This document shows, in pieces, positions 1-42,837 of a DNA stretch of 42,837 bases. Both the position numbers and the translations under genes were made by a program. The notes under the pieces were generated by a model. It did no database searches and had not been told where the DNA came from. It was given only the letters and a program-made list of their open reading frames with translations. The stretch comes from a virus, in IMG/VR virus record IMGVR_UViG_3300020497_000005, positions 1 through 42,837 of that record, one strand, 5' to 3'. Numbering within the stretch: the first letter of the stretch is position 1; each line of letters opens with the position of its first letter.

Positions 1-436
1 CGGATTTGGATTACCTCAAATGACTAACGATTTTGTTATATACCCATTAAAAAATTCAATTCAAATGGGGGTTGTTTCATCTGAACCTAAATTATATGGT
101 TTTGACTTTTATGGTTTAAAACAAGATGAAAAAATATATAATACCGACATGAGAAAAGTTGGTGTGGTTATTAAACAAGCATATTCTACACAAAAATTAT
201 TGCAAAATGTTAGTGCGTATTATAGAATTTATGTTAGAGAAGGTCAAACAGAAGTTCAAGTACAAGATTGGACAAAAATTAATCGAACACCAAATGAATA
301 TTATTTTATGTTCGACACAAGAGATAAAATACCAAATGAATATTACATAGATATAAAAGTCGAAAGTAGTGGGGAAATAAACACTTACAAAAAACAAATC
401 AAATTTCAGATTGTTAATGTAAAATATTCAGAATAA
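1..436 (+). CDS. Unrecognised protein, truncated at the left window edge
   Basis: The reading frame is open from base 2 through to the stop at 434-436, so the gene probably begins outside the window. An internal ATG at 20 would give 138 residues. No family is recognised. The visible part is rich in aromatic residues and looks like a beta-rich domain (for example VSAYYRIYVREG and YYIDIKVESSGEI). It contains no catalytic motif, signal peptide or membrane segment. It lies 24 bases upstream of the next plus-strand gene, and its closest neighbours look like virion proteins, so a structural role is plausible but only inferred. No promoter motif or ribosome binding site is seen before base 20, which agrees with the start being upstream. 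Confidence 0.6.
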   Translation, partial: GFGLPQMTNDFVIYPLKNSIQMGVVSSEPKLYGFDFYGLKQDEKIYNTDMRKVGVVIKQAYSTQKLLQNVSAYYRIYVREGQTEVQVQDWTKINRTPNEYYFMFDTRDKIPNEYYIDIKVESSGEINTYKKQIKFQIVNVKYSE

Positions 437-441
437 ATGGA

Positions 442-449
442 TATTTATA
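442..449 (+). promoter_or_regulatory. Putative phage late-type promoter motif TATTTATA
   Basis: TATTTATA lies 11 bases before the ATG at 461 in the context GGATATTTATAAATAA. The same core occurs in the same orientation before many virion genes in this window. It is the reverse complement of the T4 late promoter core TATAAATA, so the assignment is by enrichment and position, not by direct match. Confidence 0.45.
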
Positions 450-460
450 AATAAAAAATT

Positions 461-826
461 ATGGCAAATATATATTACTCAGGGACATCTTGTATTGATG
501 ATTCACCAATTGAACTTATTTCGGTTGAGGGTCTTTTAACCGGAAAAACATATCAAGATACTAATTTAAATTGTATTTCATTGGATTTTAGCGCGTCTAC
601 AACCGGAGAAACTAATACAACATTCGTATATGGTCCGTTCGACGATTGTACCGAGTGTAATGCTCCACTATCAGCAGGAACTGAATATAATGTATGTGTA
701 TTAGATTGTAGTGGTAACACTATATCTATAATACCCCCTCATCCGACTTATACAAATGGATTAGGTAAAGCGGTAGTTCAATTAAACGCAATTGCGTTAG
801 GAGGAATAAACGGATTAAACAATTAA
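461..826 (+). CDS. Unrecognised small, Cys-containing, probably virion-associated protein
   Basis: This 121-residue protein has no recognised family. It is rich in Thr, Ser, Gly and Asn and contains six cysteines, including a DDCTEC pair near residues 61-66 and a VCVLDC pair near 84-89. That composition is common in beta-rich decoration or fibre proteins. There is no signal peptide or membrane segment. The start at 461 is supported by the ATATTTATA promoter-like motif just upstream and by an A-rich leader. The following gene begins 15 bases after the stop, so the two are likely co-transcribed and may act together. A structural role is inferred from composition and from the late-type promoter only. 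Confidence 0.65.
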   Translation: MANIYYSGTSCIDDSPIELISVEGLLTGKTYQDTNLNCISLDFSASTTGETNTTFVYGPFDDCTECNAPLSAGTEYNVCVLDCSGNTISIIPPHPTYTNGLGKAVVQLNAIALGGINGLNN

Positions 827-841
827 AAATAAATAAAAATT

Positions 842-1183
842 ATGTTATACGCACAAATTACACCGGCAGCTGAAAAAACAACACAAGTAACCCCTTTCTC
901 AGCAATTACTGAATCCGCAGACTTAATGTTTGCTGTGGCAAGACCATACACATTAGGAGCTTCAAGAGTTAACTTCCAAGTAACTTTCGGAAATGGAACT
1001 ATCGCCGACGGTTTAGTTTCTAACTTTCAAGAATTATTATCGTCAAATGTTACTCTAACGAGTGATGAACTTTCAAATTGGGGTACTGATGATTCCGTTG
1101 TATTAGGAACTATCGCAACCAAATTAGGAACAACATCTTTAGGTGTTTATACCTCAGCTCCACAACAAGGAAACAATTTTTAA
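842..1183 (+). CDS. Unrecognised small protein, possible virion component
   Basis: This 113-residue protein matches no family I know. It is rich in Thr, Ala, Ser and Gly, has no cysteine, and reads like a soluble beta-sheet protein (segments such as RVNFQVTFGNGT and DSVVLGTIATKLG). There is no signal peptide, membrane segment or catalytic motif. It follows the previous gene after 15 bases of A-rich sequence with no promoter of its own, so it probably shares that transcript. The absence of charged or catalytic motifs and the company of another Thr/Ser-rich protein suggest a capsid decoration or tail component, which remains a guess. Confidence 0.6.
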   Translation: MLYAQITPAAEKTTQVTPFSAITESADLMFAVARPYTLGASRVNFQVTFGNGTIADGLVSNFQELLSSNVTLTSDELSNWGTDDSVVLGTIATKLGTTSLGVYTSAPQQGNNF

Positions 1184-1223
1184 TTAAAAGTTTAATTTTT
1201 CTTTTTTATATCATTTTTATTAT

Positions 1224-1231
1224 TATCTTTG
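1224..1231 (+). promoter_or_regulatory. Bacteroidetes-type -7 element TATCTTTG
   Basis: TATCTTTG fits the Bacteroidetes -7 consensus TAnnTTTG and lies 21 bases before the ATG at 1253. The expected -33 TTG, 19 bases upstream, reads TTT, so the upstream element is degenerate. Confidence 0.5.
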
Positions 1232-1252
1232 TAGAATAATCTAAAAATAAAA

Positions 1253-1663
1253 ATGATGAAAATTTTAAGGAGATTAAGGAAAAAAATTAATTATAAGATT
1301 GTTAAATTCTTCAGAAATCTAACAAGTAATGATAGACCAATACTTGAGGATAATGAAAGAATATGTACATCTGTATGTAGAAAATTAATTAATCACCCAA
1401 ATTCTAAATTTTTAATCGCCCCCCTTTCAATGAAGAGGTACATTAAGAATAGCGAATTAGAATTATTTATTGTTTTACAAGATAGACAAATTAGTATCAC
1501 TAACCATGTATATCATTATGATGTTGTTATTAGTAATAGAAATTGGGAAAGAGTTACAACTATGTACGATAATAAAACCGAGAAGATTAGACAAGAATTT
1601 GAAACTGAAATGAGTTCTCAAATAAAACATTCTTTATCAACAATACTGTCTAAATTAGATTAG
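1253..1663 (+). CDS. Unrecognised basic N-terminus protein
   Basis: This 136-residue protein is not recognised. The first 25 residues are strongly basic (MMKILRRLRKKINYK), and the C-terminal 30 residues look helical. There is no clear membrane segment or catalytic motif. A second ATG directly follows the first, so the start could be 1256. Unlike the two genes upstream it has a host-type -7 element (TATCTTTG at 1224-1231) and is followed by a terminator, so it is likely its own early or middle transcription unit. The basic N-terminus could bind nucleic acid, which is speculation. Confidence 0.6.
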   Translation: MMKILRRLRKKINYKIVKFFRNLTSNDRPILEDNERICTSVCRKLINHPNSKFLIAPLSMKRYIKNSELELFIVLQDRQISITNHVYHYDVVISNRNWERVTTMYDNKTEKIRQEFETEMSSQIKHSLSTILSKLD

Positions 1664-1690
1664 TGTTTTTCAGATAAAACCTTTTTAATT

Positions 1691-1726
1691 AAATCCCTTA
1701 ACGATTCGTTTTGGGATTTTTTATTT
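1691..1726 (+). terminator. Rho-independent terminator
   Basis: AAATCCC (1691-1697) pairs with GGGATTT (1713-1719), the loop can pair further (AACGA with TCGTT), and a T-rich tail follows. It ends the plus-strand unit at 1253-1663 and sits between convergent genes. Confidence 0.7.
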
Positions 1727-2721
1727 TAAAACATATCTTCTAATTTATCTAAATGTTTTTTAACAACATCTAAATCACTTATGTCGGTATAAGTCATACC
1801 TTGTTTTTTTAATATTTGAACTTGGTTATGTAATTGTGTCATCATCTGTTTAACCATAGAAGACATCATAGGGTAGTTTGTAATCATTTGGTCTAATTGA
1901 TAATACTCATTAGGTAGTCCTAAACCTTTCCCAATTTTATTAACCCAATCTTTACCATAATTATCAGCATCCATTTCCATATCCCAATAAATTTGGTAGA
2001 ACTCTTCAAAGTCCTCAATATCCCCCATATAGGAATCTGCTAAACCAAAATCTATCATTTGTTGTTCGTGTTTTAATTCGTGAAATAAAACATAAACGAA
2101 CCCCGCTAAATTAGGTATTGTATCCGGAGAACATAAAATAATTGAATCTCTTGTACGAACACCTCTATATCCTGTCTGACATCCATTAATAACTTTTATG
2201 TTAAATCCTCGGTCTTGTATAAACTCCTTTACCTTATTAAACATAACATCAAGTTTATGATGATACTCTTGTGGTATCTTACTTTTAAATTTGTTAATTA
2301 CTCTATCGTAATTAGAGGGTGTTTTTAGACCGTTTGGGGTAATATCTTCTAAAATGGTGTCTTTGGTTATCTCAAACCATTCCGTTACAATAGGGACTAT
2401 CTCCTTCTTCTTACCGGGGGTTTGATTAATATTATTTCCGTCCTCATCACTTGATGTTAACTCCGGATGTTTTTCCATATACTTGGAAATTTTTTTAGAT
2501 TTAGACTCAATCTTTTTGATTTGTTTTTTTGGTTCATCCATAGACCCATCATAACTATCGTACTCCAACATTGCGTCATCATATTTAGAAACAGGGATGT
2601 TAAACGGTTGCATATCAGATTTTTTAAATATTCTAATTCCCGGTTGCATTGGCCCAACATAAGAACCTCTTCCCCCACCATCACTTGTTCCCTCGTTAAT
2701 ATGTATTTTATTATTTTTCAT
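1726..2721 (-). CDS. Zinc-metallopeptidase-like protein with a putative prohead-protease cleavage site
   Basis: This 331-residue protein has HELKH at about residues 214-218, the HExxH zinc signature. An acidic stretch follows about 30 residues later (MEMDAD, Glu near 249) and could supply the third zinc ligand, as in gluzincins. Residues 1-130 are low-complexity, charged and Gly-rich. The N-terminus contains INE followed by GTSDGGG, which fits the T4 gp21 cleavage rule (I/L-x-E) and closely resembles the INE/ATSDGSSG site in the major capsid protein of this phage. It may therefore be packaged in the head and trimmed after residue 10. A TATTTATA motif upstream (2730-2737) suggests late expression. 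The substrate is unknown. An inactive structural relative of a peptidase remains possible. Confidence 0.65.
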   Translation of the reverse strand: MKNNKIHINEGTSDGGGRGSYVGPMQPGIRIFKKSDMQPFNIPVSKYDDAMLEYDSYDGSMDEPKKQIKKIESKSKKISKYMEKHPELTSSDEDGNNINQTPGKKKEIVPIVTEWFEITKDTILEDITPNGLKTPSNYDRVINKFKSKIPQEYHHKLDVMFNKVKEFIQDRGFNIKVINGCQTGYRGVRTRDSIILCSPDTIPNLAGFVYVLFHELKHEQQMIDFGLADSYMGDIEDFEEFYQIYWDMEMDADNYGKDWVNKIGKGLGLPNEYYQLDQMITNYPMMSSMVKQMMTQLHNQVQILKKQGMTYTDISDLDVVKKHLDKLEDMF

Positions 2722-2729
2722 AGTATAAT

Positions 2730-2737
2730 TATAAATA
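2730..2737 (-). promoter_or_regulatory. Putative late-type promoter motif for the metallopeptidase-like gene
   Basis: Read on the minus strand this is GATATTTATA, ending 8 bases before the ATG at 2721. It matches the motif seen before other virion genes in this window. Confidence 0.4.
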
Positions 2738-2753
2738 TCTTATATAATTAAAT

Positions 2754-2987
2754 ATGGAACAACAACCTGAAATATTCGGAAAACTATTTGAATCAATCCC
2801 CCTACACACTGAAGAGCACTTAGATATTCTTTTAGATACTATGGATAATGATAGAGCAAACTACTTTTTAATACAAGCCGTTAAATACGCCTTCCATTCT
2901 GGAATATACTCTTTGGGTGAAGCCGAAGTGATTTCTAAATCAATTAGGGTTTTATCTAAAAAAGAAAAAGAGACCGAAGTCTCTTAA
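2754..2987 (+). CDS. Unrecognised small acidic protein
   Basis: This 77-residue acidic protein has the look of a small helical protein (for example HTEEHLDILLDTMDNDRANYFLIQAVKYAF) and ends in a charged tail, KKEKETEVS. No family is recognised. It is the only plus-strand gene between two minus-strand genes. It starts 32 bases from the divergent metallopeptidase-like gene and overlaps the convergent archaemetzincin gene by 4 bases. Its last codons also encode the terminator hairpin used by the opposite strand. Confidence 0.55.
   Translation: MEQQPEIFGKLFESIPLHTEEHLDILLDTMDNDRANYFLIQAVKYAFHSGIYSLGEAEVISKSIRVLSKKEKETEVS
2958..2984 (-). terminator. Terminator for the archaemetzincin gene, inside the opposing gene
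   Basis: On the minus strand AGAGAC-TTCG-GTCTCT forms a tetraloop hairpin (2984-2969) followed by TTTTTCTTTTTT. It lies just after the minus-strand stop at 2984 and is embedded in the 3' end of the plus-strand gene 2754-2987. Confidence 0.7.
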
Positions 2988-3586
2988 TATTTTATTTTTT
3001 TTCTACAATTATCACACATCCATATTGATTCATTATCAATTGTTGAACCCTTCCCCTTCGCATCATTCATAACACACTTTTTATTGTGATTACAGTGGGG
3101 GACACCTAAAGTATGTCCTATTTCGTGGATAACGACTTTTTCTAATTTACCGTAATAATTGGTTCTCATTCTTTTATTAGAAACAACACAGGATTTAGTT
3201 CCTAATAACGAAAGACCTATTACCCCCCAATTTTTAAATGTTTTACCGTTTAATTGTCTGTTAGTACAAATATCTAATTGAGTTAATGCAACTACTTTAC
3301 CATTAGTATTATTAAATTTAGTATTAAGTAGTTTCACTATTTTAACCGATGAATACTTTGATAATCCTTTTATTTTACATTCTACAGGTACATCAATTCT
3401 TGGTAGAATATTAACTTTACAGTTATAAAACTTTTTAAGATTGTTTTGAACAAATACTACATCATTCTTGGGAAAATCCCCAATAACCACTATAGATATT
3501 TCTTTTGTTTTTGATGTTAATCCTACATAACTTGTTGAAGTTAATAGAATTATCAAGACAATGATTATTTTATATAAATTTTTCAT
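2984..3586 (-). CDS. Secreted archaemetzincin-like zinc protease
   Basis: This 200-residue protein begins with a basic, then hydrophobic stretch (about residues 1-24) that is a signal peptide or anchor. The C-terminal part carries the archaemetzincin signature: HEIGHTLGVPHC supplies three zinc-binding histidines and the catalytic Glu, then comes a Cys, a CVM with the metzincin-type Met, 17 residues, and CDNC, which would bind a second zinc. The Cys spacing after the first motif differs by one residue from the form I remember. Archaemetzincins are metalloproteases of poorly known substrate, found in archaea, some bacteria and vertebrates. An exported phage version could act in the periplasm or on the cell surface. 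A perfect host-type promoter ends 4 bases before the ATG, so the mRNA should be leaderless. Confidence 0.85.
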   Translation of the reverse strand: MKNLYKIIIVLIILLTSTSYVGLTSKTKEISIVVIGDFPKNDVVFVQNNLKKFYNCKVNILPRIDVPVECKIKGLSKYSSVKIVKLLNTKFNNTNGKVVALTQLDICTNRQLNGKTFKNWGVIGLSLLGTKSCVVSNKRMRTNYYGKLEKVVIHEIGHTLGVPHCNHNKKCVMNDAKGKGSTIDNESIWMCDNCRKKIKY

Positions 3587-3590
3587 ACCG

Positions 3591-3620
3591 CAAAGATACG
3601 AAATTTAATTAATTAACCAA
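3591..3620 (-). promoter_or_regulatory. Bacteroidetes-type promoter, leaderless configuration
   Basis: On the minus strand TTG (3620-3618), a 19-bp spacer and TATCTTTG (3598-3591) match the Bacteroidetes sigma consensus exactly. Only four bases separate the -7 element from the ATG at 3586, so transcription should start at or next to the start codon. Confidence 0.8.
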
Positions 3621-3624
3621 AAAA

Positions 3625-4851
3625 TTACGCAACTCCCGTATTGTTTTCTCCTATACTTTGAGCCAACATAATTGGGTCTACACATTGTTGTCCATCTCCG
3701 TGTAATTTATCAAAAAATTCTGTAGAATTTTGAACTAAAAAACTACCTTTAGTTTCTCCCATAACAAAAAGTCTAGCATTTTGAGCCAATTTTTTAACAT
3801 TAGGGTTATCAATAAATTTAGCGGGAACCCCAACACACCCAAAACTTTGATTTGCGTATGCTATAGATTTTGCCGAATCTAAATATTCTTGGGGTACTTT
3901 CCCTGATGAAATTTGTTTTTTTAATAAAGATTCTAAATCCGCACTTGCAGTTAATCTATCCGGTAATCCAGCCGGTATTCCGTGAATTGCACCAACAATG
4001 TTTTTACCACCACTATCTTTTAAATGAAGAACATTTTTACCTTTTCCCACATAACCTTTATCACTACTTAAACTACTAATACTATAAATCCCTTTAGGTA
4101 AAAATCTAGCAGCAATTTTAGTTAAACTTGAATAGATTGGTTCTGATGGTTTACCTGTTGTGGGGTCAGTACATTTATATGGTTCAGATAATAAAAACTT
4201 ACCATCTTTTTTACTAACTTTACACCAATCCTCAATTGTAAACGGTTGAGCATCTTTTTGGACATCAGCACCGTCAACCACTGAAGTATAATCAACTAAA
4301 GTTGGTGGTGAAAACCAACCGGTGGATGGTGCAAATAAATAAATTAAATTTTCTTTAGGGTCATAAATAAAAAATGGTTTATTATCCATATCTCTATCTA
4401 CGATATATTTAAGTTCTTGGTCAATTCTTGGAGTGTAATTGTATTTAGAAATTTTTTTAATTTTTTCTTTTTTGGATTGTTCTGTGTTTTTAACTGTTGG
4501 GACAACTTTAGAGACCTTATTTTTTTTAGGTACATCAACGGTTGTTTTGGGGGAAGCACCATAAATTTTAGTTTTAATAGCTTCAACACCTTTAGGTGTC
4601 TTTACTTCAGTCCAATTGGGGTTTTTACCTGTATTTTTTTTTGCGTACCAAAATTTATCACTCCATTTCATATATTGATATGGGTCACCCTCTGGTCCTT
4701 GAACTATAGTGTCCTTTATAGGTGTGGTCATCCCTAATGGGTCGTTTAAATTAACACCCTGTTCTGATAAGTATTGTCTCTTTGTTGCACTCTCGTGAAG
4801 ATTTAAAATCCTATCTTTTTCCTCTCCATCCAAGAAATATAAATTTTTCAT
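3625..4851 (-). CDS. L,D-transpeptidase-like protein (YkuD-type motif), possible virion enzyme
   Basis: This 408-residue protein has no signal peptide. In its C-terminal half AIHG (His near 290) and QSFGCVGVP (Cys near 339) resemble the His and S-x-G-C signature of L,D-transpeptidases, which form or exchange peptidoglycan cross-links through an active-site Cys. The gap between the two motifs is about 45 residues, longer than in classic YkuD and nearer to the divergent YkuD-like families. Residues 105-140 are a Lys-rich linker. The N-terminus includes LHE followed by SATKRQYLSEQ, which fits the phage prohead-protease cleavage rule. A TATTTATA motif lies 13 bases upstream of the ATG. A wall-acting structural protein is the best guess; catalytic activity is not certain. 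Confidence 0.55.
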   Translation of the reverse strand: MKNLYFLDGEEKDRILNLHESATKRQYLSEQGVNLNDPLGMTTPIKDTIVQGPEGDPYQYMKWSDKFWYAKKNTGKNPNWTEVKTPKGVEAIKTKIYGASPKTTVDVPKKNKVSKVVPTVKNTEQSKKEKIKKISKYNYTPRIDQELKYIVDRDMDNKPFFIYDPKENLIYLFAPSTGWFSPPTLVDYTSVVDGADVQKDAQPFTIEDWCKVSKKDGKFLLSEPYKCTDPTTGKPSEPIYSSLTKIAARFLPKGIYSISSLSSDKGYVGKGKNVLHLKDSGGKNIVGAIHGIPAGLPDRLTASADLESLLKKQISSGKVPQEYLDSAKSIAYANQSFGCVGVPAKFIDNPNVKKLAQNARLFVMGETKGSFLVQNSTEFFDKLHGDGQQCVDPIMLAQSIGENNTGVA

Positions 4852-4864
4852 AAAATTCTTTTAA

Positions 4865-4872
4865 TATAAATA
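4865..4872 (-). promoter_or_regulatory. Putative late-type promoter motif
   Basis: The minus strand reads GGATATTTATATTAAAA, with the TATTTATA core ending 13 bases before the ATG at 4851. Confidence 0.45.
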
Positions 4873-4884
4873 TCCAATAATTTA

Positions 4885-6594
4885 TTATAATTCTAATCGA
4901 TATTTAAATAACCCACAATCCCATATTTTGTCATAACCCAATTCAGATGTGAGTTCTTTTTCCGTTTTATTATAGTCTAAATCCGGAAATCTTTTTTTAA
5001 GATTATTTTTACCAAATCCAAATTTATGAAATCTTTTGTATTTACTAATTTTTGAATTATAATAATAATAATTTGGTTTTGTTATTGATACTAAATTAAA
5101 CCCCAAATTAGTATATAGATTATTTTCCGGATTAATTGTCCATCTTCTATCCGCAAAACTAATTATTGATGTTGGGTTATACTCATTAATAAAATGTTTA
5201 ATAAATTTAGAGGCTAACCCCCTAATTAAATAATTTTGTTTTGTTGCGTATCGACTTAATTCAAATTCACCGTCATTATTTTTAGTCATATTTCTACGAC
5301 CATTAAATGTTATAACACCAACTAATTCATTATTATAATATGCCCCGTAATATATGTTTGACTTATCGGTGCCTTGTATATGATTATTATTTAAAAAAAA
5401 TGTTTTATCTTCTAAATTTATTTTTTTAATGACAACATTTCTACCACCAATTTTAACACCATCATTTACATTTAATAAATGTTTTAATTTTGATTTAACT
5501 AATTCGGTATTAATAACCCATTCATCCTCAAAAATATGTATTAATTTATATCCTATTTGATTACACTCTATTGTTTTATTTAGATGATATGATGAAGTTT
5601 TTCCCATTTTTTCTGTGTGATAATATAATCCATCATACTCAATACAAATATTGGTACCATCAACAATCAAATCAATTTCTTTACCATCTAATAATTTACG
5701 ATTTTTACCTTTATTAACCATAAATCCAACACTTTCGATAAACTCTTTAATCTCCGTCTCACCTTTTGATGTCCAAGTAGGTATCATATTAATATTTGTT
5801 AGTTTCGCTAAATCACTTAAACATTCAGAAATAGATGTTGAAACTATTTTTTCATTAGGATATTTTAATTTATATTCTAATGTTGTGATATTATGTTTAT
5901 TTTTTAAATGAGTGTTTGATATACTTTTCATTTTTTCACCACAAATTTTACAAATAACATAATTTTTACTTTTAGATAAAAATTTGGTTAATTCTGTTTT
6001 TTTTATGTAATTTGGGTGATGTTTAATATCTTCAGGGAATTTTAATAAATAATCATCTAATGTTATTTTATGAGATTTACTTATATGTGTCTCAAAACAA
6101 CCTGTTTTATTTGAAGTGTCTTCTGTTACCCACTCACATAATTTACATTTTCTTGTAGGAGAATTTTCAATCTTAATTATGTTGAAATACTCCTCAAACC
6201 ACTTTTTGTTGTTAATTAATTCGTATTTTTTTCTTTGGTAAGTATTGGATGGAATCCATACATCTCCATATAACTCAATAATATGTTTGGTTAATTTACC
6301 GGATAAATTATTGGGGTCTTTAATTACCATATTAGTTTTTTTACATTGAGCAATTAATTCGTGGGTATCTGAAGTTGTATATAAGTTAGATTTTGTGGTT
6401 TCAATTTCAAAACTATTCCCCATTTGGGTTTGACCACCTTTTTTATTAATCACAATATTATTTTCCTTTAATATTTGACTAATTTTTTTATGACCAACCT
6501 TAAATTTTTCGGCTAATTTATGAGTACTCGGAATTTCAGTTTGATATAATTCAATAATGTTAATTATAATTTCAGGTGTTAATTTGGTTTTCAT
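4885..6594 (-). CDS. Free-standing homing endonuclease, VSR/EDxHD-like, with zinc fingers
   Basis: This 569-residue protein has a mosaic homing-endonuclease layout. Residues 1-50 look like a helix-turn-helix. Two zinc-finger-like units follow: C150-x2-C153 with H170 and H175, and C215-x2-C218 with H229 and H234. Around residues 279-350 is a VSR/EDxHD-type nuclease core with E279/E281, D308 in EIDLIV, E319 and D321 in CIEYDG, and H326 in YYH. The C-terminal 180 residues contain NNHIQG and a GNAT-like region found in many phage endonucleases. It sits just downstream of the capsid gene and has a late-type motif before its ATG, as do the other mobile endonucleases here. It is expected to cut a related phage lacking it. 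The exact nuclease family is my assignment from motif order. Confidence 0.75.
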   Translation of the reverse strand: MKTKLTPEIIINIIELYQTEIPSTHKLAEKFKVGHKKISQILKENNIVINKKGGQTQMGNSFEIETTKSNLYTTSDTHELIAQCKKTNMVIKDPNNLSGKLTKHIIELYGDVWIPSNTYQRKKYELINNKKWFEEYFNIIKIENSPTRKCKLCEWVTEDTSNKTGCFETHISKSHKITLDDYLLKFPEDIKHHPNYIKKTELTKFLSKSKNYVICKICGEKMKSISNTHLKNKHNITTLEYKLKYPNEKIVSTSISECLSDLAKLTNINMIPTWTSKGETEIKEFIESVGFMVNKGKNRKLLDGKEIDLIVDGTNICIEYDGLYYHTEKMGKTSSYHLNKTIECNQIGYKLIHIFEDEWVINTELVKSKLKHLLNVNDGVKIGGRNVVIKKINLEDKTFFLNNNHIQGTDKSNIYYGAYYNNELVGVITFNGRRNMTKNNDGEFELSRYATKQNYLIRGLASKFIKHFINEYNPTSIISFADRRWTINPENNLYTNLGFNLVSITKPNYYYYNSKISKYKRFHKFGFGKNNLKKRFPDLDYNKTEKELTSELGYDKIWDCGLFKYRLEL

Positions 6595-6607
6595 AGTATC
6601 ATATTTA

Positions 6608-6615
6608 TATAAATA
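6608..6615 (-). promoter_or_regulatory. Putative late-type promoter motif before the homing endonuclease
   Basis: The minus strand reads ATTATATTTATATAAAT, with the TATTTATA core 13 bases before the ATG at 6594. T4 endonuclease I-TevI is likewise known to be expressed from a late promoter. Confidence 0.4.
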
Positions 6616-6676
6616 TAATAATAATTACTTAAAAGTCAAATTATAATCCATTTATTTTTAACCCATTCTATAAATA

Positions 6677-6704
6677 AAAAAAGAGGACATATAGTCCTCT
6701 TTTT
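6677..6704 (-). terminator. Terminator after the major capsid gene
   Basis: AAAAAGAGGAC pairs with GTCCTCTTTTT around a 5-base loop, with T-rich tails on both strands. It follows the capsid gene stop at 6728 on the minus strand and could work in both directions. Confidence 0.8.
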
Positions 6705-6727
6705 GTTAAATATAATAAGATTTTTGA

Positions 6728-8593
6728 TTATCTCAATTCTCTTAAGTCAAATGTTCTTACACCATCTACAGTGATACGTGCGTAAAAACGGTTATTTACC
6801 ATTTTCTTCGCGTATCTCGTCATAATCCCTTTAATTGGTGTAAAATTAAATGGGTTATACATTGTAGGTGTTAATTGTAACGGTACGTATGGTGCGTAGA
6901 TGTATCCTGTGTCTAACAATGATGTTCCTTTATGTCCAATTAACACTGTGTTAGCTGGGAAGTAAGGGTCACGGTAAACTTGGTAACGACCTGCTAATGT
7001 TCCAACTCTTTCAATACCCATGTTATATTGGTCTTGTTCAGGAGAAGCATTAGATACGTGGAAGTACTCTAAATCATCAAAGATAGCAGAAACCTCAGAA
7101 GATACAACAATCCAGTTTGCTCCACCTCTTAAAGTAGATTTGTGGATTTGTGCAGACAATTGGTTGATTGCTGTAATTAATGTTTGGTTCCAATCTTTTT
7201 GAGTATAAGAAGTTGTCAAAGATAAACGTTTCCAACCATTGTAATCCCATCTCAAGTTCCAAGCAGCACCTTTACGTAAATCTCTTAAGATTTCACGGTC
7301 AATTTCAGCAGCAACTTGTTCAGATAATAAAGCTGTTAATTCAGCTTCAGCATCGATGTTGTGGAAAGCAGCAACGTCTTGAGCTAACTCAGGAGACCAT
7401 TGTGCTCTTAATTTTCTTTCTGTAACAGTAACAGTAACTGAATCTAATTCGAAAGAAACCTCACCGATTTTATCTTCAAATTCTAATTCTTTATATCTTC
7501 TGAAAACAGCAGTAAAGTCATTATTTGCTAATGTTCCGATTGTTGTTCCTGTGTAACCGTCTAAAGAGTCAGCACCACATGAAATACATACAGGACAAGA
7601 TAAATCAACTTCTAAGTAAATAGTACCTTCGATATCACAGATATCATTGTAGTTACCATTATTACCTTGAGAAGCCCAAGGAGCTTGTGATTGACCACCG
7701 TAAGATACGATACCTTTACCATATTGTTGAGTAACAACTCTAAACAATAAAGAATTAGGATTACCAGCCGCGTTAAATACTACATCACAAGGAGAATCTC
7801 CTGACCAAGTACCGTCTGTTGCAGTACCGTTAGCGTAAATTTTCAAATCAGATAAGAAAGTTTCAGAATCATATTCGTTACCATCAGGTCCGATTAATTT
7901 ACCAGCACCAGTGTTAGCGAAATTTATCATTTTAACGATTACTTTTCTAACGTTAGAATCATTATATGCTCCATCAGCATCAATTAATCCACCATTAGAC
8001 CATTTTTGAACTAATGTTGTAGCAGTAACTGCAGACCATTGTCCTTTAGAATAATCAAACAATCCTGGAGGGTCTAATTGACCTTCATTTCCTTCATAGA
8101 ATAAATCATAAAGATTTTTCTTGTAAGCTCCTGCACTGTTTCCGTAACCAGAACCAACTTCAGTTGCGTTAGAGTTTGGTGCTCCGTATGGAGAATAATG
8201 CTCTCCTGATTCACCTGCATAACCATTTTCAGGTGTTTGTGCTGTTCCATTATCATACCCTTGAATTTTAGGTACAAAGAAGAATAATTTACCGATTGGT
8301 AAATTCATTGCTTGTACAGATACGATTTCATTCGCTAATAATTTAGAGAATACTCTTCTTACGATAGGGAATACAACAGTTTCGAATGAACCTGAAGACC
8401 CGTCAGAAGTAGCTTCGTTGATTAGGAAAGACGCTTGGTTCTCATATAATTGAGCTACGTTTTCTTTTAAGTGACCTTTAAGTCCTTCTAGGAATCCTAA
8501 TTTATCCCATTTGTTAATTGTGTCTTCTTTAATAACTTTAAGGTGTTTTAACCCTATGTTACCAACTAGACCTGATTCTAATAATGCTCCCAT
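6728..8593 (-). CDS. 23: Major capsid protein, T4 gp23-like
   Basis: This 621-residue protein is the main head shell subunit. Recognition rests on the T4 gp23-like N-terminus with a helical delta region (about residues 1-60), on the adjacent scaffold, protease and portal genes, and on characteristic segments such as FPIVRRVFSKLLANEIVSVQ and the C-terminal YAPYVPLQLTPT with a basic KKMVNNRFY end. SFLINE followed by ATSDGSSG at residues 58-61 is a clear gp21-type cleavage site, close to the Glu65 site of T4 gp23. The gene follows scaffold gp22 after 32 bases with no separate promoter, so the two are co-transcribed, and a strong terminator follows. An insertion around residues 110-310 with several Cys is likely surface exposed. 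Confidence 0.93.
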   Translation of the reverse strand: MGALLESGLVGNIGLKHLKVIKEDTINKWDKLGFLEGLKGHLKENVAQLYENQASFLINEATSDGSSGSFETVVFPIVRRVFSKLLANEIVSVQAMNLPIGKLFFFVPKIQGYDNGTAQTPENGYAGESGEHYSPYGAPNSNATEVGSGYGNSAGAYKKNLYDLFYEGNEGQLDPPGLFDYSKGQWSAVTATTLVQKWSNGGLIDADGAYNDSNVRKVIVKMINFANTGAGKLIGPDGNEYDSETFLSDLKIYANGTATDGTWSGDSPCDVVFNAAGNPNSLLFRVVTQQYGKGIVSYGGQSQAPWASQGNNGNYNDICDIEGTIYLEVDLSCPVCISCGADSLDGYTGTTIGTLANNDFTAVFRRYKELEFEDKIGEVSFELDSVTVTVTERKLRAQWSPELAQDVAAFHNIDAEAELTALLSEQVAAEIDREILRDLRKGAAWNLRWDYNGWKRLSLTTSYTQKDWNQTLITAINQLSAQIHKSTLRGGANWIVVSSEVSAIFDDLEYFHVSNASPEQDQYNMGIERVGTLAGRYQVYRDPYFPANTVLIGHKGTSLLDTGYIYAPYVPLQLTPTMYNPFNFTPIKGIMTRYAKKMVNNRFYARITVDGVRTFDLRELR

Positions 8594-8625
8594 TTTTTTG
8601 GTTTTTATTAATTTTTAGTTTATTT

Positions 8626-10083
8626 TTATTTTAATTTACTCATTAAATCTTTCATTCTAAGGAATTGAGGATTTTCATAAGTTTTTGATTCAATTAAGTT
8701 AATCGCTGAACCTGATACCGGAGCTTTTTGAATTGCTCTTTCCATCGATTCGTTCATTGGTTGACTTGTATTAACTGAAAGTTCATCTTTAAGATTTTGA
8801 TATAAATTTTTAGATTCTTTGATAGTTTCAACACCATCAAATCTTCTTAAGATATTTATTTTTTCTTGTTTAGATGTTGAGTGTTCTGTAAACAAACGAG
8901 TAGCGTAAGCTAAGTTTGAATTAAATACTGCAACCTCATTCAATTTATTTCTAAATACATTAAGAGCTTTTCTATACTCTTCATTCTTTTCTCTAAGAAT
9001 TGTTAATTCATTTGATTCTGTATTTTCAAATGTTAGATTTCTGTTAGGAGTAATTCCTTTTCTTAATCCTCTACCTGATTTAGAACCATTTCCGTATGTG
9101 TGAGCAGCTTCTTTAGTTTCTACTTTTTTAACGGACGCTTTTTTAACCGGTGCTTTTTTAATGGCTTTAAATTCACCATCAAGATTTTCACCTTCTTTGT
9201 ATTCAAATTTAGCTTTACCTGTTCCAACTGATTTTGGTGCTTCTTTTTTCTTCACATCAAATCCTTTTCCTTGGTTTGGTTTAGCATCGTATTTGAATTT
9301 AGGACTTCCGATTCCAGTACCTTTAGGTTTTACAGACATTTTAGATTCCATAACAGGCTCCTCTTCGTCACCCATATCGTCATCTTCATTCATCTCTTCT
9401 TCCTCATCGTCTTCTTCTTCGTCTTCTTCGTCCATTTCAATTTCATAAACTAATTCTTCAGACTCATCGAATTCTTCAAAATCTTCTTCATCGTCAAAAC
9501 TTTCTTCTTCGTCATCAAAAGAAAATTCCTCTTCTTCGTCGTTGTCGTTTCCAAAAATTCTTTCAACAATAGATTCGATAGATTCATCTGATTCATCAAA
9601 TTCTCCCGATTCATCAAATTCACCGTATCCATCTTCACCTTCTGTAACAATCATATATTCAGCGTCAGTTTCGTTGTCTTTAATATTAATGTTACCAGAA
9701 TCATCTTTAGTAACAACAATATTATCGTCAGGACCCATTAATTTGAATACACGCAAGATTTCTTCATCATCTTTAATGTTAGTTAGGTCGATAACATCTT
9801 CATCTTCATCATCTGAATCGTCATCGTCCATATCAAGGTTATCCATATCCATTTCATCACCTTCTTCATCGTCAGACTCTTCGTCATCCATGTCAGGTAA
9901 TTCCATGTCAATGTCAGTTTCAATCTCATCTTCTTCTTGTTCAGTTAGAGATTCTTTTACTAGTTCGTTGATTTCTTCCTTCATAGTAGAAGCAAGTATT
10001 CCTTTTGCATTTTCAGCTACCGCTTCTTCCAAATTTTTCATTTGGATGATAGCTTCTTCAACTAAAGATTTTTCTTTTGCCAT
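8626..10083 (-). CDS. 22: Prohead core scaffold protein, T4 gp22-like
   Basis: This 485-residue protein begins with a helical segment (MAKEKSLVEEAIIQMKNLEE), followed by about 200 residues dominated by Asp and Glu, a Lys-rich middle with repeated PKGTG/PKSVGTG-like motifs, and a helical C-terminus of about 130 residues. T4 gp22 is about 270 residues; the extra length here is the acidic block, which may take the place of the small acidic core proteins of T4. The position, directly between the protease and capsid genes, fixes the assignment. Several L-x-E or I-x-E sites (for example LTEQ, LNEV, INLIE) would let gp21 degrade it during maturation. A late-type motif lies about 22 bases upstream. 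Confidence 0.85.
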   Translation of the reverse strand: MAKEKSLVEEAIIQMKNLEEAVAENAKGILASTMKEEINELVKESLTEQEEDEIETDIDMELPDMDDEESDDEEGDEMDMDNLDMDDDDSDDEDEDVIDLTNIKDDEEILRVFKLMGPDDNIVVTKDDSGNINIKDNETDAEYMIVTEGEDGYGEFDESGEFDESDESIESIVERIFGNDNDEEEEFSFDDEEESFDDEEDFEEFDESEELVYEIEMDEEDEEEDDEEEEMNEDDDMGDEEEPVMESKMSVKPKGTGIGSPKFKYDAKPNQGKGFDVKKKEAPKSVGTGKAKFEYKEGENLDGEFKAIKKAPVKKASVKKVETKEAAHTYGNGSKSGRGLRKGITPNRNLTFENTESNELTILREKNEEYRKALNVFRNKLNEVAVFNSNLAYATRLFTEHSTSKQEKINILRRFDGVETIKESKNLYQNLKDELSVNTSQPMNESMERAIQKAPVSGSAINLIESKTYENPQFLRMKDLMSKLK

Positions 10084-10104
10084 TTGTTTTATGTTATTTT
10101 AATA

Positions 10105-10112
10105 TATAAATA
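10105..10112 (-). promoter_or_regulatory. Putative late-type promoter motif for the gp22-gp23 operon
   Basis: The minus strand reads CATATATTTATATATTAAA upstream of the scaffold ATG at 10083. It lies between the terminator of the preceding unit and the gene, the place expected for the promoter of the most abundant virion protein. Confidence 0.45.
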
Positions 10113-10198
10113 TATGAAATTATGAAAAAAGCACATTTGTACTAATATTCATAACATCTTTTTATTTATTAATAAATATCACAAAAATGTAAAAAACA

Positions 10199-10226
10199 AA
10201 AAAAGGAGACAAAATGTCTCCTTTTA
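10199..10226 (-). terminator. Terminator upstream of the gp22-gp23 operon
   Basis: AAAAGGAGACA and TGTCTCCTTTT pair around a 3-base loop, with a T-run on the minus strand. It follows the small gene ending at 10248 and insulates the scaffold-capsid operon. Confidence 0.8.
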
Positions 10227-10247
10227 GTTTAATCAATTAAAATTTTT

Positions 10248-10457
10248 TTATTCTATAACTTCGTTAATTTTACTCTCAACGATTGCGGTTATTCTCCACT
10301 CCATAGAATAATTTTCAAATACTTTAGTGACTTTCGCCTCTACGTCGGTGGGATTGTAACCACTAACTAATTTTTCTTCTCTTAACTTTTTAAGTTTTCC
10401 TGTTTCAGTATCTACTGAATCCAATGTAATTTTTGCGATGAAATACTTTTCGTCCAT
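10248..10457 (-). CDS. Small conserved-looking protein, DUF4494-like
   Basis: This 69-residue protein reads YFIAKITLDSVDTETGKLKK, then EEKLVSGYNPTDVEAKVTKVFE. That resembles DUF4494, a small Bacteroidetes and phage family with a short beta-hairpin and an EAE-type helix. I give this from memory of the pattern, with modest confidence. Its function is unknown. It lies 16 bases after the prohead protease gene in the same direction and ends at a terminator, so it is the last gene of the gp21 unit. T4 has small core proteins at the equivalent place, but this one is not obviously related to them. Confidence 0.6.
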   Translation of the reverse strand: MDEKYFIAKITLDSVDTETGKLKKLREEKLVSGYNPTDVEAKVTKVFENYSMEWRITAIVESKINEVIE

Positions 10458-10473
10458 AATGTTTAATTTTTTT

Positions 10474-11199
10474 TTAGTATCCTAAATAATCGTTTAATTT
10501 TTTCATTAAGTCAAGCGATTTGTTTCCAGATTCGCCAACTTGTCTTTCTACTTTCATTTTTTTCTCTTCTTCCAAATTCTCATCAAAATTAAACCTATCA
10601 TCAGGATTTTGAAAAAGGTATGCTCCTGGTGTTGATGGTGATGAAACTAAGTCAAAACAGATTAATTCAAAATCATCTTGTACTTCATTTTGTTCACCCA
10701 CTTTTTTAAGAGACCCCACACCTCTTGAAGATATACCCAATGTAACACCTTGTCTAAGATAGTTTGCCGCCAAATCACCTTTGGTTGATACAATCCCTCT
10801 TTCGTGGAAACCAGGAGATGTTAATAGTTTTATTTTACCCATTAAAACGGGTCCTTCCCACCATATCTCTGTAATTGCGTGAGATACTCTATCTAAATCA
10901 ATTAACGATGATTCAGGATGATTTAATTCTGAAAGGGCTGTTCCTTTGTTAATCATCTTTTTATAATTCTCGGCCTCTCTTTTTAAGATTCTCTCAGGAT
11001 ACAATCTACCATTTCTATTTGGTGTATTATATTTTTGTAGAACCGCATAAAATTCAAAAGGTTTTGAATGGTCTAAATCTTCTTTAGACTCTTTAATCAT
11101 CGCAGCATTTTTCTTATCTGTTGGGGAAATAAATCCGGCATCTTCCTCAATTAATATCCCTCTCCCTATTTCATTTGGTTTTAAAATTGTTAAATTCAT
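10474..11199 (-). CDS. 21: Prohead core protein protease, T4 gp21-like
   Basis: This 241-residue serine protease of the phage prohead protease family matures the head by cutting scaffold and capsid proteins after Glu in (I/L)-x-E sequences. The catalytic His lies in SELNHPE (near residue 95) and the catalytic Ser in LGISSRGVGS (near 157), followed by the conserved VSSPSTPGAYL stretch that contributes to the active site. A conserved early motif, YNTPNRNGRLYP, is also present. The length is close to T4 gp21 (212). Suitable cleavage sites are visible in the capsid protein (INE/ATSDG) and in the metallopeptidase-like protein at 1726-2721. A late-type motif (11215-11222) lies 15 bases upstream of the ATG. 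Confidence 0.92.
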   Translation of the reverse strand: MNLTILKPNEIGRGILIEEDAGFISPTDKKNAAMIKESKEDLDHSKPFEFYAVLQKYNTPNRNGRLYPERILKREAENYKKMINKGTALSELNHPESSLIDLDRVSHAITEIWWEGPVLMGKIKLLTSPGFHERGIVSTKGDLAANYLRQGVTLGISSRGVGSLKKVGEQNEVQDDFELICFDLVSSPSTPGAYLFQNPDDRFNFDENLEEEKKMKVERQVGESGNKSLDLMKKLNDYLGY

Positions 11200-11214
11200 T
11201 TTGAATGTTTTATT

Positions 11215-11222
11215 TATAAATA
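11215..11222 (-). promoter_or_regulatory. Putative late-type promoter motif before the prohead protease gene
   Basis: The minus strand reads AATATTTATAAATAAAAC. The core directly abuts the stop of the upstream gene and ends 15 bases before the ATG at 11199. Confidence 0.45.
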
Positions 11223-11693
11223 TTAAACATTCTCAATTTGTACTGGTTCCTCTGACGATTTGATTTTTTTTGTTAGATAAAATTTAAAATTTTCATTTTC
11301 TAAAAAGTTATCTAAAAAGATTTGGTTAATAATTTCTTTTAACGAATTTTTAATTTCGTCGGATTTAAAGTCCATATCAGTTTGAATTATAAAAAAATTA
11401 ATTTCTAAATTCATAAAAGATTTTTTTCCGATTGTTAGACCGCTTGACCTTAAATCCAAGTCAACAATGAAATTTGTATCAAAAATTGTTTTGTCTAATG
11501 ATTCATAAACTGAATGTTTTATACCTCTACTCATATTAAGAACTGTCCTTGTCCAGTTATTAGCTTCGTAAATTGGTTCTACCCATGTTTGAATGTTTAG
11601 GTAGAGAGATTTTAAACTCATTGAGTCGACTGTTCCATATATTATTTTAGCAGTCTTAAACCCATGAATTTGTGAGGTTTTCCCCTTTTTCAT
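11223..11693 (-). CDS. Unrecognised protein of the head module
   Basis: This 156-residue protein is not recognised. It is a mixed alpha/beta sequence with a basic start (MKKGKTSQIHGF) and a hydrophobic core, and it shows no signal peptide, membrane span or catalytic motif. It lies between the portal-side genes and the prohead protease. T4 keeps prohead core genes (67, 68) at this place, but this sequence is neither strongly acidic nor clearly homologous to them. A role in head assembly is inferred from position only. The start lies back-to-back with the bS21 gene across a 95-base gap. Confidence 0.55.
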   Translation of the reverse strand: MKKGKTSQIHGFKTAKIIYGTVDSMSLKSLYLNIQTWVEPIYEANNWTRTVLNMSRGIKHSVYESLDKTIFDTNFIVDLDLRSSGLTIGKKSFMNLEINFFIIQTDMDFKSDEIKNSLKEIINQIFLDNFLENENFKFYLTKKIKSSEEPVQIENV

Positions 11694-11788
11694 TAATTTC
11701 CATATTTTTTCGTTTATTTTTTAAAAAAAATAGGTGAAAATACTTCAATAGTCAAAACTTTTTGAAAAGATGGGGATATATGTAATAT

Positions 11789-11983
11789 ATGTTAATAGTT
11801 AAATTAGATAAAAACACTACGATTGAGCGAGCTTTAAAACTTTATAAAAGTAAGGTAATAAAAACTCGACAAAGTTCTGAACTTGTTAAAAGAAAAGAAT
11901 TTGTTAAAGAGTCTGTTATTAAAAGAGCTGAACTTTCTAAGGCAAAGTATGTCCAAAAGAAGTTTAAGTCGAATAACGACTAA
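11789..11983 (+). CDS. rpsU: Phage-encoded ribosomal protein bS21
   Basis: This 64-residue basic protein fits bS21 in length and pattern: a short start (MLIVKLDKNTTIERALKLYK), a helix with KVIKTRQSSELVKRKEFVKES and a basic tail (KRAELSKAKYVQKKFK). bS21 sits on the 30S platform near the 3' end of 16S rRNA. In Flavobacterium, bS21 with bS18 and bS6 is known to sequester the anti-Shine-Dalgarno, and phage bS21 genes have been reported, so this copy could replace the host protein and bias initiation toward phage mRNAs. The ATG at 11789 is the first in-frame start that is not immediately followed by a stop. There is no convincing Shine-Dalgarno, only GATGGGG about 14 bases upstream. It is the only plus-strand gene in an otherwise minus-strand head module and overlaps the next gene end by 4 bases. 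Confidence 0.85.
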   Translation: MLIVKLDKNTTIERALKLYKSKVIKTRQSSELVKRKEFVKESVIKRAELSKAKYVQKKFKSNND

Positions 11984-12699
11984 AGAGTTTCGTTTAAACT
12001 TTTAAGTTTAAAATAAGTTAGTTTGTCGTATTTCTCAGATATTACCTTGGATAAGGTATCATTGATTCTGCTCTTAACTGAACTATCATCTGAAGTAGAT
12101 TTCATTTTAGTTAATTTACCAACAACACTTTCTTTAATCACATTAAAATCTTCATTAAGTTTACTATCGTCTTCAGATAGTAATTTAATCAATTCATCTT
12201 TATCGGATTCATTTAAAGATTCTATATAACTATTAATTGTTTGGTTGGCAATACTAACCATTGCTTTTAATGGTATATTAACACTTTCAGTTTTAGTGAT
12301 AGGTAATTTTCTTAAATTTTCTGAAATAATTTTTTTACTTTTAATTCTTGATTCAATTGTTAAAACATCTCTTGAAAATAAGTTATCAATATTATCGTAA
12401 GCGTCATTTGATTTAGAATCTTTAACCCACTCATTTAGACTTTTAATTTCAGATGTGGATATTTTATTTACGGTATTTTCATATATAGTAATACATTCGT
12501 GAATATATTCGGTGATATACGATTCGGATAATGCTTTTGGTGAATTTAATTCATCATACATATAAAAAATTTTACTGATGTTTTTATTCTCTAACACCAA
12601 TTTTTTAAAATTTTTTATTTCTTGTTTAAATGTTCCATTATTATACGATTCTAATAATACATTTTCTATTTTCGATTTTAAGATACCAAATTTTGTCAT
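11980..12699 (-). CDS. Unrecognised helical protein next to the portal gene
   Basis: This protein has 239 residues from the chosen start. It is almost wholly helical and charged, rich in Ser, Lys, Glu and Asn, with coiled-coil-like stretches and no catalytic motif. The open frame allows an earlier ATG at 12729, but that start overlaps the portal stop, and the late-type motif at 12714-12721 lies between the two ATGs. The later start, MTKFGILKSKIENVL, is therefore preferred. It follows the portal gene directly, where T4 encodes small prohead core proteins, so a scaffold or core function is plausible but unproven. Its 3' end overlaps the convergent bS21 gene by 4 bases. Confidence 0.6.
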   Translation of the reverse strand: MTKFGILKSKIENVLLESYNNGTFKQEIKNFKKLVLENKNISKIFYMYDELNSPKALSESYITEYIHECITIYENTVNKISTSEIKSLNEWVKDSKSNDAYDNIDNLFSRDVLTIESRIKSKKIISENLRKLPITKTESVNIPLKAMVSIANQTINSYIESLNESDKDELIKLLSEDDSKLNEDFNVIKESVVGKLTKMKSTSDDSSVKSRINDTLSKVISEKYDKLTYFKLKSLNETL

Positions 12700-12713
12700 T
12701 TTTCTTTTTTTAT

Positions 12714-12721
12714 TATAAATA
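12714..12721 (-). promoter_or_regulatory. Putative late-type promoter motif
   Basis: The minus strand reads GATATTTATAATAAAAAAAG, with the core ending 14 bases before the ATG at 12699 and just after the portal stop. Confidence 0.45.
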
Positions 12722-14587
12722 TCAATCATTTAGAAGTTTATCTAATTCCTTTGAAATATCTCCTAAAGAATTTCTAGATTTGGATAAATCTATATAAGAA
12801 TCATCATCAGTCATATTACCACTTTCCAGTAAAATATTCCAATTTTCTTTTCTATTAAATGATTCCGGAGTTATTTCAGCTTCTCCGCCTGCTTCAGGTG
12901 CTGGTGGGAGTTCTTCACCTCCTAATTCAGGTTCTCCACCCAAATCTGATTCTCCACCAAAATCTCCTCCTCCAAAACTACTTCCACCTCCCGGTGGTGG
13001 TGGTGCTGGAACTTCAGCTGATTGTGTTGTTCCTGATTTACTACCATATAACTTATCAATATTATCAAATATACCTGTGTGAGATATTATTGTTGCTGTA
13101 TTTGTTAATTCAGCACCAACGGCTTTTTCTATTCTTTGTTGTTGTAAATCTAATTTAATTTCATCATCCGAGAATCCTAATACGTGTTTTTTAGCCCAAG
13201 TAACCGATACAGGTGCAATACCTTCTATCGCCGTTACAGCGTCTTTATACAATAATATTTTTTCTTTCCAAACATCAATTTTTAATAAATCTGCTTGGGT
13301 AGATGGATTGGTTAAACTTAATCTAAAGTTGGATAATTCATCTTCAAACCCTAATAAAAATAAATGAACAATAGCGATTTTATTTAATTCGGCTATCATA
13401 CATTTTTGTATTCTATTGATAGTTCTTGCAAAACGAATATCCTGTAATGATAAATTTTTTCCATCACCAACAGTTTCTTCAAACCCTAAAAAGGCTTTAG
13501 GAACACGAAGTGCTGTTAATAATTTCTTTTGGATATATTCAATATCAGCAATTTCCGCTAAATTCTGAGCTCCGGGCAATGTTTCTATTGGAGATGTTGC
13601 CGCTGGGTCACGAACAGGAATAAAATAATCTTGGTCAACCGCCATTTGATTAAATCTCATATCCACGTTTCCGGTTTTAGAATCGACAACTTGGTCTCTT
13701 TTAAATTTATTGGCAACTCGTTGTACATATGGTTCAACATCCTTATCATCCATATTACCAACAAATACTTTAAAAACTCTTCTTTCAGGTGCTCTCGAAG
13801 TTCTATAAATTAACATCGCATCTTCAGATAACAATAATTGTTTCCAAATACGTCTAGCCTTTTCTAACATAGAAGTACCGTAAGGAAGTTTTCTATCATC
13901 ACCCAATAATCTAAAATGAGCCACTTCCCAAGAGTTAAACTCCATATCTTTAGCTTTCCACTTAAATCGTAACCCTTTGTTTTCAGCAGGTTCATCAACA
14001 TTTGCCGATTTTGCTGCCATACCTCGTTCTAATCTTTCAATCTCAATATTTGGTAATTGCATACAACCAACAATACCTTTTTCAGCGTCAAGTTTTAAAT
14101 AGACAAAATTATCACCGTATTTACAAGTGTTTCTTGTCCACATTGGTAAATTGGTGTTAAGGTCTAAAATATTATTAAATAAATCTGAAATAATCCCTTT
14201 TATCCTTTTTGATTCTGAATAAATTTGTAACATATGACCATTTTGGTCAACTGTAGTTGATTCCTCACCATAAATGTCTAACGCTGCTGAAATTTCTGGT
14301 GTATATTCCATACTTTCGTAATCATAAAATGATGCTAAACGAGTTGGTTCGTAATAAACTGCTTGAGTATATAAATTACTCTCAATTTTTGTCCACTGAT
14401 TGGCTAGATAATAAGTTTGTTGAGCCTGAAGTTTTTCTTTTTCGTACTCTGCTTGAGATGTAGTTTTTAATAATTCTTTTTTATCTAACTTATATGTTGG
14501 GTAATCTTGATTCAATAGAGCATTTGGTCCAAAAGCTCTGGATAATCTTTGCCAAACAGTTAAGTCGTTATTTTGATTGTTTTCCAT
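12722..14587 (-). CDS. 20: Portal vertex protein, T4 gp20-like
   Basis: This 621-residue protein forms the 12-subunit ring at the unique vertex through which DNA is packaged and to which the tail joins. T4 gp20-like segments include YEPTRLASFYDYESM, YTPEISAALDIYGEE, NTCKYGDNFVYLKL, the LPYGTSMLEKARRIWKQLLL stretch and the RVPKAFLGFEE region. Its length is close to that of T4 gp20 (524), with extra residues at the C-terminus: a Gly/Pro/Glu-rich low-complexity block (about residues 535-575) not typical of T4. It is transcribed after the two fibre-like genes and before the protease and scaffold genes. A weak ATATTTAA-type motif precedes the start; the leader is A-rich. Confidence 0.92.
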   Translation of the reverse strand: MENNQNNDLTVWQRLSRAFGPNALLNQDYPTYKLDKKELLKTTSQAEYEKEKLQAQQTYYLANQWTKIESNLYTQAVYYEPTRLASFYDYESMEYTPEISAALDIYGEESTTVDQNGHMLQIYSESKRIKGIISDLFNNILDLNTNLPMWTRNTCKYGDNFVYLKLDAEKGIVGCMQLPNIEIERLERGMAAKSANVDEPAENKGLRFKWKAKDMEFNSWEVAHFRLLGDDRKLPYGTSMLEKARRIWKQLLLSEDAMLIYRTSRAPERRVFKVFVGNMDDKDVEPYVQRVANKFKRDQVVDSKTGNVDMRFNQMAVDQDYFIPVRDPAATSPIETLPGAQNLAEIADIEYIQKKLLTALRVPKAFLGFEETVGDGKNLSLQDIRFARTINRIQKCMIAELNKIAIVHLFLLGFEDELSNFRLSLTNPSTQADLLKIDVWKEKILLYKDAVTAIEGIAPVSVTWAKKHVLGFSDDEIKLDLQQQRIEKAVGAELTNTATIISHTGIFDNIDKLYGSKSGTTQSAEVPAPPPPGGGSSFGGGDFGGESDLGGEPELGGEELPPAPEAGGEAEITPESFNRKENWNILLESGNMTDDDSYIDLSKSRNSLGDISKELDKLLND

Positions 14588-14672
14588 CTTAATAATTTAA
14601 ATATTTTTTTTTATTAATAAATAGTTTATAAGTTGGATTAAACTTGGTGGTTATTATTGTTATCTATCATTA

Positions 14673-16439
14673 TTAATTTACTTTATTCAATACAAAAATA
14701 TCACTATAAATATTGTTTCCTGTGCTAGCAGTTCCCCATTCAACTGTCACATTTAATGTATTACCAATTGTTGTGTCAAATGTTGTGTTGTTCACTACAT
14801 TAAATCCAAATCCTTGAACCGTAGCATTGTTAGTTTTTGTGTAATGAAAACTACCTAAAGATACGACAGATGCTACACCAGCAGCTCCAAGTTGTCTAAT
14901 TGTAAAATCAACATTCAAAGACCATACATCATCTACAACACTACTTCCAAGACTTTGAATACCGCTATCTAGAAGAATAACAGAACCTGTTCTTAATCTA
15001 ATTATAATAGTTTGATTATTATCAGCGTTAATAACACCACCAAAAACAGCTCTAAAGCTATCACCAACACTGAAACCATTAGCGGGTACACTTAATGTAC
15101 CAACTCCTGTGCCAATAAGTGTTGATTCAGTTGTTGTATTGGTTACAATAGTACTGTTAGTTGTTTGAGCAAATAAACCATATGATATTGATGGTGGTAG
15201 AACTGGTGAACTTCCACTTGTTCCTGATGAACCACTTGTTCCTGATGAACCACTTGTTCCACTAGAACCATTCGCACCTGATGTTCCCGAAGAACCGCTA
15301 GTTCCTGATGAACCATCAATCCCCGCAATTGATGGTGATAATGTTGTTGTTACTTGTCCGATAGTGGCGTCGTTAAAGTACATTGTAAGTTCTTTAGTAT
15401 AAGGTGAATTGATTGCAATACCATATAATTCTATAAGAATTCTATCTGTCGGCAGAACATTAGCTGCATCAATTGGCATTGACCATAACTTTATGGTAGG
15501 GACAAGATACTTGTCTATTGGAACAGGAACGGGAGTAACAGTAGATAACAACGTAGTTGTCCCTCCAGTATGATATGCGTATATTCTCGCATATATTCCG
15601 TGGTCGGCATTTGTTGCGGTAGTATTAGCATATACTTCAAAATTCCAATTTCCACCCACAAGATTACTAATATTGGGGTCATTATTAGGTGTTATGAATG
15701 TCCCAAATAATTGTGCTGTTGCTCCTGATAATGTTTGAGATAAAGATGTTTGTCCGCTAATACTAATTAACCGGTTTAAATCATAATATGATGCACTTCC
15801 ATCACCTTGGTTAGGTGTATCTCTATTGAGGTAATAAACTAACCCTGTTGAAAATCCGTTAATACCGCTAGACCCTGAAGAACCACTAGTACCTGAAGAA
15901 CCACTTGTTCCCGAAGAACCACTTGAACCATTTCCTCCGGCAGCACCTTCTAAATTAACCGTCCAACCTGAATATAACCCACTACCAGTTATTGTTTCAA
16001 CATCAACCACCATATCACCATTTGACGAGTTATAACTAACAACCATACCAATCATGTGATTAGATAAGTCATATGCGATTAACACATCTTGAGCAACACT
16101 ATAACCTAAGTTAGTCCCAACAACAAAAGTCCCAGTACTTCCTGTTTGGATTGTTAAAGGTGTTGTAGATGTTGTTCTATATAAATCCCCAGAAAATCCA
16201 CTAGAACCTGATGAACCTGATTCACCGCTTGTCCCACTAGTTCCTGATGAACCTGATTCACCGCTTGTCCCACTAGTTCCTGATGAACCACTAGCACCCG
16301 AAAATTGTTGAGTTAATGCTGAAAAATAGATTGAATTGGTTTCTCCTGACGAAATAACATCGTAGTTTACAATAACCATCAACGATTCTGGTTGACCGGA
16401 TAACGCTAAAGGTAATTGTGATATAGGTAAATTAGGCAT
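14673..16439 (-). CDS. Fibre-like virion protein with Gly-Ser-Ser/Gly-Thr-Ser repeats
   Basis: This 588-residue protein has three blocks of near-perfect SGSSGTSG/SGTSGESG repeats (around residues 48-84, 172-193 and 376-409) that separate beta-rich globular domains. The layout is like collagen-like or linker-rich phage fibre and neck-whisker proteins. The first 45 residues (MPNLPISQLPLALSGQPES) resemble an attachment domain, and the C-terminal 170 residues could be the receptor-contacting or trimerising part. No enzymatic motif is visible. Only two bases separate it from the upstream TPTP-repeat gene, so both are probably made together as late virion components. Whether it is a tail fibre, whisker or head fibre cannot be decided from sequence alone. 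Confidence 0.6.
   Translation of the reverse strand: MPNLPISQLPLALSGQPESLMVIVNYDVISSGETNSIYFSALTQQFSGASGSSGTSGTSGESGSSGTSGTSGESGSSGSSGFSGDLYRTTSTTPLTIQTGSTGTFVVGTNLGYSVAQDVLIAYDLSNHMIGMVVSYNSSNGDMVVDVETITGSGLYSGWTVNLEGAAGGNGSSGSSGTSGSSGTSGSSGSSGINGFSTGLVYYLNRDTPNQGDGSASYYDLNRLISISGQTSLSQTLSGATAQLFGTFITPNNDPNISNLVGGNWNFEVYANTTATNADHGIYARIYAYHTGGTTTLLSTVTPVPVPIDKYLVPTIKLWSMPIDAANVLPTDRILIELYGIAINSPYTKELTMYFNDATIGQVTTTLSPSIAGIDGSSGTSGSSGTSGANGSSGTSGSSGTSGSSGTSGSSPVLPPSISYGLFAQTTNSTIVTNTTTESTLIGTGVGTLSVPANGFSVGDSFRAVFGGVINADNNQTIIIRLRTGSVILLDSGIQSLGSSVVDDVWSLNVDFTIRQLGAAGVASVVSLGSFHYTKTNNATVQGFGFNVVNNTTFDTTIGNTLNVTVEWGTASTGNNIYSDIFVLNKVN
15195..15310 (-). repeat. In-frame tandem repeat coding for SGTSG units
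   Basis: A 12-18-base unit (AGTGGTTCATCAGGAACA on the minus strand) is repeated with small changes and encodes GSSGTS. Similar shorter blocks occur at about 15862-15930 and 16190-16310 in the same gene. Confidence 0.7.
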
Positions 16440-16441
16440 AA

Positions 16442-17431
16442 TTAATTGATTAGAATTTTATTATTATTTTCTTGGTCTAATGTAAAATAATTCTCTTGTA
16501 ATAAATAGTTTGTATCTACAATTTGTGTGGGAGTTGGTGTCATTGTTGGTGTTGGTGTTGAAGTTGGCGTTGGAAGAACAGGACATAATCTTTGTAAATC
16601 CCATCCAGTTAATCCACCTGAAGGTCCGGTTATTCTAATAATAACATTACTGTTTATTATATAATCTGACGGAGTGTATGTCCACCATACAAATTGGTCG
16701 TAAGAACCTGTTAATGTTAAATCAAAACCTGTTTCAGTTAAAAGTTCGGTTTTTCTAGATGGTATTGGTTGGATATTTTTATAATAGGTCGGAGGAATCG
16801 TACTAAAACTAGTTCTACCAATAAATTGATTAATATCGTATGTCTGAGCAATCGTTGGTAAATTAGTTGGTGGTACACCGTATGAATCAAATGGTCCTGA
16901 ATTACCATCCGATAACATCCCAGATGTTGATTTTTTAACACCATTATGAATTATTTCCATTTTATCCGGAACATTTCTAGCGCTAAATAGGAATAATATA
17001 ACACCCCCTATTGAATCTAACGGTATTGTGTATTCGGTTACCCCAAAACCACCAGAACTATACGACTGACTACACGATACAATTGGTATATTAGTTTGTG
17101 TTGGTGTTATAGTATTAGTGGGTGTGTTAGTTGGTGTTTGAGTCGGAGTTGGGGTTGGGGTTGGTGTTGAAGTTGGTGTTTCTGTGTTTGTTGGGGTATT
17201 ACTTGGTGTTGGTGACAAACCAAATGTTGGTGTTATTGATGGTGTCGGAGTTATTATCGGTGTCGAGGTTGGTGTCGAGGAAACCTCAAAATAAGAATCA
17301 TTATCTTGTTTACTACTTAATTTATTGAAGCCTGGTGGAATAACCTGAACATTAAAGATATTTTGCCCATTAACAACTAGTCGTGAACCCCCAATAATAT
17401 TCCCTGATTTTTTTCTATTAACAAATCCCAT
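16442..17431 (-). CDS. Virion protein with a Thr-Pro-rich repeat spacer
   Basis: This 329-residue protein begins with a short conserved-looking domain (MGFVNRKKSGNIIGGSRLVVNG), followed by about 65 residues of Thr-Pro repeats (around residues 50-115), a beta-rich domain of about 180 residues, and a second short TPTP block near residue 290. Thr-Pro repeats make an extended, stiff linker. The same composition is common in surface and fibre proteins of Bacteroidetes phages. There are no catalytic residues, signal peptide or membrane span. It sits between terminase and the SGSSG-repeat fibre-like gene, two bases from the latter. I infer a fibre or head-surface role. Confidence 0.55.
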   Translation of the reverse strand: MGFVNRKKSGNIIGGSRLVVNGQNIFNVQVIPPGFNKLSSKQDNDSYFEVSSTPTSTPIITPTPSITPTFGLSPTPSNTPTNTETPTSTPTPTPTPTQTPTNTPTNTITPTQTNIPIVSCSQSYSSGGFGVTEYTIPLDSIGGVILFLFSARNVPDKMEIIHNGVKKSTSGMLSDGNSGPFDSYGVPPTNLPTIAQTYDINQFIGRTSFSTIPPTYYKNIQPIPSRKTELLTETGFDLTLTGSYDQFVWWTYTPSDYIINSNVIIRITGPSGGLTGWDLQRLCPVLPTPTSTPTPTMTPTPTQIVDTNYLLQENYFTLDQENNNKILIN

Positions 17432-17451
17432 CTTCTTTTAATTAATAAATA

Positions 17452-19221
17452 TTATCTTCCGCCAAATAACCAACCATATTTCATATAATCGTCTTTGGAA
17501 ACTTGACTGGAACTAAATTGGTTTATTCTTTCGGTTAAATTTGGCATAACCGGATTAAAAGAAATAGATTGTCCTATGTTCTGATTATTACTAACCGACC
17601 AAGAATCAATCATTGCTTTGGTATGTTCTGTTACTTTGGTTAAATTACTAAATGATGATTCCGCTACATATGTCGCCATAGCAATTGACATAATTAAATC
17701 ATCGTGGTGTCCTTTTTGATGGTCAGGTCTACCATTCATATAGATAAAAGTATTCATTTCCCCACATAAACGAGTACTATAAATCTTAAATCCGTGTCTT
17801 AATACCTCTTCAAAAGACGCAATAATCTGAACCCTTTTATTATTAAAATTTATTCCTGGTATTTTATCTAAAGCTTTTGGGTCGTATTTCCATTTATTTG
17901 ATGCGTCAATACCATCAATATATAAATTTCTATACCCCATCTCTTGCATTTTTCTTGCTGTTGATACACCCATTCCTCCGGTAATATCAATAACAACAAA
18001 ACATGAATACATTGTTGCCCATTTATAGGCTATTTCTGCCATAACATCTGGTGGTATCTTCCCAACATATTCGGCAACTTGTTCATTAGTATCAAAATCA
18101 ACAATTTGGAATGAACTAAAATCTTCACTATCACCCCTAGATACATCACAACCCATAATATATTTATGACCAATAACAGGTTCTTTCCATATCCAAAGAG
18201 CATTACCCATCATTTTACTAATAGGGTCTTTAACCATATTTTCACGAATACCTTGCATCATTTTAGAATCAAATACATTATCTCCGGAACCCAAAAAGTT
18301 ACATTCTAACTCTTGTGATACTTTACGTTTGTCGTATTTTAATTTTTTAACCATCGCCTCAAACCAAGAAGAACAAGGTTTGTATCCGTCATCCATTAAA
18401 ACTCTTAATTCTTTATAATCTCTTTCGTATGGTGATATGCTCTCCCAACTAATAATTTCCTTTTCATTGTAATCTTCTTTATTTAAAAGGTAATGAATTA
18501 TATCCTCGGTTTTAACTAAATATAAATCTTTAGTATAACGAGGGTCACGATACCAATACATTTCGGTAATCTTGAAGTCATTCATACCTCTTAACGCTTG
18601 GTCATAAATTTCGTAGTAAATTGGGTCGTATCCATTGGGTGTTGAAACCACAATTACTTTACCCCCCGTAGATAGGGATGCCATACAAGCAGACCAGAAA
18701 TCATTATCGGCCTCAATAAACGCCGCCTCATCAAATATTAGGATTGTAGGTGTAAATCCACGAAGTGCATCCTTTGATGTTGCAACCGCTTTAACTTCAC
18801 TACCATTAAGTAATTTATAATGTTTTTGAGCGTTTTTGTCAGGGGAAAATCCAATACCAACCCATTCAGGCCATTGGGCAACAAATGCTCTAATCTTGTT
18901 CGCCATCTCAATGGATGTATCAAGCTTATTGGCAATAATCAAAACTTTTTCTGGTTTTGTTTTTTTGGCAAACGATAATTTCATTGACGCCCAAGCTGCG
19001 GTAACGGTTGTTACACCTGCTTGTCGGTATTTTAACGCAATGTTTTCGTTGTTGTTTTCGTAATCCTCAAGTAAGGTTATTTGGTCGGGGAATAATTCTA
19101 ATGGGACATATTTTGAAACAGTATTGTCATAAGTCTGTAGATACGTCTTTAACGCGTAACTTACATCCTTATGACATTTTACATATTCTATTAATACTTG
19201 TTCTCTTGTTAAATTTGACAT
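17452..19221 (-). CDS. 17: Large terminase subunit (packaging ATPase-nuclease), T4 gp17-like
   Basis: This 589-residue packaging motor has an N-terminal ATPase and a C-terminal nuclease. The Walker A-like loop is YRQAGVTT (about residues 65-72), the Walker B is ILIFDEAAF with D164 and E165, and VVSTPNG serves as the coupling motif. The RNase H-like nuclease has GCDVSRGDSEDFSS, a second acidic site in VVIDITGG and a third in PDHQKGHHDDLIM. The loop lacks the usual Lys of GKT (Val instead), so the phosphate-binding Lys/Arg must come from the RQ position or elsewhere. Its length is near T4 gp17 (610). It follows the 453-residue gene by 19 bases. Confidence 0.92.
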   Translation of the reverse strand: MSNLTREQVLIEYVKCHKDVSYALKTYLQTYDNTVSKYVPLELFPDQITLLEDYENNNENIALKYRQAGVTTVTAAWASMKLSFAKKTKPEKVLIIANKLDTSIEMANKIRAFVAQWPEWVGIGFSPDKNAQKHYKLLNGSEVKAVATSKDALRGFTPTILIFDEAAFIEADNDFWSACMASLSTGGKVIVVSTPNGYDPIYYEIYDQALRGMNDFKITEMYWYRDPRYTKDLYLVKTEDIIHYLLNKEDYNEKEIISWESISPYERDYKELRVLMDDGYKPCSSWFEAMVKKLKYDKRKVSQELECNFLGSGDNVFDSKMMQGIRENMVKDPISKMMGNALWIWKEPVIGHKYIMGCDVSRGDSEDFSSFQIVDFDTNEQVAEYVGKIPPDVMAEIAYKWATMYSCFVVIDITGGMGVSTARKMQEMGYRNLYIDGIDASNKWKYDPKALDKIPGINFNNKRVQIIASFEEVLRHGFKIYSTRLCGEMNTFIYMNGRPDHQKGHHDDLIMSIAMATYVAESSFSNLTKVTEHTKAMIDSWSVSNNQNIGQSISFNPVMPNLTERINQFSSSQVSKDDYMKYGWLFGGR

Positions 19222-19240
19222 ACATTGTCGTTTTGTTTGT

Positions 19241-20602
19241 TTAGAACCCTAGTTCTGACAAATCAAAATCATCAAAGTCGTCATCACCGTAGTCGTCGTT
19301 ATCTTCATCATCGGAACCCATTTTTTCATCATATTCGTCTTTTTTCAAATCCTCAACGATTTCATTTACCATTCTTTGGATAAATTCACCACCTTTTGGG
19401 TCACCTTGTAAAATTAATTTAGCAACTCTCATAAATTCTGGTGCCGATAATTTTGAAAATCTAACAAATAAGTAATGTTGGATATGTTTCATATCATCGT
19501 CAAATAATTTGTCAGGATATGATTCAATAAATTTTTCCCAAAATATTGGTCCTAATCTAGAATCCCATACCTCAGCAGGTAAAGTATCTTCAGCTCCTAA
19601 AACCATTTCAGCTTGTCTTGGGTCATCAGGTAAACCGTGAGTACCAAACACTTCATAAACACCTTTCACTAATTCGTGAATTAATAAAGGGAATGTCATT
19701 GCTTTCGCTTTAACTGTTGGTGGGTCAGTTTCTTCATCAACCTCACTTTGACCCATTTGACCACCACCTCCGGCTGCCATACCTTCCATATCCGGATATA
19801 ACCAATATAAATGTTCCATTAATGATTGGGTTACACCATAAAGATTTAATAAATTAGGGTCTAGTCTATTGATTTCGTCGCTAAGTAAAACATACATATG
19901 TCCACCTTTAAACGCTGCTCCTTGTATAAGAGAATTAATCATTCTTCTTTTTGCCTTCTCTAAATTAAATTGTTCAAATTCGTCGGCAAAATCTTGTAAT
20001 TCTTCACTATGTTCTTCAGCCTTTTTAAACGCGTCTTTAACTTCTTCTTCACTAGGTTGTGTCGGTTCCGCTTGCATTCCTTGAGCAGCACCCATTGGTC
20101 GTTGGATAAGTTGAGCATCAAATTGTAAAGACCCTTCAGGTATACCCAATTCTTTTTTAACTAAATTAACTGCCAAATTCTCAAGATATTCTTTATTTTG
20201 AGATTCAACTCTCATAATTTGTTGTAGACTATTCATTACGGTTTGCATAATGTTCATCATAGGGTTATTTCCTTGTATAGCGGAAGTATCACCCAAGTAA
20301 CGTCTTACTTTATCAACAGAGTCTTTAAAACGCTTTGAGGAGATAACCTCAATATAATCAGTATCACCATCTTTTGGTAATGCTGGATGTTCAGCGTAAG
20401 GAGTTTGTCTTGAAGTTATTTTTCTCTCAATACCTGGTTCCATTCTTTCAGGACCTTCATAACTAATTGGAGCCTCTTTTAAATTAGATTTAATTTCGTT
20501 TAAAATTGACTGTTCTCTTTTTGTTAAACCTTCGTTAACTAATTTTTTTTCTAAATTCGCCTTTGATTTCAATATCTTTTCCATTTTTAAATTTACACTC
20601 AT
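19241..20602 (-). CDS. Unrecognised conserved-type phage protein upstream of terminase
   Basis: This 453-residue protein has a helical charged N-terminus, a central region rich in Gln, Met and Glu (about residues 110-220), a more globular part (residues 225-400) with EINRLDPNLLNLYGV and KAMTFPLLIHELVKGVYE, and a very acidic Asp-rich tail ending DFDLSELGF. No catalytic motif or known domain is seen. The start overlaps the upstream stop as TAATG, so it is translationally coupled. The position before terminase suggests a head-completion or packaging role, and the acidic tail could act as a docking peptide. These are inferences. It does not look like a T4 small terminase (gp16), which is much shorter. 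Confidence 0.6.
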   Translation of the reverse strand: MSVNLKMEKILKSKANLEKKLVNEGLTKREQSILNEIKSNLKEAPISYEGPERMEPGIERKITSRQTPYAEHPALPKDGDTDYIEVISSKRFKDSVDKVRRYLGDTSAIQGNNPMMNIMQTVMNSLQQIMRVESQNKEYLENLAVNLVKKELGIPEGSLQFDAQLIQRPMGAAQGMQAEPTQPSEEEVKDAFKKAEEHSEELQDFADEFEQFNLEKAKRRMINSLIQGAAFKGGHMYVLLSDEINRLDPNLLNLYGVTQSLMEHLYWLYPDMEGMAAGGGGQMGQSEVDEETDPPTVKAKAMTFPLLIHELVKGVYEVFGTHGLPDDPRQAEMVLGAEDTLPAEVWDSRLGPIFWEKFIESYPDKLFDDDMKHIQHYLFVRFSKLSAPEFMRVAKLILQGDPKGGEFIQRMVNEIVEDLKKDEYDEKMGSDDEDNDDYGDDDFDDFDLSELGF

Positions 20603-21531
20603 TACCCTTTAAGTTTAATACCTATTTCATTAAAAGACAACCAACTTGGTAAATTCTTTTTAATTGCTTTCGGAGCTGGTTTAGGACCTGGTTTAGGACT
20701 ATATGGTGACCCCGGTTTTTTAGGTTTTGTTCCCGGTTTAACCGTTGGTCTTGCCGGAGCAATTTCAGGAGATTGTTCACCAATTTCTTTTTTCGCCTTT
20801 GGAGCTGGTTTAACACCAGGTTTAGGTTTGTAAGGAGAATCAGTTCCCGGTTTTGTTGTTGGTTTAGTTTTTGGTTTTGCCGGAGCAATTTCTGACCCTT
20901 CATCTAAAAGACTTAAAAAATCTTTTTTACTCATTTTTGGGGTAATGTGTTTCTCAACTAATTTTGTAATTCTATTTTCTAATTCACTTACAAATTTAGG
21001 GTTTGGTTGGACTTGTCCTACTTTATTTGACATAATTTTAGTGTGTGCGTTTTGTACCATATCTAAATAACCTTCTTTAGTTTCCGTTTTCTTTTCAGGT
21101 AGTTTGGCAAAGTTAGTCTTTTTTGAGAATTCATCCGCCATTTTACACCATTTTTTTTGTTCTTTGGTTTTTCCGTCACCACATTTAGAGAAGAAATATT
21201 TTTGTTGTTTTTTAGATTCAAATTTTTCATCTACTTCTCCTTCAACTGTTTCATCTTTTTCAGACACAACCGTTAATTTTTTAGTTGCCGGGTCTATACT
21301 CATTGGAACACCTTTTTTAGACATCAAATCTTGAGCAGCTTTTCTATCAGCATCTACCGCTGGGTCAAATGTAGTTGTTGTTGAGGTTTTTGTGACCGAT
21401 TCTTTAGTGTCTTTTTTAGATTCCACTAATTTACCAAACAATAGATTAACTTGAGATTCAGTCAAATTTTCTAAAGTGGATGGTTTTAATCCGTGACCAA
21501 TTAATTTTAATTTTTTTTGATTAGTGTTCAT
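20602..21531 (-). CDS. Unrecognised protein with Pro-Lys-rich duplicated C-terminus
   Basis: This protein has 309 residues from the chosen start (an alternative ATG at 21549 adds six). The first 200 residues are polar and helical, with KKQQKYFFSKCGDGKTKEQ as a more structured piece containing two Cys. Residues 225-300 are two copies of a unit of about 37 residues beginning EIAPA(K/R)P and ending KPAPKA, rich in Lys and Pro. This is a basic, extended linker that could bind DNA or another virion protein. The later start is preferred because it overlaps the preceding gene by only 11 bases. It is coupled by TAATG to the next gene. Its function is unknown; the company is late virion genes. Confidence 0.55.
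   Translation of the reverse strand: MNTNQKKLKLIGHGLKPSTLENLTESQVNLLFGKLVESKKDTKESVTKTSTTTTFDPAVDADRKAAQDLMSKKGVPMSIDPATKKLTVVSEKDETVEGEVDEKFESKKQQKYFFSKCGDGKTKEQKKWCKMADEFSKKTNFAKLPEKKTETKEGYLDMVQNAHTKIMSNKVGQVQPNPKFVSELENRITKLVEKHITPKMSKKDFLSLLDEGSEIAPAKPKTKPTTKPGTDSPYKPKPGVKPAPKAKKEIGEQSPEIAPARPTVKPGTKPKKPGSPYSPKPGPKPAPKAIKKNLPSWLSFNEIGIKLKG
20655..20892 (-). repeat. Two-copy in-frame duplication in the Pro-Lys-rich protein
   Basis: Two diverged copies of about 115 bases encode matching units (EIAPAKP...KPGVKPAPKA and EIAPARP...KPGPKPAPKA), indicating an internal tandem duplication. Confidence 0.65.
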
Positions 21532-21931
21532 ATATAATTGTTTTTTCAAATTCTAAAACGATATCTCGTTCATATAATTTATTTTTAACCGATTCTTCGG
21601 TTTCTCCAAATTTAAAAACCAACCTTTTTTGGTGGTTAAAATCAACATCATCGTTTTCATTTTCCCAAGACAATGAGATAATACCATCAATAGTATCAAT
21701 CATTGAGAAATAGTCAGAGTTTTGAATTACTGACATTGTTATAACGTCATTCTTCAAAACTCCTACTTTTTTTATATGTTCTAAATCAGGTGGTAATGGG
21801 TAACCGTTAGATGGTTTTGAATCCCAATTTTCCCCCCAAATATTTTCTGAACTATCCGAAAAAATAAATTCATATATGTTATCACCCTTATAATTTGGTC
21901 CTAATTCATTAACATATATTAAATAATTCAT
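21521..21931 (-). CDS. Unrecognised 136-residue protein
   Basis: This is an acidic, aromatic-rich globular protein (YLIYVNELGPNYKGDNIYEFIFS, then WGENWDSKPSNGYPLPPD) with no recognised domain, signal peptide or membrane segment. The pattern looks like a compact alpha/beta fold. It overlaps the upstream gene by one base (TAATG) and the downstream gene by 11 bases, so it is embedded in a tightly coupled late operon. A virion or assembly role is inferred from the neighbours. Confidence 0.55.
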   Translation of the reverse strand: MNYLIYVNELGPNYKGDNIYEFIFSDSSENIWGENWDSKPSNGYPLPPDLEHIKKVGVLKNDVITMSVIQNSDYFSMIDTIDGIISLSWENENDDVDFNHQKRLVFKFGETEESVKNKLYERDIVLEFEKTIIYEH

Positions 21932-23229
21932 TACAATATTTGACCTTTGGTGTTTACTCTTAATTGTTTATTGTTCATTTCAAACACTAAATTATTTTTG
22001 TTAGTTTTACCAATTAATTTTGCTTCAGGATATTTGTTAATCACTTTAGTTGATGCAACTTCTTGAGAAATACTTTCAGAAAGTTTTTTAATATTACTAA
22101 TTTTTTCTTTTCTAATTTCTTTTAATGAATTTGATTTTTCTAATTTAGATTCTAAAAGTTGTTTTTCTTTTTCATTAATTTTAAAATATTTTTCTAAAAT
22201 ACTATCAACTTTTGATTCACTGAATAATCCCTCAATCATTTCTTCCATACGACTAGAGTGGTCATTACTCATAGATTGATGTCTATGTCTAGGTTTTCTA
22301 TAGTTTGGTAATTCATCTTCAATGTCGTCAGGGTTTTCATCCTGAACATCTTCATAACCAAATCCTTCACCCATTTCACCACTTGGTACTTCAGGTTGTA
22401 ATTCGTCGTCACCCATTTCTTCAGAACCCATTTCGTCTTGACCTTCATCATTTCCACCATCAAAAGGATTTTCATCTTCAATACCTTCTAATTTATTCAT
22501 AATATCTTCTTTATCTTCTTCTTCTAAAGATTCTAAATCTAAAGCCGATAAAATAGAGTTGATAACATATTTTACATCTTTTGATGAAAGATTTTCTTCT
22601 TCACTATCTTCAAGGATTCTTAATTTTTGAGCTAATTTCCCTGTCAATTTTTGAATAACTTTAAGGTTAACAACCTCATCGTCCATTTCTTGGTCATCAC
22701 CTAAATCCATATCTTCTTCCGGTTCAGGTAAATCTAATTCTTCTTCAGGTGCCGGAGCGGGTGCAGGTGCGGGTGCCGGAGCGGGTGCTGGTGCAGAAGC
22801 CGGAGCGGCAGCAGGGGCTACTTGTTCTGTAGCATCTATTTTTAAAATATATTTCGTAGCGTCATTATCGCTTTCAAAAAATAAATTAACATTATTTTCT
22901 TGACCTTCGTTAACATTAATTTCTTTCGCAATTAAGTTAAGTCTTTTAAAGGCTTGTGAATATGATGAATAATATTTTCTATTTTTCATAGGGTCTAAAT
23001 AATCACCTTCACCGGTAGATTCTGATATTGTTTTTTTAATTACATAACCATTTCTTTCTTTAACAATTTGATAATTGTTTCCGTCAGCCAATACTTTATT
23101 ATATTCAACTGATTTATTCTCATTAATTGAATTTGGAGTATTTTCTTTATATCTGGCAATTTCCATTATACGAGCAATTTTTTCCATACCCTCTAATTTT
23201 TCACTACCAATTGGTTTTAATTTTCCCAT
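21931..23229 (-). CDS. Unrecognised acidic protein with an Ala-Pro repeat
   Basis: This 432-residue protein has a first part (about residues 1-130) that appears globular. It is followed by an (AP)n run near residues 138-160, a strongly acidic Glu/Asp/Met-rich segment to about residue 310, and a helical, Lys/Glu-rich C-terminus. The C-terminus has a globular-looking end (KYPEAKLIGKTNKNNLVFEMNNKQLRVNTKGQIL). The mixture resembles prohead core or internal head proteins. Several I/L-x-E sites (INEN, LLES, INEK) could be cut by the prohead protease. A late-type motif lies about 33 bases upstream. No enzyme motif is present. Confidence 0.55.
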   Translation of the reverse strand: MGKLKPIGSEKLEGMEKIARIMEIARYKENTPNSINENKSVEYNKVLADGNNYQIVKERNGYVIKKTISESTGEGDYLDPMKNRKYYSSYSQAFKRLNLIAKEINVNEGQENNVNLFFESDNDATKYILKIDATEQVAPAAAPASAPAPAPAPAPAPAPAPEEELDLPEPEEDMDLGDDQEMDDEVVNLKVIQKLTGKLAQKLRILEDSEEENLSSKDVKYVINSILSALDLESLEEEDKEDIMNKLEGIEDENPFDGGNDEGQDEMGSEEMGDDELQPEVPSGEMGEGFGYEDVQDENPDDIEDELPNYRKPRHRHQSMSNDHSSRMEEMIEGLFSESKVDSILEKYFKINEKEKQLLESKLEKSNSLKEIRKEKISNIKKLSESISQEVASTKVINKYPEAKLIGKTNKNNLVFEMNNKQLRVNTKGQIL

Positions 23230-23261
23230 TTTTTTATTTTTGTTTTTTAAATTAATTTATA

Positions 23262-23269
23262 TATAAATA
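23262..23269 (-). promoter_or_regulatory. Putative late-type promoter motif
   Basis: The minus strand reads ATATATTTATATATAAATT, starting the cluster of virion genes transcribed leftward from 23229. Confidence 0.4.
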
Positions 23270-23305
23270 TATTCAGAATTAAAAATGTTGAGATTTTAAT
23301 TCTTT

Positions 23306-24052
23306 TTATTGTATTTCATTTAAGGATAATGATTTATCAATGTACTCATTTTGAAAATTAAACAATTTTTCTAGGTATCCATTTCTTCTCAATACCTTGA
23401 AAACTAAATTTTCATTTGATAGTTCCCCACCTTTTTCTAGTCCTGAAGTTCTATACTTTTTTAACTTATCTTTATATCTATCTATCAATTTTTTTGCGTC
23501 GTCCAATGACTCATCTTTAGCGTTTTCGATAACATCATCTATGGTTTTCATCCATTCTTCCGATTTTATTTTAACTGATTGGGTATCAATTTCCACATTT
23601 TCTTTTTTTGGTTCGCTAACCCATTCATCAAATAATACAGAATATTCTCCACTACTAAAATGTTTTTCAACATCATCCTGAACATACAATTCAACATCAT
23701 ATCCATATATGGTGATATTATGTTTATCGTTATATAAAGTTTTTTTTAATCTAAATAATTCTTCGTATAATGGTAATTCTTTTTCCGAAAATTGTTTAAA
23801 ATCCACAATTATATGTAAATCCACATCGGAATATTTTGACCAATTAAAATTTGCCAATGAACCGGTCATTACCACATCGGAGACAATTATATCAACACCC
23901 AAAAAATCAATAAACTCATAAGCAATTTCTAAAAGACGCTCCCTAACTTTAGGGTTTATCGTTTCTGTTTTATTTTCTTTTGAGTTCCAAAATTTAGGGT
24001 TTAATTTGTCCTGTAGTTTAAAACTTGATAATATACTTTTTAAATTACTCAT
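23306..24052 (-). CDS. Nucleotidyltransferase-fold protein
   Basis: This 248-residue protein contains MTGSLANFNWSKYSDVDLHIIVDF near residues 62-85. This is the GS...SD-x-D pattern of the DNA polymerase beta-like nucleotidyltransferase superfamily, and a further acidic pair occurs in VELYVQDD. The C-terminal 90 residues are helical. Members add nucleotides to RNA, proteins or small molecules. The substrate here cannot be told. Similar proteins are commonly found beside structural genes in T4-like phages of Bacteroidetes, but I know no proven role. A late-type motif ends four bases before the ATG (24057-24064), which would give a very short leader. Confidence 0.7.
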   Translation of the reverse strand: MSNLKSILSSFKLQDKLNPKFWNSKENKTETINPKVRERLLEIAYEFIDFLGVDIIVSDVVMTGSLANFNWSKYSDVDLHIIVDFKQFSEKELPLYEELFRLKKTLYNDKHNITIYGYDVELYVQDDVEKHFSSGEYSVLFDEWVSEPKKENVEIDTQSVKIKSEEWMKTIDDVIENAKDESLDDAKKLIDRYKDKLKKYRTSGLEKGGELSNENLVFKVLRRNGYLEKLFNFQNEYIDKSLSLNEIQ

Positions 24053-24056
24053 TAAC

Positions 24057-24064
24057 TATAAATA
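24057..24064 (-). promoter_or_regulatory. Putative late-type promoter motif close to the ATG
   Basis: The minus strand reads AAGTATTTATAGTTAATG, only four bases from core to start codon. If it is a promoter the message would be leaderless. Confidence 0.35.
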
Positions 24065-24082
24065 CTTAATTATTTATAATTG

Positions 24083-24325
24083 TTACAATTTTTTGTATTT
24101 GAATACTTTTGAAATATCTGTGGTAAAAAACTTACCCTGTGATTCAGCCATTCTAAATTTTGTATATACATTATGAGGAACAGCCTCATACTCGTATTTC
24201 ATACCATTTTTAAATTCTGCTATTAATTTTTTAGTTTCTGTATCGTATTCAGTTTTTACGATATTTGTTGACTCAATTTCGTTAATAATTTTAGTCCCGT
24301 CTATTGTTTCTTTTTTTATTGCCAT
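24083..24325 (-). CDS. KTSC domain protein
   Basis: This 80-residue protein fits the KTSC pattern: ST(S)N/VKTEYD, LIAEFKNGMKYEYEAVPHNVYTKF and the MAESQGKFFTTDI stretch matching the A-x-S-x-G-x-F-F end. KTSC domains are small proteins named for a KTSC motif and suspected to bind nucleic acid or act with RNA-modifying proteins; the function is not established. The start overlaps the end of the upstream gene by 35 bases, a tight operon arrangement with the nucleotidyltransferase-fold gene downstream. Confidence 0.75.
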   Translation of the reverse strand: MAIKKETIDGTKIINEIESTNIVKTEYDTETKKLIAEFKNGMKYEYEAVPHNVYTKFRMAESQGKFFTTDISKVFKYKKL

Positions 24326-24623
24326 TTTTTAAAGGTGTTTCTAAATCAATTATTTGTAATTTATTCATAAGATAATTGTTAAACTCATTATTATCAACAT
24401 CACCGAAAAAACTTCTTAATTCTGAATAGACATTATCCCTTAATGTTGAGAATTTTTGAAAATTTCTCATAATATCATTTGGGTAATATGGTGGTTTTTT
24501 AATATCTTCATCTGACCAACCTTCTCGTTGGAAAGCCAACCTAAGATTCCTATAAGTCTCTATTAGTTCATTATCAATACCTAAAGCCTCAATATATTTT
24601 TTCCAAGCGTCTTTATATTCCAT
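24291..24623 (-). CDS. Unrecognised 110-residue protein
   Basis: A helical, charged protein starting MEYKDAWKKYIEALG, not recognised. The open frame extends a further 116 codons upstream, but that part lies opposite the start of the clpC-like gene and has the odd composition of an antisense shadow. The ATG at 24623 is preferred because a late-type TATTTATA core lies three bases upstream (24627-24634). It overlaps the KTSC gene by 35 bases. Confidence 0.6.
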   Translation of the reverse strand: MEYKDAWKKYIEALGIDNELIETYRNLRLAFQREGWSDEDIKKPPYYPNDIMRNFQKFSTLRDNVYSELRSFFGDVDNNEFNNYLMNKLQIIDLETPLKNGNKKRNNRRD

Positions 24624-24626
24624 TTT

Positions 24627-24634
24627 TATAAATA
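24627..24634 (-). promoter_or_regulatory. Putative late-type promoter motif
   Basis: The minus strand reads AATATATTTATAAAAATG. The core ends three bases before the ATG at 24623 and heads the leftward late block. Confidence 0.4.
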
Positions 24635-24649
24635 TATTCAAAAAATGTT

Positions 24650-24679
24650 TTGTTATTTCAAAAATAGGTATTACTTTTG
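24650..24679 (+). promoter_or_regulatory. Bacteroidetes-type promoter of the clpC-like gene
   Basis: TTG (24650-24652), a 19-bp spacer and TACTTTTG (24672-24679) match the TTG-N19-TAnnTTTG consensus. Transcription should start near 24686, giving a leader of about 50 bases. Confidence 0.75.
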
Positions 24680-24735
24680 TCCAATCATTTGAAATAATGA
24701 AATTAACCCTTATACTTAAATAAAACAAATTAATT

Positions 24736-26787
24736 ATGATAGAATCTATGGATGGTAACGAAGGAAGAGGTAAAAACACAAGTATTACCGAATCAGCAAC
24801 ACCAGTGTTGGACAATTTTAGTCGAGATTTAATAAAATTGGCTGAAGAAGGGAAATTAGACCCCGTTATTGGTAGAGAAAGTGAAATTACGAGAATCGCC
24901 CAAATTCTTTCTCGTAGAAAGAAAAATAACCCAATTATTATTGGAGAACCTGGTTGTGGTAAAACCGCCATCGTTGAGGGTCTGGCAATTAAAATCTACA
25001 ATGGGGATTGTCCAAGAAATTTAATGGATAAAAGAATTGTATCGTTAGATATGATATCAATCGTTGCTGGAACAAAGTATCGTGGTCAATTTGAAGAACG
25101 AATGAAAATAATTATTGAAGAATTACAAAACGCACCAAATATCATCGTATTCATTGATGAGATTCATACCATCGTTGGTGCGGGAAATTCATCCGGGTCA
25201 ATGGATGCGTCAAACATCTTTAAACCAGCTCTTGCTCGTGGAGAAATCCAATGTGTTGGAGCAACAACATTAGATGAATATAGAAAAAACTTTGAAAAAG
25301 ATGGAGCGTTAGAAAGACGTTTTCAAAAAGTTGTTGTTGATTCACCAACCAAAGAAGAGACATTACTTATCTTGGAACAATCAAAAGAAAAATATGAATC
25401 TTACCACAAGGTTACCTATTCCAATGAGATTTTAAATCTATGTGTTGATTTGGCGGAGAGATATATCACCGATAGAGAATTTCCGGACAAAGCGTTTGAC
25501 ATCCTTGATGAGGTTGGTGCAAGAAGTCAGGTGGAAATTAAGATGCCAGACTCAATAGAAAAGTTGAAACTCCAAGCGTCCGATATTAAACAACAAAAAA
25601 TGGATGTTGTTAAACGACAAGATTATGAGGAAGCTGCAAATCTTCGTGATAAAGAAAAGAGAGTGTTAAATAAACTTGAGTCTGAAAAGAAAAAGTTTGA
25701 AGAGGACCTTCTTACTAATAAGAAAGAAATCACCATTGATTTGGTTTATGAGGTTGTATCCAACATCACCAAAATTCCAATCACCAAATTAAACTCTGAT
25801 GAGACTAAATTATTATCCGAAATGGAAGGTAATTTATGTGATAAGGTTATTGGACAATCTGAAGCTGTTTCAAAAATTGCCAAGTCAATCAGAAGAAATA
25901 GAATCGGGATTAAAGACCCAAACAAACCAATTGGTTCATTCATCTTTTTAGGGTCAACCGGTGTTGGTAAAACATATTTAGCAAAACAACTCGCCAAACA
26001 AATGTTCGGTAGTGAGGATAATATGATTCGTGTGGATATGTCAGAATACCAAGAAAAACATACCATATCAAGATTAATCGGAGCACCTAGCGGATATGTT
26101 GGGTATGAAGATGGGGGACAACTAACCGAACAGGTTAAAAATAAACCATATTCTGTTATTCTATTTGATGAGGTTGAGAAAGCTCATAAAGATATTTTCT
26201 CCACACTTCTTCAAGTATTGGATGAAGGACACCTAACCGATAGTTTAGGGAAAAAAATCAATTTCAAAAATTGTGTGATTATTATGACCTCAAATGTCGG
26301 AGCAAAAAAATTACAAGATTTTGGTTCAGGTGTTGGTTTTAAAACTGGGTCAAGTACCTATGTTGAGGAAGAATATCGTAGAGATGTTTTGAAAAAGGAA
26401 TTAAAGAAATTCTTTACTCCGGAATTCTTAAATCGTGTAGACGAGATTGTAATCTTTAATTCTTTAGTGAAAGAAGATGTTAAAAAAATTGTGAAATTAG
26501 AATTGGATATTCTAACTAAAAGATTAGTTGGAATGAAATACAACATCACTTTTGATGGTAGTGTTTTAGATTTAATATCTGATGTTGGATTTGATGAGAC
26601 CTACGGAGCAAGACCGATTAAACGAGCTATCCAAGACAAACTTGAGGATTTTGTATCAGAGGAGATTATAAAAGGAAATGTGGTTGAAAACACCCCATAC
26701 ACAATTATCTCTGTGGATAAAGAAATTAAATTTCAAGAGGTTGTTGAAGTTGTGAAAAAGACAAGAAAGAAAAAGGGGGATGTATAA
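24736..26787 (+). CDS. clpC: ClpC-like AAA+ unfoldase lacking the N-terminal adaptor domain
   Basis: This 683-residue protein has two AAA+ modules. Module 1 has Walker A GEPGCGKT (residues 70-77) and Walker B VFIDEIH (D141, E142). Module 2 has Walker A GSTGVGKT (406-413) and Walker B LFDEVEKAH. Between them is a UVR-like middle segment (QDYEEAANLRDKE, near 295-307), which points to ClpC rather than ClpB or ClpA. The ClpP-docking loop is retained as SGVGFK near 531-536. Cellular ClpC has an extra 150-residue N-domain for adaptors; here the protein begins directly with the conserved TPVLDNFSRDL linker. It would unfold substrates for host ClpP, possibly with altered choice of substrate. It has its own host-type promoter and terminator and lies 2.4 kb from the tmRNA gene, which tags proteins for such proteases. 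Confidence 0.9.
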   Translation: MIESMDGNEGRGKNTSITESATPVLDNFSRDLIKLAEEGKLDPVIGRESEITRIAQILSRRKKNNPIIIGEPGCGKTAIVEGLAIKIYNGDCPRNLMDKRIVSLDMISIVAGTKYRGQFEERMKIIIEELQNAPNIIVFIDEIHTIVGAGNSSGSMDASNIFKPALARGEIQCVGATTLDEYRKNFEKDGALERRFQKVVVDSPTKEETLLILEQSKEKYESYHKVTYSNEILNLCVDLAERYITDREFPDKAFDILDEVGARSQVEIKMPDSIEKLKLQASDIKQQKMDVVKRQDYEEAANLRDKEKRVLNKLESEKKKFEEDLLTNKKEITIDLVYEVVSNITKIPITKLNSDETKLLSEMEGNLCDKVIGQSEAVSKIAKSIRRNRIGIKDPNKPIGSFIFLGSTGVGKTYLAKQLAKQMFGSEDNMIRVDMSEYQEKHTISRLIGAPSGYVGYEDGGQLTEQVKNKPYSVILFDEVEKAHKDIFSTLLQVLDEGHLTDSLGKKINFKNCVIIMTSNVGAKKLQDFGSGVGFKTGSSTYVEEEYRRDVLKKELKKFFTPEFLNRVDEIVIFNSLVKEDVKKIVKLELDILTKRLVGMKYNITFDGSVLDLISDVGFDETYGARPIKRAIQDKLEDFVSEEIIKGNVVENTPYTIISVDKEIKFQEVVEVVKKTRKKKGDV

Positions 26788-26839
26788 TCCCCCCTTTAAA
26801 TACCAAAAAAAATAACCCCACCTTTCGGAGGGGTTTTTT
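26772..26839 (+). terminator. Double hairpin terminator after the clpC-like gene
   Basis: AAAGGGGGAT/ATCCCCC spans the stop codon (26772-26797). A second stem, AACCCC/GGGGTT (26814-26835), with an inner CC-TTTC-GG, is followed by TTTTTT. The second is the stronger terminator. Confidence 0.8.
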
Positions 26840-26841
26840 AT

Positions 26842-27663
26842 TTAAAACTTATAAAAATATTTTGAATCCGTTTTATATAAATATTTTTTATATCCCAAAT
26901 CCTGAATCATCTTTTTACCGGTCTCTATTCCACTATAAACATCCTCAACAACCACATATTCATTTTTAGTGTGATAGTTGTAATAACCTATCGCAAAATT
27001 GATACAGGAGAAGTCAAAAATGTTTTTTAAAGCGTAAACATCGGTATAAGGATGTGATTGGTAATCGTGTCTACCCTGAAACCCCTCGTTTAACGCAACA
27101 TCACAAATTTTAAAGAACTCCCCATCTCTATCAAATAATTGAGTCCCCATACAAAATTCACTAACCATAACATTTCCTGGAGCATCAAACTGAATCCCAT
27201 AACCAACATTCATAAAGAAGTCAGGGCTTGCTTTTTTGGACCCGTGACATCCGGTTTCTTCTGATACAAAGAATGCCGCCTTTAGATTTGGTAATTCTTT
27301 TAATAATTCCAAACAAGCATAAACACCACATTTATCATCACCACCAATTCCGGTTGGATGTCCAAAATGATTATAAGCCTTTAATGATGGTTTTTTTTGA
27401 CCTTGTTCATTTAATAAAATTTCTTCAGTTACGATAATATTATCTAATGAATGAACGGTGTCTGTATGAGCAATAACACAAGGAAAATAATCAATAAATT
27501 CGTCTGTTTGTTTTATAGCGTAGATATTATTATGTTCATCCACATTGAAGGGAATCCCATTTTCCTCTAACCAATTGATTAGAAATTCTACCATAAGGTC
27601 TTCTTGATATGTTTTTGTCGGAACCGACAATACATCTTTTAATAATTGATAATTTCTTTCCAT
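26842..27663 (-). CDS. M20/M42-type zinc aminopeptidase-like protein (PepT-like)
   Basis: This 273-residue protein has the metal-binding pattern of co-catalytic zinc peptidases: H66-x-D68 in AHTDTVH, GGDD near 107-110, SEETGC with the catalytic Glu pair near 135, D160 in FDAPG, and H231 in YYNYHTKNEY. That order fits M20 (peptidase T-like) or M42 enzymes, but the protein is shorter than typical PepT (about 400), so the lid or dimerisation domain is reduced. Such enzymes remove residues from short peptides. Beside a ClpC-like unfoldase and tmRNA/SmpB it could recycle degradation products. That link is inferred. A -7 element TATATTTG ends four bases before the ATG, so the mRNA is probably leaderless. 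Confidence 0.8.
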   Translation of the reverse strand: MERNYQLLKDVLSVPTKTYQEDLMVEFLINWLEENGIPFNVDEHNNIYAIKQTDEFIDYFPCVIAHTDTVHSLDNIIVTEEILLNEQGQKKPSLKAYNHFGHPTGIGGDDKCGVYACLELLKELPNLKAAFFVSEETGCHGSKKASPDFFMNVGYGIQFDAPGNVMVSEFCMGTQLFDRDGEFFKICDVALNEGFQGRHDYQSHPYTDVYALKNIFDFSCINFAIGYYNYHTKNEYVVVEDVYSGIETGKKMIQDLGYKKYLYKTDSKYFYKF

Positions 27664-27667
27664 AGCA

Positions 27668-27675
27668 CAAATATA
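27668..27675 (-). promoter_or_regulatory. Bacteroidetes-type -7 element, leaderless configuration
   Basis: The minus strand reads TATATTTG, then four bases, then the ATG at 27663, the same spacing as for the archaemetzincin and smpB genes. No TTG is found at the -33 position (TTT instead). Confidence 0.55.
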
Positions 27676-27704
27676 GGGAAAATAATTAACATAAAAACAT
27701 TATT

Positions 27705-29066
27705 TTAATTTATTCTAACAAAACCCTCAAATAATTCGGGTGAAACTAAAAAGTTATTAAATTCTTCTTCGGTATAACTTCTACGAGCAACACCAGTTTT
27801 AGTGAAAACATCCATGTGTATTCTATTTGTTTCCGGGTCAATTTCTCTAAGAAAAAATTCTCTACCATATGAAGTTTTACTTCTAGTATTAATTGGGTAT
27901 TTAGAGACAACTCTATCGTAGATATTTGAATATTCTAAAATATCCACATACTTATCAGATTCTTCTAATTCCTCAAGTATTTCATCTAATTCTTCACCTA
28001 TTACGCGATTAAGTCGTTCTTCGTCAAAATCATTACATTGTATTTCATAACGATATTCATCCCATCCACCAGTGTTAAATGTGTGTCCGATATCTGTTAA
28101 AACACCATTGATATTTTTGGTGGGGTCTTGACTAATCTTAAACATTGACAATAAAAGTCCAACAGTGGTATAATAAGTTTCAAAACAATCTATGTTGATT
28201 AACCCATAATTTTGGAAAATTTCACAAAGTTCATCTTTAATTTCTTTTTTAGCCTTATCGTGACGACACCCATTTTCAAGGTCCACATATTCTTCTAACA
28301 TACTTTCAACTTTACCTCCGAACATATCCATTAATTTTTTAGCAGCCTTTTCTTTGGTTTCCTCGCCATCTAACGAAATTAAATCAGGTGAAATATATTT
28401 TAAAATTTGTTTTAATTTACCCTTATTTTCATCTGAAAACCAACCGAAAAAATACCCCCCTTCCCAATCATCGGCGGCTACATTATAATCAACATAATCA
28501 TATGTGTCGCCGTAATATGAAAATAAACTATTAACATAATAAACATCATCTTCCTCAACATCAAATAATTTAACATAATCTTCTATATTGTCAAATCGTA
28601 ATTTGATTGTGCTTTTACCTGGATTTTTTTCGTTGTAATTAAATTTATAAACTAAATCGTCAGCACGTTCCATTTCATTAGATGACACCGGTTCACCATT
28701 CTTAATCTTAACCAATAATTCATAAATTGGACTATAACCAATTATGGGTTCAAGTTCCGATTTAACTTCATTAGGTAACTCATAAAATAATTCTTTCCTA
28801 TCAATAAGTCTATATCTCATAGCCTCACTGCCCAAATAAAGTATTTCATTATCGGGACCTTTATGAATAACATATATTTGGATAGGTTCTTTATCTTTAT
28901 CAATAATAAAGTAAGTATTTCCATCCCGAAATTCATCCCATTTAGATTTTATCGAAGGAGGAGCGTAATATATAAAAGAATCGTAATCCATTGGTTCAAC
29001 AATTAACCAATCGTCATTGTCAAATATTGTTTTAAATTCCCCGTGAGAGTCGTTTTTATCGGGCAT
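27705..29066 (-). CDS. Unrecognised acidic 453-residue protein
   Basis: This protein is not recognised. It is acidic and Tyr-rich throughout, with an N-terminal segment (DNDDWLIVEPMDYDSFIYYAPPS...YFIIDKDK) that looks like a beta-rich domain and recurs in many hypothetical phage proteins. It has a central helical region and a C-terminal arm ending ELFEGFVRIN. No metal, nucleotide or membrane motif is visible. It is divergent from the tmRNA gene, with only 77 bases between them; its upstream region on the minus strand contains TATTTATT, a weak form of the late-type motif. The function is unknown. Confidence 0.6.
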   Translation of the reverse strand: MPDKNDSHGEFKTIFDNDDWLIVEPMDYDSFIYYAPPSIKSKWDEFRDGNTYFIIDKDKEPIQIYVIHKGPDNEILYLGSEAMRYRLIDRKELFYELPNEVKSELEPIIGYSPIYELLVKIKNGEPVSSNEMERADDLVYKFNYNEKNPGKSTIKLRFDNIEDYVKLFDVEEDDVYYVNSLFSYYGDTYDYVDYNVAADDWEGGYFFGWFSDENKGKLKQILKYISPDLISLDGEETKEKAAKKLMDMFGGKVESMLEEYVDLENGCRHDKAKKEIKDELCEIFQNYGLINIDCFETYYTTVGLLLSMFKISQDPTKNINGVLTDIGHTFNTGGWDEYRYEIQCNDFDEERLNRVIGEELDEILEELEESDKYVDILEYSNIYDRVVSKYPINTRSKTSYGREFFLREIDPETNRIHMDVFTKTGVARRSYTEEEFNNFLVSPELFEGFVRIN

Positions 29067-29099
29067 AGATATTTATTTTAATAATAAATATATTTTTAT

Positions 29100-29129
29100 T
29101 TGGAATTATCTAAAAATGTATTATCTTTG
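29100..29129 (+). promoter_or_regulatory. Bacteroidetes-type promoter of the tmRNA gene
   Basis: TTG (29100-29102), a 19-bp spacer and TATCTTTG (29122-29129) form a perfect consensus. Transcription should start near 29136, leaving a short leader for RNase P to remove before the mature 5' end at 29144. Confidence 0.85.
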
Positions 29130-29143
29130 TATCAGAATAATAA

Positions 29144-29554
29144 GGGGATGACCGGTATTGATTGGTATTATTAATTATTCGGGGCACGTAGTGAGATGTT
29201 CTCTATCACTTAAATCTATGGGTAACAAAATTCTAAATGGCAACATTTTAAACAAAATGGCTCTAGTAGGTCTTGTACGTCAAGATGAGCTTGTGAACGT
29301 AGCGTAAGCAAACACACATTAGGGTCGGTGGACAGATACCCAGTAACAGGAGTCCAATAAGGTGTAATACCACCCGAAGATGTATTAGGAGTCTCGTTCA
29401 GGGAGCTACTTCAACACAAGTGAACCCGACACAGTTATTGGTAACGATGTTAAAATAGGAACCAAATATTTGTCAGTTGAGAATTAATTGAATAAACGTG
29501 TAGTCCTTAATTTTTAAGGTAAACAAGAAAGGGGTTCGATTCCCCTCATCTCCA
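29144..29554 (+). ncRNA. ssrA: Transfer-messenger RNA (tmRNA)
   Basis: This 411-nt RNA has a tRNA-like domain at its ends: the acceptor GGGGATG (29144-29150) pairs with CATCTCC (29547-29553) over seven pairs, with discriminator A at 29554, and the T-arm AGGGG-TTCGATT-CCCCT lies just before. The 3' CCA is not encoded (CTG follows) and must be added. The 5' end GGGGATGACCGGTATTGATTGG matches bacterial tmRNA starts. A tag reading frame, probably resuming at GGC 29239 and ending at TAA 29305, encodes 22 residues that begin GNILNKMALV and end DELVNVA. After it come further hairpins consistent with pseudoknots. tmRNA charged with alanine enters stalled ribosomes with SmpB and adds a degradation tag. 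A perfect host-type promoter lies upstream and a terminator downstream. smpB is encoded 0.5 kb away on the other strand. Confidence 0.93.
29239..29307 (+). other. tmRNA tag-peptide reading frame
   Basis: Twenty-two sense codons run from GGC to GCG, followed by TAA. The resume codon GGC is placed about 21 bases after a possible pseudoknot and fits the Gly start of Bacteroidetes tags such as GENNYALAA. A later GGT (29269), preceded by CTAGTA, is an alternative that would give a 12-residue tag. The C-terminal residues VNVA differ from the usual LAA. Confidence 0.6.
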
Positions 29555-29580
29555 CTGGTGAGTCCCATCACCTCCACACA

Positions 29581-29610
29581 AAAAAGAGACCTAAATGGTC
29601 TCTTTTTTTA
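29581..29610 (+). terminator. Terminator of the tmRNA gene
   Basis: AAAAAGAGACC and GGTCTCTTTTT pair around TAAAT, followed by a T-run. It lies 26 bases after the mature tmRNA 3' end. Confidence 0.85.
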
Positions 29611-29625
29611 TTGATAATCACCAAT

Positions 29626-29649
29626 AAAAAAACCACCCGAAGGTGGTTT
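29626..29649 (-). terminator. Terminator for the minus-strand membrane protein gene
   Basis: On the minus strand AAACCACC-TTCG-GGTGGTTT is followed by a T-run. It faces the tmRNA terminator and ends the unit at 29674-30018. Confidence 0.8.
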
Positions 29650-29673
29650 GTTATCAGTTCAAATGTTTATTTT

Positions 29674-30018
29674 TTAATCTTTTAATACTTGTTTATCCCC
29701 AACCGGAGATGTAAATTTATTTGTTAATTTATCTAATCTTGAATCAAAAATTCTATATGTGTCGTTGATTGTCTTATTGATATACTGATTTATTTCAGTA
29801 TGTAATCTATTAACCCTATCAACCTCACCATCTATACGACGATTAAGAGTGTCTCCTTCTCTATTTATCTCATTAAAGATATGTCCTTGGACTTGTTCTA
29901 ATTGCTTACATTTATTTTTTAATCTGTTAATCTGAATGCACATTATAACCATAACCACAACTCCCAGTACCCCGAGAACCAAACCTATACCCATAATGAA
30001 CGATGTTAAATCTACCAT
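29674..30018 (-). CDS. Small membrane-anchored coiled-coil protein
   Basis: This 114-residue protein has one strong membrane segment near residues 7-28 (MGIGLVLGVLGVVVMVIMCIQI), a short basic stretch, and then a helical coiled-coil-like region of about 60 residues (HIFNEINREGDTLNRRIDGEVDRV). It has no lipobox and few cysteines. The architecture is that of a signal-anchored protein with a soluble helical domain, as seen in inner-membrane spanin subunits or lysis regulators, but no family is recognised. It lies between the tmRNA and smpB genes with its own terminator. No host-type promoter is evident close to its start. Confidence 0.6.
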   Translation of the reverse strand: MVDLTSFIMGIGLVLGVLGVVVMVIMCIQINRLKNKCKQLEQVQGHIFNEINREGDTLNRRIDGEVDRVNRLHTEINQYINKTINDTYRIFDSRLDKLTNKFTSPVGDKQVLKD

Positions 30019-30070
30019 AATTTCTTTTTTTTATTTGTTTATTATTGAACTGATGATTAAATATAATAAA

Positions 30071-30096
30071 AAAAAGGGACTATTTCAAGTCCCTTT
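30071..30096 (-). terminator. Terminator overlapping the smpB stop codon
   Basis: On the minus strand AAAAGGGACT pairs with AGTCCCTTTT around TGAAAT and is followed by TTTT. The stem starts inside the last smpB codons. Confidence 0.8.
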
Positions 30097-30517
30097 TCAT
30101 ATCTCTCTCTATGTCCCTCTCTTTAATTGAGAATCTTTTATCGTGTATTTTCTTCCCTTTGGCAAGAGCAATTTCCATTTTAATTAATCCGGTGTCGTTT
30201 ATGAAGACGCGATAAGGAACGATTGTGGTACCGTTGATTAACTCATTCTCCAACTTAATAAGTTCTTTTCGTTTGGCTAATAGTTTTCTATCCTTTACGG
30301 TCTCGTGGAACGACCCAAACCCATAATCGGAGATGTTCATCCCCTTTATAAATAACTCCCCGTTATTAAAATAACAATACCCTTCAGAGATGGATACCTT
30401 CCCCTGACGAATGGACTTTACCTCTGAACCAACTAGTTTGATTCCAACAATTAGTGTCTGTAGGAATGAATACTCAAACTTGGCTTTCTTATTGACTATG
30501 TTTATTGATTTTTTCAT
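30080..30517 (-). CDS. smpB: SmpB, tmRNA-binding protein
   Basis: This 145-residue protein is the obligate partner of tmRNA, binding its tRNA-like domain and filling the decoding site of stalled ribosomes. SmpB signatures are clear: NKKAKFEYSF at the start, VGIKLVGSEVKSIRQGKVSISEGYC, ELFIKGMNISDY, RKLLAKRKELIKLE, GTTIVPYRVFIN, IALAKGKKIHDKR and the basic C-terminal tail. The frame is open further upstream, but the start at 30517 is set by homology and by a perfect host-type promoter whose -7 element ends four bases before this ATG, so the mRNA should be leaderless. Finding smpB next to a phage tmRNA gene strongly suggests that both work as a matched pair. It is followed by a terminator that overlaps its stop. 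Confidence 0.95.
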   Translation of the reverse strand: MKKSINIVNKKAKFEYSFLQTLIVGIKLVGSEVKSIRQGKVSISEGYCYFNNGELFIKGMNISDYGFGSFHETVKDRKLLAKRKELIKLENELINGTTIVPYRVFINDTGLIKMEIALAKGKKIHDKRFSIKERDIERDMKRDLK

Positions 30518-30521
30518 AGGA

Positions 30522-30551
30522 CAAAGATAATATAAAAATTGATATAAACAA
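30522..30551 (-). promoter_or_regulatory. Bacteroidetes-type promoter of smpB, leaderless
   Basis: The minus strand shows TTG (30551-30549), a 19-bp spacer, TATCTTTG (30529-30522) and then TCCT before the ATG at 30517. Confidence 0.85.
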
Positions 30552-30582
30552 AAAAAGGTGATACAAATTAATGTACCACCTT
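30550..30582 (-). terminator. Terminator of the large ncRNA
   Basis: On the minus strand AAGGTGGTACA pairs with TGTATCACCTT around TTAATT, followed by TTTTTTT. It ends directly at the -33 element of the smpB promoter. Confidence 0.85.
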
Positions 30583-31465
30583 CTTGGCTTAATACGATGA
30601 GAATACTCGTCTTATTGAGAATCTTCGGAAGGATTATTGTTTCCCTTCTTTTCCACATTCTTTTGGAATGTAATCCTCAGTGATAATTGGTTAGACCAAT
30701 CACTCCTTGAGTCGCAAACTACTCTCTTATTACTACACTCTCTTTAATCTTGCGAACTAATTAATCCTTGCGGGATTAGAGGTTTTTGGTAAGAATACAC
30801 ATCAACTTGCGGTTTTTGTGTGCTACGGACATCCCGTAACTAAGTAATCACCTATCATTTACGACTATCAGACACTTTTGCTTTTTTCTGTTTAGTTTTT
30901 CACCATATTGAAAATAGTAATTGTGTTGTGGATGTGTCGAAGAAGGGGTCTGATATAAGCTTTGTTATCTTTTGAACAACAAAATACTAACCTCCTCCGT
31001 GTAATGTCCCCATTACGAAATTTCAAGTGTAGTTCATATTAACATCTTGGTAGATGTTTGATAGGGATAAAATCGACACCACTCGTTCTTTATCTTACCT
31101 TTCGGTTTTAACTCAACTCTAATTTTGGAACCCGCAATTACACATTTGGAAATATGTTTCTTACTTGATTCCTATGGGTTATTTTTATTGGTGTTCCCAC
31201 CTCAACCGGACAATCCACATTGCCAAGTTAGTATTCCATTTCCCTACGAAGTTATCCTCGGTACTACAGGACTACTAATATCCCACTTGCTTACTCGAGT
31301 TCGGTTTCCCAAACCACAAAATCACTAACACAAATGATTTCATTTTATCCCCGTTTCCGGGATTATTTAAAGATGATAAGCCACCTATTATCTTTGATAC
31401 AACACCGAAGTGTTATAATGGATAATCTAAAATTTCTAAGAACGTCTTTAAGGTTTCCCTTAATT
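30553..31465 (-). ncRNA. Large structured non-coding RNA, about 0.9 kb, family not identified
   Basis: About 910 bases lack any credible protein gene but are framed by a perfect host-type promoter (31472-31501) and a terminator (30550-30582) on the minus strand. The predicted transcript is dense in hairpins with stable tetraloops, all read on the minus strand: AACAC-TTCG-GTGTT (31414-31401), CCCG-GAAA-CGGG (31361-31350), ACC-GAAA-GGT (31106-31097), AACATCT-ACCA-AGATGTT (31058-31041), GTAATG-GGGA-CATTAC (31016-31001), TAATCC-CGCAA-GGATTA (30778-30762), ATTGGT-CTA-ACCAAT (30700-30686) and ACATTC-CAAAA-GAATGT (30671-30655). It lies between tRNA-like genes and smpB. Very large phage RNAs near tRNAs are known (GOLLD, ROOL). 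This may be such an RNA or a new family; I cannot match it by eye. Confidence 0.8.
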
Positions 31466-31471
31466 GTTTTA

Positions 31472-31501
31472 CAAAGGTAAGTGATTTTTTTCATTTGTCA
31501 A
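31472..31501 (-). promoter_or_regulatory. Bacteroidetes-type promoter of the large ncRNA
   Basis: The minus strand shows TTG (31501-31499), a 19-bp spacer and TACCTTTG (31479-31472). The predicted start is near 31465. No open frame of any size follows. Confidence 0.85.
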
Positions 31502-31528
31502 GCACTTTATAAAACTTTTTTTTTTCAG

Positions 31529-31619
31529 TGGTATCAACGGGACTCGAACCTGTGACACAGGGTTTTTCAAAACCCTTGCTCTACCAAGGGAAATAAATCT
31601 CCCACTGAGCTATAATACC
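31529..31619 (-). tRNA. tRNA-Phe(GAA)-like gene with a D-loop insertion
   Basis: The ends form a seven-pair acceptor (GGTATTA with TGATACC, one G-T) and discriminator A. The T-arm is ACAGG-TTCGAGT-CCCGT with one A-C mismatch, and GTGTC fits the variable loop. The D-arm, GCTC...GAGC, contains an extra stretch of about 17 bases that itself folds (GGGAG-ATTTAT-TTCCC). The anticodon stem AGGGT/ACCCT encloses eight bases, TTTGAAAA, one more than normal; GAA would make it tRNA-Phe. CCA is not encoded. It may be a functional but unusual tRNA, or a decaying one. It shares a promoter with the permuted element just upstream. Confidence 0.6.
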
Positions 31620-31628
31620 ATATAAAAT

Positions 31629-31707
31629 AATGTGGGTGTATGCTCTACCATCTGAGCTACGGATTTGAAACCGGAGGGATTTGAAACCTCGACACAACAC
31701 CCACACC
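31629..31707 (-). ncRNA. tRNA-like element with circularly permuted order
   Basis: On the minus strand a nine-pair closing stem (TGTGGGTGT 31705-31697 with ACACCCACA 31639-31631) encloses, in order, a T-arm-like hairpin (GAGG...CCTC with TTCAAAT, 31690-31674), an acceptor-like hairpin (CGGTTTCAAATCCG, 31673-31660), the bases TA, and a canonical D-arm (GCTC-AGATGGTA-GAGC, 31657-31642). In a normal tRNA the D-arm comes first and the T-arm last, so the 3' half precedes the 5' half. GGTTTCAAATCC occurs twice, 16 bases apart. The closing stem would correspond to an extended anticodon stem. No anticodon can be assigned. It could be a permuted tRNA, a tRNA mimic or debris. Confidence 0.45.
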
Positions 31708-31735
31708 ATTACTTCAATGAACTTATTTTCTTCTA

Positions 31736-31766
31736 CAAAGATAATACATTTATTTTAATCTGTCAA
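31736..31766 (-). promoter_or_regulatory. Bacteroidetes-type promoter of the tRNA-like pair
   Basis: The minus strand shows TTG (31766-31764), a 20-bp spacer and TATCTTTG (31743-31736). The start near 31729 lies about 22 bases before the permuted element. Confidence 0.75.
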
Positions 31767-31784
31767 ATATTTTTTGAAATTTTT

Positions 31785-31994
31785 TTAATTCATATTATCC
31801 AAGAACATTTCAATAATCTCATCTTCCTCTTCATCTGTCCCTTCGGCTCCGTTAAGCCATTCTATGGTATCTACAGTGTAATCGTCCCAATTGTCCCAGA
31901 ATGCGTGAATTGTAAATCCTCTTCCATCCTCTGTTTGACCATCATAATCATAATTTGCTGAAGTTAAAATTTCACTCGAATAATTTATTTCCAT
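31785..31994 (-). CDS. Unrecognised small acidic protein among the tRNA-like genes
   Basis: This acidic, aromatic-rich protein of 69 residues starts MEINYSSEILTSANYDYDG and ends EEDEIIEMFLDNMN. The open frame extends upstream, but that part would lie inside the tRNA-like gene at 32015-32147, so the ATG at 31994 is preferred. It has no known domain. Its high negative charge and small size are typical of early phage proteins that bind or mimic nucleic acid, which is speculation. Confidence 0.55.
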   Translation of the reverse strand: MEINYSSEILTSANYDYDGQTEDGRGFTIHAFWDNWDDYTVDTIEWLNGAEGTDEEEDEIIEMFLDNMN

Positions 31995-32014
31995 TTTTAC
32001 TTTTTTAATTTTTG

Positions 32015-32147
32015 TGTGTCGTACAGGATTCGAACCTATAACCATGCGTAATCTTCTACTTCAACTCATTGTACTTTTGAGTCCGTCACAGCTTGTTAGT
32101 ATAAGTAGCTTTTCTTATACTGTGTCTACCAATTCCACCAACGACAC
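32015..32147 (-). tRNA. tRNA-Leu-like gene with an enlarged anticodon/variable region
   Basis: The ends form a perfect seven-pair acceptor (GTGTCGT with ACGACAC, discriminator A). The D-arm TGGTGGAATTGGTAGACAC is that of tRNA-Leu, and the T-arm ATAGG-TTCGAAT-CCTGT is canonical. Between D- and T-arms lie about 78 bases instead of the 35-45 of a class II tRNA: a seven-pair hairpin (GTATAAG with CTTATAC, eight-base loop containing GCT), then a long stretch with another hairpin (ACTCA with TGAGT). No standard seven-base anticodon loop with U33 is found, so the anticodon is unassigned. CTCAAAA within the second half would suit Leu(CAA) but lacks a paired stem. CCA is not encoded. Confidence 0.55.
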
Positions 32148-32156
32148 ATATTTTTG

Positions 32157-32249
32157 TAGTCAGGAGAGGAATCGAACCTCTCTACAGGGAGCTACCCGTC
32201 ATCCATGACCTTCCATCGGACTCGAACCGACCTTGTATCCAACCTGACT
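32157..32249 (-). tRNA. tRNA-like gene with a second T-arm-like hairpin inside
   Basis: The acceptor AGTCAGG/CCTGACT is perfect, with discriminator A, and the T-arm AGAGG-TTCGATT-CCTCT is in the right place. The interior, however, holds another T-arm-like hairpin (GTCGG-TTCGAGT-CCGAT) where the D-arm should be, then GTCAT-GG-ATGAC and GGG-TAGCT-CCC. TAGCTC, normally at the D-arm, therefore follows a T-arm sequence, as in the permuted element at 31629-31707. No anticodon can be assigned. It lies nine bases upstream of the Leu-like gene and is probably co-transcribed with it. It may be a scrambled or non-decoding tRNA. Confidence 0.45.
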
Positions 32250-32401
32250 ATTTTTCGCTAATGTTAAAAACTGAGTCAATCCTCCAAAAAAACACTAACT
32301 TGGTACTTACCTATCTTGGCTCCCCCATCCATTTTAAATATATATTCACCTGAAACTTCAGCGGGTTGTTGATTGACCACTCCCACCTACTCAAGTAGTT
32401 T

Positions 32402-32656
32402 TTACACACTCATCATCCAACCCATCCGGTTTTGAGATTGATACTCACTATAAGTACATTTTCTCATTGAGGAATAGTCGGGTCTCAACTTAACATGAGT
32501 CGGATATTTCTTCTCGTGTTCTTTACTCTCTCTCACCACCTTAGCGTACGCTTCTCTTTTACTTGGAGCCCACACGTCATTAAATCCACCACCTATCCAA
32601 TTAAACAAATAAAGGTATTCACCGTTAACACTTCTATACAATTTCTCTTTAGCCAT
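32402..32656 (-). CDS. Unrecognised basic protein of 84 residues
   Basis: It starts MAKEKLYRSVNGEYLYLFNWIGGGFNDVW and has a basic central helix (PSKREAYAKVVRESKEHEKKYP). No family is recognised. The frame is open 15 codons further upstream, but a perfect host-type promoter (32680-32709) predicts a transcript start near 32673, which excludes the upstream ATG and leaves a leader of about 17 bases. About 140 bases without a gene follow before the tRNA-like elements; they hold only an 18-codon frame that I do not call. Confidence 0.65.
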   Translation of the reverse strand: MAKEKLYRSVNGEYLYLFNWIGGGFNDVWAPSKREAYAKVVRESKEHEKKYPTHVKLRPDYSSMRKCTYSEYQSQNRMGWMMSV

Positions 32657-32679
32657 AATGATTAGTTTTAAATCCGATA

Positions 32680-32709
32680 CAAAGATAAGCATTAAATCCA
32701 CACTTCCAA
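32680..32709 (-). promoter_or_regulatory. Bacteroidetes-type promoter
   Basis: The minus strand shows TTG (32709-32707), a 19-bp spacer and TATCTTTG (32687-32680), upstream of the gene at 32402-32656. Read-through could also serve the tRNA-like elements at 32015-32249. Confidence 0.8.
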
Positions 32710-32777
32710 ACTTTATTTCATTTTTTTTAAAAAATTTTTTTACGATAACGATTCCGTAAGTTTATTTACTATTTTTC

Positions 32778-32806
32778 TTGACATGTCGGACATATTTATC
32801 TATAAT
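32778..32806 (+). promoter_or_regulatory. Promoter matching the general sigma-70 consensus
   Basis: TTGACA (32778-32783), a 17-bp spacer and TATAAT (32801-32806) match the Escherichia coli-type consensus exactly, which is not the usual Bacteroidetes form. A start near 32813 would give a leader of about 20 bases for the lipoprotein gene. Confidence 0.6.
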
Positions 32807-32832
32807 TTAACAGAATTAAAAAACAAACTATT

Positions 32833-33009
32833 ATGAAAAAGTTATTATTGGCGATTGTTATCGCAGGGTCTTTATCTCTAACTTCTTGTTGGAAAGGTAC
32901 AAAAAATGAAGAATCAACAACAGAAGTTGCAACCGATACCACACAAGTGGATTCAGTACAGGTTGATTCAGTGGAAGTGGATACTATAAAAGTAGATACG
33001 GTTAAGTAA
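32833..33009 (+). CDS. Small lipoprotein with Val-Asp repeats
   Basis: This 58-residue protein begins MKKLLLAIVIAGSLSLTSCW, a textbook lipoprotein signal peptide with the lipobox LTSC. After cleavage the mature protein would be only about 40 residues: a short polar stretch and a repeated tail (VDSVQVDSVEVDTIKVDTVK). It is membrane-anchored outside the cytoplasm. Phage-encoded small lipoproteins often block superinfection, or serve as the outer-membrane spanin subunit. Which applies here is not clear, but the peptidoglycan-enzyme genes next to it on the other strand make a lysis role possible. A consensus promoter lies upstream and a strong terminator downstream, so it is an independent transcription unit in a region otherwise read leftward. 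Confidence 0.8.
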   Translation: MKKLLLAIVIAGSLSLTSCWKGTKNEESTTEVATDTTQVDSVQVDSVEVDTIKVDTVK

Positions 33010-33013
33010 TCAG

Positions 33014-33040
33014 AAACCCCTCTTAACGGAGGGGTTTTTT
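33014..33040 (+). terminator. Terminator of the lipoprotein gene
   Basis: AAACCCCTC and GAGGGGTTT pair around TTAACG and are followed by a T-run. It starts five bases after the stop. Confidence 0.85.
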
Positions 33041-33599
33041 ATTTTAAAAGTTGTTTAATTCTATTAATATCTTCATTAAGTTCATCGTCTTTTTTCTTTG
33101 GTTTGTCGGATAACGCTTTTTTAATAAAAGATATTGGACTTAAAAGTATGTCAGTAAAAATGTCTGACCCACCGATTCTAGGCTCATTTGATTTTACAAT
33201 AGGTTCTTTGGTTTCAGATTTTTTAACATCTTTTTTCTCATCTTTTTTAAACTGATGACCACTTAAAAAATCATTAACATTTTGTTTTGATTTTTTTTTA
33301 TTTAGAATTGAGAATGATATTTCTTTATCCGAAAAATATCCAATAGTGTGTCCTTGTTTCACTGTACTACCAATTCCAACAATAACTCTACCTATTTCAC
33401 AAAAATCTGAATAAAAGGTTTCACCATTAACATTATGCTCAATAGTTAGATTTCCGTCACAACGATTAATAGATGGTACAACTATACCATCATAAGGACT
33501 AACTAACCTATCGTTATCATATGATGAAAGACCGACAGTTTTTGATAACATTCCTTGGTTTAAGTTACCATTAGGTGAAGGTGAGATGAAATGATTCAT
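33039..33599 (-). CDS. Degenerate M23/LytM-like protein
   Basis: This 186-residue protein has an N-terminal half that resembles the beta-sheet core of M23 (LytM) peptidases: LVSPYDGIVVP, LTIEHNVNGETFYSDFCEIGRVIVGIGSTVKQGHTIGYF. The catalytic HxH and the first H...D zinc ligands are not all present, so it is probably not an active endopeptidase and may be a wall-binding or structural domain. The second half is a Lys-rich linker followed by a short hydrophobic helix (ILLSPISFIKKAL) and an amphipathic end. It overlaps the upstream M15 peptidase gene by one base (TAATG), so the two are produced together. Confidence 0.55.
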   Translation of the reverse strand: MNHFISPSPNGNLNQGMLSKTVGLSSYDNDRLVSPYDGIVVPSINRCDGNLTIEHNVNGETFYSDFCEIGRVIVGIGSTVKQGHTIGYFSDKEISFSILNKKKSKQNVNDFLSGHQFKKDEKKDVKKSETKEPIVKSNEPRIGGSDIFTDILLSPISFIKKALSDKPKKKDDELNEDINRIKQLLK

Positions 33600-34216
33600 T
33601 ATAATAAATTTTTTATACGATTAATACTCTCAAGTATTCTTTTATTTTTAAAAAAATTTTCATTATTTAACGACATAATTTTTGATATTCCAGCAGATAA
33701 TAAATCACCACCAAGTTCCGGTTTTCCATCAACATAAGTGGTTGTTGTGTTATCATCATTATTGGTTATGCCGCTCTTTGTCGAACCCTTACCTTCCGGT
33801 TGACCACTTCTATATGAAATATGAAAATGTCCGCCAGTTGCTTTAGAGGTTGGACTTGTATATTCGTCAATATATGAAAATCCATTGTATTTTGTCTTAT
33901 ATGAATCTAATAATGACTTAAAATCTGAACGACACGCACTATCTAAAGTCACATCAACCGCCTCTCCTTTAGTATGACGACTAGTATAACTTGTGATTTT
34001 TTTATGAAAAGAATCATTACCGGATGTAAAAGTTAAAGGACAATTACTTTTTAGTTTTTTCCAATCATCCATAAATTTAGATAATATGTCTAAAAAATCG
34101 GGTTGTAAATCACCACCAGAGGTTAATTCATTACCCTTTTCAACATTCCCAACACTTTTAAGTTTAGATTTGAATTCTGATGAAGATATTTCTAATAATG
34201 TTATTAATTTTTCCAT
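33599..34216 (-). CDS. M15-family peptidoglycan peptidase (endolysin-like)
   Basis: This 205-residue protein shows the M15 zinc-peptidase pattern: SRHTKGEAVDVTLD with H81 and D88 as ligands, and GGHFHISY with H130/H132 as the third ligand region; ID in FSYIDE may hold the catalytic acid. M15 enzymes cut D-Ala-D-Ala or L-Ala-D-Glu bonds in cell-wall peptides, and several phage endolysins belong here. There is no signal peptide. The C-terminal 70 residues are Gly/Thr-rich and then helical, ending in a basic NRIKNLL tail also found at the end of the coupled downstream gene (NRIKQLLK), possibly a shared docking peptide. A virion-borne lysin is an alternative to a free endolysin. Confidence 0.8.
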   Translation of the reverse strand: MEKLITLLEISSSEFKSKLKSVGNVEKGNELTSGGDLQPDFLDILSKFMDDWKKLKSNCPLTFTSGNDSFHKKITSYTSRHTKGEAVDVTLDSACRSDFKSLLDSYKTKYNGFSYIDEYTSPTSKATGGHFHISYRSGQPEGKGSTKSGITNNDDNTTTTYVDGKPELGGDLLSAGISKIMSLNNENFFKNKRILESINRIKNLL

Positions 34217-34217
34217 A

Positions 34218-34823
34218 TTATTGTTGTAGATGGTTCATTAAAACACCACCCAATGAGGCTGAATACATTTTTAAATGTTGAATATCCTCTTCGTCCAATT
34301 TAGTTTTTCTTTTTGTATAATCTAAACCTAATGTCCCAATATATTTTCCATCAATAGATTTGATTGGAAATAAGTATCCGGATTTACATCCGGTGTCTTC
34401 AGCAACATATTTTAATCCAAAAGTCGCTATTGTCTCATCTTTATAATCAGAAATTTCAATAGATTCATTCTCTAATAAATAGTTGATAGATTTTGAAAAT
34501 AAATTAACGGGGATATTTTGAAAGTTTGATTGGATGGATGAGACACCGGTTTTCACTGTTTCGTAGATAACACTAAACTTAGCCATTGATTTACCTGTTG
34601 GGTAGAAATTTCCACCATTATGAAATTGGGTTACCCAAACTCTATCAGGTTTTAATTCGTCTTTGATACGGTCTAATTTAGACATTACGAGCTCACTAAC
34701 TTTTAAGGTTTCTATAACCATATCAGGTTTTTGATTCCTTTTATCTAATTTATTTTTAATAAATAATAATATAACTGGACCTAAAACTCCCGTGATAAAT
34801 GCTACTATTACTGATGTATTCAT
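34218..34823 (-). CDS. Membrane-anchored GAF-like domain protein
   Basis: This 201-residue protein has a single N-terminal membrane segment (about residues 5-24, VIVAFITGVLGPVILLFI) followed by a basic stretch. The rest reads like a GAF fold: VWVTQFHNGGNFYPTGKSMAKFSVIYE at the start and GYLFPIKSIDGKYIGTLGLDYT near the end of the domain. GAF domains bind small ligands or mediate contacts. It lies one base from the M15 peptidase gene, so a sensor or timing role in lysis, or a holin-like role through the membrane helix, can be imagined but is not shown. Upstream is only a weak form of the late-type motif (TATTTATC). Confidence 0.55.
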   Translation of the reverse strand: MNTSVIVAFITGVLGPVILLFIKNKLDKRNQKPDMVIETLKVSELVMSKLDRIKDELKPDRVWVTQFHNGGNFYPTGKSMAKFSVIYETVKTGVSSIQSNFQNIPVNLFSKSINYLLENESIEISDYKDETIATFGLKYVAEDTGCKSGYLFPIKSIDGKYIGTLGLDYTKRKTKLDEEDIQHLKMYSASLGGVLMNHLQQ

Positions 34824-34860
34824 AATTTGTTAATATATCAAGATAAATAGTTTAAAAATA

Positions 34861-34888
34861 AAAAAAGTGAGGGCAACCCCTCACTTTT
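34861..34888 (-). terminator. Terminator after the Rnl1-like ligase gene
   Basis: On the minus strand AAAAGTGAGGGG pairs with CCCTCACTTTT around TTG, followed by a T-run. It follows the stop at 34900. Confidence 0.8.
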
Positions 34889-34899
34889 AATCATTTTTC

Positions 34900-35934
34900 C
34901 TACAACTTTTTAAACTCCGGTCTGATTAAGTTCCATATGATTTCAGAATAATCTTTTTTATCGAACATCCTAAATAATATCCCTGATAAATGTTTATTTT
35001 GTTGTGACACCCACTCAGCGTATTCTTTTCTATCTGTGATAGGTTCTTTGTCGTTATATTTACCATACATTTTACCATCAAATTTTTTACCAGCATCTTC
35101 AGATATTTGGAAATAAAAATACCTTAATTCTTTTACATAATTTTTAATTTTGGTGTAAAATTCATCCGGAACATCTTTTAATAATTCCATCACATCTTCA
35201 CCATTTTTTAGATATTCCCAAACTCCGGTTGTTGATACATTGGTCATAATTTTATGAAGACGCAAATACTCAACACCTTTAACTTTAACTCTATCCCCAT
35301 TTGAAAACTTCACCACAAACCCTTCTTGGTTGTTTTTAACCATTTCTTTAAGTTCTTTGAAGTCCTTAATACCATCGTATTTTTTAACCACATCAAACCC
35401 GTATTCTCTCCACATTTCTACATCATATTCTTTTCCGTTTTTATCAAAGGTTCCCAATAGGACTAATCCTTCGTAATCACCGTAATCTACTACCACGCGA
35501 TTCTGCGGGAATAAAATTTCAAAACAGAAAGTCAGATGTCTGAACATAATATCTGTATTATACTTTTTAAGGAGTTCAATACCTTTAATTGATTGGTCGG
35601 AAGTAAATGACCCACGAGTGGCTACCACCCATTGACCCTCATACCAAAAAACCAACAAAAGTGAACCATCCATTTTTTCCCACACCTCAAAGTTTTCAGT
35701 TGGTTCAAATTTCCCTTCTTCAATATTGAAGAATTTGTTAAAACCTCTTGCAACAATATTACCCTTATCATTTGTCACCAACCCCCGACAACTTAATGTT
35801 ATTTCGTCCCAATAATTTTCATATTGTGTTGTTTGACTATAATTCCATATAATCAAAGGAAGAGTTGGGTGATTTTGACTTAATAACCACCCATCATCTC
35901 TATATTTAACTAATGTATCTAAATTAATCTCCAT
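34900..35934 (-). CDS. RNA ligase, T4 Rnl1-like
   Basis: This protein has 344 residues from the chosen start, MEINLDTLVKY. It is an ATP-dependent RNA ligase of the Rnl1 family, which in T4 reseals tRNAs cut in the anticodon loop by host nucleases. The nucleotidyltransferase motif I is EKMDGSLLLVFW, with adenylated Lys near 87. Later motifs are visible: CFEILFPQNRVV (motif III region), EGFVVKF (motif IV) and RVKVKG (motif V, Lys-x-Lys). An earlier ATG at 35961 would overlap the GIY-YIG gene more. T4 Rnl1 is 374 residues. It lies downstream of a GIY-YIG homing endonuclease and of a second RNA ligase, and with the kinase-like gene at 39405 it could form a tRNA repair pathway. Confidence 0.85.
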   Translation of the reverse strand: MEINLDTLVKYRDDGWLLSQNHPTLPLIIWNYSQTTQYENYWDEITLSCRGLVTNDKGNIVARGFNKFFNIEEGKFEPTENFEVWEKMDGSLLLVFWYEGQWVVATRGSFTSDQSIKGIELLKKYNTDIMFRHLTFCFEILFPQNRVVVDYGDYEGLVLLGTFDKNGKEYDVEMWREYGFDVVKKYDGIKDFKELKEMVKNNQEGFVVKFSNGDRVKVKGVEYLRLHKIMTNVSTTGVWEYLKNGEDVMELLKDVPDEFYTKIKNYVKELRYFYFQISEDAGKKFDGKMYGKYNDKEPITDRKEYAEWVSQQNKHLSGILFRMFDKKDYSEIIWNLIRPEFKKL

Positions 35935-36712
35935 AATAATACTCCCATTTATATCCACCACAATGTTTCATTGACCCATTTAATACTTTACTAACATTTT
36001 TATATGTTGTTGTGGTTCTAATTTCCCATACCGATGAATAGATTTTTATAATTTCATTGTCCTTGTTTTTTTGAACAACTTGTTTTTTTGTTTTACTATC
36101 CCCAATTTTTTTCTTTGTAATTTCGGATAATATTTTTCCTTTGTGAAATTCTGAAATTTCTTTTTTTCTTTCTTCAGAATGTTTTTTTCCAAACATTGGA
36201 TTTTTATCCCCAATTTTAGTTACGCTTAATTTATTTTTAGTTTCATCACTTCGTTTCCTACCTAAATGAGTTTTTTTACAATTTTCAGACATTTTTTTTC
36301 TTTCATCATCAGTGATTACTCTATTTTTTGCGGATTCTCTAACTTTACTTAACCATTGATTATAATCTTCCTCAGAACGCCAAACTCTTTTTTGTCCCGG
36401 CATAGAACCTGAGTCACCACCTTCAGAAATGTTTAATAAATTACAACCTTTTTCTTGGTAAGAAGAAATATATTTTTTTTCAATTTCCTTCCAATCGTTT
36501 TCTTCAACTACGTCAATAAGTTTAATAATTGGTTTTAAGTCCTCTTTCAATAGAGATTTAATCCAAGTATTTTTATGGGTTGTTTTATTATCAGAATTTT
36601 TAGCTTTAGATATATGATTATTTAATCTAACACTAAGTTTTTTAACAGTTTGTCCTACATACCTAATTTCATTAGTTTTTGGGTCAATTAATACGTATAT
36701 ACTATGTTCCAT
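35924..36712 (-). CDS. GIY-YIG homing endonuclease with NUMOD repeats
   Basis: This 262-residue protein has the GIY-YIG core at residues 4-25 (IYVLIDPKTNEIRYVGQT, with Val replacing Gly in the first triad), R28 in SVRLNNH and a Glu in IEKKYIS, which together form the nuclease site. NUMOD3-like repeats follow (GRKRSDETKNKLS, GDKNPMFGKKHSEERKKE), then a C-terminal DNA-binding HTH segment (SSVWEIRTTTTYKNVSKVLNG). That architecture is typical of phage free-standing homing endonucleases related to I-TevI. A late-type motif (36726-36733) lies 13 bases upstream. It splits the early gene cluster and overlaps the downstream RNA ligase gene. Confidence 0.88.
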   Translation of the reverse strand: MEHSIYVLIDPKTNEIRYVGQTVKKLSVRLNNHISKAKNSDNKTTHKNTWIKSLLKEDLKPIIKLIDVVEENDWKEIEKKYISSYQEKGCNLLNISEGGDSGSMPGQKRVWRSEEDYNQWLSKVRESAKNRVITDDERKKMSENCKKTHLGRKRSDETKNKLSVTKIGDKNPMFGKKHSEERKKEISEFHKGKILSEITKKKIGDSKTKKQVVQKNKDNEIIKIYSSVWEIRTTTTYKNVSKVLNGSMKHCGGYKWEYYYGD

Positions 36713-36725
36713 AATAACCTTTTAT

Positions 36726-36733
36726 TATAAATA
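36726..36733 (-). promoter_or_regulatory. Putative late-type promoter motif before the GIY-YIG gene
   Basis: The minus strand reads GAGATATTTATAATAAAAGG, with the core ending 13 bases before the ATG at 36712. Confidence 0.45.
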
Positions 36734-36782
36734 TCTCGTAATTATGTTTTCGTATTGAATTTACTCAGTATAATTTTTTAAT

Positions 36783-37148
36783 TTATAATGTGGAACAAAA
36801 TATTAATGTTCCGATTAATTGTATGTAATGTAATACTTGGTCAAATCCAACCACCACAAATCCGTTGTGGAAATCTTGTTTATCCCAATATGGTTTTCCA
36901 ATTCTACTAGTTACAAAATCTGTAATCCAATGACAAATGAATGTAATGACGGAGAATATTAAAGCAATTCTAAAATCACTCAAATAAAACCAAGATGCCA
37001 ACAACCACATTATGGAATAAACCCCAACGTGGTATGTTAACCATTTAAGACTTGTACTTTTTCCGGTCGCTTGTTCGTGTGTCTGTAATCCAAAATCAGC
37101 TAAGAAGTGAATTAACAATACAAATATTAATGTTGTAAATGATATCAT
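36783..37148 (-). CDS. DUF3307-like membrane protein
   Basis: This 121-residue protein has about four hydrophobic segments. It contains LIHFLADFGLQTHEQA near the N-terminus, VITFICHWITDFVTSRIGK in the middle and FDQVLHYIQLIGTLIF at the end. The pattern of an early HFLADF, a middle HW..D and a late DQ.LH matches DUF3307, a small membrane family common in phages and of unknown role. The conserved His and Asp could bind metal. It is separated by one base from the upstream gene and belongs to the same leftward operon as the Rnl5-like ligase. Holin-like or membrane-modifying activity is possible but unproven. Confidence 0.75.
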   Translation of the reverse strand: MISFTTLIFVLLIHFLADFGLQTHEQATGKSTSLKWLTYHVGVYSIMWLLASWFYLSDFRIALIFSVITFICHWITDFVTSRIGKPYWDKQDFHNGFVVVGFDQVLHYIQLIGTLIFCSTL

Positions 37149-37149
37149 A

Positions 37150-37473
37150 TTACCAAGTGTATCTAATGTATTCTATTTCAAATTTATCCCAAACTCGGTA
37201 AACAGCCTCTACAAATGGAATGGACCACTCATCACCTTCTTCGGTAATATATTCAATCACGTAATCCATTCTTTCACCACAATCATAACGAACTATTGTA
37301 TCGTTTATAACATCTGACTGAAAATACCTCAACCAAATATGCCATAGGTCTTTATATTCACCACCAACTAACTTGTGATAATCTCTGAAGTATTGTTCTT
37401 CAATACCCATCTCTTTACAGATTTCTTTTCGAATATCAAACCAATCATAAAATTCTATCGTGTGTTTTTCCAT
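37150..37473 (-). CDS. Unrecognised acidic aromatic-rich protein
   Basis: This 107-residue protein is rich in Tyr, Trp, Asp and Glu (for example IEFYDWFDIRKEICKEMGIEEQYFRDYHKLVGGEYKDLWHIW). It has no recognised family, signal peptide or membrane segment. The start overlaps the stop of the Rnl5-like ligase gene by one base (TAATG), so translation is probably coupled. Phage proteins of this kind are usually small host-takeover factors, but no function can be assigned. Confidence 0.6.
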   Translation of the reverse strand: MEKHTIEFYDWFDIRKEICKEMGIEEQYFRDYHKLVGGEYKDLWHIWLRYFQSDVINDTIVRYDCGERMDYVIEYITEEGDEWSIPFVEAVYRVWDKFEIEYIRYTW

Positions 37474-38567
37474 TACTTCTCGTTTAATAAGAATTTGTTA
37501 CTAATAACTTTGAATGAGATTGTTCTATCGTAACTTCTAATTACAACACCTTCTCTATCAAAGTTTGGATTCAAATCTGATTTACCATCAGCCATCTTTA
37601 ATAACTCATCAATCGTGTCCGGTAAATGGAAATGTGTGTCTAACACCGGTACGGTCTCTATACCTAATTCAGTCACCAGTGATTGAAATAAAGATAATGA
37701 ATCATACTCTTGTAAATCAATATGAAACAGGTTGAAGAATCTTACGGTTTGTCCTTTGATTTTATATGGGTTCCCTTGGATACCCTCACCAATAAGTTCT
37801 CCTTGAATAGAGATGTTCGCGTTCTCACCATATTCTCTCATTTTGTTTTCCAAATCCAATTCACGAGCAACTTTCCAAAATGTGTTACCTTCAGTTTCCA
37901 ATAACTCCAAATTACGAGAACAAACACCAAACTCTCCGTTATTGTAGTAGAATGTTGAGGAAGAACCATCTAATTTTTCTGTTACATAGTAAGTATGTTT
38001 CTTCATTTCTTCATACTCGGATGCCAAGTTCTGAATTCTCTCTTCATCAGTTTTACGAATGAAACTTGGGAACATACCTTTAACCTTTCCGGCTAGTTCT
38101 GCTGGAATTGGTGGTTCGTACTTAACGATTCCCAATTTTTCAGTCACATCAGTTCCCGGAACCAATTCAATCATATCTGATGGTGAAATAACGGTTCTAT
38201 TTGGTTCCAAAGCAACATTCTCATTTAATAACGTTTCAGAAACTCTATAACCATAACCTTCAAATAAAACAGATAAAGGTAAAATTAATCCTTGGGATAC
38301 CTGCCCGCGAAGTTTCACGGTCCTCAAACGGAATCCTTCTTCATCACCCATTTTCTTATATGAACTCTTACGTAAGAATTCAAATTCTTCTCTGATTGGT
38401 AAGAATGAATCAATCTCACAATATACAACCAAATCATTTATTCTGTGACCAACTTCTTTTGCCACAACCACTTTCCAACCATCCACGATTGCCAATTCAA
38501 TCATATCGGCCCCGGGAATTTCTTGAATATCACTAATTCTTCTAATACTAGCTAACTTTCTTTCCAT
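37473..38567 (-). CDS. RNA ligase with N-terminal OB-like domain, Rnl5 (DraRnl)-like
   Basis: This 364-residue protein has an N-terminal segment (MERKLASIRRISDIQEIPGADMIELAIVDGWKVVVAKEVG) that is the OB-type module seen in Deinococcus Rnl5-like ligases, which seal 3'-OH/5'-phosphate nicks in RNA. The ligase domain has motif I TEKLDGSSSTFYY with the adenylated Lys near 198, NISIQGELIGEGIQGNPYKI (motif IIIa region), FDREGVVIRS (motif IV) and SFKVISNKFLL (motif V). It is distinct from the Rnl1-like enzyme at 34900-35934, so the phage has two RNA ligases of different families. It sits between small genes joined by TAATG overlaps, in an early-type operon started by the promoter at 39370-39399. Confidence 0.88.
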   Translation of the reverse strand: MERKLASIRRISDIQEIPGADMIELAIVDGWKVVVAKEVGHRINDLVVYCEIDSFLPIREEFEFLRKSSYKKMGDEEGFRLRTVKLRGQVSQGLILPLSVLFEGYGYRVSETLLNENVALEPNRTVISPSDMIELVPGTDVTEKLGIVKYEPPIPAELAGKVKGMFPSFIRKTDEERIQNLASEYEEMKKHTYYVTEKLDGSSSTFYYNNGEFGVCSRNLELLETEGNTFWKVARELDLENKMREYGENANISIQGELIGEGIQGNPYKIKGQTVRFFNLFHIDLQEYDSLSLFQSLVTELGIETVPVLDTHFHLPDTIDELLKMADGKSDLNPNFDREGVVIRSYDRTISFKVISNKFLLNEK

Positions 38568-38950
38568 TATATCAATTCAAATTTTGTTAATGTATCTCTT
38601 CTTTCTTCTTTGTTAATACCCAATAAATAATTCTTAACATTACTCACAATTGTCTTACTATAAATCTGAGCAATAGCCCTGAATGTTATAGTTTTTTTTA
38701 CAATATGGTCGGGATTACTTTTTAACCTATCGTTTTTATAATCACTTATCGCTTTAAGGATGTTGTTTTTATAACCACTAGACCCATCAACTAAATTAAT
38801 AGTGTGTTCGGTAAATTGGCCATTTACAACAATTCTCAATAAATGAACTTTCTTAGATTTACAAAAGGTTATGACGTATTCGTCATAACCCATATGTGTA
38901 AATCCGGTATCGGTTTTTTGGTATTTAGCTACCTTGAAGATGTTCTCCAT
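38567..38950 (-). CDS. Unrecognised 127-residue protein
   Basis: A basic protein starting MENIFKVAKYQKTDTGFTHMGYDEYVITFCKSKKVHLLRI, not recognised. Mixed alpha/beta composition, no membrane segment or catalytic motif. It overlaps both neighbours by one base (TAATG on each side), so it is part of a tightly coupled early operon with the Rnl5-like ligase. Confidence 0.6.
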   Translation of the reverse strand: MENIFKVAKYQKTDTGFTHMGYDEYVITFCKSKKVHLLRIVVNGQFTEHTINLVDGSSGYKNNILKAISDYKNDRLKSNPDHIVKKTITFRAIAQIYSKTIVSNVKNYLLGINKEERRDTLTKFELI

Positions 38951-39321
38951 TATACTCTTACCATTTTTTTAGGGTCTTTACCCAATTTTTTCAAAATCTC
39001 ATTTCTCTCGTATGTGTCTTGGTCAATGATTGATTTACTCAATTTCATCAGTTCCATTTTAGACATTTCACCACACTCGTTATACACTTCTGATTGTAGT
39101 TTTGAGTAATCACTCAAAGCTCTTTCAGACTCACCCATTAATCCACGGAAGTTGGCTGATTGCATTTTCAACGAACCTAATGAAGAACCAATCCATTTAG
39201 CCAATGAAGTTTCATCTTTTAAATACAAACCGTAAGTTCCGTATTTTGTGTAATAGAACGCTAAGATGTTATCTTCTTTTGTCCATTCGTGTAATCCTAA
39301 AGTTTTGCTACGTGTTGCCAT
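38950..39321 (-). CDS. Unrecognised 123-residue protein at the head of the ligase operon
   Basis: This protein starts MATRSKTLGLHEWTKEDNILAFYYTKYGTYGL and is helical and polar, with YxxSKLQSEVYNECGEMSKMELMKLSKS in the middle and a basic end. No family is recognised. The frame is open to an ATG at 39372, but the perfect promoter at 39370-39399 places the transcript start near 39363, so the start at 39321 is preferred, with a leader of about 42 bases. It is the first gene of a coupled set leading to the Rnl5-like ligase and the DUF3307 protein. Confidence 0.65.
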   Translation of the reverse strand: MATRSKTLGLHEWTKEDNILAFYYTKYGTYGLYLKDETSLAKWIGSSLGSLKMQSANFRGLMGESERALSDYSKLQSEVYNECGEMSKMELMKLSKSIIDQDTYERNEILKKLGKDPKKMVRV

Positions 39322-39369
39322 AATTTTTAAATTTGTAAATGTTAATGTATTTGTTACTATTTGATGGTA

Positions 39370-39399
39370 CAAAGATACTACTTTATTTTAATCCACCAA
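39370..39399 (-). promoter_or_regulatory. Bacteroidetes-type promoter of the Rnl5-ligase operon
   Basis: The minus strand shows TTG (39399-39397), a 19-bp spacer and TATCTTTG (39377-39370). Confidence 0.85.
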
Positions 39400-39404
39400 A
39401 TTTT

Positions 39405-39797
39405 TTACAAAGAAATTTCAAATCTTTTTCGCATTAGTTCTAACTTATCTTCCGGAACCCCGTGTTCATTGACTCCACCGTGTCTGTTTTCTACAATTAT
39501 AGAGAATACTTTATATCCGTATTTTGATGCCAAGTCATAATATGGTTGCATTTCCCACTCTTGTGTGAATGTATTTGATACCACAACTTTATGTTCGTAT
39601 TTCATTAAAAAATCAACTTCTTCTTGACACCAAGAGTGAGCATCTTTAATTTCAGATGGTTTGAAATTATAATTTCCATCTCTATCCACAAAAAACATAT
39701 CAGCTTCTTTAATATACCCTCTATTACCGGCAATAGATTTAGCCAATGTTGATTTACCACTTCCTGGTAACCCTCTTAATAAAAATAACTCTTTCAT
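39405..39797 (-). CDS. P-loop kinase-like protein (polynucleotide-kinase/zeta-type fold)
   Basis: This 130-residue protein begins with MKELFLLRGLPGSGKSTLAKSIAG, a Walker A loop (residues 9-17) of the type found in T4 polynucleotide kinase and related small kinases. DMFFVDRDG and VVVSNTF follow as acceptor and Walker B-like strands, and MRKRFE contains basic residues of the lid. It lacks the phosphatase domain of T4 Pnkp. In the company of two RNA ligases it could supply 5'-phosphates for repair of cleaved RNA, with the phosphatase step coming from another protein. Other small P-loop kinases cannot be excluded. It is one base from the next gene. Confidence 0.7.
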   Translation of the reverse strand: MKELFLLRGLPGSGKSTLAKSIAGNRGYIKEADMFFVDRDGNYNFKPSEIKDAHSWCQEEVDFLMKYEHKVVVSNTFTQEWEMQPYYDLASKYGYKVFSIIVENRHGGVNEHGVPEDKLELMRKRFEISL

Positions 39798-39798
39798 A

Positions 39799-40080
39799 TT
39801 AATTTTTTAAATATTTTACAATCTTCTCAATTCCGTCAGTATCATCCGGATTTATGATGAACTCATCAAATGCTCCGTACCTACATTGATACCCAAAAAT
39901 ATATTTTAAACCATAACTAACTCTTTCCCAAAAAGGTCGTTTAGTTAAATGAGTATGGATATAAACCATTGGATATTTTACACCATCAATTTCATCTTCA
40001 TCATATAAAACAACCATTTGATGTTCCGTATTATGACAGGAACAAATGAATAAATCTTTTTGTGTTTGTTTAATTTCCAT
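39799..40080 (-). CDS. Unrecognised 93-residue protein
   Basis: A small protein with LFICSCHNTEHQMVVLYDEDE near the start, where two Cys and two His could form a metal site, followed by WERVSYGLKYIFGYQCRYGAFDEFII. The pattern resembles a short hypothetical protein seen in many phages, but I know no function. It lies one base from each neighbour, between the phosphoesterase and the kinase-like gene, in the early leftward cluster. Confidence 0.6.
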   Translation of the reverse strand: MEIKQTQKDLFICSCHNTEHQMVVLYDEDEIDGVKYPMVYIHTHLTKRPFWERVSYGLKYIFGYQCRYGAFDEFIINPDDTDGIEKIVKYLKN

Positions 40081-40081
40081 A

Positions 40082-40744
40082 TTATTTTCTTTTTCGACCT
40101 TCGTCGGTTATCATATCATCTGTGTGATGGTCATCGTCCATATTTGATTTAATTTCTCTCAATTTTACAATCTTAATAACATTGTCTAATGAGTATGGTA
40201 CAAAAAACAATGAACCATCAATACCAACATCCATTCTACGACCCTTACCAAAGATTTTACCCGTTGGGAGATGTACATGTCCATGGAGGTGAATATGTCC
40301 TTTATTTAGTCCATCCCAAGAATCTATAGGGTAGTGCATTAAAACTAAAGTGTCAAATTTATACATCAATTTTGTGTAATGATTAACACTCGTAAACAAT
40401 TCCTGACAATCACCTCTATTATTTTCAATGTGATGGTCGTGATTACCTAATATAAGGTGAATCTCTTGACACACAATTCTATCTCTAAAAATTTTTACAT
40501 TTTCAAAACCACCAAAACTCCAATCACCCAAGTGAATCAAAACATCATCTTGACCAACAACACTATTAATACCGTGTACAATAGCGTCGTTCATCTCCCC
40601 AATATTACTAAAATCTCTTGTTTGGTGAATTGGAACACTTCCATCCGGAAGTCTCCATTCGGTTACACCACGACATATATTCTTATGCCCAAAGTGTGTG
40701 TCGGATATAATCCAAACTTTTCTATCGTTATCTATCTTAATCAT
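40082..40744 (-). CDS. Calcineurin-like metallophosphoesterase
   Basis: This 220-residue protein shows the dinuclear metal signature of the calcineurin family: ISDTHFGHKN (D-x-H), HLGDWSFGG (GD), LILGNHDHH (GNHD), LMHYPID and HIHLHGHVH (GHxH). Such enzymes cleave phosphomonoesters or diesters, including 2',3'-cyclic phosphates in RNA or cyclic nucleotides. Near a kinase-like protein, two RNA ligases and a cyclic-phosphate-type receiver, end-healing of RNA is an attractive role but is inferred. The start overlaps the upstream gene by eight bases. The C-terminus is charged and His/Asp rich (DDDHHTDDMITDEGRKRK). Confidence 0.88.
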   Translation of the reverse strand: MIKIDNDRKVWIISDTHFGHKNICRGVTEWRLPDGSVPIHQTRDFSNIGEMNDAIVHGINSVVGQDDVLIHLGDWSFGGFENVKIFRDRIVCQEIHLILGNHDHHIENNRGDCQELFTSVNHYTKLMYKFDTLVLMHYPIDSWDGLNKGHIHLHGHVHLPTGKIFGKGRRMDVGIDGSLFFVPYSLDNVIKIVKLREIKSNMDDDHHTDDMITDEGRKRK

Positions 40745-41234
40745 ACTGCAAATCTAATTCTTTTTTTCCAAACCAAAAAGGTTTTTCTCTGTTTTTCCAA
40801 GACGCTAAATTAATTTTAGCCCCCATATAATAATTTCTATAAGATTCCACAACAGAATCCACCTTAAACTCATCCGGCATCGCCATAGCCGGAGTAGTAA
40901 AATCAATGTCCGGGATGTTTGGTTTATTTATAATACACCAATTAATCACATCTATTGATTTATGTCTTTTACCATACCTGTGGGTATATTCCTTACCAAG
41001 TTCTAAACCTAATTCACAAAGATACAAATAGTTTGATAAACTCTCACGAGTCCAAATAGCACAAGGGTGGTTCTTATGTGACAACTTGTACGGTACTTGG
41101 TGGGTAACTTGTTCGGTTACGTGATGAACCGAACATAATAACTGAGCCGTTTCAAGTATCATTTTGATACAGTGGGAATTATTATGATATTGAGCATTTA
41201 ATTTAGGGTTTTCGTCTAAGAAAAAAATATTCAT
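40737..41234 (-). CDS. Conserved-type phage protein of unknown function
   Basis: This 165-residue protein starts MNIFFLDENPKLNAQYHNNSHCIKMILETAQLLC. I recall proteins with this kind of N-terminus, conserved His residues and the later CAIWTRES and YLCELGLELGKEYTHRYGK segments as widespread hypothetical proteins of T4-like phages. The conserved His, Asp and Trp residues suggest an enzyme, but none is established. The start is set by a perfect host-type promoter at 41261-41290, giving a leader of about 20 bases. It heads the operon with the phosphoesterase and kinase-like genes. Confidence 0.7.
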   Translation of the reverse strand: MNIFFLDENPKLNAQYHNNSHCIKMILETAQLLCSVHHVTEQVTHQVPYKLSHKNHPCAIWTRESLSNYLYLCELGLELGKEYTHRYGKRHKSIDVINWCIINKPNIPDIDFTTPAMAMPDEFKVDSVVESYRNYYMGAKINLASWKNREKPFWFGKKELDLQYD

Positions 41235-41260
41235 TTTTATTATTTTTAAATATTAAGGGA

Positions 41261-41290
41261 CAAAGATATAACTATTTTTTTTTATTCCAA
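41261..41290 (-). promoter_or_regulatory. Bacteroidetes-type promoter partly inside the HNH gene
   Basis: The minus strand shows TTG (41290-41288), a 19-bp spacer and TATCTTTG (41268-41261). The -33 element lies inside the last codons of the homing endonuclease gene at 41272-42135, suggesting that the endonuclease inserted just upstream without losing the promoter. Confidence 0.85.
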
Positions 41291-42135
41291 GGGATTGACC
41301 CTTTTTTTCTCCCTGATTTTTCTACACAGATTTCATCAATTTTATCAAATTGATGATATCTCCAAATAAAACCTCCGGAACTTTTTGACTTACCTAACGA
41401 ACAATTCTCAATACCACCTCTGTTAATATTTAATTCGTTTGATGCAACACTAATACACCCCCACTCTTTTATTAAGTAACCTTTTAGATTATATTGATAC
41501 ACTTTTTTTGTACTACTATTACACCCTAATAAAAATTTTACACCTTTATTCCAAGGAATACCACCTTTTTTTCTACCTGACTTTTCATAAATTATCGGTT
41601 TAATTTCTTCACCATTAATATTGTTTTCATATTTCCAAATAAACCCACCAGAACTTTTAGACATCCCCCTACCACAATTTTCAATACCACTTGATTTAAT
41701 ACCTAAATTTTTAGAAGCTGTTTTAACAGAATCGTATCTTTGTATAAATTCACCACTCAGTGTGAATTGTAATATTGGTTTTCTATTGTTCAATCTTTCG
41801 GGTAAACCAATTAATCTTAATTTATTTTTAAAATTATCGTATATTCTACTTGAAGGTGAATAACGTTTTTGATTACCATTACCATTTATTAAACACCACA
41901 TAGCGTAATACATTTTATTACAAAATGGTGTTTTTTTATAAATCTCAACTAGTAATTTGTGACAAATATAATGTTCTTTTGGTGTTAATAACACTAAATT
42001 ACCTTTATTATTTAACCCACCAACACTTTTAGGTATTATATGGTGATTTTCATAAATCTGACCTTCTTTAGTTTTTTTTCTATTTTGAGAATCGGCCTTA
42101 TCAATTATTTTTTCATAAATTTTAATGTAATTCAT
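41272..42135 (-). CDS. HNH homing endonuclease with two NUMOD-type repeats
   Basis: This 287-residue protein has the HNH core near residues 29-60: ENHHIIPKSVGGLNNKGNLVLLTPKEHYICH, with the HH, the N and the final EH...H in place. Two copies of a DNA-binding repeat follow, each ending SKSSGGFIWKY or SKSSGGFIWRY and preceded by an SVASNELNI/TASKNLGI helix (NUMOD1-like), plus two SGRKKG(G/S)IPWNK motifs. This is the usual layout of phage free-standing HNH homing endonucleases. A late-type motif lies 14 bases upstream. It separates the cyclic-phosphate receiver-like gene from the rest of the early cluster. Confidence 0.88.
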   Translation of the reverse strand: MNYIKIYEKIIDKADSQNRKKTKEGQIYENHHIIPKSVGGLNNKGNLVLLTPKEHYICHKLLVEIYKKTPFCNKMYYAMWCLINGNGNQKRYSPSSRIYDNFKNKLRLIGLPERLNNRKPILQFTLSGEFIQRYDSVKTASKNLGIKSSGIENCGRGMSKSSGGFIWKYENNINGEEIKPIIYEKSGRKKGGIPWNKGVKFLLGCNSSTKKVYQYNLKGYLIKEWGCISVASNELNINRGGIENCSLGKSKSSGGFIWRYHQFDKIDEICVEKSGRKKGSIPWNKKK

Positions 42136-42149
42136 AATCTTTGTTTAAT

Positions 42150-42157
42150 TATAAATA
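42150..42157 (-). promoter_or_regulatory. Putative late-type promoter motif before the HNH gene
   Basis: The minus strand reads GTGATATTTATAATTAAAC, with the core ending 14 bases before the ATG at 42135. All three homing endonuclease genes in the window carry this motif. Confidence 0.45.
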
Positions 42158-42220
42158 TCACAAAATATTATAATATTTTATTTTTAACCAAATAATATTA
42201 CCATAACCAATAATGTTTGG

Positions 42221-42691
42221 TTATTTAATAGGTATTCGAACCCTAACACAGGTCTCAGGTTGTTTTTCATTTTTTAAGAAATTGTTAACCCAACCACAAA
42301 TATTGTGGGCTCCAACAGGATTTGCTGAATGAACATAAATTAACGGGAAAATAAATTTATCATTCTTTTTTTCGTTTTTAGTCATATTAATTCTTTCCGG
42401 AAATACATAATAGAATTGATTTACTAACCACTTAGCGGCATCATAACCAGTTTTCTCATTAATATTGTTATAGTCCAAAGTGTAGTTTGGAGAAACATTA
42501 TTAAAATACTCTTTCATTGCAGAATCACCTAAATCGTGGTCCAAAGATATAATATCAATATTCTCCAACCCAATCTTATTAACTTGTACAACAAATTCAT
42601 CGTAATCTCTAACTACAATCCAATCATCACCAGTAGGAGTTCTCACATCATCAAGATATATTCTACAAGGTGGTTTCATATTATTTTCCAT
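42221..42691 (-). CDS. Cyclic-phosphate-processing receiver-like (cREC) protein
   Basis: This 156-residue protein has the receiver-like pattern described for the cREC family: RIYLDDVRTP at the start, WIVVRDYDEF, IISLDHDLGD in the middle, then KTGYDAAKWLVNQ and a C-terminal IYVHSANPVGAHNI. The conserved acidic residues and the HSANPVG motif differ from signalling receivers, and comparative genomic work proposes action on cyclic phosphate ends of RNA. An insertion near residues 60-80 and 105-120 makes it longer than usual. It agrees with the RNA ligases, kinase-like protein and phosphoesterase nearby. A -7 element TATATTTG lies 17 bases upstream. Confidence 0.75.
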   Translation of the reverse strand: MENNMKPPCRIYLDDVRTPTGDDWIVVRDYDEFVVQVNKIGLENIDIISLDHDLGDSAMKEYFNNVSPNYTLDYNNINEKTGYDAAKWLVNQFYYVFPERINMTKNEKKNDKFIFPLIYVHSANPVGAHNICGWVNNFLKNEKQPETCVRVRIPIK

Positions 42692-42708
42692 ATCTAATTA
42701 TTTAGATG

Positions 42709-42716
42709 CAAATATA
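42709..42716 (-). promoter_or_regulatory. Bacteroidetes-type -7 element
   Basis: The minus strand reads TATATTTG, 17 bases upstream of the ATG at 42691. The -33 position reads TCG instead of TTG, so the promoter is a weaker match. Confidence 0.5.
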
Positions 42717-42740
42717 ATAATTTTTATTTAATAAACGAAA

Positions 42741-42748
42741 TATTTATA
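42741..42748 (+). promoter_or_regulatory. Putative late-type promoter motif at the right end
   Basis: TATTTATA followed by AATAAAAATAAT and then the ATG at 42761, the same layout as upstream of 461. Confidence 0.45.
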
Positions 42749-42760
42749 AATAAAAATAAT

Positions 42761-42837
42761 ATGAAAGGTCAAAGATTAATAATTAGAAATAATGGTATAA
42801 CAAAAATTATAATAAATTATCAAAATTTAAACGATTT
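42761..42837 (+). CDS. Partial gene running off the right edge
   Basis: The frame is open from ATG 42761 to the end of the window and begins MKGQRLIIRNNGITKIIINY. Only 25 codons are visible, so no family can be given. The late-type motif 12 bases upstream supports a real start. Confidence 0.5.
   Translation, partial: MKGQRLIIRNNGITKIIINYQNLND

What the first reader, a model, noticed from the sequence alone, without database searches (positions are those of the whole stretch)
32015..32249. Two more tRNA-like genes with good ends but scrambled interiors
Both have perfect acceptor stems and proper T-arms. One (Leu-like) has about 78 bases between D- and T-arms with no standard anticodon loop. 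The other has a second T-arm-like hairpin in place of its D-arm. Four odd tRNA-like elements within 0.75 kb suggest a shared process or function, for example tRNA mimics that act as decoys for tRNA-cleaving defence enzymes.
Basis: inference. Interest (0 to 1): 0.55.

Follow-up and report, generated by a model that had tools for sequence, protein, structure and literature searches.

The report
Phage tRNA mimics without anticodon arms
A large virus of bacteria carries genes for RNAs that copy the ends of a transfer RNA but lack the part that reads the genetic code; one belongs to a conserved family and the other to a large, highly variable class, which suggests a use of tRNA shape outside translation.

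Summary
C (32015-32147, minus) has a perfect acceptor stem, Leu-type D-arm and T-arm, with 82 nt and no anticodon arm between. D (32157-32249, minus) has a second T-loop hairpin where the D-arm should be. Neither looks like a scrambled pseudogene. D's core was found in 43 viral contigs; acceptor and T-arm pairs change compensatorily. C is a one-off in sequence, and its closest relative lacks it, but its design is widespread: 176 distinct elements in 127 loci have tRNA-Leu-like ends around hypervariable interiors, with no clear excess of anticodon hairpins. 115 of 176 keep the E. coli LeuRS features tested, against 8 of 111 canonical non-Leu tRNAs; one feature, A73, was required by the search. 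Next door lie a YrlA-like element, a tRNA-like RNA with a D-loop hairpin, GOLLD RNA, phage tmRNA and SmpB, and RNA-repair genes. Best reading: non-decoding tRNA mimics that engage tRNA-binding enzymes. Decoys against tRNA-cleaving defences are plausible but untested.

The parts
32157..32249 (-). Element D: tRNA-like RNA with a second T-loop arm in the D-arm position and a short GGG/CCC hairpin in the anticodon position
32215..32231 (-). Second T-loop arm of D (GTCGG TTCGAGT CCGAT)
   Evidence: alignment and RNAalifold; most of these bases were fixed by the search pattern
32187..32197 (-). Short hairpin of D (GGG TAGCT CCC) in place of an anticodon arm
   Evidence: lies outside the search pattern, stem invariant in 23 of 23, so not proven by covariation
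32164..32182 (-). True T-arm of D, with compensatory changes in relatives
32015..32147 (-). Element C: anticodon-less tRNA-Leu-like RNA, 82 nt between D- and T-arm
32122..32138 (-). Leu-type D-arm of C (A14, A15, G18G19)
   Evidence: sequence; identity rules from PMC9976931 section 12, and passages
32098..32121 (-). 8-bp hairpin of C directly after the D-arm, loop AAAAGCTA (no U33-type anticodon loop)
32063..32083 (-). Second hairpin in the interior of C
32023..32039 (-). T-arm of C
31630..31706 (-). Element B: YrlA-like permuted tRNA mimic: closing stem, T-arm, acceptor stub, D-arm
   Evidence: Rfam RF02553 40.1 bits, E 1.4e-6, below gathering 69; relatives; fold z -3.02
31529..31619 (-). Element A: tRNA-like with a hairpin insert in the D-loop and, by my reading, an 8-nt anticodon loop
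31588..31603 (-). D-loop hairpin insert of A; stem changes on both sides among relatives (read by eye)
31736..31767 (-). Probable Bacteroidetes-type promoter (TTTG-N20-TATCTTTG) upstream of B; the consensus (TTTG-N19-TANNTTTG) is recalled, not from a call
   Evidence: sequence; similar stretch upstream of B in relatives
30594..30999 (-). Conserved 3' part of GOLLD RNA
   Evidence: Rfam RF02032, 320.6 bits
29144..29557 (+). Phage tmRNA (context)
   Evidence: Rfam RF00023, 73.7 bits
30080..30658 (-). SmpB gene (context; domain from residue 54, so the real start is probably downstream of 30658)
   Evidence: Pfam SmpB E 1.4e-45
34900..38567 (-). Two RNA ligase genes at 34900-35961 and 37473-38567 (context)
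39405..42691 (-). AAA_33, metallophosphoesterase and cyclic-phosphate-processing receiver-domain genes (39405-39797, 40082-40744, 42221-42691; context)

Best explanation
C and D are RNA genes of a large phage, probably of Bacteroidetes, whose products look like tRNAs at the acceptor end and T-arm but cannot decode. Shown: acceptor and T-arm with compensatory changes (D family); association of bases 15 and 48 and retention of LeuRS identity bases (C-type class); absence of a recognisable anticodon arm; recurrence across many phage contigs. Inferred: the ends are cut by host RNase P and RNase Z and get CCA; the RNAs then occupy enzymes that recognise the tRNA elbow and acceptor. C-type RNAs meet the published minimal requirements for charging by E. 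coli LeuRS, which does not need the anticodon arm. Because such enzymes ignore the anticodon side, that side can carry different, weakly structured RNA modules. Most likely use: competition with real tRNAs for tRNA-directed host enzymes during infection (a defence nuclease or LeuRS itself), alongside the phage's own RNA-repair genes, YrlA-like element and GOLLD. Real, non-decoding tRNA-mimic genes: about 0.85 likely; LeuRS engagement of the C-type: about 0.4; decoy against tRNA-cleaving defence: about 0.25. The confidence below is for the whole statement.
For: D: 43 viral contigs, 23 distinct sequences aligned, 5 of 23 predicted pairs with changes on both sides, 2 in the acceptor and 3 in the T-arm; 4 of 48 phage records, the window included, score above 100 bits with the D model. 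C-type class: 176 distinct elements in 127 loci, 134 interior types among the 163 longer than 75 nt; bases 15 and 48 are A-T 140, A-C 10, G-C 6, G-T 2 and others 18 in these 176, Fisher p 1e-5 for the A/G by T/C table, relatedness not corrected; base -1 is T in 148 of 176; LeuRS set in 115 of 176 against 8 of 111 canonical non-Leu and 16 of 20 canonical Leu; charging of tRNA-Leu lacking anticodon and variable arms: PMC9976931 section 12. Elements recur in unrelated surroundings: 16 of 24 pairs with similar interiors have both flanks no more alike than random stretches. Neighbouring SmpB and RNA-repair genes; 6 of the 20 B contigs also carry D.
Against: No expression, processing or charging data. 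C's own sequence has no relative in the loci held and its 3' end no exact match in viral contigs, where records very near the window may be left out; a near relative lacks it. A73, the 3' acceptor and most of the T-arm were fixed by the recruiting pattern, and part of the 5' end by my filter, so their constancy is not evidence. The 176 include a few ordinary tRNAs (a Lys tRNA in L077, for one). Rfam's tRNA model scores C-type relatives above its cut-off of 29 bits (31 to 45 bits), so some may be intron-bearing or degraded tRNAs; a stem closing the base of the interior is in excess (39 of 134 against 22.5, range 12-33, in shuffles). D lacks the Leu D-arm, so the LeuRS idea does not cover it, and D alone folds no better than shuffles. 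No promoter excess upstream of the C-type that stands out (4 of 172 against 42 of 3798 random places). Nothing here tests a decoy role.
Confidence: 0.45

Rival explanations
1. Natural tRNA scaffold: the tRNA-like ends only protect and mature the RNA, and the variable interior is the active part, for example an aptamer or regulatory RNA aimed at host or rival-phage targets.
For: Interiors hypervariable yet weakly structured (mean z -0.67, 131 tested); compensatory pairs inside the interior in 5 of the 7 clusters with at least three members, 1 to 4 each, without a null model; helix abutting the T-arm in 61 of 134 against 42 in shuffles; similar interiors in unrelated flanks; D-loop inserts and interiors exchanged between elements (L167 shares its insert with L106 and its interior with L208 and L222, by eye).
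Against: Interiors are neither like nor antisense to nearby phage DNA beyond shuffles (132 tested); sense frames are no more open than the shuffle average; LeuRS-type bases would not need to be kept for a mere scaffold.
Confidence: 0.25
2. Decaying tRNA genes: the interiors are wreckage of tRNA-Leu genes and the ends are kept alike by gene conversion.
For: C is unique and absent from a close relative; phage tRNA arrays lose genes often (general knowledge).
Against: D core conserved, with compensatory changes in acceptor and T-arm; bases 15 and 48 associated; interiors alike between unrelated flanks; A and B conserved as neighbours.
Confidence: 0.1
3. Intron-bearing or spliced tRNAs: the interior holds an insert in the anticodon loop that is removed to give a working tRNA, using the phage RNA ligases.
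For: Two RNA ligases and an AAA_33 gene nearby; closing stem in excess, 39 of 134 against 22.5; Rfam tRNA hits above cut-off in relatives.
Against: 95 of 134 interiors show no such stem; a complete 5-bp/7-nt arm is in 11 of 173 against 6.7 by chance (range 2-13), and in 104 of 124 canonical controls; some interiors are near 20 nt; D has no place for an anticodon arm.
Confidence: 0.1
4. The RNAs are cargo or partners of the neighbouring GOLLD RNA cage or of a Ro60-type protein.
For: GOLLD beside them; GOLLD in 13 of 50 records searched; Ro60 (TROVE) above cut-off in 4 of these 50 and in 2 of an overlapping set of 15, close behind GOLLD in one; tRNAs sometimes lie in the GOLLD linker (PMC12286853, passages).
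Against: 37 of the 50 show no GOLLD and 45 no TROVE match, though the records may be fragments; neither the window nor its nearest relative G002 has a TROVE match.
Confidence: 0.1

Closest known systems
Minimal E. coli tRNA-Leu variants without anticodon and variable arms (laboratory constructs; PMC9976931 section 12)
   Same: C and its class keep acceptor, D-arm, T-arm, A73, A15-U48 and G18G19 and lack an anticodon arm
   Different: Natural phage genes, with variable sequence (0-209 nt by the scan) in place of the missing arms; charging untested
YrlA-type bacterial Y RNAs (RF02553), said to occur also in mycobacteriophages (Chen et al. 2014, as cited in PMC12282133, passages)
   Same: tRNA mimicry in phages; B has the permuted T-arm / stub / D-arm order; Ro60-like genes in some related phages
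   Different: C and D are not permuted and keep an open acceptor end; B scores below Rfam's cut-off
tmRNA
   Same: tRNA-like acceptor and T-arm with the anticodon side replaced
   Different: No tmRNA match in C or D beyond a 17-nt fragment; C keeps a Leu D-arm; the phage has a separate tmRNA
Engineered tRNA scaffold of Ponchon and Dardel (recalled)
   Same: Other RNA in place of the anticodon arm of a tRNA
   Different: Natural and hypervariable
GOLLD RNA next to phage tRNAs (PMC12286853, passages)
   Same: Same neighbourhood
   Different: A separate RNA class

Membership tests
tRNA (decoding) | 7-bp acceptor stem and 5-bp T-arm with TTCRANT loop | tested here: met
   C and D; in D a 7/5 or 6/6 split is possible
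tRNA (decoding) | D-arm with GG pairing to the T-loop | tested here: inconclusive
   C met by sequence; D has a T-loop arm there instead
tRNA (decoding) | 5-bp anticodon arm with 7-nt loop and U33 | tested here: not met
   C, D by sequence and fold; class 11 of 173 against 6.7 by chance
tRNA (decoding) | Rfam RF00005 at gathering score | tested here: not met
   C and D not reported; A is, and so are several C-type relatives
tRNA-Leu-like LeuRS substrate (C) | A73, A14, A15-U48, G18G19 | tested here: met
   C; class 115 of 176; D lacks the Leu D-arm
tRNA-Leu-like LeuRS substrate (C) | Actually leucylated | not testable with these tools
   needs an in vitro charging assay
YrlA Y RNA (element B only) | RF02553 gathering score | tested here: not met
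   40.1 against 69 bits; the model also gives weak hits in 9 of 14 control genomes
YrlA Y RNA (element B only) | T-arm, stub, D-arm inside a closing stem | tested here: met
   closing stem GTGGGTGT/ACACCCAC against GTGGACGT/ACGTCCAC
YrlA Y RNA (element B only) | Ro60 partner | tested here: inconclusive
   none in the window; TROVE in some related phages, in one 1.1 kb from a YrlA-like element judged by eye
tmRNA | Tag reading frame and pseudoknots between the tRNA halves | not tested
   only the Rfam scan, which matched a 17-nt fragment in D
Element D family (defined here) | R1 model score above 100 bits | tested here: met
   120.8 bits in the window, a member of the training set

The most novel reading that the evidence does not exclude
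Large Bacteroidetes phages carry a previously undescribed class of modular RNAs: anticodon-less tRNA-Leu chassis, charged by host LeuRS, that display exchangeable, hypervariable RNA modules in place of the anticodon arm and sometimes in the D-loop, moved between phages as cassettes and used against tRNA-directed host defences, beside YrlA-like mimics and the GOLLD cage.
Probability: 0.3. Interest if true: 0.9.

Novelty: new variant of a known kind. Interest (0 to 1): 0.72.

Why it matters
If true, phages use the tRNA elbow and acceptor as a general-purpose RNA chassis, apart from translation. It would give a natural counterpart of the minimal tRNA-Leu and of the engineered tRNA scaffold, a set of about 134 natural interior types to test, and a concrete handle on what GOLLD and phage YrlA-like RNAs do. 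It also warns annotators: ARAGORN misses 136 of the 176 elements and gives 29 of the rest an ordinary three-base anticodon.

Tried and rejected
Interiors as coding or captured gene fragments: a few looked coding by eye, but sense frames are open no more often than the shuffle average over six frames; antisense frames are open more often, in line with a purine-rich strand. Interiors as copies of, or antisense to, nearby phage DNA: no excess over shuffles, 132 tested. Own promoters for the C-type: 4 of 172 against 42 of 3798. A host tRNA with the AGTCAGG acceptor as the model being copied: in 9 genomes only such elements were found, in 4 of them, too few to decide. Named phages or plasmids with the C-type element: blastn with one element gave no record covering 80% of it. 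D's pattern fixed 22 bases of its core, so invariance there is not evidence. Of the 38 non-canonical elements with other acceptors in the first catalogue, a number are ordinary tRNAs that my rule misjudged. Literature: ten searches listed no paper, by title and start of abstract, on natural anticodon-less tRNA-like phage RNAs with variable interiors; of papers I saw passages of PMC12286853, PMC7824862, PMC12282133, PMC7790460, PMC7609411 and PMC9976931, and all of section 12 of the last; the library holds open-licence papers only.

Full report
What is there. The window is a 42.8-kb virus record with phage head, portal and terminase genes. On the minus strand between 32249 and 30594 lie, in order, D, C, a small open reading frame, B, A and GOLLD.

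D is a conserved RNA family. A 22-base pattern from its core hit 43 viral contigs. A script printed 27 distinct contexts, the window included; these reduce to 23 distinct elements, the other 4 being duplicates, and the 23 were aligned. RNAalifold gives an acceptor stem, a T-arm, a second T-loop arm in the D-arm position and a short GGG/CCC hairpin where the anticodon arm would be. Five of 23 predicted pairs change on both sides while staying paired, two in the acceptor and three in the T-arm; in four pairs of these two helices 2 of 23 sequences do not pair, possibly through misalignment. The second T-loop arm is invariant, mostly because the pattern fixed it, and the GGG/CCC hairpin is invariant outside the pattern: neither is proven by covariation. 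D folded alone is no better than shuffles. A covariance model finds D-type elements above 100 bits in 4 of 48 records, the window included; many of the matches at 20-31 bits are the C-type chassis. In the Rfam scan at E up to 5, D had only a 17-nt tmRNA fragment.

C is singular in sequence but not in design. No relative of its interior was found in the loci held, and its 3' end has no exact match in viral contigs, where records very near the window may be left out. In L005, 98.9% identical over 1.8 kb on one side and 92.8% over 0.5 kb on the other, D is followed directly by the next gene: C is missing. But the design, a tRNA-Leu-like chassis without an anticodon arm, is common. The 5' acceptor was not part of the pattern, yet most of the 165 printed matches had AGTCAGG exactly and 5 had no acceptor within one mismatch. 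A structure scan found 310 tRNA-like elements, 131 canonical and 179 not, with 0 in 1.36 Mb of Markov sequence; of the 38 non-canonical ones with other acceptors a number are ordinary tRNAs my rule misjudged, such as Cys tRNAs. A final set holds 176 distinct AGTCAGG-type elements in 127 loci, 63-191 nt long; a few are real tRNAs. Elements of the same design with other acceptors, as C has, occur in later loci.

No anticodon arm. A 5-bp stem with 7-nt loop and U33 occurs in 11 of 173 interiors, 6.7 expected from shuffles (range 2-13), and in 104 of 124 canonical controls. Against this, in four loci scanned, Rfam's tRNA model scores many C-type elements above its cut-off (31-45 bits), and a stem closing the base of the interior is more common than in shuffles, 39 of 134 against 22.5. 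A minority may thus be tRNAs with inserts.

The elbow and the LeuRS features are kept. In the 176, bases 15 and 48 are A-T 140, A-A 11, A-C 10, G-C 6, T-A 5, G-T 2 and two others; the A/G by T/C table gives Fisher p 1e-5, relatedness not corrected. An earlier test on all non-canonical elements gave 5e-8 but included misjudged ordinary tRNAs. A14 is in 165, and all LeuRS features tested (A73, A14, A15-U48, GG and a following A) are in 115; canonical non-Leu tRNAs 8 of 111, canonical Leu 16 of 20. A73 was required by the pattern. PMC9976931 (section 12) reports that E. coli tRNA-Leu lacking anticodon and variable arms is still charged, depending on A73 and D/T-loop contacts, and names A15-U48, G18G19 and A20a as essential; a passage names A14. 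C has A14, A15-U48 and A73. Base -1 is T in 148 of 176, as RNase P tends to prefer (recalled).

The interiors. Among 163 elements longer than 75 nt there are 134 interior types, 20 of them with two or more members. They are weakly structured (mean z -0.67, 131 tested), show no coding signal and no relation to nearby DNA. Of seven clusters with three or four members, five have compensatory pairs inside the interior (1 to 4); in the other two the only such pair lies in the D-arm; no null was run. In 24 pairs with similar interiors, 16 have both 120-nt flanks below the highest identity seen between random stretches (0.65), 3 have both flanks alike, 3 one flank alike, 2 one flank unmeasured: elements seem to move or persist as units. 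L167 shares a D-loop insert with L106 and an interior with L208 and L222, and a close form of the insert recurs in L201, by eye: modules are exchanged.

The neighbours. B matches YrlA (40.1 bits, below the cut-off of 69) and has its permuted order; 20 contigs carry it, with a compensatory difference in the closing stem. A follows B directly in 11 of the 14 contexts printed; its D-loop hairpin changes on both sides among relatives and its anticodon loop has 8 nt, often without U33 (by eye). A second YrlA-like element follows in several relatives but not in the window. Six of the 20 B contigs also carry D. GOLLD is in 13 of 50 records searched, 46 of which were recruited by the C-type pattern and gave 10. 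Ro60 (TROVE) is above cut-off in 4 of the 50 and below it in one more, and in 2 of an overlapping set of 15. The window has its own tmRNA, SmpB, an AAA_33 gene, a phosphoesterase and a cyclic-phosphate receiver domain and two RNA ligases.

Reading. C and D are best seen as non-decoding tRNA mimics. The decoy idea is reasonable beside RNA-repair genes, and PMC7790460 proposed competitive inhibition of an anticodon nuclease for YrlA (passage), but no test here bears on it directly. LeuRS engagement is a sharper prediction, for the C-type only. The rivals, a cargo scaffold, spliced tRNAs, pseudogenes and GOLLD or Ro60 partners, are each left open to the degree stated.

Noticed in passing
window 29144-29557 (+) and 30080-30658 (-): The phage carries a tmRNA (73.7 bits) and an SmpB gene close together; by my own reading of the frame the tag would end in ...ELVNVA, unlike the usual ALAA (recalled).
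   Followed up: partly
window 31529-31619 (-): A has a hairpin in its D-loop whose stem changes on both sides among relatives; similar D-loop inserts sit in tRNA-Glu-like genes beside GOLLD in L002 and L003 (by eye), with an insert-free copy in L003 (8837-8909).
   Followed up: partly
record of L115 (G048), 29192-30610: GOLLD RNA followed within about 0.2 kb by a Ro60-like (TROVE) match.
   Followed up: partly
L132:836-992, L071:5302-5469, L088:12256-12431: Another tRNA-like family with a long insert holding GGGTTGACCAC and D-loop inserts.
   Followed up: no
L207, L208, L210, L059 downstream of A: A conserved stretch TTCTGTGATAAGATAGCAGATAGACC... that may be a further structured RNA.
   Followed up: no
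L046:4124-4186: freshwater-1 RNA match at 70.1 bits, just under its cut-off of 72.
   Followed up: no
record of L011 (G008), 19563-20974: YrlA-like element about 1.1 kb from a Ro60-like (TROVE) match.
   Followed up: partly
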